Source of the DNA: Alphaproteobacteria bacterium
GTDB taxonomy: Bacteria; Pseudomonadota; Alphaproteobacteria; UBA9219
Reading direction: 5' to 3'
Assembly (NCBI GenBank): GCA_028692635.1
Contig: JAQUWX010000005.1
Location: 19,516-55,823, forward strand
Length of the DNA: 36,308 bases
In this document: in pieces, positions 1 through 36,308 of the stretch
Layout: each line of letters opens with the position of its first letter
Numbering within the stretch: position 1 is the stretch's first letter
The notes under the pieces: model-generated
What the model saw: only the letters and a program-made list of their open reading frames with translations
What the model was told of the DNA's origin: nothing
Databases searched by the model: none
Made by a program: the position numbers and the translations under genes

Positions 1-111
1 CATCCTGGTACGAGCAGCATGGGAGAATTATTAACTATTTCTCTGATATATTCCCTGCTGTGCACATTTTTTGTGCTTCCGGCCTTGATGGGCCGCCCCA
101 AATCGGATTAA
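1..111 (+). CDS. C-terminal end of an MMPL/RND-type transporter (HpnN-like), partial
   Basis: Frame 1 is open from the first base and ends in TAA at 109-111, giving 36 residues of a C-terminus. They contain HPGTSSMG followed by a hydrophobic helix that ends FFVLPALMGRP. A small/Gly residue pattern, then a last transmembrane helix closing on VLPAL, is typical of MMPL-family transporters, including the hopanoid transporter HpnN. The next gene, mlaA, lies 67 bp downstream on the same strand, and hpnN-like genes often neighbour mlaA in Alphaproteobacteria, which supports the call. Only the last helix is visible, so family membership is an inference and substrate cannot be judged. Confidence 0.55.
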   Translation, partial: HPGTSSMGELLTISLIYSLLCTFFVLPALMGRPKSD

Positions 112-178
112 ACATAGTTAGTATAAAGTCAGGCGATTCACTTTCTCAATCCTTACTCCGTCACGCTCGAGGTTTTTC

Positions 179-973
179 ATGTTATCACATCGCAAATATA
201 TTGTTTCAGCCGTGCTCCTGACCAGCCTGTCGCTGGCAGCTTGCGCGTCCACGCCGGAAGCTCCCGCTGAGAAAGCTGAGTTCAAAGCTATGAACGATCC
301 TCTTGAACCAACCAACCGCTATGTGTTCGAGTTCAACGATTTTCTCGATCGTCTGTTGATCGCGCCTCTGGCCGGATTGTACAGAGCCACCGTGCCGCCT
401 CCCATCCGTGAGAGAGTTGCAAATATTCTCAGCAACATGTCGGAACCTGTGATCTTCGCCAACAACCTGTTGCAGGGAGATTTACATAAAGCCGGGATAA
501 CCGCTAAGCGCTTTGCTGCAAATACTGTGGTTGGCGTCGGCGGCGTATTTGAAGTCGCCAACGATTGGAACCTGCCGCAACAGCATGGCGATTTCGGTCA
601 AACCCTATACACATGGGGCGCTGGATCGGGACCCTATATCGTCCTGCCGTTGTTCGGGCCGTCTAACGTGCGCGATGCAGTTGGCCTTGGCGTTGACACT
701 CTTATGTCTCCGTGGAAGTACGCTGTCGCCACTGGCGGAGCGACTACGGAAGATACGTTTATGATAACCGACACTGCGGCATCGGCCCTTACCCGTCGTG
801 AGGCGGTGCTTGAAGCCTATGATAGCCTGAAAGAAGGCTCTCTCGACTTCTACGCCCAGATGCGCAGCGTCTATCGTCAACATCGGGCTAAGGAGCTGGG
901 TGAGAAACAAACCAACGAAATGCCTAAGTTTGACGATTACGACAGCGAGTCGTACACGCCTGTAGTGCATTAA
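179..973 (+). CDS. mlaA: MlaA (VacJ) family outer-membrane lipoprotein, phospholipid retrograde transport
   Basis: This 264-residue protein is the outer-membrane component of the Mla pathway, which removes misplaced phospholipid from the outer leaflet. The N-terminus is a lipoprotein signal (positive start, hydrophobic core) with lipobox LAAC and lipidated Cys22. The MlaA hallmark follows: NDPLEPTNRYVFEFNDFLD at about residues 39-57. Further on are GDFGQTLYTWGAGSGPYIVLP and FGPSNVRDAVG, the conserved central block of the family. Length is typical. A GAGG Shine-Dalgarno at 169-172 supports the ATG at 179. It follows the end of an MMPL-type transporter gene and is closed by a strong intrinsic terminator, so it is probably the last gene of that operon. 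Confidence 0.95.
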   Translation: MLSHRKYIVSAVLLTSLSLAACASTPEAPAEKAEFKAMNDPLEPTNRYVFEFNDFLDRLLIAPLAGLYRATVPPPIRERVANILSNMSEPVIFANNLLQGDLHKAGITAKRFAANTVVGVGGVFEVANDWNLPQQHGDFGQTLYTWGAGSGPYIVLPLFGPSNVRDAVGLGVDTLMSPWKYAVATGGATTEDTFMITDTAASALTRREAVLEAYDSLKEGSLDFYAQMRSVYRQHRAKELGEKQTNEMPKFDDYDSESYTPVVH

Positions 974-988
974 TTCTGCCTAACAAAG

Positions 989-1025
989 AGACCTGCGGGA
1001 GTAAATCCCCGCAGGTCTTTTTTTT
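989..1025 (+). terminator. Rho-independent terminator after mlaA
   Basis: A perfect 11-bp stem, AGACCTGCGGG (989-999) paired with CCCGCAGGTCT (1008-1018), with an 8-nt loop and a run of eight T (1018-1025). It sits 15 bp beyond the mlaA stop codon. Confidence 0.95.
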
Positions 1026-1192
1026 GTGTTTTCCTTGTATTTACTCGACTTTTTTGTTCAACAACAAAACGAATAAAAATAATTAATATCTTGATAAGGA
1101 TGGGATTTTACAATTATCCCTATATGGTGCAATTTGTATGTGGAAACTGTCGTATTGGTTATTTTTTTGCCAAGCAAAAACCAGAGGACGTC

Positions 1193-1984
1193 ATGTTTGC
1201 TTTTCATAAAAATTCCAGCTCATTCATGTGCGCGGTAGCGCTCATGATCGGACTGATTATAAGCCCGAGCTATGCAACAGCTACAACCATAGTCCTCCAG
1301 AATGGCGTAGGCGGAAGCGACCCCGATGAGACAAGTGAACGCGGAAACGAGAGCCCTTTTTATAGCAGATTTCCCGGTGCAAACGACGGCGGCTATAGCG
1401 GGCTATCTGGCGATGAGAATTATGCGAGCGGCGGAGTGGTATCTGAAGGCGGTGAAACCACTATCCAATCAATAATAGAAGAAACATCTAAAGTGGTAGG
1501 ATACCTATCGGAGAAAAAATCCGCTCAGGGCATGAAAACAAGTCAGATCGGCATAAATTTCATAGCAAGCCACGAAGGATTAAGAACGAAAGTTTATCTG
1601 GATCCAGTAGGATTGCCCACCATCGGATATGGCCATTTGATAAAGCGAGGCGAGTCTATCCCCAACACAATAACGGTGGAACAGGCTAAAGAGCTTCTTC
1701 GCCAAGACCTCGCGACGGCGGAAAGCTATGTGATAAAGAACGTGCATGTCCCCATTACGCAAGGACAGTTCGATGCGCTGGTATCTTTCACCTATAACCT
1801 CGGCGGGGGTGGCTTCGAGAGGTCATCTGTGCTGGCAAAACTTAATGCCGGGGACACTGCCGGAGCGACCACTTCACTGTTGGCCTATTGCAAGGGAACT
1901 ATTAATGGTAAACTGACCAAGCTCGCGGGCCTTGTCAGACGTCGCTCAGAAGAAGCCACTATGTTCAATGGGACTGTATCATGA
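1193..1984 (+). CDS. Secreted GH24 lysozyme (T4-type muramidase)
   Basis: The predicted 263-aa product is a peptidoglycan muramidase exported to the periplasm. I chose ATG 1193 over an upstream in-frame start at 1091 because it has AGAGGA just upstream and begins a clean signal peptide (MFAFHKNSSSF, then hydrophobic residues to SPSYA). A Gly/Ser/Glu-rich linker of about 80 residues comes next, then a C-terminal GH24 domain. The catalytic triad spacing E-x8-D-x5-T is intact: E128, D137, T143 in EGLRTKVYLDPVGLPTIGYGH. The NLGGGGFERSSVLAKLN segment is also typical of the family. The gene is translationally coupled (ATGA) to the next secreted protein. A signal peptide on a phage-type lysozyme suggests a domesticated or host muramidase; no holin or spanin gene is adjacent. 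Confidence 0.88.
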   Translation: MFAFHKNSSSFMCAVALMIGLIISPSYATATTIVLQNGVGGSDPDETSERGNESPFYSRFPGANDGGYSGLSGDENYASGGVVSEGGETTIQSIIEETSKVVGYLSEKKSAQGMKTSQIGINFIASHEGLRTKVYLDPVGLPTIGYGHLIKRGESIPNTITVEQAKELLRQDLATAESYVIKNVHVPITQGQFDALVSFTYNLGGGGFERSSVLAKLNAGDTAGATTSLLAYCKGTINGKLTKLAGLVRRRSEEATMFNGTVS

Positions 1985-2421
1985 AAAAAATTCTAACTTT
2001 CTTCGCATTATTTTTTGTTCTTGCGCTGGGACCGTCTCTGGCTCTGGCCAGCGATGCCGACCCCGTGAGCAGTGCGGATAAGGCTTACTTTGTGTCTGTC
2101 CGCGACGCCATTATTAAGAACGATAAAAAATGGCTGGCCAGTCAAATAAACGCGCCTCTGCTTTGCGACATAAAAGGCAAGAGAACCGAGGTGAATAAAG
2201 AACAATTCCTCAAACACTACGATGAAATTATAAACGCCCATGTCCGCAAGGTCGTCAAAGAACAGGATGTTGAAGATTTGTTTAAAAACTCTTTCGGACT
2301 AATGGCCGGGGATGGCGTTCTGTGGATTGTGCAAATTGCCGATGACGATGGCAATCCAAAGGAAGACGGATATCGCATATACACGATAAACAATACTCCC
2401 ATCGATCTGTCTAAGTTATAA
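1981..2421 (+). CDS. Small secreted protein of unknown function, coupled to the GH24 muramidase
   Basis: A 146-aa protein with a clear Sec signal peptide (MKKILTFFALFFVLALGPSLALA). The mature domain of about 120 residues has an N-terminal helical segment (YFVSVRDAIIKNDKKWLAS), then a predicted beta-rich half with GDGVLWIVQIADDDG, ending TINNTPIDLSKL. The layout is reminiscent of small NTF2-like periplasmic domains, but I do not recognise a named family. Its ATG overlaps the muramidase stop (ATGA), so the two are co-translated and probably work together, either as a cofactor or as a protective/inhibitory partner; that role is inference. Its last 6 bases overlap the 3' end of the convergent ATP12-type gene. 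Confidence 0.75.
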   Translation: MKKILTFFALFFVLALGPSLALASDADPVSSADKAYFVSVRDAIIKNDKKWLASQINAPLLCDIKGKRTEVNKEQFLKHYDEIINAHVRKVVKEQDVEDLFKNSFGLMAGDGVLWIVQIADDDGNPKEDGYRIYTINNTPIDLSKL

Positions 2422-3099
2422 AAGACTGAACCAACGCTCGCACGCCGTAAGCTCGCGCAGGACGCCAGCGCGTGTAGTTGCGATTTCGGCGTCTTCTCCC
2501 CAGCGCTCCGTTTGATATTCAATATCCAGCTCTGACGTATGAAAAACATCGTCGGCGCTTTTATGTTTTTCGGCCAGAGCAAGACCAAGCACCAAAGATC
2601 CAGCGACGCTCACAGCGCTTTGCAACCCCATGAGCCGGAAATTGTCATAAGAATCCACAACGGCATGAAGCGCTGACAAAGCTTCTTTTTTCTGAAGCAT
2701 GGGCATAATGCCCTCGCTGGCAATTAGTTTTGCGCCAAAGCGCTTTTCGCACCAATCGAGCAACGGTTGCCATTTCTTGTGCTGCAATATAACCAGATCT
2801 TTCGGATGAGAAGCTCTGTGGCAAAGCAGTTCGCTACCGGCATAAGCGGTTATCTGATTGATGATCTTAGCGCGATCCTTAGGCACCACATCGATAGACG
2901 TAGCTGCAAATTGAGTAAGAGGCATCAACCTTGGATTCAGTTTTTTTATATCGCCAGCATTGCGCCACTCATCCGCCACAGCCTCCGCCAGAGCAGCGCT
3001 GGGAAGCCTATAGTCATTACCGCCCGGGGTTTTAAGAATTTTTCCTTTTCTTTCGACCACATAGCCGGATTGATCCTGAAATACCGAATAGTCGCTCAT
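2416..3099 (-). CDS. ATP12-family F1-ATPase assembly chaperone
   Basis: The 227-aa protein matches the ATP12 chaperone family, which binds the F1 alpha subunit (AtpA) during assembly and is shared by mitochondria and Alphaproteobacteria. Visible features are an N-terminal beta segment (VFQDQSGYVVERKGKILKTP), LAEAVADEWRNAG, PLTQFAATSID, ELLCHRASHPKDLVILQHKKWQPLLDWCEKRFGA (the conserved core with W and acidic residues) and GSLVLGLALAEKH near the C-terminus. Length is normal. It stands alone on the minus strand, convergent with the secreted protein to its left and divergent from yidC. Its client atpA is in the same window at 15083. Confidence 0.9.
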   Translation of the reverse strand: MSDYSVFQDQSGYVVERKGKILKTPGGNDYRLPSAALAEAVADEWRNAGDIKKLNPRLMPLTQFAATSIDVVPKDRAKIINQITAYAGSELLCHRASHPKDLVILQHKKWQPLLDWCEKRFGAKLIASEGIMPMLQKKEALSALHAVVDSYDNFRLMGLQSAVSVAGSLVLGLALAEKHKSADDVFHTSELDIEYQTERWGEDAEIATTRAGVLRELTACERWFSLL

Positions 3100-3243
3100 G
3101 TGCAGCCTATGAAGATAGAGAGCCGTTATACTGTATGGGCGTAAATGTCCCGCCTTTTCAGTATATTAGAGCACATTATCGATTGCCCCAAGCTCTCTTT
3201 TAAAAATCTTGTCGCGTTATAAAAGATTTACGCTATATCTCAC

Positions 3244-3268
3244 CCCCTATCCCCTTCCGGTATAGGGG
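3244..3268 (+). promoter_or_regulatory. Hairpin in the yidC leader overlapping a possible ribosome binding site
   Basis: CCCCTAT (3244-3250) pairs with ATAGGGG (3262-3268) around an 11-nt loop. The 3' arm contains AGGGG, the only purine-rich Shine-Dalgarno candidate before yidC. It lies 7 nt before TTG 3276, 10 nt before GTG 3279, and 19 nt before ATG 3288. The hairpin could occlude initiation; this is inference from sequence alone. Confidence 0.35.
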
Positions 3269-3275
3269 CAAACTA

Positions 3276-4985
3276 TTGGTGCGGGTTATGAATAACAGTA
3301 ATTTTATAGTAGCAGTCGCTCTTTCTATCGCCATCTTGATCGGCTTTCAGTATTTCTATGAACAGCCTCGTATAGAAGCCGCTCAGCAACAACATCTTAT
3401 GCAGAAGTTGGCTAAAGAAGTTAAGCCTCCGCCCAAGGAAGAAGTTGCGGTAGTTCGCCGCGAACGGCAGGCCATTATCAGCGAAGGCAAGCGCGTAAAA
3501 ATCGATACCCCTGAATTGAAAGGCTCTATAAATCTGAAGGGAGCGCGGATAGACGACCTGTCGCTTATAAATTACCAAACCACCGCGGATCAAAACTCGC
3601 AGAAGATTGTGCTTTTGTCTCCGGTTGGTTCAGCTGACCCGGATCAGCCTTATTATGCCGAATTCGGTTGGCTTGGAGAGAATTTACCTGTGCCGGACAA
3701 CGCCACGGAATGGCAATCCGACACAAAAGAATTGAGCGTATCGAAACCGGTCCACCTTACATGGAACAACGGACAGGGATTGCTTTTTGAAAGAACCATC
3801 GCCATCGATGAACATTTTATGTTCACCATAACCGACCGCGTAAAGAATTCCAGCAACGGCACCGTTCTCCTTTATCCGTTTGGCTTAATTGCAAGACACG
3901 GCAAACCGCAGACGCAGGACCTTTTCATAATGCACGAAGGCCCCATGGGAGCGCTAAACGGCACCATATCCGAATATAAATACAAAGACCTTATGAGCAA
4001 AAACAAGATCGTCACTCAAAGCGACGGCGGATGGATCGGCTTTACCGATAAGTACTGGCTGGTAGCGCTTATCCCGTCGCAGGATGAGAAGATATCGGCC
4101 AGCTTCACATACGATAGGGGAAGCGATCCCAATCCCGACAAAGGGCTATTCCAAAGCGATTTTCGCAGCACGCCCGTGAGCCTTGCCTCCGGGGCCACCG
4201 CAGAGAAACGTCTGCACCTATTTGCCGGAGCAAAAAGCCTGCGCATGCTTGACCAGTACGCAGGACAACTGAACATTCCGCACTTTGATCGCTCTATTGA
4301 TTTTGGATGGTTCTATTTTCTGACCAAGCCATTCCTGTATTTACTGGATTATCTTGGAAGCGTGTTTGGCAACTTCGGGCTGGCAATCCTGGCGTTCACC
4401 GTCCTCCTGAAACTGGCGACTATGCCGTTGTCTCTAAAATCATATCGCTCGATGGCGCGGCTGAAAGAGATACAGCCGGAATTGCAGAAGATTCAGGAGA
4501 AATACAAAGAAGACAAGATGGCTCAAAGCGCTCAGATGATGGAGCTTTACAAACGCGAGAAGGTAAGCCCGATGTCCGGGTGCCTGCCCAATCTTATACA
4601 GATTCCGATTTTCTTCGCGCTTTATAAGGTGTTGTTCGTAAGCATAGAAATGCGCCACGCGCCTTTCTATGGATGGATACACGATCTATCCGCCGCAGAT
4701 CCGACCTCGGTTCTGACGCTGTTTGGAACCTTGCCATGGTCGTTCATGCCTCATCTTGGAGTATGGCCTCTGTTGATGGGAATAAGCATGTTCATGCAGC
4801 AGAAACTTTCTCCTCAACCGCCAGATAAAACTCAGGCGCGGATGTTCCTGTTTTTACCTATAATTTTCACGTTCATGCTGTCGCAAGTCGCGGCTGGTCT
4901 GGTAATTTACTGGACATTGAGCAACCTGCTTGGCATCGGCCAACAATGGTTCATCATGAAACGCAGCGGGATACATAGAAAATGA
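3276..4985 (+). CDS. yidC: Membrane protein insertase YidC
   Basis: YidC inserts and folds inner-membrane proteins, including F0 ATP synthase subunits, alone or with SecYEG. The N-terminus carries the first transmembrane helix (NFIVAVALSIAILIGFQYF), then a large periplasmic beta domain (about residues 50-340). The conserved insertase core follows: FGWFYFLTKPFLYLLDYLGSVFGNFGLAILAFTVLLKLATMPLSLKSYRSMARLKEIQPE, the cytoplasmic coiled hairpin, and MSGCLPNLIQIPIFFALYKVLF. The start is ambiguous. TTG 3276 and GTG 3279 have the better-spaced AGGGG; ATG 3288 gives the more usual MNNSNF start. It overlaps engB by 4 bp (ATGA), the usual yidC-yihA linkage in this class. Confidence 0.96.
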   Translation: MVRVMNNSNFIVAVALSIAILIGFQYFYEQPRIEAAQQQHLMQKLAKEVKPPPKEEVAVVRRERQAIISEGKRVKIDTPELKGSINLKGARIDDLSLINYQTTADQNSQKIVLLSPVGSADPDQPYYAEFGWLGENLPVPDNATEWQSDTKELSVSKPVHLTWNNGQGLLFERTIAIDEHFMFTITDRVKNSSNGTVLLYPFGLIARHGKPQTQDLFIMHEGPMGALNGTISEYKYKDLMSKNKIVTQSDGGWIGFTDKYWLVALIPSQDEKISASFTYDRGSDPNPDKGLFQSDFRSTPVSLASGATAEKRLHLFAGAKSLRMLDQYAGQLNIPHFDRSIDFGWFYFLTKPFLYLLDYLGSVFGNFGLAILAFTVLLKLATMPLSLKSYRSMARLKEIQPELQKIQEKYKEDKMAQSAQMMELYKREKVSPMSGCLPNLIQIPIFFALYKVLFVSIEMRHAPFYGWIHDLSAADPTSVLTLFGTLPWSFMPHLGVWPLLMGISMFMQQKLSPQPPDKTQARMFLFLPIIFTFMLSQVAAGLVIYWTLSNLLGIGQQWFIMKRSGIHRK

Positions 4986-5626
4986 TTGAGGATGAGGACG
5001 TAAGAAGGCTCTTTGCGCAGCCTTGCAAATTCGTCCTCGCCGCGGCGGCGCCGGAACAATTTCCGGCAACGGCAAACGCGCCTCTCGAGGTTGCTCTTAT
5101 AGGGAGATCGAACGTCGGAAAATCATCGCTTATAAACGCGCTTACCGGTCGAAAGAGCCTAGCCCGCACATCGAACACTCCGGGCCGCACGCAACAGATA
5201 GTCTTCTTCGATCTGGCGCAAAGACTGATGCTGGTCGATCTTCCAGGATACGGGCATGCGTCCGCGCCTACTACCATGTCCGAGAAATGGAACAGCCTGG
5301 TCAGATATTACATACAGACAAGGCCGAACCTGCGTCTAGTATGTCTGTTATTGGACAGCCGACATGGCGCTCTTGCCAATGACATAGACATGATGAACTT
5401 TCTTGATCGCGCCGCGATAAGTTATCAGATAATCATGACTAAAGCCGACCAACTTCGCGCAGCAGAGCGAGATAACAAAGCGCACCAGGTCGAAGCCATG
5501 CTAAGCAAACATCCAGCGGCTCGCGCAAAAATAATATCGACCAGCGCGGAGAAATTGGTGGGATTACAGGAAGTGCAGCAAGCCATTGCCGCGTTCGCCT
5601 TGCCGGAGAAAACTAAAACCCGTTAG
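4982..5626 (+). CDS. engB: EngB/YihA/YsxC ribosome-biogenesis GTPase
   Basis: This 214-aa GTPase is needed for large-subunit ribosome maturation and cell division. G1 is GRSNVGKSS (residues 41-49), G2 is at TSNTPGRTQ, G3 is DLPGYGHA, and G4 is TKADQL. The family-specific EKW segment after G3 is present (MSEKWNSLVRYYI). Length is normal. The ATG overlaps the yidC stop by 4 bp, so translation is coupled to yidC. The 3' end overlaps the convergent LysE-family gene by 14 bp. Confidence 0.96.
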   Translation: MIEDEDVRRLFAQPCKFVLAAAAPEQFPATANAPLEVALIGRSNVGKSSLINALTGRKSLARTSNTPGRTQQIVFFDLAQRLMLVDLPGYGHASAPTTMSEKWNSLVRYYIQTRPNLRLVCLLLDSRHGALANDIDMMNFLDRAAISYQIIMTKADQLRAAERDNKAHQVEAMLSKHPAARAKIISTSAEKLVGLQEVQQAIAAFALPEKTKTR

Positions 5627-6275
5627 GGGTTTGAATATCGAACAAATACCCCAGCACCCCAGCGGAAAGAGCCCATCCTGCTATGCCGATCAGGCCTATC
5701 GCCGTGATACGGTTAACCCATAGGACGGTGTTTTCGGTGAAGTGATGCCGGATGAGCGAAATTCCGCCATTAAGCAGCACCCACCATCCAGTAGCCCCCA
5801 GGAATATGCCTGCCACAAGAGTCAAAGCATCCAGATGGCTGCGAAGCTCACCGAACGCGGCGACGACAGCCAAAGTCCCAAACAGCGTCACAGGATTGGT
5901 CATAGTAATGACAATGCCGCTTATGAACGCCTTCAAAGCGCTCCCCACGCCGACTTCCATATCCGCTCGTTCTTGCAAAGGATGAGGCCTATCGAACCAC
6001 GAATGTATGGCAACGGCGAAAAGGAAAACGCCGCCTATAATGTGTATGGAATGATTATATTTTGTTATCCATTCCGTTATCTGGGAAATACCAAGCGCGG
6101 CGATGGAGGCAAAAAAAGCATCGGTAAAGGCCGACCCAAAACCGGTAGCAAGCCCGAGCAGCGGCCCACGCTGTATAGTGCGGCGCATGCACAGGAGTCC
6201 AATAGGTCCGACCGGAGCCGCGATCATCAGCCCGAGAATTAAACCACGATATAAAACCCCTAAGTGCTCGAACAA
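5613..6275 (-). CDS. LysE/RhtB-family amino-acid exporter
   Basis: A 220-aa polytopic inner-membrane protein of the LysE translocator superfamily, which exports amino acids or related metabolites. The N-terminal signature RGLILGLMIAAPVGPIGLLCMRRTIQRGPLLGLATGFGSAFTDAFF is the conserved first two helices with the APVGP motif. Six hydrophobic segments are recognisable, and ITMTNPVTLFG matches the conserved T-NP motif of helix 4. It lies 28 bp downstream of the KAS II gene on the same strand and may be co-transcribed with lpxD-acp-fabF. Substrate cannot be told from sequence. Confidence 0.88.
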   Translation of the reverse strand: MFEHLGVLYRGLILGLMIAAPVGPIGLLCMRRTIQRGPLLGLATGFGSAFTDAFFASIAALGISQITEWITKYNHSIHIIGGVFLFAVAIHSWFDRPHPLQERADMEVGVGSALKAFISGIVITMTNPVTLFGTLAVVAAFGELRSHLDALTLVAGIFLGATGWWVLLNGGISLIRHHFTENTVLWVNRITAIGLIGIAGWALSAGVLGYLFDIQTPNGF

Positions 6276-6303
6276 AACAAAGCCTCTTGTTTAAAACCAG
6301 AAA

Positions 6304-7515
6304 TCAGAACTTCTTCACCACGACCACGGCATTTAATCCCCCAAACGCAAAGGAATTATTAAGAGCAATCCGAATAGGAACCTGCCTTGCCTCATTAGGC
6401 ACATAGTCCAGATCGCATTCAGGATCCGGCCCCAGATAATTTACGGTCGGAGGAGCCGTATCGTAATTGATTGCCATAATAGTAGCGGCCATTTCAAGCG
6501 CTCCCGCAGCCCCAAGAGCATGCCCGAACATGGATTTACTGGATGAAATGGGGATTTTTCGTGCACGTTCCTTGAATACCTGTTTCAGAGCAACTGTTTC
6601 GGTGAGATCGTTTATCCTGGTGCCTGTCCCGTGCGCATTTATATAATCGACATCTTCCGGTTGCACCTTAGAGTCCTCAAGAGCATTCAGAACAGCCCTG
6701 GCCGCTCCGCCTGCATCGGGAGAAGTAAGATCCTTCGCATCGGAGCTCATCCCAAAGCCAGCAAGCTCGGCATAAATTCTGGCGCCGCGTTTTTGAGCGG
6801 ACTCAAGCGTCTCCATCACAAACATCGCAGCGCCTTCTCCGAGAACCATGCCAGCGCGATTAATCGAAAACGGACGGCAAACATCTGGAGACATCACCCG
6901 CAGAGCTTCCCATCCCTTTAAAGTTCCGAAAGTCAGGCAGGATTCCGCCCCGCCCGTCACGACAGCGTCAATCATCCCCGACCGAATAAGATGAGCCGCC
7001 ACCCCCATAGCATGAACGGCGGACGCGCACGCGCTGGCAACAGTAAAACCAGGTCCCGTTATTCCAAGATCCATACTTATGTGGCTTGAGCCTGCATTGA
7101 CCATAAGGCGAGGTATCGTGAACGGATGAACTCGAGGAATCTTGCTGTCCCCAAGCAATCGCATATAGGACTCTTCAAGAGTGTTTTGCCCACCAACGCC
7201 AGTACCCGTTATAACGGCGGTGCGAGGCATATTCTCCTCAGTCATAACCATGCCAGAATCTTTAAAAGCATCCCGCGCAGCAACGACCGCCAACTGCGCA
7301 AAGCGATCCATCATGGAAATTTTCTTGGCGTCGATATACGCGGCAGGATCAAAATCCTTAACCGCCGCCGCAGGAAATCTCACCTCACCGCCGCGAAAAT
7401 CGAATCCAACGCTATCGATGCCGCACTTTCCGTCGAAAAGATTTTTTCGGAAAGATTGCGCATCAGAACCTATGGGGGATACGACTCCCATGCCCGTTAT
7501 GACGATACGACGCAT
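6304..7515 (-). CDS. fabF: Beta-ketoacyl-ACP synthase II (FabF type)
   Basis: A 403-aa condensing enzyme that elongates acyl-ACP with malonyl-ACP. The C-H-H catalytic triad is complete: C163 in VASACASAVHAM, H295 in NAHGTGT, and H332 in SMFGHALGAAG. The N-terminal RRIVITGMGVVSPIG and the C-terminal NNSFAFGGLNAVVV are standard KAS II blocks. It lies 3 bp downstream of a dedicated acyl carrier protein gene and in the same leftward cluster as lpxD. This suggests service to lipid A or another special acyl chain rather than the housekeeping fab operon. Whether it is the only FabF of the organism cannot be judged here. Confidence 0.93.
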   Translation of the reverse strand: MRRIVITGMGVVSPIGSDAQSFRKNLFDGKCGIDSVGFDFRGGEVRFPAAAVKDFDPAAYIDAKKISMMDRFAQLAVVAARDAFKDSGMVMTEENMPRTAVITGTGVGGQNTLEESYMRLLGDSKIPRVHPFTIPRLMVNAGSSHISMDLGITGPGFTVASACASAVHAMGVAAHLIRSGMIDAVVTGGAESCLTFGTLKGWEALRVMSPDVCRPFSINRAGMVLGEGAAMFVMETLESAQKRGARIYAELAGFGMSSDAKDLTSPDAGGAARAVLNALEDSKVQPEDVDYINAHGTGTRINDLTETVALKQVFKERARKIPISSSKSMFGHALGAAGALEMAATIMAINYDTAPPTVNYLGPDPECDLDYVPNEARQVPIRIALNNSFAFGGLNAVVVVKKF

Positions 7516-7518
7516 AGC

Positions 7519-7773
7519 TTATTTTTTCACAGATAACTGTTTATCGACAACGGAGACGATATCTCCAAGCGTAGAGAATTCTCCGATATTTACGTTGGCA
7601 TTGAACTGCATATCTATTCCAAGCTTGTCTTCAAGAGCGAAGATAACCTCGACCATATCGAGCGAAGAAATGTTCAAATCCGCAAGCTTGGCATCCAACG
7701 TCAACTTATGACGCTCGATCATGGCCTTTTGCGCAACTATATCTAGAATTTCGTCGATCTGAGATTGGATCAT
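7519..7773 (-). CDS. Acyl carrier protein, variant attachment motif (SSL in place of DSL)
   Basis: An 84-aa acyl carrier protein. The four-helix ACP pattern is clear: MIQSQIDEILDIVAQ, then DLNISSLDMVEVIFALEDKLGIDM. The phosphopantetheine-bearing serine is Ser37, in SSLDMVE. The usual Asp before it is replaced by Ser36, and the usual Gly by Ile. It is shorter than the 92-residue AcpXL of rhizobia and clearly different from housekeeping AcpP. Placed between lpxD (26 bp upstream) and a KAS II gene (3 bp downstream), it probably carries the special acyl chain made by that cluster; the chain identity is inference. Confidence 0.88.
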   Translation of the reverse strand: MIQSQIDEILDIVAQKAMIERHKLTLDAKLADLNISSLDMVEVIFALEDKLGIDMQFNANVNIGEFSTLGDIVSVVDKQLSVKK

Positions 7774-7799
7774 ATTTTTCTCTTTTTGATTTGTCCGCT

Positions 7800-8900
7800 T
7801 TAATTCTTTATTACGCCTTCAATTCCGTCAAGTCGCTCGGAGAGGCTTTCCACCTTGCGAATCAATGATTTGATTCGACTCATATTATGCATCTGTTCAA
7901 TAATCGCAGCCCTGGGTTTGGCCGGAGCGCCCATGACCAGCGATTTGGGCGGCAAATTACCCGCAATGCCGCTCATAGCCATAGCTATAGCATCATCGCC
8001 TATTTTAACGTGATCCGCTATTCCAACGGCGCCACCCAGCACAACCCTATTGCCGATCTCAACGCTTCCGGCAATTCCGACACGGCCGCATATAAGGCAG
8101 TTGTCTCCTATTACGACATTGTGTCCTACCTGAACTTGATTATCGATTTTTGTTCCATTGCCTATGCGCGTAGATGCGATGGTTCCTCGATCTATTGAGG
8201 TGTTGGCGCCTATCTCCACATCGTCGCCGATCACCACAGCGCCCAAACTGGCAATGCGCACCAATCCACAATTAACAGCGCCGATTTCTCCGGTAGCTTT
8301 AGCGCTCTCAACGCTGCCGGGCTTTGGAGTCACAAAGCTGAAACCGTCCGCCCCTATGGAAGAATTGAAATGTATGATCGCACGAGCGCCTATGCGCACT
8401 CTGGCTCCAATTTTTACTCCGGCGTGTATCAAAGCAGATTCGCCAATTACAGCATTAGAACCGATATAAACTTGCGGATGTAAAACGCTTCCATCGCCGA
8501 TGACAGCTCCGGCTCCGATATAAACAAAAGCTCCGACAGCAACGCCTTTTCCCAATTTTGCGCCATCTTCAACAACCGCAGAAGGATGAATTCCGGGAGC
8601 GACAAATACTTGCTCGTCAAACATCTTTGTAAGCGCAGCCATAGCAAACCGCCCGCGCTCAACGATTATGTATGCGTCCAGCGCTCCGTCTTCGATCTCA
8701 GCTCCACCGCTTACAATGGCGGCTCTGGCCGATCCATCCTTTAAAAGCGGGATCAGTTTATCGTCAATGGCAAGAACGATATCTCCCTCACCGGTAACAT
8801 CGGCAGGATGTGCCACGCGGCTGATCTTAATGCCGTCGTCTCCAACCAGTTTGCCGCCAATGGCCTTGGCTATGTCGCCTGTTGTAAGAATCTTTGTCAT
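7800..8900 (-). CDS. lpxD: UDP-3-O-acylglucosamine N-acyltransferase LpxD
   Basis: LpxD adds the second 3-hydroxyacyl chain, from acyl-ACP, to UDP-3-O-acyl-glucosamine in lipid A synthesis. The 366-aa protein has the N-terminal uridine-binding domain (to about residue 95), then a long left-handed beta helix of hexapeptide repeats (residues 100-320). IGADGF (182-187) and the catalytic His260 in [11 protein letters not shown] are present. A C-terminal helix ([24 protein letters not shown]) completes the usual architecture. It starts a leftward cluster with an ACP and KAS II and is divergent from a secreted protein at 8959. Confidence 0.96.
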
Positions 8901-8958
8901 ATGGCCGGTTTAGCTGGTTTAAACGATAAAAAACAGAGTTTTTGTGTTGTAGTTAGAT

Positions 8959-9915
8959 ATGCTATCAATAGACATGCATATTTTACCGTTTATGGCCCTT
9001 TGTATGGCCTTTTTACTACCCATCGAAGCCATGGCCGCAGAAACGGCCATTCCCGTCTTCGGGGCCGATGGTAAATTTGATTTCTGCGCTATTGAGCACG
9101 ATTATCCTGACAAAACAGGACTTACATTCGCCATGAATTCTGCGAACGAGATAAATCTTGGAGCGACTATTCCTAACGCCGGATTTATAAAAAACTCGAA
9201 CTACAATCTTAAATTGGGCTTCGACGGGGCAGACCGAAAAAAGATAAAAGCTCTGGCGCTACGCGAAAACACCATACTGCTGCGAATGGGAGCGGATAAA
9301 AGCTTCGTTCAAAAAATAGAAACCGCTAAAGATCTGGAAATAGGCGGCGGTGGAAAAACAATGTCATTCTCCCTCGCCTCTTTGCACACGGCTATAAATT
9401 CGCTGAACGATTGCGTTAAAAACAATAAAGACAAAATTAACCCTGAAACGACGTCTCTCCCGGAAAGTATAAAAGATCTATTAACTTCCGCTGGCCTCAA
9501 GGACATAGTCCCCCTATCGATGAGCGGCATACCTGAAGATGAGCGCCCGGCAGATTTTGCCTGGCGCAGCGGCGAGCTTCTTGGCGGATACCGGGACATA
9601 GATGTTCCCGCAGACAAAGACCTCACCACCTTGATAGGCATACACATCAACGGGTTAAAACAGAAATGTCATGGATCGTTTAAAGCCGATGTCGAAAAGG
9701 AGATAAAAGCTTCTGGCATGACTATGCGCACAGCCCTGGCTTCATGTAAGACCGAAAAGCAACCTATAGTGGTGTCTATACTGTATTATCTTTCCTCATC
9801 CCACCGCCTGACCATAATAAGCCACGAAACAGCGTCTAACAACAAGAAGGAGGCCCTCGCAATCAGGGACTCATTATTAACAACCGTCAATAAATCAGCG
9901 GAAAAACCTAAATAA
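8959..9915 (+). CDS. Secreted protein of unknown function (318 aa)
   Basis: The product has a Sec signal peptide (MHILPFMALCMAFLLPIEAMA); translation may start at 8959 or at the in-frame ATG 8974. I recognise no domain. The mature part has two predicted alpha/beta halves of about 120-130 residues each. The first contains Cys in KFDFCAIEHDYP and SLNDCVKNN, the second Cys in GLKQKCHGSF and ALASCKTEK, so two periplasmic disulphides are plausible. The C-terminal half contains VVSILYYLSSSHRLTIISHE, a beta hairpin pattern. No Shine-Dalgarno is obvious. It is a single-gene unit between lpxD and the PAS-GGDEF-EAL gene. Confidence 0.75.
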   Translation: MLSIDMHILPFMALCMAFLLPIEAMAAETAIPVFGADGKFDFCAIEHDYPDKTGLTFAMNSANEINLGATIPNAGFIKNSNYNLKLGFDGADRKKIKALALRENTILLRMGADKSFVQKIETAKDLEIGGGGKTMSFSLASLHTAINSLNDCVKNNKDKINPETTSLPESIKDLLTSAGLKDIVPLSMSGIPEDERPADFAWRSGELLGGYRDIDVPADKDLTTLIGIHINGLKQKCHGSFKADVEKEIKASGMTMRTALASCKTEKQPIVVSILYYLSSSHRLTIISHETASNNKKEALAIRDSLLTTVNKSAEKPK

Positions 9916-10071
9916 AATAACGCACTGGGAATCAAAGTAGATTCAGAAAAAATTAATGGTACCAGCCCTATCCTTATACACAGTCAGCGAGTGTTCAGCC
10001 TCAAAACCACTCAAGTTTGAGTTCTAAATTCGCCCAGCTTTTTCTTCAAACGTAGCGCCGGTATTTTATAT

Positions 10072-11856
10072 ATGACAGATTCAAAGATGGACCCCAGCAT
10101 AGCCGCAGCAGCTGCCGCTTCGCCTTTGGCTAAGATAATGAACGCTGCGGGTAACGTGGGTTATCACTGGGATCTCAAAGCGGATCACATCATATGGTTC
10201 GGCGAATGGCAAAAGCTGTTCGGCGCTGAGCGCTCTCATCCGCCTTATGACTCAAAAACATTTTCCGATGTGGTTATTCCCGAGGATCGCTATATCGTGT
10301 TTGGAACCGGCGAAAGCGTGATTGACCGCAATTATCGCCTGCGACTGCCGGATGGTCGCACAATATGGGTCCATGAAAAAGGCTCGCTGGAGTCAGACCA
10401 AGCCGGTCCTATACGCCAATGCGGAATGCTGAGCCTGGTGGAATCCTTATCACAAAAAACTCAATCGGTAGATAAAGCGGAAGATCACAGCATAGATCCT
10501 CTGACAAAGCTGCCCAATCGCGAGCATATGATTGCCGATTTAAACAAGCTGTTGGCGACTCCAAAAGAAGATCATCGCGCAAGCTGTTATATGGTCGTCG
10601 GCATAGATAAAATGGCCTTTGTAAACGAGGCTGTCGGTCCCAAATCAGCGGACACCATGCTGTTCAACGTTGGATCGCGACTGGCGGAGTTAATGCCGGG
10701 AAAGACTTTGGTCGCTCGCGTAGGCGGCGATCTGTTCGGAGTGTTATTGTCCGGCAACAATGGCCGCAACTTTGAGAGCGTCGCTGAAAAAATTCTACAG
10801 AATTTCCGGGATCAACCGGTACAGGCAGCGACAGCCCCGATATTCATAACCGTTTCAATCGGCGTTGTCCGACTTGACGATAAAGTTCCCGCGTCGGCAT
10901 CGGAAGTCATGATCCGCGCTGAACAAGCTCTGTGCGAAGCGCGCTTACGCGGCCGCAATGTTATGGTCGAATATCAAGCGACCACTCCCAACAGCGAAGC
11001 CAGACGCGTTACTATGGAAATGGGCGAGCGCTTTAAATACGCTCTGAAGAACAGCCAGCTGCGTCTTGCCTATCAGCCCATAATCGACGCCGCAACGGGA
11101 CAAGTGGTTTTCTATGAGGCTCTTGTGCGCATGTTCAAGGAAGACGGCGAGATTATTCCCGCAGCCGATTTTGTCCCCGCGATCGAAGAATTAGGATTGG
11201 CGCTTGAGCTTGACTATCACGTGCTTGAGCTGGTGTTGCAGGAGCTTCAAACTTATCCAGATTTACGTCTGGCTATGAATATCTCTGGCTTTACCGCCGC
11301 TCGTGCGGATTGGCCCGATTATTTGAGCTCACGTCTGGTAGGGCGAGAGAGCATCGTACAGCGCCTTATTATCGAGATAACCGAAACCGTCGCCATAACC
11401 GATGTCCGTGAAACTCAGCGTTTTGCCGAAACTCTGACCAAGCTTGGCGGCAAGGTCGCTATTGACGACTTTGGATCGGGCTTTACATCGATACGGCATT
11501 TAAGATCGCTGTCGCTGTCGATCATGAAAATTGATCGTGAGATGCTGAACAATCTTTTGGACAACAGCGAGCAAGAACATCTTGTGCGCATGATGATCGC
11601 CATAGCCCGCGGACTTGGGTTGAAGACCGTCGCAGAGGGCGTCGAGACAGAGGAAGTCGCCAATTGGTTGCAGAAAGAAAAAGTCGATATGATGCAAGGC
11701 TATTACTTTGGCCGTCCGTCGATTGAGCGCCCTTGGCTATCGTTAAAGGGAGCCGATATGTCTGCTCAGAATGTGAAAGCTCTTCTGGGAGACAAAGTCT
11801 TCGGCAAGGACGGCGGGCTTACCGAGATCCACGTAGGGGCCTTCTCCCGCAACTAG
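10072..11856 (+). CDS. PAS-GGDEF-EAL protein, probable c-di-GMP phosphodiesterase with a degenerate cyclase domain
   Basis: A 594-aa signalling protein with no transmembrane segment. Residues about 25-115 form a PAS-like domain (NVGYHWDLKADHIIWFGEW, RLRLPDGRTIWVHEKG). Residues 140-300 form a GGDEF domain (DPLTKLPNREHM) whose active-site motif reads GGDLF (218-222), so the key Glu is lost and cyclase activity is unlikely. Residues 325-560 form an EAL domain with all main catalytic motifs: EAL at 350-352, NIS, EITE, DDFGSG (466-471), MKID, AEGVE and QGYYFGRP. Net activity is therefore probably c-di-GMP hydrolysis, with the GGDEF possibly acting as a GTP sensor; that last point is inference. Confidence 0.9.
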   Translation: MTDSKMDPSIAAAAAASPLAKIMNAAGNVGYHWDLKADHIIWFGEWQKLFGAERSHPPYDSKTFSDVVIPEDRYIVFGTGESVIDRNYRLRLPDGRTIWVHEKGSLESDQAGPIRQCGMLSLVESLSQKTQSVDKAEDHSIDPLTKLPNREHMIADLNKLLATPKEDHRASCYMVVGIDKMAFVNEAVGPKSADTMLFNVGSRLAELMPGKTLVARVGGDLFGVLLSGNNGRNFESVAEKILQNFRDQPVQAATAPIFITVSIGVVRLDDKVPASASEVMIRAEQALCEARLRGRNVMVEYQATTPNSEARRVTMEMGERFKYALKNSQLRLAYQPIIDAATGQVVFYEALVRMFKEDGEIIPAADFVPAIEELGLALELDYHVLELVLQELQTYPDLRLAMNISGFTAARADWPDYLSSRLVGRESIVQRLIIEITETVAITDVRETQRFAETLTKLGGKVAIDDFGSGFTSIRHLRSLSLSIMKIDREMLNNLLDNSEQEHLVRMMIAIARGLGLKTVAEGVETEEVANWLQKEKVDMMQGYYFGRPSIERPWLSLKGADMSAQNVKALLGDKVFGKDGGLTEIHVGAFSRN

Positions 11857-11890
11857 CAGCCACAAATATCGTTATATTTCAACAAGTTAC

Positions 11891-11914
11891 GGCACTAAAA
11901 AATAAAAGTGCCGC
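11891..11914 (+). other. Hairpin between the GGDEF-EAL gene and lepB
   Basis: A perfect 7-bp stem, CGGCACT and AGTGCCG, around an A-rich 10-nt loop, 34 bp past the stop of the GGDEF-EAL gene. There is no T-run after it, so it is at best a weak terminator or an RNA end-stabilising hairpin. Confidence 0.35.
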
Positions 11915-11987
11915 GACTGTTTTCCGGGGCTTGACTGCAAGAGCCGCAGGGCCGACCTTGCGGGACACATAAATTAAGAGCCCCTAT

Positions 11988-12746
11988 ATGACAGATACAA
12001 CTAACAATAAGCCCGCGGTGGCGTCAGACGAGTTTTCAGGAACCGTGCGCACGATAATAATGGCGATCCTCATCGCCGTTCTAATACGCATGTTCGCGTT
12101 CGAGCCTTTCAGCATTCCATCCAGCTCTATGGTGCCCGGACTGCTGGTAGGGGATTTTCTTTTTGTGTCAAAATTTTCGTATGGTTATAGCAGCCGCTCT
12201 ACCATGATGGGAACCATGCCTATACCTGGGCGGATATTCTTCAAAATGCCTGAGCGTGGCGACGTGGCGGTATTTAAACTGCCATCCGACAACAGCACCG
12301 ATTACATAAAAAGAGTCATCGGCCTGCCCGGAGATATGGTCGAAATGCGTCACGGACTTTTATATATAAACGGCGCTCCGGTACAGCGCGAGAAACTGGC
12401 TCAACCCACGGCGCAGGAATATATAAGCTTCGACGAAACCGTAACCGACTATATCGAGACGCTTCCGAACGGGAAAACCCATGTTATCCGCAAAAACGGC
12501 GAAGACATGCCGCTGGATAATACGACTTCATTTATAGTCCCGCCCCATCATTATTTCATGATGGGCGACAACAGAGACAATTCCCAGGATAGCCGCACCA
12601 AAAGAGTAGGCTTCGTTCCAGAAGAAAATCTGGTCGGCAAGGCGGAGTTTTTATTCTTTTCCATAGACGAAGGAACTCACTTCATTGAATTCTGGAAATG
12701 GCCAACATCGGTGCGATGGAAGCGCCTGTTTAAGAAGATAAGCTAA
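11988..12746 (+). CDS. lepB: Signal peptidase I
   Basis: LepB cleaves Sec and Tat signal peptides on the periplasmic face of the inner membrane. The 252-aa protein has one N-terminal membrane anchor (TIIMAILIAVLIRMFAF). The Ser/Lys dyad is Ser47 in PSSSMVP and Lys109 in YIKRVIGLPGD. The box E signature MGDNRDNSQDSR is intact. Its stop overlaps the rnc start by one base (TAATG). This gives the lepB-rnc-era order common in Alphaproteobacteria; the acpS gene that often precedes lepB is not here. Confidence 0.97.
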   Translation: MTDTTNNKPAVASDEFSGTVRTIIMAILIAVLIRMFAFEPFSIPSSSMVPGLLVGDFLFVSKFSYGYSSRSTMMGTMPIPGRIFFKMPERGDVAVFKLPSDNSTDYIKRVIGLPGDMVEMRHGLLYINGAPVQREKLAQPTAQEYISFDETVTDYIETLPNGKTHVIRKNGEDMPLDNTTSFIVPPHHYFMMGDNRDNSQDSRTKRVGFVPEENLVGKAEFLFFSIDEGTHFIEFWKWPTSVRWKRLFKKIS

Positions 12747-13486
12747 TGACAACTGCGCGCAACTCAACCACATCCGTCAAAACGGCAGACACGTCCAAGC
12801 TTGTAGCCTGTCTTAAGCATAATTTTGCCAACCCTGAGTTGTTAAACGCCGCGTTGACTCATCCCTCGCTGACCGGATCGAAAAATCACAAGAAGGGAGA
12901 TGCGTCTCCCTATGAAAGACTGGAGTTTCTGGGAGATCGAGTGCTTGGCTTGGTCATAGCTGACTGGCTCTATGCTCTTTTTCCCGGCTCCCGCGAAGGC
13001 GATCTGGCAAAGCGCCACGCCTCACTTGTTAACCGCGACGCTCTGCGCGCCATAGCGCTTGAGATTGGGCTGGAGCGCTATCTGCGCCTTGCTCATGGAG
13101 AAGAAGTCGCAAGCAGCGGTCGCAAGAATCTGGCGACTTTGTCTGACGCGCTCGAAGCCGTTATCGGAGCTATTTTCCTCGACGGAGGATTAGAGCCTGC
13201 CAAAAACTTCATCCAGCATTATTGGAAAAACGAAGCCACCAAAGCAGAAGCTACGCCCGTAGATCCCAAGACGGCATTGCAAGAGTGGGCGCAAGGTCAC
13301 GGACTTCCATTGCCTTCGTATAAAACTTTGGAAAACTCCGGGCCAGCTCATGCCCCTAAGTTTGTAATAGAAGTGACGGTCAAAGGACACCTGCCCGCAA
13401 TAGCGGAAGGCCCATCGAAGCGCGCAGCGGAAAAATCTGCGGCGGAAGCAATTTTAAAACATTTGAGCAAACCGACAAAATCATGA
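12746..13486 (+). CDS. rnc: Ribonuclease III
   Basis: RNase III cuts double-stranded RNA, including rRNA precursors. The 246-aa protein has the N-terminal nuclease domain with the signature ERLEFLGD (57-64) and LSDALEAVIGAIFLDGG. The C-terminal dsRNA-binding domain runs from PKTALQEWAQGHGLPLPSYK to KRAAEKSAAEAILKHL. Length is usual. It shares one base with the lepB stop and four bases (ATGA) with the era start, so all three genes are translationally coupled. Confidence 0.97.
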   Translation: MTTARNSTTSVKTADTSKLVACLKHNFANPELLNAALTHPSLTGSKNHKKGDASPYERLEFLGDRVLGLVIADWLYALFPGSREGDLAKRHASLVNRDALRAIALEIGLERYLRLAHGEEVASSGRKNLATLSDALEAVIGAIFLDGGLEPAKNFIQHYWKNEATKAEATPVDPKTALQEWAQGHGLPLPSYKTLENSGPAHAPKFVIEVTVKGHLPAIAEGPSKRAAEKSAAEAILKHLSKPTKS

Positions 13487-14403
13487 ATAAATCTGAAAAC
13501 ACACCGACACGAGCCGGTTTTGCCGCAATCATCGGAGCGCCTAATTCAGGCAAATCTACGCTTCTGAACCACATAATCGGCCACAAACTTTCAATAGTAA
13601 GCTCGAAAGCCCAAACAACCAGAATGCGTGTGCTGGGTTTATTGACCGAAGGCGAAACGCAAATAGGACTTATAGACACCCCAGGGATATTCTCAGGAGC
13701 GACAGGATCCAGCGACAAACTAGACAAAGCAATGCTTCAAGCGGCTTGGCAAAGCCTGGAAGGCGCGGACGCCATAGTCCTCATCACCGATGCGACAACG
13801 AGCCAGGCGGGCGGTAAAACCGATTTAATAATCGAGACTCTTTCAAAGCAAAAACGTCGCGTCATTCTTGCCATAAACAAAGTGGACAAGATAAAGCGCG
13901 AAAAACTTTTGCCCATGGCCGAGAGATTTAACGAAACAAAAGTCTTCGATGAGATTTTCATGATTTCAGCTCTTAACGGCACCGGAGTGCCAGAGCTTAA
14001 ATCAAAGCTAATATCCTTAATGCCTCCCGGGCCATGGCTGTTTCCCAAGGATCAGCTGAGCGATTTGCCGGAAAGGCTGCTGGCTGCGGAAGCGACTCGC
14101 GAACAGCTTTTTTGCCAAACGTATGACGAACTACCCTACTCTGTGGCTGTTTTGCCGGAAAGCTGGGAGGTAAAAAAGGACAAATCCATCGTAATCAGGC
14201 AGACGATTCTGGTAGCCCGCCCCAACCACCGAGCCATTGTGCTTGGCAAAAATGGAGCCAAAATTAAGGCTATTGGCCATGCTGCAAGGCAACAAATGGC
14301 GGTTTTGTTCGGCTGTACGGTCCACCTGTTCCTACAGGTAAAGGTTGATGATGCATGGCAAGAAAAAAATGAATTCTACCGTCTGTTCGGATTGAGCAAT
14401 TAA
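13483..14403 (+). CDS. era: GTPase Era
   Basis: Era binds the 3' end of 16S rRNA and is needed for 30S maturation. The 306-aa protein has G1 GAPNSGKST (18-26), G3 DTPGIF, and G4 NKVDK. The C-terminal KH domain contains VLGKNGAKIKAIGHAARQQMA. The ATG overlaps the rnc stop (ATGA). The gene is followed by an 85-bp gap before atpH, in which I see no terminator, so read-through into atpHA is possible. Confidence 0.97.
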   Translation: MNKSENTPTRAGFAAIIGAPNSGKSTLLNHIIGHKLSIVSSKAQTTRMRVLGLLTEGETQIGLIDTPGIFSGATGSSDKLDKAMLQAAWQSLEGADAIVLITDATTSQAGGKTDLIIETLSKQKRRVILAINKVDKIKREKLLPMAERFNETKVFDEIFMISALNGTGVPELKSKLISLMPPGPWLFPKDQLSDLPERLLAAEATREQLFCQTYDELPYSVAVLPESWEVKKDKSIVIRQTILVARPNHRAIVLGKNGAKIKAIGHAARQQMAVLFGCTVHLFLQVKVDDAWQEKNEFYRLFGLSN

Positions 14404-14488
14404 GCCCCTTTCAACAGTTGCATGTAGCGTTTCTCTCTGCTATTTCCGGCCCATCGAAAGTTATCTCTTCAGGCTCAAATAACTGGGA

Positions 14489-15082
14489 ATGTCCGTGTCA
14501 GAATCCACCCACACTCGCTCACTAACCGGCGACTCTGCCATACTAGCGCGGCGCTATGCCGGCGCGCTTTATGAGCTTGCCAAAGCCGATGGACAAATTG
14601 ACGCCACTGTCGCCGAGCTGCAAGGACTCAAATCCGTATGCCGTGACAGCGACGAATTGCGCCATATCATCAGCAATCCTACGCTGTCTCGCGGAAAGCT
14701 TATGGATACGGTAAAGCTGATATCCAAATCTGCGGAACTAAGCGTTCTTACCGGCAACTTTCTTTTGCTGCTTGCAAAGAACCGCCGCTTGAATCTGCTA
14801 TCCGGAACAATCGACGCGTTTATGGCCAAGTTGGCGGTGGCTCGTGGAGAATTCACAGCCGAGATTGGCACAGCAAATCCACTTAACAAAAATCAAGAAT
14901 CCGCGCTGATCGCGCAGTTACAGAAACTTACCGGCGGCAAGGTGCAGCTGGAAATAAAACAGATTCCGGCTCTGCTTGGCGGACTTACGATAAAGATGGG
15001 GTCGCGTCTCATAGATGCGTCCCTGCGCGGCAAGCTGGCAAGACTGGAACGTCAATTAAAGGCACAACGGGAGGCAGTTTAA
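14489..15082 (+). CDS. atpH: ATP synthase F1 subunit delta
   Basis: The delta subunit (bacterial homologue of mitochondrial OSCP) links the F1 head to the peripheral stalk. The 197-aa product shows the family start RRYAGALYELAKADGQIDA, and ISNPTLSRGKLMDTV and LLAKNRRLNLL in the helical N-domain. The C-terminal signature LLGGLTIKMGSRLIDASLRGKLARLERQL is intact. The stop codon directly abuts the atpA start, and a GGGAGG Shine-Dalgarno for atpA lies inside its 3' end. Confidence 0.95.
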   Translation: MSVSESTHTRSLTGDSAILARRYAGALYELAKADGQIDATVAELQGLKSVCRDSDELRHIISNPTLSRGKLMDTVKLISKSAELSVLTGNFLLLLAKNRRLNLLSGTIDAFMAKLAVARGEFTAEIGTANPLNKNQESALIAQLQKLTGGKVQLEIKQIPALLGGLTIKMGSRLIDASLRGKLARLERQLKAQREAV

Positions 15083-16615
15083 ATGGATATTCGCGTAACG
15101 GAAATTTCCTCGATTTTAAAACAGCAGATCGGCCAAATGGGCATTGGAGCCGAGCTGGCCGAGGTTGGACAGGTATTGTCAGTCGGTGACGGAGTCGCTC
15201 GCATATATGGGCTAGACAACGTCCGCGCTGGTGAAATGGTGGAATTTCAGAATGGCGTTAAGGGCATGGCCCTCAACCTCGAGAGCGATAGCGTAGGCGT
15301 CGTCGTCTTCGGTGACGACCGCAGCATCGGCGAGGGAGACAGCGTAAAGCGCACGGAATCAATCGTCGAAGTTCCGGTCGGCAAAGGTCTTCTCGGTCGC
15401 GTAGTTGACGGTCTTGGCAATCCTATCGACGGCAAAGGTCCTCTGAAGGACGTAAAGCCCATGCGCGTCGAAGTCAAAGCGCCCGGAATTATACCAAGGC
15501 AGTCGGTCAACGAGCCTGTGCAGACTGGACTTAAAGCTATCGACTCTCTGGTTCCGATTGGTCGCGGCCAACGCGAGCTTATAATTGGAGATCGCCAGAC
15601 CGGTAAAACCGCCGTCGTTATCGACGCTTTCCTTAATCAGAGAACTGTCAACAAAGGAAACGACGAATCCAAAAAGCTATACTGCATATATGTAGCCATC
15701 GGACAAAAGCGCTCTACGGTCGCTCAGATCGTCAAGACGCTTGAAGATGCAGGCGCGATGGAATACTCCATCGTCGTCGCGGCAACGGCCTCCGAACCGG
15801 CTCCGCTTCAATATATCGCGCCATACACCGGATGCGTGATGGGCGAGTTCTTCCGCGATAACGGAATGCATGCTCTGATCGTTTATGACGATTTGTCAAA
15901 GCAAGCCGTAGCTTATCGCCAAATGTCATTGCTGCTTCGTCGTCCTCCTGGCCGCGAAGCTTATCCTGGCGACGTGTTCTATTTACATTCACGTCTTCTG
16001 GAACGCGCCGCGAAGATGAACAAGGATAACGGCAGCGGATCGCTGACCGCCCTCCCCATCATCGAAACTCAAGCCGGTGACGTTACCGCATACATCCCAA
16101 CCAACGTGATCTCGATCACTGATGGACAAATATTCCTTGAAACTGGCCTTTTCTATAAGGGCGTACGTCCAGCCATCAATGTCGGATTGTCCGTCAGCCG
16201 CGTCGGTTCATCCGCCCAAATCAAGGCAATGAAACAAGTGGCAGGATCAATCAAGCTTGAGCTGGCGCAATACCGCGAAATGGAATCCTTCTCGCAGTTT
16301 GCATCTGACCTCGACCCCTCTACGCAAAAGCTGCTTAATCGCGGCAAACGCCTGACGGAATTGCTGAAGCAACCGCAGTATGCTCCGTTGGCTGTGGAAG
16401 AACAGGTCTGCGTCATTTACTCCGGCGTCAAAGGATATCTTGATACAGTCAAAGCCGACGACGTAACTCGCTATGAACACGGGCTACTTAACGAGCTGCG
16501 CGGCCCGGCGGGCAAAGACGTGCTCGCAGCCGTCCGCACCGACAAACAGCTTAAACCGGAAACTGAAGACAAATTGAAAAAATTGCTGGAAGACTACAGC
16601 AAACGGTTTGTCTAA
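15083..16615 (+). CDS. atpA: ATP synthase F1 subunit alpha
   Basis: The 510-aa alpha subunit carries the non-catalytic nucleotide sites of F1. Visible features are [12 protein letters not shown] in the beta-barrel domain, the P-loop GDRQTGKT at about residues 169-176, the lineage-typical [21 protein letters not shown], and the alpha-subunit signature [14 protein letters not shown]. Length is standard. It is preceded by GGGAGG and coupled to atpH. It is followed after 25 bp by a strong terminator, and no atpG, atpD or atpC follows; the usual atpHAGDC operon is split here. Confidence 0.98.
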
Positions 16616-16640
16616 AAAACAAAGCTGATAAATAAAGAAA

Positions 16641-16671
16641 AGCCGCGAGGGAACAACCCCGCGGCTTTTTT
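16641..16671 (+). terminator. Rho-independent terminator ending the atpHA transcript
   Basis: AGCCGCGAGGG pairs with CCCCGCGGCT around AACAA, followed by seven T (16665-16671). It lies 25 bp after the atpA stop and 26 bp before the stop of the convergent gene, so it ends the F1 transcript after two genes. Confidence 0.93.
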
Positions 16672-16697
16672 ATTTGATGTTTTATAAGGCGAAGTTT

Positions 16698-17060
16698 TTA
16701 TGCATTAAACGCCAGCAAATTGGCATGATTAATTCCAACAAACCTCGTCTTGTCAACACCACGAGTGTACATGAGGCGATTAACCGCCAGTTTGGGATTG
16801 TTGGTTTGTAAAGACAGCAGATTAGAACAAACTCCACCACTCATCTTCCCCCTACCTCTTTCTCTTGGATCAAGAGGGACCAAAGAAACATGCCCTATGT
16901 TATTATCAATAACAGCTCTAACCAAAGGATCTGTTGATTTTCCATCCATAGAGAACTGCGCATATATTTCCCCCGCGCTCACTCCTTTAATTAAAGGAAT
17001 AAGGATCTCTCCCCCCACATCCTTAAATTTTTTACACTCAACACATTTGGACTCACACAT
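16698..17060 (-). CDS. Small protein of unknown function with N-terminal Cys motif
   Basis: A 120-aa protein I do not recognise. It begins MCESKCVECKKF, a C-x3-C-x2-C cluster that could bind metal or an Fe-S cluster; one more Cys occurs in GGVCSNLL. No signal peptide or membrane segment is visible. A textbook Shine-Dalgarno (AAGGAG, 10 nt before ATG 17060) argues it is a real gene. It is convergent with atpA, with the atpHA terminator between them, and stands between the core block and tRNA-Ser. Confidence 0.65.
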   Translation of the reverse strand: MCESKCVECKKFKDVGGEILIPLIKGVSAGEIYAQFSMDGKSTDPLVRAVIDNNIGHVSLVPLDPRERGRGKMSGGVCSNLLSLQTNNPKLAVNRLMYTRGVDKTRFVGINHANLLAFNA

Positions 17061-17159
17061 GATGATTATTCTCCTTCATTACACAAAGCCGACAATCTAA
17101 AAGGGCATGACGGCACTCCCCTCCTCAAGCCTCGCGGCAATGACAGAAACACATGAAGC

Positions 17160-17319
17160 CAACCTGATTGTTAAGGGAATAAAAAAGCTCCCAAAAGCAA
17201 AATGGCAACCACAATCAGGTAACCACAAGCCCGGAAGCCATGTGGCGCTTTAGCTGTTCATAACGCGGCAGCAATCTGCTCCTGTCAAATCCCGCAGGTT
17301 CCAATAACGCCAGGAACCC
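17160..17319 (-). ncRNA. Candidate structured small RNA, unassigned
   Basis: On the minus strand, TTGACA (plus-strand 17350-17355) is separated by 18 bp from TTTAAT (17326-17331), placing a transcript start near 17319. The predicted RNA opens with a hairpin GGTTCC/GGAACC (17297-17318). Near its end, CCACA/TGTGG and AGCTAAAGC/GCTTT-AGCT pairings precede six U (17181-17186). A further 10-bp inverted repeat, ACCTGATTGT/ACAATCAGGT (17162-17171 and 17211-17220), flanks that end. The length of about 140-160 nt is in the range of alphaproteobacterial 6S RNA, but I cannot match it to any family by eye. Confidence 0.35.
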
Positions 17320-17325
17320 GCCCCC

Positions 17326-17355
17326 ATTAAATCAAATACAAAGAACGCCTGTCAA
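17326..17355 (-). promoter_or_regulatory. Sigma70-like promoter for the candidate RNA
   Basis: Minus strand TTGACA, 18-bp spacer, TTTAAT. It points into the structured stretch and away from tRNA-Ser. Confidence 0.4.
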
Positions 17356-17498
17356 TCGGTTTAAAAAGTGCCCCAAAAAGCCAAAAAACAGCCATTAATC
17401 ATCAAAATAGTGTTTTAAACCCCCAACAAACCAGCTAGATAATCATCCATCAGATAAGTATGTATATGCTAAGAATAATAGAGTATCGAAGCAGTTAC

Positions 17499-17590
17499 GG
17501 AGGGGTGGCCGAGTGGTTGAAGGCGATCGCCTGGAAAGCGGTTATACGGATAAAACTGTATCGTGAGTTCGAATCTCATCCCCTCCGCCA
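17499..17590 (+). tRNA. tRNA-Ser (anticodon GGA)
   Basis: A class II tRNA of 92 nt. The acceptor stem is GGAGGGG paired with CCCCTCC, with discriminator G and encoded CCA (17588-17590). The D-arm is TGGCCGAGTGGTTGAAGGC. Anticodon GGA is at 17533-17535 in CTGGAAA. A long serine-type variable arm (TATACGGATAAAACTGTATC) precedes the T-arm GTTCGAATCTC. It reads UCC/UCU codons. It is the last recognisable core gene before the mobile region. Confidence 0.97.
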
Positions 17591-17597
17591 ATTACCG

Positions 17598-17625
17598 TTA
17601 CAAAACGGGATTCTCCGTTTTGTAA
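17598..17625. repeat. Perfect inverted repeat just after tRNA-Ser
   Basis: TTACAAAACGG (17598-17608), loop GATTCT, CCGTTTTGTAA (17615-17625), beginning 8 bp after the tRNA CCA end. It may end the tRNA transcript, although it has no T-run, or form part of an attachment region. Confidence 0.7.
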
Positions 17626-17746
17626 GCGTGGCACGAAAACGCAAGGAAATGCGGTGTTTTTGCATTTTGCAACTGGACTCCGTGCGCCCCAAATTCACCC
17701 CAAAATACCTTTTTTGCCCTCTCTCTTGGCCACTTCTCTCTGTGGT

Positions 17747-17774
17747 AACTGGACTTTCAGAGAAAAGTCCAGTT
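17747..17774. repeat. Perfect inverted repeat AACTGGACTTT/AAAGTCCAGTT
   Basis: An 11-bp stem with a 6-nt loop. A further copy of AACTGGACT lies at 17671-17679, and AAGTCCAGTT recurs at 22013-22022. Role unknown. Confidence 0.7.
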
Positions 17775-18070
17775 CCTAATCCGTCAATGACTTAGCCCAC
17801 TTTTTCGTTTTCGCTCAAATGGTAGGCGGATGATGCGTATGTTCGTGTTGTGGATTACACAATCCACAAAAAACGGATTTGGGTTAAGGGTTTGGTTAGA
17901 AAGGTGACTTCATAAGACTATTGGTACATAGTTTGCGTCAAGAAGTTCAGCACATCATCTTTGCCGATACCAGACCAAAGGAAGAGGCTATCAGATATTT
18001 GAGCATTCTACTCGGCAGGCCGTCTGCGAGGGGAACAGGCTGGTGATGGTGATTGCAAAAGGAGTTTGTA

Positions 18071-18574
18071 ATGAGTGGGGACAACCTCATCGACCCTAAG
18101 AAGAGAATGGAAGAGCTGTCCGTGGCATACGTTCATGCCGTGGCATCTCATTGTGGCTATGATGCGAATAGGCCACAGGTTGACCATGACAGTGTAGACA
18201 TAATCATCAAAAGTTCTGCCGGGAAAAAACCGAGCATCGATGTTCAATTGAAGGCAACAACAAAAATTGGTGCAAATGGCCCAGACAGTTTTTCCTTCCC
18301 ATTACCCATTAAAAACTACGATGATTTGCGTGGAGATAATATTAATCCGAGAATACTGATCGTCTTGTGTATGCCAAGCCAGCAAGATGACTGGATAATG
18401 CACACAACGGATGAATTAGCTCTACGTAAGTGTGCTTATTGGGTATCATTGCGAGGATTGCCAGACACCACAAACAAGGAATCTGTCAGTATTAATATAC
18501 CTGCAGCCAATGCTTTTTCACCACAAGCATTGAATGATCTCATGCAAAAAGCAGATCGCAGGGAGGATTTATGA
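18071..18574 (+). CDS. DUF4365-like protein with PD-(D/E)XK-type nuclease signature
   Basis: ATG 18071 is chosen over an upstream TTG because a full AAAAGGAG Shine-Dalgarno precedes it by 7 nt; the product is 167 aa. The N-terminal helix RMEELSVAYVHAVASHCGYDA leads to VDHDSVDIIIKSS and then DVQLKATT. This D ... (E/Q)-x-K pattern is that of DUF4365 proteins, which have a restriction-endonuclease-like fold. The later ILIVLCMPSQQDDWIMHTTDE and AYWVSLRGLP also fit DUF4365. The usual Glu of the E-x-K pair is Gln here, which is common in this family. The gene is coupled (ATGA) to the next gene; together they look like a two-gene cargo cassette. A defence role is inference. Confidence 0.8.
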   Translation: MSGDNLIDPKKRMEELSVAYVHAVASHCGYDANRPQVDHDSVDIIIKSSAGKKPSIDVQLKATTKIGANGPDSFSFPLPIKNYDDLRGDNINPRILIVLCMPSQQDDWIMHTTDELALRKCAYWVSLRGLPDTTNKESVSINIPAANAFSPQALNDLMQKADRREDL

Positions 18575-19716
18575 AAACAATCATCACAGATAGAGCTGTT
18601 CTGGAGGAGATTTCTAGCCTTGAATTAAAGGCATATCTTGTAGCGCAAGGATGGATGACTGCAGAAAAAATCAAAGACAAAGCTCTTGTTTTGACGAAGG
18701 AAGGGCTTGGGACCGAATTAATCCTCCCCTTAAGAAAGGATCTTGGGGATTTTGTATTGCGGATGTCCGAACTTCTCTCGACAGTTTCTGAGATTGAAAA
18801 TCGCTCAATGCTGTCTTTGATTGATGACATAAACAAATCTGGCGTTGATGTTCTCAGAGTAAGAATGACCGAAGGAACAGCTGACGGAACAATCCCGCTC
18901 TCTGCAACAACTGATGTTTTTTATAACTCAAGAGAAATGCTTTTAGCTGCAGCTTGTGCTGCCAAAAGACCGAGCAAGGTTTTTGGAACAAAGAAAAGTG
19001 AAGAAGCTTATGATTACTTAAAAAAAGTGCGCGTTGGCCAGACTGAATATGGAAGCTTCATTTTGACATTTCTATCCCCTGTCGCACCAAAACTTACCCC
19101 AGATCAACCAACATTTGATGGTATGGAGGTTGAGGAAGACCCCTTTGAGCGATTGACAACAAAAACACTACTAAGGGGGCTCAATGCAGCGAAAGACGCT
19201 GCTATAGGAGCCTTATCTGATGGAGGCATAGCCGCTTTCGAGAATGCCGTGTCTTTTGGGGTTAGCGCCAATTTATGTGATGCAATCTCAAATATTGTTA
19301 ACAGCGCAGGCAAAGCTGAAATTTCATTGACTTGGGCCAAAACTCGACCCGTTTTAAAGCAGACAATGAAGAACGTTGTGAGTTTTGATCGTCAAACGGT
19401 TGAAGTGATCGCCGAAGCAGCGCGAAATTTCAGGCGCTCAGAACCTTTGCTTAACCAACCCATTACTGGTTGGGTTTATCAATTACGCCAAGAACAAAGC
19501 GGCGATCCCGAGGGGACAATTAGAATTTCAACCACCATCAATGAAAAACCAAGAAAATTAAAGATTACTCTTTCGACAGAAGATTACCATCAGGCTGCCG
19601 TCGCTCATAATAGCGGAAAGCACATTTCTTTGGAGGGCGATCTCTATCTACAGGGGAAAGCAACGGAACTGCGCAATCCAAGAAATCTCGTCGTAATAGA
19701 TCAAGACGACGACTAA
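18571..19716 (+). CDS. Unnamed 381-aa protein paired with the DUF4365-like gene
   Basis: I do not recognise a named family. The N-terminal third contains ELKAYLVAQGW, TELILPLRKDLGDFVLRMSELLSTVSEIE and SGVDVLRVRM. Next come DGTIPLSATTDVFYNSREMLLAAACAAKRP and a conserved-looking KVRVGQTEYGSFILTFLSPV. Residues of about 300-375 are predicted beta-rich and end in ISLEGDLYLQGKATELRNPRNLVVI, an OB-fold-like strand pattern. No signal peptide, membrane helix or Walker motif is seen. The protein is soluble and probably cytoplasmic. The start overlaps the DUF4365-like stop by 4 bp, so the two products are made together, consistent with a nuclease plus sensor or scaffold. Confidence 0.75.
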   Translation: MKTIITDRAVLEEISSLELKAYLVAQGWMTAEKIKDKALVLTKEGLGTELILPLRKDLGDFVLRMSELLSTVSEIENRSMLSLIDDINKSGVDVLRVRMTEGTADGTIPLSATTDVFYNSREMLLAAACAAKRPSKVFGTKKSEEAYDYLKKVRVGQTEYGSFILTFLSPVAPKLTPDQPTFDGMEVEEDPFERLTTKTLLRGLNAAKDAAIGALSDGGIAAFENAVSFGVSANLCDAISNIVNSAGKAEISLTWAKTRPVLKQTMKNVVSFDRQTVEVIAEAARNFRRSEPLLNQPITGWVYQLRQEQSGDPEGTIRISTTINEKPRKLKITLSTEDYHQAAVAHNSGKHISLEGDLYLQGKATELRNPRNLVVIDQDDD

Positions 19717-19750
19717 TTGAACCTGTCGTTCAGATTGTGCTTGTTATTTT

Positions 19751-20149
19751 TTACAAGCCCGTTTGATTTTCTAGAGAAAACTTCGTCTGCTCGTCCCAGC
19801 CCAAAGATGTCAGATTGTATAAATGCTGCAGCGTCAGATAGCGCGGCTGGGTGTTTTCGAGAATGGCTTCGACGATGGTTGGAGCGAGGAACGTGAGCGA
19901 AAGTTGACGCAGCACATAGGCATCATCCTGCCGGTTTTTACGGGCGAAGTGTGTGATGCTGTCATAAGGGCCGCTTTCAATTTCCTTTCGCCACAAATGC
20001 GCCCGCACGAGAGCCTTTTGCATTGTCTGCAATTGTGGCGTTGCGCCTGCGGCTGGCGTTGTCGCGCCGTCGGGCGTGATCAAATATTTCCGTCCCGCGC
20101 GGCGTCTCGGTTTAAGCGGCAGGAGGATAACAATCGTGTCCGTGTTCAT
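19751..20149 (-). CDS. ParB-HTH-like protein, serine-recombinase accessory
   Basis: A 132-aa basic protein. The central segment HFARKNRQDDAYVLRQLSLTFLAPTIVEAILE resembles the DNA-binding helix-turn-helix of ParB/KorB-type proteins (pattern YVxRxLxLxxLAPxIVEAI). The following YLTLQHLYNLTSLGWDEQ fits the end of the same motif. Its start lies 38 bp inside the recombinase 3' end, so it is co-expressed with it. Genes of this type accompany large serine recombinases and DUF2924 in Alphaproteobacteria; I infer a role in recombinase control or directionality. Its 3' end faces the 381-aa gene, with 34 bp between them. Confidence 0.75.
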   Translation of the reverse strand: MNTDTIVILLPLKPRRRAGRKYLITPDGATTPAAGATPQLQTMQKALVRAHLWRKEIESGPYDSITHFARKNRQDDAYVLRQLSLTFLAPTIVEAILENTQPRYLTLQHLYNLTSLGWDEQTKFSLENQTGL

Positions 20150-21497
20150 TTTGCTGCGCTTCCGTGACCCATTGAGCTAGAATGTTTTTCTTAAGGTGTA
20201 ATTTTACGCCGTCCTCGGAAACTTCGATCCGTTCGAGGATTTGCATGAGCAGCTTGCGTTGCTCCGGAATAAAGAGTTCTTCCCAAAGAGCATCGAAACT
20301 CTGGAGTTCCTTGCGCACAAGGCGTTCGCGGTCGCTCTTTGTAACCGTGGGCTTCCCTTTGTCCCTTTCGCTCATGCAGTGAGCAATCATCGCGATCAAT
20401 TCAGGCGTTTTGAAAGCCGCCTTGATTTGATAGAGAACCGCGCTTTCCAGTTCTTGGGCAGGAAGCGAGCGAATGGAACAGGCTTCGCGTCCGTTTCTGA
20501 GCGACTTGACACAAACATAATAGCGATAGGAAACGCCGCGCGCGCGAATGCTCGTGCAGGAGGGCGTCATGGCCGAGCCGCAGCACCCGCACCATACAAT
20601 GCCGCGCAGAAGCGCCGGTTGGCGCACACGGCTTGCATTGCCCCGTTTTTGGGGTGCTTGGGCGAGAATTTTGTGCGCGGCATCCCAAAGTGGCGGATCA
20701 ACGATGGCCGAGTGCTCGCCGGGATAAGATTTTCCTTTGTGGACGGCCTCGCCCAGATACACCCGATTGTGCAGGATCCGGTAAATATACTGTTTGTCGA
20801 GAGGCTTCCCTTCGTGGCGACGACCGCCTTGTGTTGTCCACGCCTTCTTTGTGTAACCAACGGCGTTAAGTTGCCGGATGATCCCGACGCAGGATTCCGT
20901 CTGCGTGAATGACTCAAAAATCTCCCGCACAAGCGGGGCTTCCATAGGATTGATCACCAACTTGCGGCTGACCACATCATAACCCAACGGAGGGCAACCG
21001 CCCATCCACATGCCTTTGCGGCGGCTTGCAGCGAATTTGTCGCGGATGCGTTCGCTGATAACTTCACGCTCGAATTGTGCGAAGGACAGAAGGATGTTGA
21101 GTATCAGCCTTCCCATCGACGTTGTGGTGTTAAAAGATTGCGTGATGCTGACGAAGGTCACCTTGTGGCGGTCAAACACTTCGACCATCTTCACGAAGTC
21201 CATAAGAGAGCGCGACAGGCGGTCGATTTTGTAAACGACCACGATATCGATCATGCCGCGTTCGATGTCTTCCATCAATTTTTTGAGGGCTGGGCGCTCC
21301 AGCGTGCCGCCCGAAAAGCCACCATCGTCATAACTGGCAGGCAAGACCGTCCAGCCTTCAGCCTTTTGGCTGAGGATATATGCCTCGCAGGCCTCGCGCT
21401 GAGCGTCGAGGCTGTTGAATTCCATGTCTAGGCCTTCTTCCGAAGACTTGCGCGTGTAAATCGCGCAGCGGACGCGGGGCTTTACGACATCTTTCAT
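20112..21497 (-). CDS. Large serine recombinase (site-specific integrase/excisionase)
   Basis: A 461-aa member of the large serine recombinase group. The resolvase domain has the catalytic Ser18 in IYTRKSSEEG, the Arg-rich YKIDRLSRSLMDF, and SFAQFEREVISERIRDK. The recombinase domain follows (GGCPPLGYDV, YTKKAWTTQGG), then a zinc ribbon with CGCCGSAM and YYVCVKS-NGREACS, and a C-terminal coiled segment. Catalytic residues are intact, so it is probably active. Its ATG overlaps the DUF2924 stop (ATGA). It is the only integrase-like gene in the window and so the probable integrase of the element. Confidence 0.93.
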   Translation of the reverse strand: MKDVVKPRVRCAIYTRKSSEEGLDMEFNSLDAQREACEAYILSQKAEGWTVLPASYDDGGFSGGTLERPALKKLMEDIERGMIDIVVVYKIDRLSRSLMDFVKMVEVFDRHKVTFVSITQSFNTTTSMGRLILNILLSFAQFEREVISERIRDKFAASRRKGMWMGGCPPLGYDVVSRKLVINPMEAPLVREIFESFTQTESCVGIIRQLNAVGYTKKAWTTQGGRRHEGKPLDKQYIYRILHNRVYLGEAVHKGKSYPGEHSAIVDPPLWDAAHKILAQAPQKRGNASRVRQPALLRGIVWCGCCGSAMTPSCTSIRARGVSYRYYVCVKSLRNGREACSIRSLPAQELESAVLYQIKAAFKTPELIAMIAHCMSERDKGKPTVTKSDRERLVRKELQSFDALWEELFIPEQRKLLMQILERIEVSEDGVKLHLKKNILAQWVTEAQQNEHGHDCYPPAA

Positions 21498-21955
21498 GCC
21501 GCTGCCTCCTTGGAACTACCGTCATCGCGTTCTTGCCGCAGACCAAAGAATACGGGGCCGTTCCAATGCGTGCCGGTAATGTCGCGGGCGATGGCTGTGA
21601 GCGAATTCCATTTGCGTCCGGCATATTCAAATCCGTTTCCAAGAACGATTGCCTCGTATCGTTCTCCACGCCATTCGCGCACAAGGCGCGTTCCAGCGAC
21701 AGGGATCTTTGCGGGAGCCACACGTCTTTTTGTTTTTGCTCCTTTGGCTTCGGCAAGAAGGTCGTTCAAGCGATTTTCAGCTTTGTTGGATAATCCGCCG
21801 TAGGTCAGTTCCTGAATGCGATAGGCCAAAGCATGAGCCATAAAACCACGTCTGTAAGGCGGCGGCTCGACTTGATAGTAATCCCGCCAAAGCTGCTTGA
21901 GTTCGGCGAAGCTCTTGTCCTGTAGTTCCTTGATCTGGCGCATAATAGGCGTCAT
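21494..21955 (-). CDS. DUF2924 family protein
   Basis: A 153-aa protein of the DUF2924 family, often encoded directly upstream of serine recombinases in Alphaproteobacteria. Typical blocks are LKQLWRDYYQVEPPPYRRGFMAHALAYRIQELTYGGL, then GTRLVREWRGERYEAIVLGNGFEYAGRKWNSLTAIARDITGTHWNGPVFFGL. The second half is a DNA-related RAMA-like winged segment. It overlaps its neighbours on both sides by 4 bp (ATGA), so it is translated as part of the recombinase operon. Function is unknown; an accessory role to recombination is inferred from context. Confidence 0.9.
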   Translation of the reverse strand: MTPIMRQIKELQDKSFAELKQLWRDYYQVEPPPYRRGFMAHALAYRIQELTYGGLSNKAENRLNDLLAEAKGAKTKRRVAPAKIPVAGTRLVREWRGERYEAIVLGNGFEYAGRKWNSLTAIARDITGTHWNGPVFFGLRQERDDGSSKEAAA

Positions 21956-22143
21956 TGCATGCTCTCTCTAGGCGTTTTCTTTTCGCCCACACACACGCTT
22001 CCTTCCGCTGAGAAGTCCAGTTCTTCAGCGCAGTATTTTCTGTTTTCTCTCGCTATTTTGCGCAGAATAGCTACGGCCAACAAATCGGCGACAACGTAGA
22101 GATGTTTCTTTTTCGATGAAGTATCCATGGGCGGACGCGACAC
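21952..22143 (-). CDS. Small protein of unknown function in the recombinase operon
   Basis: Up to 63 aa with a GTG start at 22143, or 58 aa from ATG 22128 (MDTSSKKKHLYVVADLLAVAILRKIA). It has a plausible amphipathic helix followed by an acidic stretch. The stop overlaps the DUF2924 start (ATGA), the main reason to believe it. No Shine-Dalgarno is visible, and it overlaps another possible 40-aa reading frame (22025-22147) that is coupled to the gene before. I do not recognise a family. Confidence 0.45.
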   Translation of the reverse strand: MSRPPMDTSSKKKHLYVVADLLAVAILRKIARENRKYCAEELDFSAEGSVCVGEKKTPRESMQ

Positions 22144-22146
22144 GCA

Positions 22147-22236
22147 TCAAAGCCCAGTCCAGATTGTCTTCCACCAGCGCCATTGTTGGCGCAGGGCGCG
22201 GGAGATGCTGCGACGGATGCGCTCGAACAGGTTCAT
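22147..22236 (-). CDS. 29-residue basic, Trp-rich micro-ORF
   Basis: Begins ATG at 22236, overlapping the stop of the 76-aa gene (ATGA), and encodes 29 residues. The first half is MNLFERIRRSISRALRQQ; the rest contains four Trp, with WRWWK at its centre. The product would be a cationic amphipathic peptide, perhaps membrane- or nucleic-acid-binding. Evidence is limited to the coupled start and composition, so it may be spurious. Confidence 0.35.
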   Translation of the reverse strand: MNLFERIRRSISRALRQQWRWWKTIWTGL

Positions 22237-22463
22237 GCCCGCCCCGCGACGCGTTCGGATGGATGCGGCGCGCGCATGGCCAACGCGATAAAGGCATCAA
22301 GGTGCGCGTCATGGGCGCGCGCGATGGCTTTGTGATAGGTGTCGACGGCGAGTTCGGCGACTTCAAGGGCTTCGTCGGTGCGGCCTTGGCGCACGAGGTT
22401 CAGAGTCTCGCGCACGCAGCGGTGCGCCATGTCCATGTAAAGCTGGGAAACGACGGGGATCAT
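22233..22463 (-). CDS. Small helical protein of unknown function, first gene of the recombinase operon
   Basis: A 76-aa, probably all-helical protein (LYMDMAHRCVRETLNLVRQGRTDEALEVAELAVDTYHKAIARAHDAHLDAFIALAMRAPHP). The pattern resembles a single TPR-like or four-helix fragment, but I name no family. A clear AAGGAG lies 7 nt before ATG 22463. The promoter upstream has TTGACA, 17 bp, TAGGTT, with an operator copy over the -10. It is the promoter-proximal gene of the leftward operon that runs through DUF2924 and the recombinase. Confidence 0.7.
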   Translation of the reverse strand: MIPVVSQLYMDMAHRCVRETLNLVRQGRTDEALEVAELAVDTYHKAIARAHDAHLDAFIALAMRAPHPSERVAGRA

Positions 22464-22513
22464 AGCAATTCTCCTTGGGAAAAATGGGGCGGTACAGGCC
22501 GCCTAATCCCAAG

Positions 22514-22574
22514 AACCTATCCAAATAGGCATGGTCTGTCAATAAAAAGCGGAAACCAATCCTTTTTGGATAGG
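22514..22574 (-). promoter_or_regulatory. Promoter of the recombinase operon with two repressor-type operators
   Basis: On the minus strand, TTGACA (22537-22542), 17-bp spacer, TAGGTT (22514-22519). One operator-like site, CCTATCCAAATAGG (22516-22529, plus-strand reading), covers the -10 and the end of the spacer. A second, ATCC-TTTTT-GGAT (22559-22571), lies just upstream of the -35. Both match the WATCC-N5-GGATW family found at the CI/Cro switch at 24.1 kb. Confidence 0.6.
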
Positions 22575-22578
22575 TTTA

Positions 22579-23235
22579 TTACGCCCTCAATGCCCGTTTT
22601 CTTACATATGGGCCGTCTTCCTCATCATCGGCATCAAGCGCTGGAAGAGCCGCCCAGAGCATTTCAAAGGTCTGTTTCAGACCTTTCGCCAGCATGGGGG
22701 AGCGTGCCAACAGAAGGCGGTCAGGGCCGATCATCTGCGCGACCGTCGATCCATAAACGATCTGAAGCGGAAGCGGCGTGAAATTCGCAGGAGCGACGCG
22801 TACCGGCGATTCGGCATCCTGCTTGTGGCAGATGGCGCGATAGGCAAATCCGGCATCACGTAGCGCTGAGCAATAGCCGATGAGTTCGGGAGAAAAAAGA
22901 CATGGCGTGTTGCCGCACAAAAACAAGGCTTCTGCACCTTCCTGCCCGCGCAAATGTGTGTGTATGTCCTCGAACATGTGGGCGATTGCGCTTTCACCAT
23001 CCAAGATCAAATGATCTTTTTCCCGCAATGCAACACCGCGCCCACCGATGAATTCGACTTTTTCTCCGAGGTAGGACAGCAGAGCGGTTTCCGTCTTTTG
23101 TTGCAGCTTGTTTATGCCCCCCAGCTCAAACTGACGGATCGACGTGAGGGCAGCACCGGATTCCTTCGCAAGATCGTCTTGCGAGATATTCAGGAGCGCA
23201 CGAGCGGCGCGGAGTTGGTCAGGGGTGAGTGCCAT
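22579..23235 (-). CDS. XRE-type transcriptional regulator with C-terminal domain of unknown function
   Basis: A 218-aa protein. Residues about 5-58 form a helix-turn-helix of the XRE type (LRAARALLNISQDDLAKESGAALTSIRQFELGG, then LLSYLGEKVEFIGGRGVALREK). The C-terminal 150 residues contain ALFLCGNTPCLFSPELIGYCSALRDAGFAYRAIC and PLQIVYGSTVAQMIGPDRLLLARSP, a compact alpha/beta domain I cannot name; it may sense a ligand. It is divergent from the 98-aa gene at 23384 with an inverted repeat between them, suggesting that it controls that intergenic region. Confidence 0.85.
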   Translation of the reverse strand: MALTPDQLRAARALLNISQDDLAKESGAALTSIRQFELGGINKLQQKTETALLSYLGEKVEFIGGRGVALREKDHLILDGESAIAHMFEDIHTHLRGQEGAEALFLCGNTPCLFSPELIGYCSALRDAGFAYRAICHKQDAESPVRVAPANFTPLPLQIVYGSTVAQMIGPDRLLLARSPMLAKGLKQTFEMLWAALPALDADDEEDGPYVRKRALRA

Positions 23236-23254
23236 GTTATGCTTCCCGTATCAT

Positions 23255-23275
23255 TAATGCTCAATTTCCGCATTA
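23255..23275. promoter_or_regulatory. Inverted repeat between divergent genes, candidate operator
   Basis: TAATGC (23255-23260) and GCATTA (23270-23275) are separated by 9 bp, giving half-site centres 15 bp apart. The site lies 20 bp upstream of the XRE regulator at 23235 and differs from the ATCC/GGAT operator family, so it probably binds another protein, perhaps that regulator. Confidence 0.45.
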
Positions 23276-23383
23276 TTCATGCCGAAAGTCAAGATTTTTG
23301 TTGATTTTTTCGTTAATTTCTGGTATCTTTCAACCCATGCTTGCAACATTTTGGTAGAGATCATTCTTCGGCGGAAGATTTTT

Positions 23384-23680
23384 ATGAGCAATTCCAATGT
23401 AATAGTGTCCCTCATTTTCGAGGAAATGGCGGACGAAGAAAACCTGTTTACCCCCGGCCAACAAGGCTTCATCGCGGGATTGTATCGGCAGATTGATGAC
23501 GATCAGGTAAAGATTTTAGAGGGCATTATCCTCTCCCGCGCGGAGCGGCTCCAATGCAGCTCTCTGCTTTTGCGCATGGCTTTTGTCAATTTTTATCAGA
23601 TCGATGAATTGAAAGAATTGCCTCGTGATCATTTCAAAGAGGCTATTATGTACCTGACGCATTTCAAGGGCGTGAATTGA
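23384..23680 (+). CDS. Small phage-type protein of unknown function (98 aa)
   Basis: ATG 23384 (MSNSNVIVSLIFEEM) is chosen because GGAAG precedes it and the upstream in-frame part is AT-rich and non-protein-like. The protein is mostly helical: FTPGQQGFIAGLYRQIDDDQVKILEGIILSRAERLQ, ending LPRDHFKEAIMYLTHF. The end weakly recalls the C-terminal helix of phage antirepressor proteins (LP-x3-F-xEAI-x2-L), which is not enough for a call. It is convergent with the CI-like gene, 3 bp apart. Confidence 0.6.
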   Translation: MSNSNVIVSLIFEEMADEENLFTPGQQGFIAGLYRQIDDDQVKILEGIILSRAERLQCSSLLLRMAFVNFYQIDELKELPRDHFKEAIMYLTHFKGVN

Positions 23681-23683
23681 AGC

Positions 23684-24100
23684 CTAGTCGACGACGCATG
23701 TGAGCATGTCGTCCACCTTTTCCTTGATTTCCGCATTCTTCTGTTTGTCGCTTGTTTTGCGGCATTTTTTGTAGGTTTTGCACACGACCTTGGCCAGAAC
23801 CGCTGGATCGACGTCATGCCCCGCGCAGCGCGCTTGGGCGTAGGTGAGGATTTCGCGCAAGAGCGCTTCGTCGACATCAGCCTCCATCGCTTTTATGTCC
23901 TGCGCGTCGATCTCATCGATCAAAGCGGACACGCGAACCTTATAAAATTTGGCCAGTTTTTCGAGCCAAGACAGGCTGATGTTGCGCGTTCCCTTCTCGA
24001 AACGCTGAATCGTCTGCGCCGTGACCTTGTGCGCCGCCGCGACTTCCTCTTGGGTAAAGCCCGCTTGTTCTCTTATGATTTTCAATCTGTTCATTCTCAT
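23684..24100 (-). CDS. CI-like phage repressor (XRE family)
   Basis: A DNA-binding repressor of 136-138 aa. The N-terminal HTH is clear: MNRLKIIREQAGFTQEEVAAAHKVTAQTIQRFEKGTRNISLSWLEKLAKFYKV. The rest is helical and charged (LLREILTYAQARCAGHDVDPAVLAKVV), likely for oligomerisation; there is no LexA-type self-cleavage domain. An ATG at 24112 lies inside an operator, so I prefer 24100 or 24094. It is divergent from the Cro-like gene across 130 bp with several ATCC-N5-GGAT sites; this is the usual lysogeny switch layout. Confidence 0.85.
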   Translation of the reverse strand: MRMNRLKIIREQAGFTQEEVAAAHKVTAQTIQRFEKGTRNISLSWLEKLAKFYKVRVSALIDEIDAQDIKAMEADVDEALLREILTYAQARCAGHDVDPAVLAKVVCKTYKKCRKTSDKQKNAEIKEKVDDMLTCVVD

Positions 24101-24105
24101 CACCC

Positions 24106-24217
24106 CATCCAATTTGGATGCACCATCCTATCCGAATTGGATGGTTAACGCAAATGGTTTCATAAAACCATCCTAATAGGCCTTTTTAATCTTGATTTAA
24201 CCTATCCAAATGGGATA
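24106..24217. promoter_or_regulatory. Divergent switch region with three to four repressor operators
   Basis: Sites of form WATCC-N5-GGATW: CATCC-AATTT-GGATG (24106-24120, perfect), TATCC-GAATT-GGATG (24129-24143), a half-degenerate CATCC-TAATA-GG (24169-24180), and TATCC-AAATG-GGATA (24203-24217, perfect). The leftward promoter reads TTGCGT, 17 bp, TAGGAT with the second site over its -10. A rightward TTGATT-like -35 precedes the last site. The arrangement resembles a lambda-type operator triplet. Confidence 0.75.
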
Positions 24218-24230
24218 TGTGATTATCATC

Positions 24231-24443
24231 ATGAAACTGGCCGATTACCTCATAGCGAAAAAACTCTCCTACGCGGCATTTGCGCGGATGCTTGGCATGG
24301 ACAGCACAAGCGCCGCCCTGAACGTCGCTCGATACGCCAAAGGCGAGCGCCGCCCGCGCCCCGTCATCGCCGACAAAATCGTCGCCGTCACCAAAGGGCG
24401 CGTGAAGCACAAAGACCTCTACAGCATCGGAGCAGTCGAATGA
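24231..24443 (+). CDS. Cro-like DNA-binding protein
   Basis: A 70-aa protein starting at ATG 24231 (MKLADYLIAKKLSYAAFARMLGMDSTSAALNVARYAKGERRP). The earlier ATG at 24210 lies within an operator and gives an unlikely hydrophobic extension. The helix-turn-helix occupies residues of about 12-40. It is the first gene of the rightward operon, opposite the CI-like repressor, and overlaps the RuvC-like gene by 4 bp. By position it is probably the early antagonist of the repressor. Confidence 0.8.
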   Translation: MKLADYLIAKKLSYAAFARMLGMDSTSAALNVARYAKGERRPRPVIADKIVAVTKGRVKHKDLYSIGAVE

Positions 24444-24928
24444 CCCTGATCGTCGGCATCGATCCCGGTCTGTCCGGCGCTTTGGCTTTTCTCTTCGGCG
24501 AAGAGATGGACGTATGCCCCATGCCGACGCTCACGATCACGAAGGCCAAGGGGCATCGTCGCGTTCTTGATCTGACGGCTCTCGCCAACATTCTCGATGA
24601 CAAAACAAAAAATGCCGCGCGAGTGAGCGTGTTTATCGAGCGCGTCTCTGCCATGCCAAAACAGGGCGTGGCCAGCATGTTTTCATTCGGCGAGTCCTAT
24701 GGTGCGATCAAAGGCATCGTCGCGGCTAACTTTCTGCCGATGACGCTCGTCACGCCAGTGACGTGGAAGGCGAAGCTCAAAGTCTCCCGCAATAAAGACG
24801 ACGCCCGCTACCGCGCCAGCCAACTCATGCCGCGCTTCGCGCATTTATGGGCACGCCGCAGCGACGACGGCATGGCCGAGGCGGCGCTCATTGCATTTTA
24901 CGGACAAAACTTTGGGGGCGTACAATGA
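24440..24928 (+). CDS. RuvC-like Holliday junction resolvase (phage type)
   Basis: A 162-aa RNase H-fold nuclease that would cut four-way DNA junctions. The acidic catalytic residues are visible: D8 in VGIDPGLSGA, E67 in VFIERVSAM, and the C-terminal pair D142/D143 in SDDGMAEAALIA. The central MFSFGESYGAIKGIV and VTPVTWKAKLK match RuvC family blocks. It is coupled by ATGA to the Cro-like gene and to the next gene. It belongs to the element's recombination module. Confidence 0.9.
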   Translation: MTLIVGIDPGLSGALAFLFGEEMDVCPMPTLTITKAKGHRRVLDLTALANILDDKTKNAARVSVFIERVSAMPKQGVASMFSFGESYGAIKGIVAANFLPMTLVTPVTWKAKLKVSRNKDDARYRASQLMPRFAHLWARRSDDGMAEAALIAFYGQNFGGVQ

Positions 24929-25398
24929 TCCTTCGCAATTTTCATCCCGCCGCGCTTGATGAAATGGACATTCCGTCTATTGCCGCCTTGGCTACGCCGG
25001 AACTGGCCGACCTGATCGATTTGCTCGACAAGGATGCGACACTCCTCAAATTGCGCAAAGACAAACTCGCCTGTGCGCTGAACCGCAAATACGGAGATAA
25101 CGCTCACAAGGCACGTCTTGATGCGGGCAAAGACACAGGTGTCGTGCATCTGGAAGATTGCGGCTTCGATGTCGCCGCAGATGTCAGCAAGACCGTCAAA
25201 TGGGATCAGACCAAGTTGATCGCAGCTTTGGATTCCCTGCCGACCGAAACGGCCAAGCATTATGCCAAGGCCGAATTCAAAGTGGACGAGCGTAAATACG
25301 CTGCGGCCCCTCCCGACATCCAAAGGATTCTTTCTCCCGCACGCGCCATTGTGCCGGGACGGGAAACCTACACCCTCAAACAAAAGGACAAGGCGTGA
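24925..25398 (+). CDS. Phage protein of unknown function before the Sak4-like gene
   Basis: ATG 24925 overlaps the RuvC-like stop (ATGA), which fixes the start; the product is 157 aa. Blocks include DLIDLLDKDATLLKLRKDKLACALNRKYG, DAGKDTGVVHLEDCGFDVAADVSKTVKWDQTKL and ALDSLPTETAKHYAKAEFKVDERKYAAAPPDIQ. It is soluble and alpha/beta. I have no family name; similar proteins sit beside Sak4-type genes in other phages, so a role in DNA recombination is an inference from context. Confidence 0.75.
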   Translation: MILRNFHPAALDEMDIPSIAALATPELADLIDLLDKDATLLKLRKDKLACALNRKYGDNAHKARLDAGKDTGVVHLEDCGFDVAADVSKTVKWDQTKLIAALDSLPTETAKHYAKAEFKVDERKYAAAPPDIQRILSPARAIVPGRETYTLKQKDKA

Positions 25399-25399
25399 T

Positions 25400-26287
25400 A
25401 TGACATTTCAGATCATCACCGCCGATCAAAGGCTGTCCGAAAAGCGCGGCATCAAAGGCTGCATTTTCGGACGGTGGAAGATCGGCAAGACCAGTTTGCT
25501 CTGGACGCTCGACGCGGCCAGCACGCTGTTTATCGACTTGGAAGCTGGCGATCTTGCCGTCGAAGGATGGGCTGGAGACACGATCCGTCCTCGCACATGG
25601 CAGGAATGCCGCGATTTCGCAGCCTATATCGGCGGCCCCAATCCGGCGCTGCGTGACAACCAGCCCTATAGTCAGGCGCATTACGATCATGTTTGCAGCC
25701 AGTTCGGCGACGCGGCTGCGCTCGACAAGTATGACACGATCTTCGTCGACAGCATCACGGTCGCCGCGCGTTTGTGTTTCCAATGGTGCACAGGTCAGCC
25801 AGAAGCCATCAGCGAGAAAACAGGCAAGCCCGACACGCGCGGCGCTTACGGCCTTCTTGGCCGCGAGATGATCGGCTGGCTCACGCACCTTCAGCACACG
25901 CGCGGCAAGAGTGTCTGGTTCGTTGGGATCCTCGACGAAAAAACGGATGACTTCAATCGGCGAATCTTCTCGCCGCAAATCGACGGCAGCAAGACGGGTC
26001 TTGAGCTGCCCGGCATCGTCGATCAAGTCGTGACGATGACAGAGATCAAGGCGAACGATGGGACGCTTCACCGCGCTTTCGTTTGTCAAACCCTCAATCC
26101 GTGGGGCTACCCAGCGGGCGACCGCAGCGGACGGCTCGACATGATCGAGGATCCGCATCTTGGACGCCTGATGGAAAAGATCAGGCAACCCCTCACAAAG
26201 ACGGCATCGGAGCGGCTGGAGTTTTGCAGGCCACAGCCGACCGATGCCGAAACCCCCGCATCATGCGTTCAACAAACACAGGAGTAA
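25400..26287 (+). CDS. Sak4-like RecA-fold ATPase (phage recombination protein)
   Basis: A 295-aa ATP-binding protein. ATG 25400 lies right after the preceding stop; earlier in-frame starts lie within the previous gene and are rejected. Walker A is GRWKIGKT (residues 24-31); Walker B is in YDTIFVDSIT. RGAYGLLGREMIGWLTHLQ and GKSVWFVGILDEK continue the RecA-like core. Sak4-type proteins promote single-strand annealing with a partner SSB. Here the next gene encodes a protein of the right type, which strengthens the call. Confidence 0.85.
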   Translation: MTFQIITADQRLSEKRGIKGCIFGRWKIGKTSLLWTLDAASTLFIDLEAGDLAVEGWAGDTIRPRTWQECRDFAAYIGGPNPALRDNQPYSQAHYDHVCSQFGDAAALDKYDTIFVDSITVAARLCFQWCTGQPEAISEKTGKPDTRGAYGLLGREMIGWLTHLQHTRGKSVWFVGILDEKTDDFNRRIFSPQIDGSKTGLELPGIVDQVVTMTEIKANDGTLHRAFVCQTLNPWGYPAGDRSGRLDMIEDPHLGRLMEKIRQPLTKTASERLEFCRPQPTDAETPASCVQQTQE

Positions 26288-26293
26288 AAACAC

Positions 26294-26938
26294 ATGTACC
26301 AGAACCAAGGGATGGATTTCAACGATGCCGGTCAACAACAGGTCGGCGAGCTTATTCCGGTGGGCACAATCGCCAAGGTCGTCATTACCATTCGTCCCGG
26401 CAGCGCGGGCCAAGGCGGCTGGCTAACCCGCAGCAACACGAGCGACGTGGAATATCTCAATTGCGAGTTCACGGTTTTGGAAGGCTCGTTCGCCAAGCGC
26501 AAGTTCTGGCAAAACATGACTGTTTCCGGCGGCAAGGTCGACGAGCGCGGTCAATCCAAGGCGTGGGGCATCACGAAAGCGGCTCTGCGCGCCATGCTGG
26601 ACAGCGCCTTTGGCCTTGATCCCGACGACGACAGTCCCGCATCGAAGCAGAAGCGTATCACGCAAGATTGGGGCGCGTTCAACGGTCTGCAATTCGTCGC
26701 CAAGATCGGCGTCGAGAAAGGCAAAGACGGCTATGCCGACAAGAACCGTCTTCAGTTCGTTCTGACGCGCAAAAATCAGGAATACGCTGGGGTCATGTTC
26801 GGTGCGCAGACGGGATATGCGCCGCAGCAAGCCCCTATGCAGCAGCAGGCGCCTGCGCAGACCCAGCCTCAGCCTCAGCAACAGCCCCCGCAACAACAAG
26901 GAACGCCAAATAGCAACGTCCCGACCTGGGCGCGCTGA
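26294..26938 (+). CDS. Probable phage single-stranded DNA-binding protein with a Q/P-rich tail
   Basis: A 214-aa protein. The first 165 residues are beta-rich and fit an OB-like or DUF669-like domain: VGTIAKVVITIRPG, VEYLNCEFTVLEGSFAKRKFWQNMTVSG, ITKAALRAMLDSAFGLDP, and GLQFVAKIGVEKGKDGYADKNRLQFVL. The last 50 residues are a low-complexity Gln/Pro tail, QQQAPAQTQPQPQQQPPQQQ in part, ending NVPTWAR. This differs from the acidic DDIPF tip of host SSB. It lies between the Sak4-like ATPase (6 bp gap) and an SF2 helicase. DNA binding is inferred. Confidence 0.7.
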   Translation: MYQNQGMDFNDAGQQQVGELIPVGTIAKVVITIRPGSAGQGGWLTRSNTSDVEYLNCEFTVLEGSFAKRKFWQNMTVSGGKVDERGQSKAWGITKAALRAMLDSAFGLDPDDDSPASKQKRITQDWGAFNGLQFVAKIGVEKGKDGYADKNRLQFVLTRKNQEYAGVMFGAQTGYAPQQAPMQQQAPAQTQPQPQQQPPQQQGTPNSNVPTWAR

Positions 26939-26974
26939 TCTCCGTTTCCATTTTTGTTTGTTTAAGGGTGTCCG

Positions 26975-28666
26975 ATGCTGCTCCGGCCACGACAGAAGAT
27001 TTTTGTCGAAAATTGCGTTGCTGCGCTGAAACAGCGACGCAATACGCTCGGCGTTGCCCCGACAGGTGCTGGCAAAACCATCATGCTGTCGGCTGCGACG
27101 GGCGACATCCTGCGCGAAACAGGCGGCAAGGCCGCGATCCTTGCCCACCGCGACGAACTGACGGCGCAAAACGTCACGAAGTTCGCGCGGGTCAATCCGA
27201 GCCTCAGCACGTCCATCTATGACGCAAACAGCAAGTCGTGGCATGGGCGCGCGACGTTTGCGATGGTTCCGACCTTGGCGCGACAGGACAATCTATCGCG
27301 TATGCCGCATCTTGATCTGCTCGTCATCGACGAAGCCCATCATGCGGCTGCAGCGAGCTATTTGCGCATCATCGAAGAAGCGAAGGCCAAGAATCCGAAC
27401 CTGATGCTCTTCGGCCTGACGGCAACGCCCAATCGCGGCGATCAGAAAGCTCTGCGCCCGATCTTCGACAATGTAGGCGATCAAATCCGGCTGGCCGAAC
27501 TCATCAAATCAGGTCATCTCGTCCCGCCGCGCACCTATGTCGTCGATGTGGGCGTTCAGGAAGATCTCAAGAAAGTGCGAAAGACGGCGCTCGATTTCGA
27601 TATGAACGAGGTCGAGGAGATTATGAACCGGCCTGTCGTCACCAGCGCGGTTGTTCAACATTGGCGAGAAAAGGCGGAAGACAGAAAGACTGTGGTCTTC
27701 TGCTCCACCGTCGCGCACGCAGAAAACGTCAGACAGACGTTTCAGAATAACGGCATCGAGGCCGTTATCGTTCATGGCGAAATGGCAAATGCCGACCGCC
27801 GCCTTGCCTTGGCGCGGTTCCAGCAAGGCAGCGCGCGAGTTGTCGTCAATGTAGCTGTCCTGACGGAAGGCTGGGATTATCCGCCGACATCCTGCGTTCT
27901 TTTGCTCCGTCCGAGTTCCTATCGCTCGACCATGATCCAGATGATCGGACGTGGCCTACGCACCATCGACCCCAAGGAACATCCGGGCGTCATCAAAACC
28001 GACTGCATCGTGCTTGATTTCGGCACGTCGACGCTGATGCACGGCAGCTTGGAGCAGGACGTCAATCTGGATGGCAAGACCTTCCAAGGCGATGCGCCGA
28101 CAAAAGAATGCCCCGAATGCGGTGCAACGGTTCCGCTCTCTGCGCAGGAATGCGCCCTGTGCGGTTTTGAGTTCTTCTCCAGCGCCGCGACGGGCGAAGC
28201 TGGCACAGGCGAAGAACCGCTGCCGCTTGAAAACTTCTCCCTGACGGAAATCGATCTTCTGAAGCTTAGCAGCTTCCGTTGGATTGACCTGTTCGATGAT
28301 GACGCGGCGCTGATGGCTTCCGGTTTCTCGGCATGGGCGGCAATCTTCTGGCTTGGCGGCTATTGGCACGCCGTTGGCGGGTTCGAGCGCGACGTTCAAA
28401 TTCTCGGCACAGGCGAACGCGTCGTCATGATGGCCGTGGCCGACGACTTTCTGAATGAGCACGAGACAAGCGAAAGCGCCCACAAGACCCGCCGTTGGAT
28501 GAACGAACCCGCAAGCGAAAAGCAACTCGCCTTGCTCGGCGAAACCGTGCGGATGGACTTCAGCATGACGAAGTACCGCGCGTCTTGCTTGCTCAATTTC
28601 CGCTTCAACAAAGGCCGCATTCGCCAACTGGTCGAGCGCGCCATCGGACAAAGGGAGGCTGCGTGA
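26975..28666 (+). CDS. SF2 DEAD/DEAH-box helicase with C-terminal zinc finger
   Basis: A 563-aa helicase. Motif I is APTGAGKT (28-35), motif II VIDEAHH, and motif III GLTATPNRGD. The helicase C domain shows VFCSTVAHAENV, VLTEGWDYP and MIGRGLRTI (motif VI with the arginine finger). A treble-clef or ribbon zinc site follows, CPECG and CALCG, then about 150 residues of unclear function. It fits the UvrB/RecG-like helicases used by phages at replication origins or in recombination. A GTGA overlap joins it to the next gene. Confidence 0.9.
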   Translation: MLLRPRQKIFVENCVAALKQRRNTLGVAPTGAGKTIMLSAATGDILRETGGKAAILAHRDELTAQNVTKFARVNPSLSTSIYDANSKSWHGRATFAMVPTLARQDNLSRMPHLDLLVIDEAHHAAAASYLRIIEEAKAKNPNLMLFGLTATPNRGDQKALRPIFDNVGDQIRLAELIKSGHLVPPRTYVVDVGVQEDLKKVRKTALDFDMNEVEEIMNRPVVTSAVVQHWREKAEDRKTVVFCSTVAHAENVRQTFQNNGIEAVIVHGEMANADRRLALARFQQGSARVVVNVAVLTEGWDYPPTSCVLLLRPSSYRSTMIQMIGRGLRTIDPKEHPGVIKTDCIVLDFGTSTLMHGSLEQDVNLDGKTFQGDAPTKECPECGATVPLSAQECALCGFEFFSSAATGEAGTGEEPLPLENFSLTEIDLLKLSSFRWIDLFDDDAALMASGFSAWAAIFWLGGYWHAVGGFERDVQILGTGERVVMMAVADDFLNEHETSESAHKTRRWMNEPASEKQLALLGETVRMDFSMTKYRASCLLNFRFNKGRIRQLVERAIGQREAA

Positions 28667-29004
28667 AATGGTGCGCCATTTGTTACCGCGAGCAACGAGG
28701 CTTTGGCTTCATGCCAGCCTTGATCAAACAACCCAACAAACCCGCGCAGCGGTTTTGCAGCATGCGCTGCCTCGATCTTTACGCACGTCTGTTTAAGGAA
28801 GGAAACGGCATGATTGACATGACGGATTTTGAACGCGCTTCCCTCAACGCCTGCCTCAAGCCGCTTGGCGAATGCGTGGCCGAGATTGGCATGAACAAGC
28901 CGCTTTCCGCTTACAGCAAGGAACAGGTTCTCACGCTGATAGAAGTGATCGTCACGGCCTATCAGGACGCCATGCGCAAAGGCAGTCCGGAGGTGCCGTT
29001 TTGA
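28663..29004 (+). CDS. Small zinc-finger protein (resembles DUF6511)
   Basis: The start is GTG 28663, overlapping the helicase stop (GTGA), preceded by GGGAGG; the product is 113 aa. The N-terminus has C-x2-C (MKWCAICYREQRGFGF), and CSMRC comes later: a four-Cys zinc site. The C-terminal half is helical (MTDFERASLNACLKPLGECVAEIGMNKPLSAYSKEQVLTLIEVIV). The N-terminal pattern recalls DUF6511, but I cannot confirm it. Its stop overlaps the next gene's ATG by one base. A role in replication is assumed from position only. Confidence 0.75.
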   Translation: MKWCAICYREQRGFGFMPALIKQPNKPAQRFCSMRCLDLYARLFKEGNGMIDMTDFERASLNACLKPLGECVAEIGMNKPLSAYSKEQVLTLIEVIVTAYQDAMRKGSPEVPF

Positions 29005-29771
29005 TGATTGACTTCAATCACGGCTCGGATCGCGACGCGCAGGATACGCGTGCGTTGCCTGCTGCCGTGCGCATTAACGAACTGGTCGATGCGGCCCTGA
29101 TCGCGGAACGCGCGACGCAACCGCGCCGCGAATATCTGGGCGCGTCCATGCTGGGAGACCCATGTTCGCGCCGCATCCAGTACGAGTATGTCGGCGCGCC
29201 GAAGGATCCCGATAAGGATTTCAACGGCCAAACTCTGCGCATCTTTGCGGCGGGGCATCAATTTGAAGCCTTGTCGATCAAGTGGCTGCGCGCAGCCGGT
29301 TTCGATCTGAAGACGGAAAGAACGGACGGTGGGCAATTCGGCTTTTCGGTCGCCAAGGGGCGCATCAAAGGCCATATCGACGGCGCGATCGTCGGCGGGC
29401 CGTCATGGTTTTTCTATCCTTCCCTTTGGGAACACAAGGCGCTTAAGGACAAAAGCTGGCAAGATTTGGCGAAGCGCGGGCTTGCTATCTCCAAACCGCT
29501 TTATGCCGCGCAAGTCGCTCTTTATCAGGGCTACATGCCCGATCTGGCGCAAAATCCTGCGCTGTTTACCGCGCTGAACAAGGACACGCAGGAGCTTTAT
29601 CACGAGCTTGTGCCTTTCGATGCCTCGCTGGCGCAAAGCACAAGCGACAAGGCCGTCAACATCTTGCAGGCCACCGACGCTGGTCAACAATTGCCGCGCA
29701 TGGCGGCCAACCCCGATTTCTATCTGTGCCTCTGCTGCCCCTACGCCCAGAGGTGCTGGCATGGCGCATGA
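29004..29771 (+). CDS. PD-(D/E)XK nuclease with a four-Cys cluster (Cas4/RecB-like)
   Basis: A 255-aa nuclease. Core residues are visible: D126 in GHIDGAIVG, E143 and K145 in WEHKALKDK, and Q170/Y174 of the RecB-type QxxxY motif in AAQVALYQGY. C54 in GDPCSRR, together with C242, C244/C245 and C251 in LCLCCPYAQRCW, would bind an iron-sulphur cluster as in Cas4 and AddB. The activity would be 5'-3' ssDNA exonuclease or resection, fitting the neighbouring Sak4/SSB-like recombination genes. No cas1, cas2 or CRISPR repeat is present. Confidence 0.88.
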   Translation: MIDFNHGSDRDAQDTRALPAAVRINELVDAALIAERATQPRREYLGASMLGDPCSRRIQYEYVGAPKDPDKDFNGQTLRIFAAGHQFEALSIKWLRAAGFDLKTERTDGGQFGFSVAKGRIKGHIDGAIVGGPSWFFYPSLWEHKALKDKSWQDLAKRGLAISKPLYAAQVALYQGYMPDLAQNPALFTALNKDTQELYHELVPFDASLAQSTSDKAVNILQATDAGQQLPRMAANPDFYLCLCCPYAQRCWHGA

Positions 29772-31926
29772 GCAGTTGGATTTCAACGATGCGCGCCGCC
29801 AAGGCAACGAGCCGCGCGGCAAGATCGACATCGTTCTGCTCAAAGAACGCATGGGTGATTGCTATCGGCAGATCCTCGACCATCTTCTGCCGAACGGCGT
29901 TTATGTCGGCGAAGAGTTCCATTGCGGCGATATTTACGGTGCGCCCGGCGAGAGTCTGAAACTCAGCGTGCGCAAGAACAAGATGGGCGTTGGCGAGGAC
30001 TTCGCCACAGGTCAAAAGTTCGGCGATCTGATCGACGTTTGGAAGATCGTTCGGCATGAGGATTACACGACCGCGATCCGCAGCATCGCCGAATTCCTAA
30101 ACATGGCCGAACGCCTGCCTGCGCCCACCGTGAAATCTCAGAAAAGCAAAGCGCCAGAAATCGGCGCGCCTGCCGCCCAGTACAATTACACCGACGCGCA
30201 AGGCACGATCATCCTCGTCGTCTATCGCCATGAGTTTGATGACAACGGCAAGCGCAAGAAGACCTTCCGGATTTGGAACGCCGTCACGCGCAAGTCAGAA
30301 GCCCCGATATCGGGCCGTCCTCTTTATAACCAAACAGGCATCTGCAAAGCCGATCTCGTCGTGCTGGCCGAGGGCGAAAAAGCGGCGGACGCACTAATCG
30401 CGGCGGGCGTTACGGCCACGAGCGCCGTGTGCGGATCCAACGCCCCGACCGACAAGACGGACTGGTTACCCTTGGCCAGAAAGCGCGTCCTGATCTGGCC
30501 GGACAATGATCTGCCGGGTCTGTCTTACGCGCAAAAGGCTGCGCAAGCGGCATTGGCCGCCGGAGCCTTGAGTGTCGGCATCCTGCCCATTCCGCAAGGC
30601 AAGCCCGGCGGTTGGGACGCTGCGGATGCCGTCGCCGAGGGCATGGATGTTCGGGCTTACGTTGATGCCGCGATGCCGGAACCTGTCGTGCCGCCTGCCG
30701 CCGTGACGATCCCCGCTTATCCTGTCGGGGCCATCTTGGATGACGACAGCCCTATGCCGGACGACCTGATAGCCCCACGCATCTTGACGCCCGGCGGCCT
30801 TGCGGTTTTCGGCGGCGCGCCCAAGGTCGGCAAGTCCGATTTTCTTTTTTCCCTTCTGGTGCATGCGGCGGCTGGAAGACCATTTCTCGGCATGACACCG
30901 CCGCGTCCTCTTAATGTCTTTTGCCTTCAAACCGAGATCGGCTACCACTATTTGCGCGAACGCCTTAAGCAGATGAAGATCGATCCTGAGATTCTTCCTC
31001 TCGTTCGCAAGAACCTCGTCATCACCCCGCAAGTGCGCCTGATCCTTGATGACAAAGGCGTCGAGATGGTGCGCGAGACGATCCTGCGCCATTTCGATCC
31101 GAAACTGCTGGACATTATTGCCATCGATCCCCTGCGCAACGTGTTCGACGCGGGCGAAGGTACGGGCGAAAACGACAACACGTCCATGTTGAATTTCCTT
31201 CAGGAACGCGTGGAAAAACTGCGTTTTCTCGTCAATCCGGACGCTGGCGTCATTCTCGCCCACCACACACGCAAGATCACCAAGCGCATGCTGGAGGAAG
31301 ACCCGTTCCAAGCTCTCAGCGGCGCAGGTAGTTTGCGCAGTTTCTATACGACCGGCGTGATCATGTTTCGCCCCGACGAGAACCAGACCCTGCGCGAGCT
31401 GATGTTCGAGCTGCGCAACGGACAGGCCATCCCGACGAAAGGCATCGACAAGATCGATGGTGTCTGGCGCGAGGTCGAACGGCATTCCAAGCGCCTCGTC
31501 AATAAGGAGCATGGCGAGCGCCTCGATAACGAACGTCGTCGCCGTCACGATGTAATCTTGCAGCTCATCTATGACGAAGGGCTGCGCGGCCATCTCTATA
31601 GCCCCACCCAGTTCTGCCAAGCCTTCGAAAACAAGGCGGGCCTCGGCGGCTTTCACTCCATTCGCGAACGCATCGACGTTTTAACGACCAAGGGCTTCAT
31701 CAAGTTCAACAAGGAAGATCGCTCGATCAAAACCAAATACGGCATGATGTGCGTCGAAGGCATGGAAGTGCCGCGCGCTGAGCCGGACGTCGATCCGCAA
31801 ACGGGCGAGATAATGGACGTGATGCTTTCGTATTTGCCCACCCACTTCAAGCAACCGACAGATGGCGCGATCCTGCCCGTCGAAAATCCGGAAGTCTGGA
31901 TTTATCACGAGGGAGTCGAGCCATGA
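29761..31926 (+). CDS. Primase-helicase type replication protein (TOPRIM-like plus RepA/DnaB-like ATPase)
   Basis: ATG 29761 overlaps the previous gene by 11 bp; the product is 721 aa. The first 130 residues resemble a primase-associated zinc-less N-domain. Then a TOPRIM-like region: VVLAEGEKAADALIAAGV with the acidic Glu and VLIWPDNDLPG with D-x-D. The middle part has a RecA-type ATPase, Walker A GGAPKVGKSDFL, Walker B IIAIDPLRNVFD, and GVILAHHTRK, as in RepA/RSF1010-like hexameric helicases. The last 150 residues contain a winged-helix-like segment. This protein is probably the replication initiator/helicase of the element; the repeat patch follows directly. Confidence 0.88.
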   Translation: MAHEQLDFNDARRQGNEPRGKIDIVLLKERMGDCYRQILDHLLPNGVYVGEEFHCGDIYGAPGESLKLSVRKNKMGVGEDFATGQKFGDLIDVWKIVRHEDYTTAIRSIAEFLNMAERLPAPTVKSQKSKAPEIGAPAAQYNYTDAQGTIILVVYRHEFDDNGKRKKTFRIWNAVTRKSEAPISGRPLYNQTGICKADLVVLAEGEKAADALIAAGVTATSAVCGSNAPTDKTDWLPLARKRVLIWPDNDLPGLSYAQKAAQAALAAGALSVGILPIPQGKPGGWDAADAVAEGMDVRAYVDAAMPEPVVPPAAVTIPAYPVGAILDDDSPMPDDLIAPRILTPGGLAVFGGAPKVGKSDFLFSLLVHAAAGRPFLGMTPPRPLNVFCLQTEIGYHYLRERLKQMKIDPEILPLVRKNLVITPQVRLILDDKGVEMVRETILRHFDPKLLDIIAIDPLRNVFDAGEGTGENDNTSMLNFLQERVEKLRFLVNPDAGVILAHHTRKITKRMLEEDPFQALSGAGSLRSFYTTGVIMFRPDENQTLRELMFELRNGQAIPTKGIDKIDGVWREVERHSKRLVNKEHGERLDNERRRRHDVILQLIYDEGLRGHLYSPTQFCQAFENKAGLGGFHSIRERIDVLTTKGFIKFNKEDRSIKTKYGMMCVEGMEVPRAEPDVDPQTGEIMDVMLSYLPTHFKQPTDGAILPVENPEVWIYHEGVEP

Positions 31927-32305
31927 TTTTTGCCCGTGAAAACCTATCCGTTTTGGCCAGAATTCCTGATCCGATCTTCGTCATTCTTGGCAGGAATTCT
32001 GTAATTCCTGACTTGGCGGCATTTCTGAATTTCTGGATTTCTCTTTCCAGCCAATGGATTGCGTGTGGTTTCAGGAATGACGCGTCATTCTTGGCCGCAT
32101 TTCTGAATTCTTGGAAATCCTTCTGTTGTCTCAAAGACTTGGGCAGGAATTCAGAAATGACGTTTTCCCACTCTCCCTACGGGAGAGAGAGACGCTTTCA
32201 GCGATCTCTCCTCCACCGGTCGAGGGAGTTTGCGCGTGGGCATGATCCGCGATGCTTCGAACCCGTTCCCGTTTTCCAATTCCCAACAGACAGGAGACAC
32301 AGGCG
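31923..32305. other. Repeat- and palindrome-rich patch after the primase-helicase, probably non-coding
   Basis: A 128-aa reading frame starts here (ATGA overlap), but its composition is driven by repeats and I do not support it as a gene. Direct repeats: TCATTCTTGGC (31981, 32085) and CATTTCTGAATT (32020-32031, 32098-32109), with the latter inverted at 32148-32159. GGCAGGAATTC occurs at 31989 and 32142. Palindromes: CAGGAATT-CTGT-AATTCCTG (31991-32010) and a perfect 16-mer GAATGACGCGTCATTC (32075-32090). A hairpin CTCTCCC-TAC-GGGAGAG lies at 32171-32187. A candidate origin or RNA element. Confidence 0.55.
31943..31956. promoter_or_regulatory. Repressor-type operator copy, inverted relative to 33039
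   Basis: CCTATCCGTTTTGG; an exact reverse complement of it (CCAAAACGGATAGG) occurs at 33039-33052. One half matches the WATCC part of the switch operators; the other half is degenerate. Confidence 0.4.
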
Positions 32306-32623
32306 ATGACAGCGAACCTGATCAAAGCGAGAGATGCGAACATTTACTGGCGCTACTCCCACACGAACCGTGTCTATGACGTGCGCGTGCGGGATCGGTT
32401 CGATTTATGCGAAGAGCGCGTCACCTCAAGCGGCGCGTACTGGACGGGATGGAAACACGCGCGTGGCACAAACCCTGAAACGCTCTTCGGTGAAATGCTG
32501 ATCCGCTACGGCTTCACGACGATGGAAGAAGCGCGCATCGCTCTCCTGCAGTTCGCCAAGATCGATAACTGCCAATGGGCGCGCAACATGCTCGATGCCA
32601 AAATGTACGGGAGGGTCGCATGA
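32306..32623 (+). CDS. Phage protein of unknown function (105 aa)
   Basis: ATG 32306 with AGGAG 9 nt upstream begins MTANLIKARDANIYWRYSHTNRVYDVRVRDRFDLCEERVTSSGAYW, a compact beta-rich start. A helical half follows, NPETLFGEMLIRYGFTTMEEARIALLQFAKIDNCQWARNMLDAK. No family is recognised. The upstream in-frame ATG at 32252 is rejected for lack of a ribosome binding site. It is coupled (ATGA) to the DUF6362 gene. Confidence 0.75.
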   Translation: MTANLIKARDANIYWRYSHTNRVYDVRVRDRFDLCEERVTSSGAYWTGWKHARGTNPETLFGEMLIRYGFTTMEEARIALLQFAKIDNCQWARNMLDAKMYGRVA

Positions 32624-33051
32624 AATCTTCCAAGCATCTGAGCATGACCGATGTCGCGGACAGGCTGGAACAGGCCGCGCAAACTCTGCGGCGTCTTCCC
32701 CCCGTGCGTGTGCGCGGCTATTTCGGCGCATGGCCTCCCATCATGCACGAGGCGATTTACGCTTACGGCTGGGAAGAAACGCGCATAAAACTCGGCCCGC
32801 CTTCGGCGCGTCACATCAGCGAAATGGACGAAGCCTTGCGATGGTTCATGTGGTTGGAACGCGAGGAAGTCACGCTCGTTTGGCTCCGCGCATGCGATCT
32901 CAAATGGAAGAAAATCCATCGCATTCTCGGCTGGTCGGTGCGCAAGCTCCAGTACGATTGGCGAATCGCTCTCGCCAAAATCGAGTATCGGCTGGCCAAT
33001 CCGGACATGAAATTTGAGCTTCCCTGCATTAAAAGAATCCAAAACGGATAG
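32620..33051 (+). CDS. DUF6362 domain protein
   Basis: A 143-aa protein. The start overlaps the previous stop (ATGA) and has GGGAGGG just upstream. The blocks MTDVADRLEQAAQTLRRLPPVRVRGYFGAWPPIMHE, RIKLGPPSARHISEMDEALRWFMWLEREEVTLVWLRA and WKKIHRILGWSVRKLQYDWRIALAKIEYRL match the DUF6362 family of alphaproteobacterial prophages. The last part looks like a helix-turn-helix, so DNA binding is possible. The stop codon lies inside an operator-type sequence. Confidence 0.88.
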   Translation: MKSSKHLSMTDVADRLEQAAQTLRRLPPVRVRGYFGAWPPIMHEAIYAYGWEETRIKLGPPSARHISEMDEALRWFMWLEREEVTLVWLRACDLKWKKIHRILGWSVRKLQYDWRIALAKIEYRLANPDMKFELPCIKRIQNG

Positions 33052-33052
33052 G
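33037..33052. promoter_or_regulatory. Repressor-type operator overlapping the DUF6362 stop codon
   Basis: ATCC-AAAAC-GGAT at 33037-33049 followed by AGG. It has the spacing of the switch operators at 24.1 kb, and CCAAAACGGATAGG is the reverse complement of the site at 31943. Confidence 0.5.
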
Positions 33053-33357
33053 TGGAAATGCGCAAACCCATAGGCAACCAATTCAAATGTTTGCAAAACA
33101 GCATGCGCATTATAGTTGTGCGCATTTTGCGCTGTTTTGGGCATAATCCTGATTATGATTTGGGAAACCCACGCGCGGCAAACGCGGGTGCTCATGGCCC
33201 CGTCACCTTCGAACATCATCGAACAGTAACTCACAGGATCGCGGCAAGCTCGGCTTTGCCGCGCCGTGTGATGTGCGCCCTTGCGGCTTTGGCCGTGCGC
33301 GTGCGCAGCGCGATAACCCGAACCCTTTCTTCAACCAGCCAACAAACGGAGACAAGC
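33052..33357. other. Gene-free 306-bp stretch with several inverted repeats
   Basis: I see no supported gene. Composite hairpin: AAAACAGC-ATGCGCA (33095-33109) pairs with TGCGCAT and GCTGTTTT (33119-33138) with a 5-nt bulge. CATAATC-CT-GATTATG is at 33142-33157. GCGGCAA/TTGCCGC is at 33241-33262. This is probably the promoter and leader region of the coiled-coil gene at 33358. Confidence 0.55.
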
Positions 33358-33666
33358 ATGACCGATCCCCAAACGACCGACGCCACCACCGACGCCACTT
33401 CGCAGACCGCGAACACCGATGCGGCGACCGATGCCGCCTCCGCGCAGGCCGAAACGCAAGAGACGCGCGACCTCGATTTTGTTTTTGAGCAGTACGAAGC
33501 CGCGCTTGTCGACTTCAAAGACAAGCTCGACCAAGCCAACGCCGCCAAGGCCACGGCCATCTCGGCTGCCCAGCGCGTCGCCGATCTCAAAAAGGAACTC
33601 GATACGCTTGAAGGCGATGTCGAAAAAAGCTTTGCGTCTGTCGAAGCGTTCTTGGCAAGCGCATAG
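33358..33666 (+). CDS. Small acidic coiled-coil protein
   Basis: A 102-aa protein. It begins MTDPQTTDATTDATSQTANTD, a low-complexity Thr/Asp/Ala head. The second half is a coiled coil: LDFVFEQYEAALVDFKDKLDQANAAKATAISAAQRVADLKKELDTLEGDVEKSF. I take ATG 33358 as the start because GGAG lies upstream and the longer in-frame extension runs through the hairpins described above. Function unknown; similar short coiled-coil proteins occur near phage terminase regions. Confidence 0.7.
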   Translation: MTDPQTTDATTDATSQTANTDAATDAASAQAETQETRDLDFVFEQYEAALVDFKDKLDQANAAKATAISAAQRVADLKKELDTLEGDVEKSFASVEAFLASA

Positions 33667-33675
33667 GCCAAGCCA

Positions 33676-33724
33676 AAATGGATAAGGCATCCACCCGCAT
33701 TGGATGGGGGTGGGTAGCCTATCC
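33676..33724. promoter_or_regulatory. Cluster of operator half-sites
   Basis: ATGGATAAGG (33678-33687), CATCC with a 9-bp spacer before GGATG (33688-33706), and CCTATCC (33718-33724). Half-sites match the switch operators, but the spacing differs. The cluster lies downstream of the coiled-coil gene and upstream of the methyltransferases. Confidence 0.35.
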
Positions 33725-33810
33725 CTTTGAAATCTTGGGTCCTTCCTGCCGGAAAACGTATGCTGGCGGCAAGAGCGCGGGACTTCGCTACATGTAGGTT
33801 CGAAAAGCGG

Positions 33811-33836
33811 GAAGCCACCCCACAGGTTGTGGCTTC
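33811..33836. repeat. Hairpin upstream of the ParB-methyltransferases
   Basis: A perfect 8-bp stem, GAAGCCAC (33811-33818) and GTGGCTTC (33829-33836), with a 10-nt loop. No T-run follows. The surrounding stretch (33667-33953) has no supported gene. Confidence 0.45.
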
Positions 33837-33953
33837 GGGCCTTACCCGATTATTTATTGAAAAACAAACAGTTATGCATGCTTGGCAGGTGGATTCCGAC
33901 GCGTGGATTCCTTAGCCAAGGTGGCCACTCGGCTGTTTCGTTCACGGATCCAC

Positions 33954-35357
33954 ATGCCCAACGTCATTTTGCCCAAGGAGCTGGAGATTTGGCCGACTGA
34001 TCGGCTGAAACCTTATGCCCGCAATCCGCGCACGCATAACACGGCGCAGATCGCGCAGTTGGCGGGAAGCATGATCGAGAACGGGTTCACCAATCCGCTT
34101 CTTGTGGTCAGCGACGGCACAATCATCGCTGGGCATGGGCGGTTGGAAGCGGCAAAACAGGTCGGGCTGAAGGAAGTTCCGGTCATCCTGCTTGATCACC
34201 TAACGCCCGCGCAACGCCGCGCCTACGTCATCGCCGACAACCAACTCGCCCTGCAAGCGGGATGGGACGACGCTCTCTTGGCGGAAGAGATGCACGCGCT
34301 GAACGGACTTGGGTTCGATCTATCACTCACAGGGTTCGACGAAAAAGAAATCGATCAAATCCTCGCCCCCTTGCAGGATGAGCAGGAGAAGCCGTCCGAG
34401 GCTGGCGGCAAGGAAGACGAAGCGCCTGCGCCGCCCAAGCATCCCGTCTCGCGCGAAGGCGACGTCTGGCTGCTTGGCAACCATCGCTTGCTTTGCGGCG
34501 ACAGCACGGATCCCGCCGCCATTGCGCGTTTGATGGGCGGGAAGCAAGCGCACTTGCTGTTCACGTCGCCGCCCTATGGCAACCAGCGCGATTACACGAC
34601 CGGAGGCATCAGCGATTGGGACAAGCTGATGCAAGGCGTATTTTCCGTATTGCCGATGCGCGACGATGGTCAGGTCTTGGTCAATCTCGGCCAGATCCAC
34701 AAAGACGGCGAATGGCAGCCTTACTGGCAGGATTGGATCGCGTGGATGCGCGAGAAAAACTGGCGGCGCTTCGGCTGGTACGTTTGGGATCAGGGGCCGG
34801 GTCTTCCGGGTGATTGGAACGGACGCTTCGCCCCCAGCTTCGAGTTCGTCTTTCATTTCAACAAGACGCCGCGCAAACCCAACAAGATCGTGCCCTGCAA
34901 ATGGGCGGGGCACGTCATGCACGAAGACGAAGGCGGCTTGCGCGAAAAAGATGGCACGGTTGGCAAATGGACGCACGCCGAACAGCCCGTTCAGGAAAAC
35001 AAGATACCGGACAACGTGATCCGCATTACGCGCCACAAAGCGCGCGGCGTCGAAACCGAACACCCCGCCGTGTTTCCCGTGCGTTTGCCCGCGTTCATCA
35101 TGCAGGCCTACAGCGCCGAGGGCGAAATTGTTTATGAACCCTTCTGCGGATCGGGAACGACCATCATCGCTGGCGAACAAACAGGCCGCGCTGTTCGGGC
35201 GATGGAGCTTGCACCCGCTTATGTCGACGTGGCCGTGCGCCGATGGCGCGAGATATTCCCGAACGCGCCCCTTGCGCTTGAAGGCGAAGGAATGAGTTTT
35301 GAAGAAACCGCCGCCGCGCGCGGCATTAATTTGACCCAAGAAAGCGAAGCCGCATGA
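33954..35357 (+). CDS. ParB-domain DNA methyltransferase fusion (TSPPY type)
   Basis: A 467-aa protein. ATG 33954 (MPNVILPKELEIWPTDRLKPYARNPRTH) begins a ParB/Srx-type N-domain that includes IIAGHGRLEAAKQVG and IADNQLALQAGWD. After an acidic linker (140-165), the methylase domain has GDVWLLGNHRLLCGDS, motif IV TSPPYG (204-209), and motif I FCGSGT (397-402). Motif order IV then I is the beta class, which makes N4-methylcytosine or N6-methyladenine. No restriction partner is adjacent, so it is probably an orphan phage methylase protecting phage DNA. It overlaps a second, similar gene by 4 bp. Confidence 0.93.
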   Translation: MPNVILPKELEIWPTDRLKPYARNPRTHNTAQIAQLAGSMIENGFTNPLLVVSDGTIIAGHGRLEAAKQVGLKEVPVILLDHLTPAQRRAYVIADNQLALQAGWDDALLAEEMHALNGLGFDLSLTGFDEKEIDQILAPLQDEQEKPSEAGGKEDEAPAPPKHPVSREGDVWLLGNHRLLCGDSTDPAAIARLMGGKQAHLLFTSPPYGNQRDYTTGGISDWDKLMQGVFSVLPMRDDGQVLVNLGQIHKDGEWQPYWQDWIAWMREKNWRRFGWYVWDQGPGLPGDWNGRFAPSFEFVFHFNKTPRKPNKIVPCKWAGHVMHEDEGGLREKDGTVGKWTHAEQPVQENKIPDNVIRITRHKARGVETEHPAVFPVRLPAFIMQAYSAEGEIVYEPFCGSGTTIIAGEQTGRAVRAMELAPAYVDVAVRRWREIFPNAPLALEGEGMSFEETAAARGINLTQESEAA

Positions 35358-36308
35358 CCTTGACCGTTGAGTTTTGGCCGCTCGACCGCTTGCTGCCCTA
35401 TGCCGCAAATGCTCGGACGCACGATGACGCGCAGATTGCGCAAATCGCGGCTAGCATTGCGGAGTTTGGGTTTAATGCGCCATGCCTTGTTGATGATCGT
35501 GGCGTTTTGATCGCAGGGCATGGCCGCCTTTTAGGCGCACGAAAACTTGGCTTGACCGAAGTTCCTGTCATTTGCCTCGGTCACCTATCTGAAGCGCAAG
35601 CGCGCGCCTATCGCATCGCCGACAACCGCATCGCTGAAAACAGCAAATGGGATGAAGCGATGCTGGCGGCAGAGGTGGCGCGGCTGCAAGAGGAGAACGT
35701 CGATCTTTCTCTCCTTGGGTTTGGAGAGGACGAGATCGACGATCTGCTGAATCTTGAAGACGGAAACGAAGGGAACACGGACGACGATGCCGTGCCGGAA
35801 GCGCCCATCGATCCCGTGACAAAGACCGGCGATGTCTATGTTCTTGGCAATCATCGTTTGCTCTGCGGCGACAGTACCGTTCTCGAAAACGTCGAAAAGG
35901 TTCTCGATGGTGCGCTGGCCGACATGGTATTCACGGATCCGCCTTACAACGTGGATTACGGTAACACGGCCAAGGACAAGATGCGCGGCAACGACCGCAA
36001 GATCATGAACGATAATCTTGGCAAAGGGTTCGAGGCCTTCCTTTATGACGCTTGCGTCAATATGGTGACTGTCTGTAAGGGCGCGATTTACATCTGCATG
36101 TCATCCAGCGAACTGCACACGTTGCAAAAAGCCTTCGTTGCGGCGGGCGGAAAATGGTCGACTTTTGTCATCTGGGCCAAAAACACTTTCACGCTTGGGC
36201 GCTCGGACTATCAGCGCCAGTACGAGCCGATCCTCTATGGCTGGAAACAAGGTACCGATCATTTCTGGTGCGGCGCGCGCGATCAGGGTGACGTGTGGTT
36301 TGTGAACA
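35354..36308 (+). CDS. Second ParB-domain DNA methyltransferase fusion (DPPY type), cut by the window end
   Basis: The frame opens at ATG 35354 (ATGA overlap with the first methylase) and stays open to the last base, giving 318 codons. The N-terminal ParB-type domain is VEFWPLDRLLPYAANARTH, LIAGHGRLLGARKLG, IADNRIAENSKWD. Next come an acidic linker and the methylase part: GDVYVLGNHRLLCGDS and motif IV TDPPYN (194-199). DPPY points to an N6-adenine (or N4-cytosine) enzyme. The C-terminal FxGxG motif must lie beyond the window. The protein is clearly paralogous to its neighbour in the N-domain but has a different catalytic motif. Confidence 0.9.
   Translation, partial: MTLTVEFWPLDRLLPYAANARTHDDAQIAQIAASIAEFGFNAPCLVDDRGVLIAGHGRLLGARKLGLTEVPVICLGHLSEAQARAYRIADNRIAENSKWDEAMLAAEVARLQEENVDLSLLGFGEDEIDDLLNLEDGNEGNTDDDAVPEAPIDPVTKTGDVYVLGNHRLLCGDSTVLENVEKVLDGALADMVFTDPPYNVDYGNTAKDKMRGNDRKIMNDNLGKGFEAFLYDACVNMVTVCKGAIYICMSSSELHTLQKAFVAAGGKWSTFVIWAKNTFTLGRSDYQRQYEPILYGWKQGTDHFWCGARDQGDVWFVN

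What the first reader, a model, noticed from the sequence alone, without database searches (positions are those of the whole stretch)
18071..19716. Two-gene cassette (DUF4365-like nuclease plus unnamed 381-aa protein) as a candidate defence system
Seen: two genes coupled by ATGA, AT-richer than their surroundings, placed between tRNA-Ser and a serine recombinase, with their own strong Shine-Dalgarno and orientation opposite to the neighbouring operon. Known: DUF4365 proteins have a restriction-nuclease-like fold. Inference: the partner, with VRVGQTEYGSF and an OB-like C-terminus, is a sensor or effector partner, and the pair protects the lysogen against other phages. I cannot match the second protein to any named system.
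Basis: partly seen in the sequence, partly recalled or inferred. Interest (0 to 1): 0.68.

Follow-up and report, generated by a model that had tools for sequence, protein, structure and literature searches.

The report
Two-gene phage-defence cargo of a prophage
A virus dormant in a bacterial chromosome carries, in a slot where close relatives of the virus carry other known phage-defence genes, a two-gene nuclease module already listed in a defence database as an untested candidate, so it most likely protects the host cell against rival viruses, although nobody has yet shown this.

Summary
A (18071-18574, 167 aa, DUF4365) and B (18571-19716, 381 aa) overlap by ATGA. The pair is not nameless: it matches PADLOC-DB candidate PDC-M02 (A 2.6e-59, B 2.2e-118), unpublished, with no paper found. 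A has a PD-(D/E)XK fold closest to the SPARDA DREN nuclease, with the D-QxK triad intact (D43, Q59, K61). B has three parts: an N-terminal domain (1-90), a middle domain with the VGQTEYGSF motif (91-291) and a C-terminal OB fold. Cyanobacterial plasmids carry a short B without the middle domain, still coupled to A. In 93 homologous loci from many phyla, A lies directly before B in 85, 69 of them with the same 4-base overlap; A and B distances correlate (r = 0.81).

The strongest new evidence is positional. Four related prophages share the flanks on both sides (17499-17833 and 19785 onward) but hold other cargo in the 1.95-kb slot: IetAS, a type II restriction-modification-like pair, an LmuB/ABC-3C pair, and one unknown gene.

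Most likely this is a prophage-borne defence module in which B senses nucleic acid and controls nuclease A. Defence is likely, the mechanism is inferred, and neither was tested.

The parts
17499..17590 (+). tRNA-Ser(GGA); its 3' end is the probable attachment site of the prophage
   Evidence: ARAGORN, Rfam. In relative G318:C2 the homology begins at the last few bases of the tRNA; 18 related genomes show a tRNA-Ser match that stops at the tRNA end.
17591..17833 (.). Constant left segment of the prophage, shared by four related prophages
   Evidence: 85-95% identical blocks in L136, L181, L182, L183
17834..19784 (.). Exchangeable cargo slot; here filled by the A/B cassette
   Evidence: Similarity to four related prophages stops at 17833-17843 and resumes at 19785-19787; they hold other genes between the same borders
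18059..18064 (+). Shine-Dalgarno sequence AAGGAG of A
   Evidence: Sequence, 6 nt before ATG 18071
18071..18574 (+). A: 167-aa DUF4365 / PDC-M02A PD-(D/E)XK nuclease; catalytic residues D43, Q59, K61
18571..19716 (+). B: 381-aa PDC-M02B partner, translationally coupled to A by ATGA
18571..18840 (+). B residues 1-90: N-terminal domain, proposed docking site for A
   Evidence: Kept in the short cyanobacterial B and in the B remnant of L008 beside A; helix-strand boundary at 89/92 in the model
18841..19443 (+). B residues 91-291: middle domain with VGQTEYGSF and GVSANLC motifs; absent from short B
19444..19698 (+). B residues 292-376: C-terminal OB (SSB-like) fold
   Evidence: Model, Foldseek PDB, kept in short B
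19751..20149 (-). 132-aa recombinase-associated protein; its 3' end is the right border of the slot
   Evidence: phrog_14161; conserved in relatives except for the last codons
20112..21497 (-). Large serine recombinase of the prophage
   Evidence: Pfam Resolvase, Recombinase, Zn_ribbon_recom; 83-98% identical copies in relatives

Best explanation
The cassette is prophage cargo that defends the lysogen against other mobile DNA, a member of the unpublished candidate family PDC-M02. A is a metal-dependent PD-(D/E)XK nuclease that is probably silent on its own. B binds A through its N-terminal domain and binds nucleic acid, most likely single-stranded DNA or a replication or recombination intermediate of the invader, through its OB domain. 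The middle domain gates or tunes the response. Binding gathers A into an active oligomer that cuts DNA, which either destroys the invader or kills the infected cell. Shown here: fold and conserved catalytic triad of A, the OB fold and three-part layout of B, conserved coupling of the genes, and placement in a slot that related prophages fill with known defence systems. Inferred: docking, the ligand, activation by oligomerisation, and the outcome for the cell.
For: Both proteins match PDC-M02 over their full length. A is directly upstream of B in 85 of 93 loci, 69 with a 4-base overlap, and A and B distances correlate (r = 0.81, permutation maximum 0.23). A model: pLDDT 93.8, best PDB matches are SPARDA DREN domains, 1.2e-7; Q59 and K61 invariant and D43 in 69 of 70, the same D-QxK set as NbaSPARDA D41/Q60/K62, where the DREN domain alone showed no detectable activity and works as a tetramer (PMC12205087). 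B model: pLDDT 93.4, C-terminal OB/SSB-like fold. Short B in 17 cyanobacterial plasmid records = domains 1 and 3 only. Slot: same flanks with IetAS, a type II RM-like pair, an LmuB-like/ABC-3C pair, or an unknown gene in four related prophages. Neighbours of homologues match more defence models than control stretches, 127 against 41.
Against: No protection or toxicity data. PADLOC's listing is a candidate listing, so the match itself does not show defence. OB-fold matches have weak E-values (best 0.004) and do not say whether the ligand is ssDNA, RNA or protein. The neighbourhood count is of redundant models, not of proteins. In cyanobacterial plasmids the pair sits beside parA, which also fits plasmid maintenance or competition. 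B without A in four loci is unexplained.
Confidence: 0.55

Rival explanations
1. Restriction-like system: B is the DNA-recognition subunit and A the cleavage subunit, cutting invading DNA by sequence or by a base modification (type IV-like), without sensing replication intermediates and without killing the cell.
For: A aligns with the EcoRV active site and has a PD-(D/E)XK fold. In L036 B sits between hsdS-like and HsdR genes and in L098 behind a methylase-like gene and Vsr. Another occupant of the slot is RM-like.
Against: No methyltransferase accompanies the pair in the slot; no DNA-recognition domain other than the OB fold was found in B. The closest relatives of A are nonspecific effectors (PMC10810196).
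Confidence: 0.2
2. Competition between mobile elements: the pair eliminates or excludes rival plasmids or prophages, or stabilises its own replicon, rather than acting on lytic phages.
For: In Nostoc and Tolypothrix plasmids A and short B directly follow parA and a small gene in what looks like one operon. Homologues are on plasmids (21 records for B) and prophages. IetAS, in the same slot in a relative, was first described from my own knowledge as a plasmid incompatibility-exclusion system.
Against: Most homologues found lie on chromosomal or unassigned contigs without partition genes. This rival overlaps with defence, since the same nuclease could act on both.
Confidence: 0.15
3. Two-gene toxin-antitoxin module: A is a toxic nuclease and B its antitoxin, kept for addiction.
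For: Small coupled operon on mobile elements; nuclease next to a larger partner.
Against: B is large, well folded in three domains and about as conserved as A, unlike typical small antitoxins; B survives without A in four loci. The isolated DREN domain of SPARDA showed no detectable nuclease activity (PMC12205087).
Confidence: 0.06
4. Phage DNA metabolism: the pair takes part in replication or recombination of the prophage itself.
For: A's fold also resembles Hjc resolvases, B has an SSB-like OB fold, and the prophage has a recombination and replication block.
Against: Related prophages, one with a 98% identical recombinase, lack the pair and hold other cargo in its place. It is oriented against the recombinase operon, and the prophage already encodes a RuvC-like resolvase.
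Confidence: 0.04

Closest known systems
PADLOC-DB candidate PDC-M02 (PDC-M02A + PDC-M02B)
   Same: Both proteins, full length, same order and coupling.
   Different: Nothing that would exclude membership. PDC-M02 is unpublished and untested, so it gives a label and no mechanism (PMC11811056).
SPARDA (short prokaryotic Argonaute with DREN/DUF4365-APAZ)
   Same: Nuclease fold and D-QxK catalytic set of A; two-gene operon with a partner protein.
   Different: A has no APAZ domain and B is not an Argonaute; no guide machinery is encoded in the cassette.
EcoRV and other PD-(D/E)XK enzymes (Hjc resolvases)
   Same: Core fold and active-site position of A.
   Different: Q in place of the second acidic residue; no full-length sequence relationship.
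SSB and other OB-fold nucleic-acid-binding proteins
   Same: Fold of B residues 292-376.
   Different: Only one of three domains; ligand unknown; 8-22% identity.
IetAS, Lamassu-like/ABC-3C and type II RM-like cargo in sister prophages
   Same: Same insertion slot with the same flanks.
   Different: Unrelated proteins; they share a place and probably a role, not ancestry.

Membership tests
PDC-M02 (PADLOC candidate) | PDC-M02A and PDC-M02B models both matched over full length | tested here: met
   A residues 7-165 of 167, 2.6e-59; B residues 1-379 of 381, 2.2e-118
PDC-M02 (PADLOC candidate) | The two genes adjacent in the order A-B | tested here: met
   ATGA overlap here; A directly upstream in 85 of 93 loci
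PDC-M02 (PADLOC candidate) | Protects against phages | not testable with these tools
   No experiment, and no paper mentions the system
PD-(D/E)XK nuclease, DUF4365/DREN type (A) | Fold and D...(D/E/Q)xK catalytic residues conserved | tested here: met
   DUF4365 5.3e-22; Foldseek 1.2e-7 to SPARDA DREN; D43 69/70, Q59 70/70, K61 70/70
SPARDA | APAZ domain fused to the nuclease | tested here: not met
   A is 167 aa and DUF4365 only
SPARDA | Short Argonaute (MID-PIWI) partner | tested here: not met
   B shows no Argonaute match by profile or fold
OB-fold nucleic-acid-binding proteins (C-terminal part of B) | OB-barrel topology | tested here: met
   Foldseek probability about 1.0 for SSB, PolC, Stn1-Ten1 and others, best E 0.004
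OB-fold nucleic-acid-binding proteins (C-terminal part of B) | Binds single-stranded nucleic acid | not testable with these tools
   Needs a binding assay
Two-gene toxin-antitoxin | Toxicity of one gene neutralised by the other | not testable with these tools
   Needs expression tests; B without A in four loci argues against it
DUF6575 proteins | Match to the Pfam DUF6575 profile | tested here: not met
   None of 18 B proteins matched at 0.1; only a partial fold hit in BFVD

The most novel reading that the evidence does not exclude
PDC-M02 is a mechanistically new kind of immune module: a DREN-type nuclease that works without Argonaute and is controlled by an OB-fold partner whose N-terminal domain docks the nuclease and whose OB domain senses invader nucleic acid without a guide. 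The cyanobacterial A plus short B would be its minimal core, and the VGQTEYGSF middle domain an added sensor.
Probability: 0.35. Interest if true: 0.75.

Novelty: new member of a known kind. Interest (0 to 1): 0.5.

Why it matters
PDC-M02 is widespread (Pseudomonadota, Actinomycetota, Bacillota, Cyanobacteriota, Chloroflexota, Acidobacteriota, Spirochaetota and others) but has no known mechanism. The slot comparison gives a reason, independent of the database label, to treat it as defence: the same insertion place of one prophage family holds IetAS, an RM-like pair and an LmuB-like pair. The domain dissection, including a natural short form lacking the middle domain, makes the mechanism testable with few constructs. 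The slot itself, next to the attachment site and with sharp borders, is a place to look for further unknown defence genes; one 170-aa gene there matched nothing in Pfam or PADLOC.

Tried and rejected
Pattern scans with the single protein B found nothing in genome or viral contigs; a five-sequence alignment was needed. An 18-sequence alignment was too diverse to scan with. A link of B to DUF6575, suggested by one Foldseek hit in BFVD (DUF6575 is part of a system found in an E. coli defence screen, PMC9519451), was not supported: no Pfam DUF6575 match among 18 B proteins, and the family was too rare in the phylum sample to build a profile. B as an Argonaute-like partner: no match. The B middle domain alone against the PDB: only chance-level hits. 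Promoter and terminator scan: not above shuffles. Rfam: only the tRNA. The other end of the prophage could not be examined because the contig ends with the window and the tRNA sequence occurs once in the assembly.

Full report
Observation. The two ORFs, their ATGA overlap, the tRNA-Ser, the Shine-Dalgarno sequence and the opposite orientation of the recombinase operon are as described. The cassette has 43% G+C against 51% for the atp genes to the left and 56% for the phage genes to the right; the atpA-tRNA spacer is equally AT-rich. The window is one end of a 55,823-base contig of a 1.87-Mb assembly. It is probably alphaproteobacterial: a 'same class' genome, G260, has its match at the same coordinates as Tistrella mobilis plasmid pTM3.

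Identity. A is DUF4365 (5.3e-22). PADLOC-DB names the pair PDC-M02A (2.6e-59) and PDC-M02B (2.2e-118). PDC systems are described as unpublished candidates of the PADLOC authors (PMC11811056; 'phage defence candidate' also in PMC11514479). No paper in the searched library mentions PDC-M02. B has no Pfam or NCBIfam family and one clearly matching PHROG of unknown function.

The two genes are one unit. With profiles of A and B, 93 loci from genome and viral contigs were examined. A was detected in 86 and lies directly upstream (-23 to +123 bases) in 85; in 69 the overlap is exactly 4 bases. In the 86th, L099, a short B-like piece lies beside A and the main B ORF is 2.6 kb further on, with an ORF that looks like a transposase between. 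Seven lack a detected A: L062 starts at a contig end, L108 and L109 carry the same B protein on two viral contigs, and L036, L063, L091 and L098 have B without A. In L036 B lies between an hsdS-like gene and an HsdR homologue; in L098 it follows a methylase-like gene and a Vsr nuclease. Pairwise distances of A and B over 66 loci correlate with r = 0.81; the highest of 1000 permutations was 0.23. The family is patchy (6 of 289 genomes of the class) and spans many phyla.

A. The model has pLDDT 93.8. Its closest solved relatives are DREN domains of SPARDA (1.2e-7), then Hjc resolvases and EcoRV. Q59 and K61 are invariant and D43 nearly so, and they align with the active-site residues of EcoRV (the EcoRV residues D74, D90, K92 are from my own knowledge). 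In SPARDA the catalytic residues are D41, Q60 and K62, the isolated DREN domain has no detectable activity, and tetramerisation on the filament activates it (PMC12205087). The DUF4365-APAZ protein of TmuRE-Ago degrades DNA nonspecifically after activation (PMC10810196). A therefore looks like a competent nuclease that needs a partner. The system is not SPARDA: A has no APAZ domain and B is not an Argonaute.

B. The model has pLDDT 93.4. The best Foldseek matches in the PDB cover only the C-terminal OB fold, with high probability but weak E-values. Cyanobacterial plasmids carry a short B of 175-180 aa that aligns to profile positions 1-90 and 292-375 with the middle missing. It is in 17 plasmid records, diverged down to about 41% identity, and in the four loci examined it follows A with the same 4-base overlap. 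One further locus, L008, has A followed by a protein keeping only the first domain. The boundaries match the secondary-structure breaks of the model. I infer that residues 1-90 dock A, that the OB domain binds nucleic acid, and that the middle domain (VGQTEYGSF, GVSANLC) adds a function that some lineages do without. Conserved residues include W28, D60, T158, G161 and A345.

Location. The right part of the window encodes phage early proteins: a RuvC-like resolvase, a Sak4-like protein, a helicase, a Cas4-type exonuclease, a primase-helicase and a ParB-methyltransferase. Recombinases 80-98% identical to the one here were found in G292, G315 and G318. Four prophages there align with the window from the tRNA, or from its 3' end in G318:C2, to 17833-17843, then lose all similarity and resume at 19785-19787. 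Between these borders lie: IetA and IetS in G318:C142 (4.8e-153, 1.2e-295); a C5 cytosine methylase and a restriction-enzyme-like ATPase in G315:C217; an LmuB-like ATPase (7e-40) with an ABC-3C middle component (2.4e-45) in G318:C2; and an unknown 170-aa ORF in G292:C23. The A/B cassette is therefore exchangeable cargo, and three of the four alternatives match defence families. This is the best evidence for a defence role that does not rest on the PADLOC label of the pair itself.

Neighbourhood of homologues. Among 145 neighbouring proteins of 20 homologous loci, 127 PADLOC models matched at 1e-10, including DrmA, DrmB, type I methylase and specificity subunits, AbiEi and RtcR; among 145 proteins from control stretches of the same contigs, 41 models matched. 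Models are redundant and genes were called by a simple script, so this is suggestive only.

Mechanism and rivals. The most likely mechanism is a two-protein, nucleic-acid-triggered nuclease. A restriction-like system, a replicon-competition module, a toxin-antitoxin pair and phage DNA metabolism are weighed as rivals. Defence or element competition of some kind I put near 0.85; the particular mechanism near 0.5. Nothing here demonstrates protection.

Novelty. The locus is a new member of a catalogued but uncharacterised candidate family.

Noticed in passing
L014:5953-6480, L185:2980-3507, L186:3001-3543, L187:2980-3507: Cyanobacterial plasmids carry a short B (175-180 aa) made of the first and last domain of B only, coupled to A; in three of the four the pair directly follows parA and a small gene.
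   Followed up: partly
L136:5153-6118: A related prophage has in the same slot only small ORFs, among them one of 170 aa (5161-5673, minus) without Pfam or PADLOC match: a possible unknown defence gene.
   Followed up: no
L098:6333-9137 and L036:6102-12498: B occurs without A directly behind a methylase-like gene and a Vsr endonuclease (L098), and between hsdS-like and HsdR genes (L036); B may work with other nucleases.
   Followed up: partly
17499-17590 and L183: The prophage border appears to lie at the 3' end of a tRNA-Ser gene although its recombinase is a large serine recombinase, which as far as I know is an unusual target for that class.
   Followed up: partly
15083-17498: atpH and atpA are not followed by atpG here; the only atpG found is on another contig (G000:C43:37401-38270), so the ATP synthase operon seems to be split.
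   Followed up: no
17747-17774: Inverted repeat AACTGGACTTTCAGAGAAAAGTCCAGTT, with similar copies elsewhere in the genome (contigs C38, twice, and C102).
   Followed up: no
17241-17295: A stretch of about 55 bases between atpA and the tRNA that recurs at 72-95% identity in many related genomes, sometimes twice per contig: probably a repeat element.
   Followed up: no
33882-35357: ParB-like domain fused to a DNA methyltransferase, encoded in the prophage.
   Followed up: no
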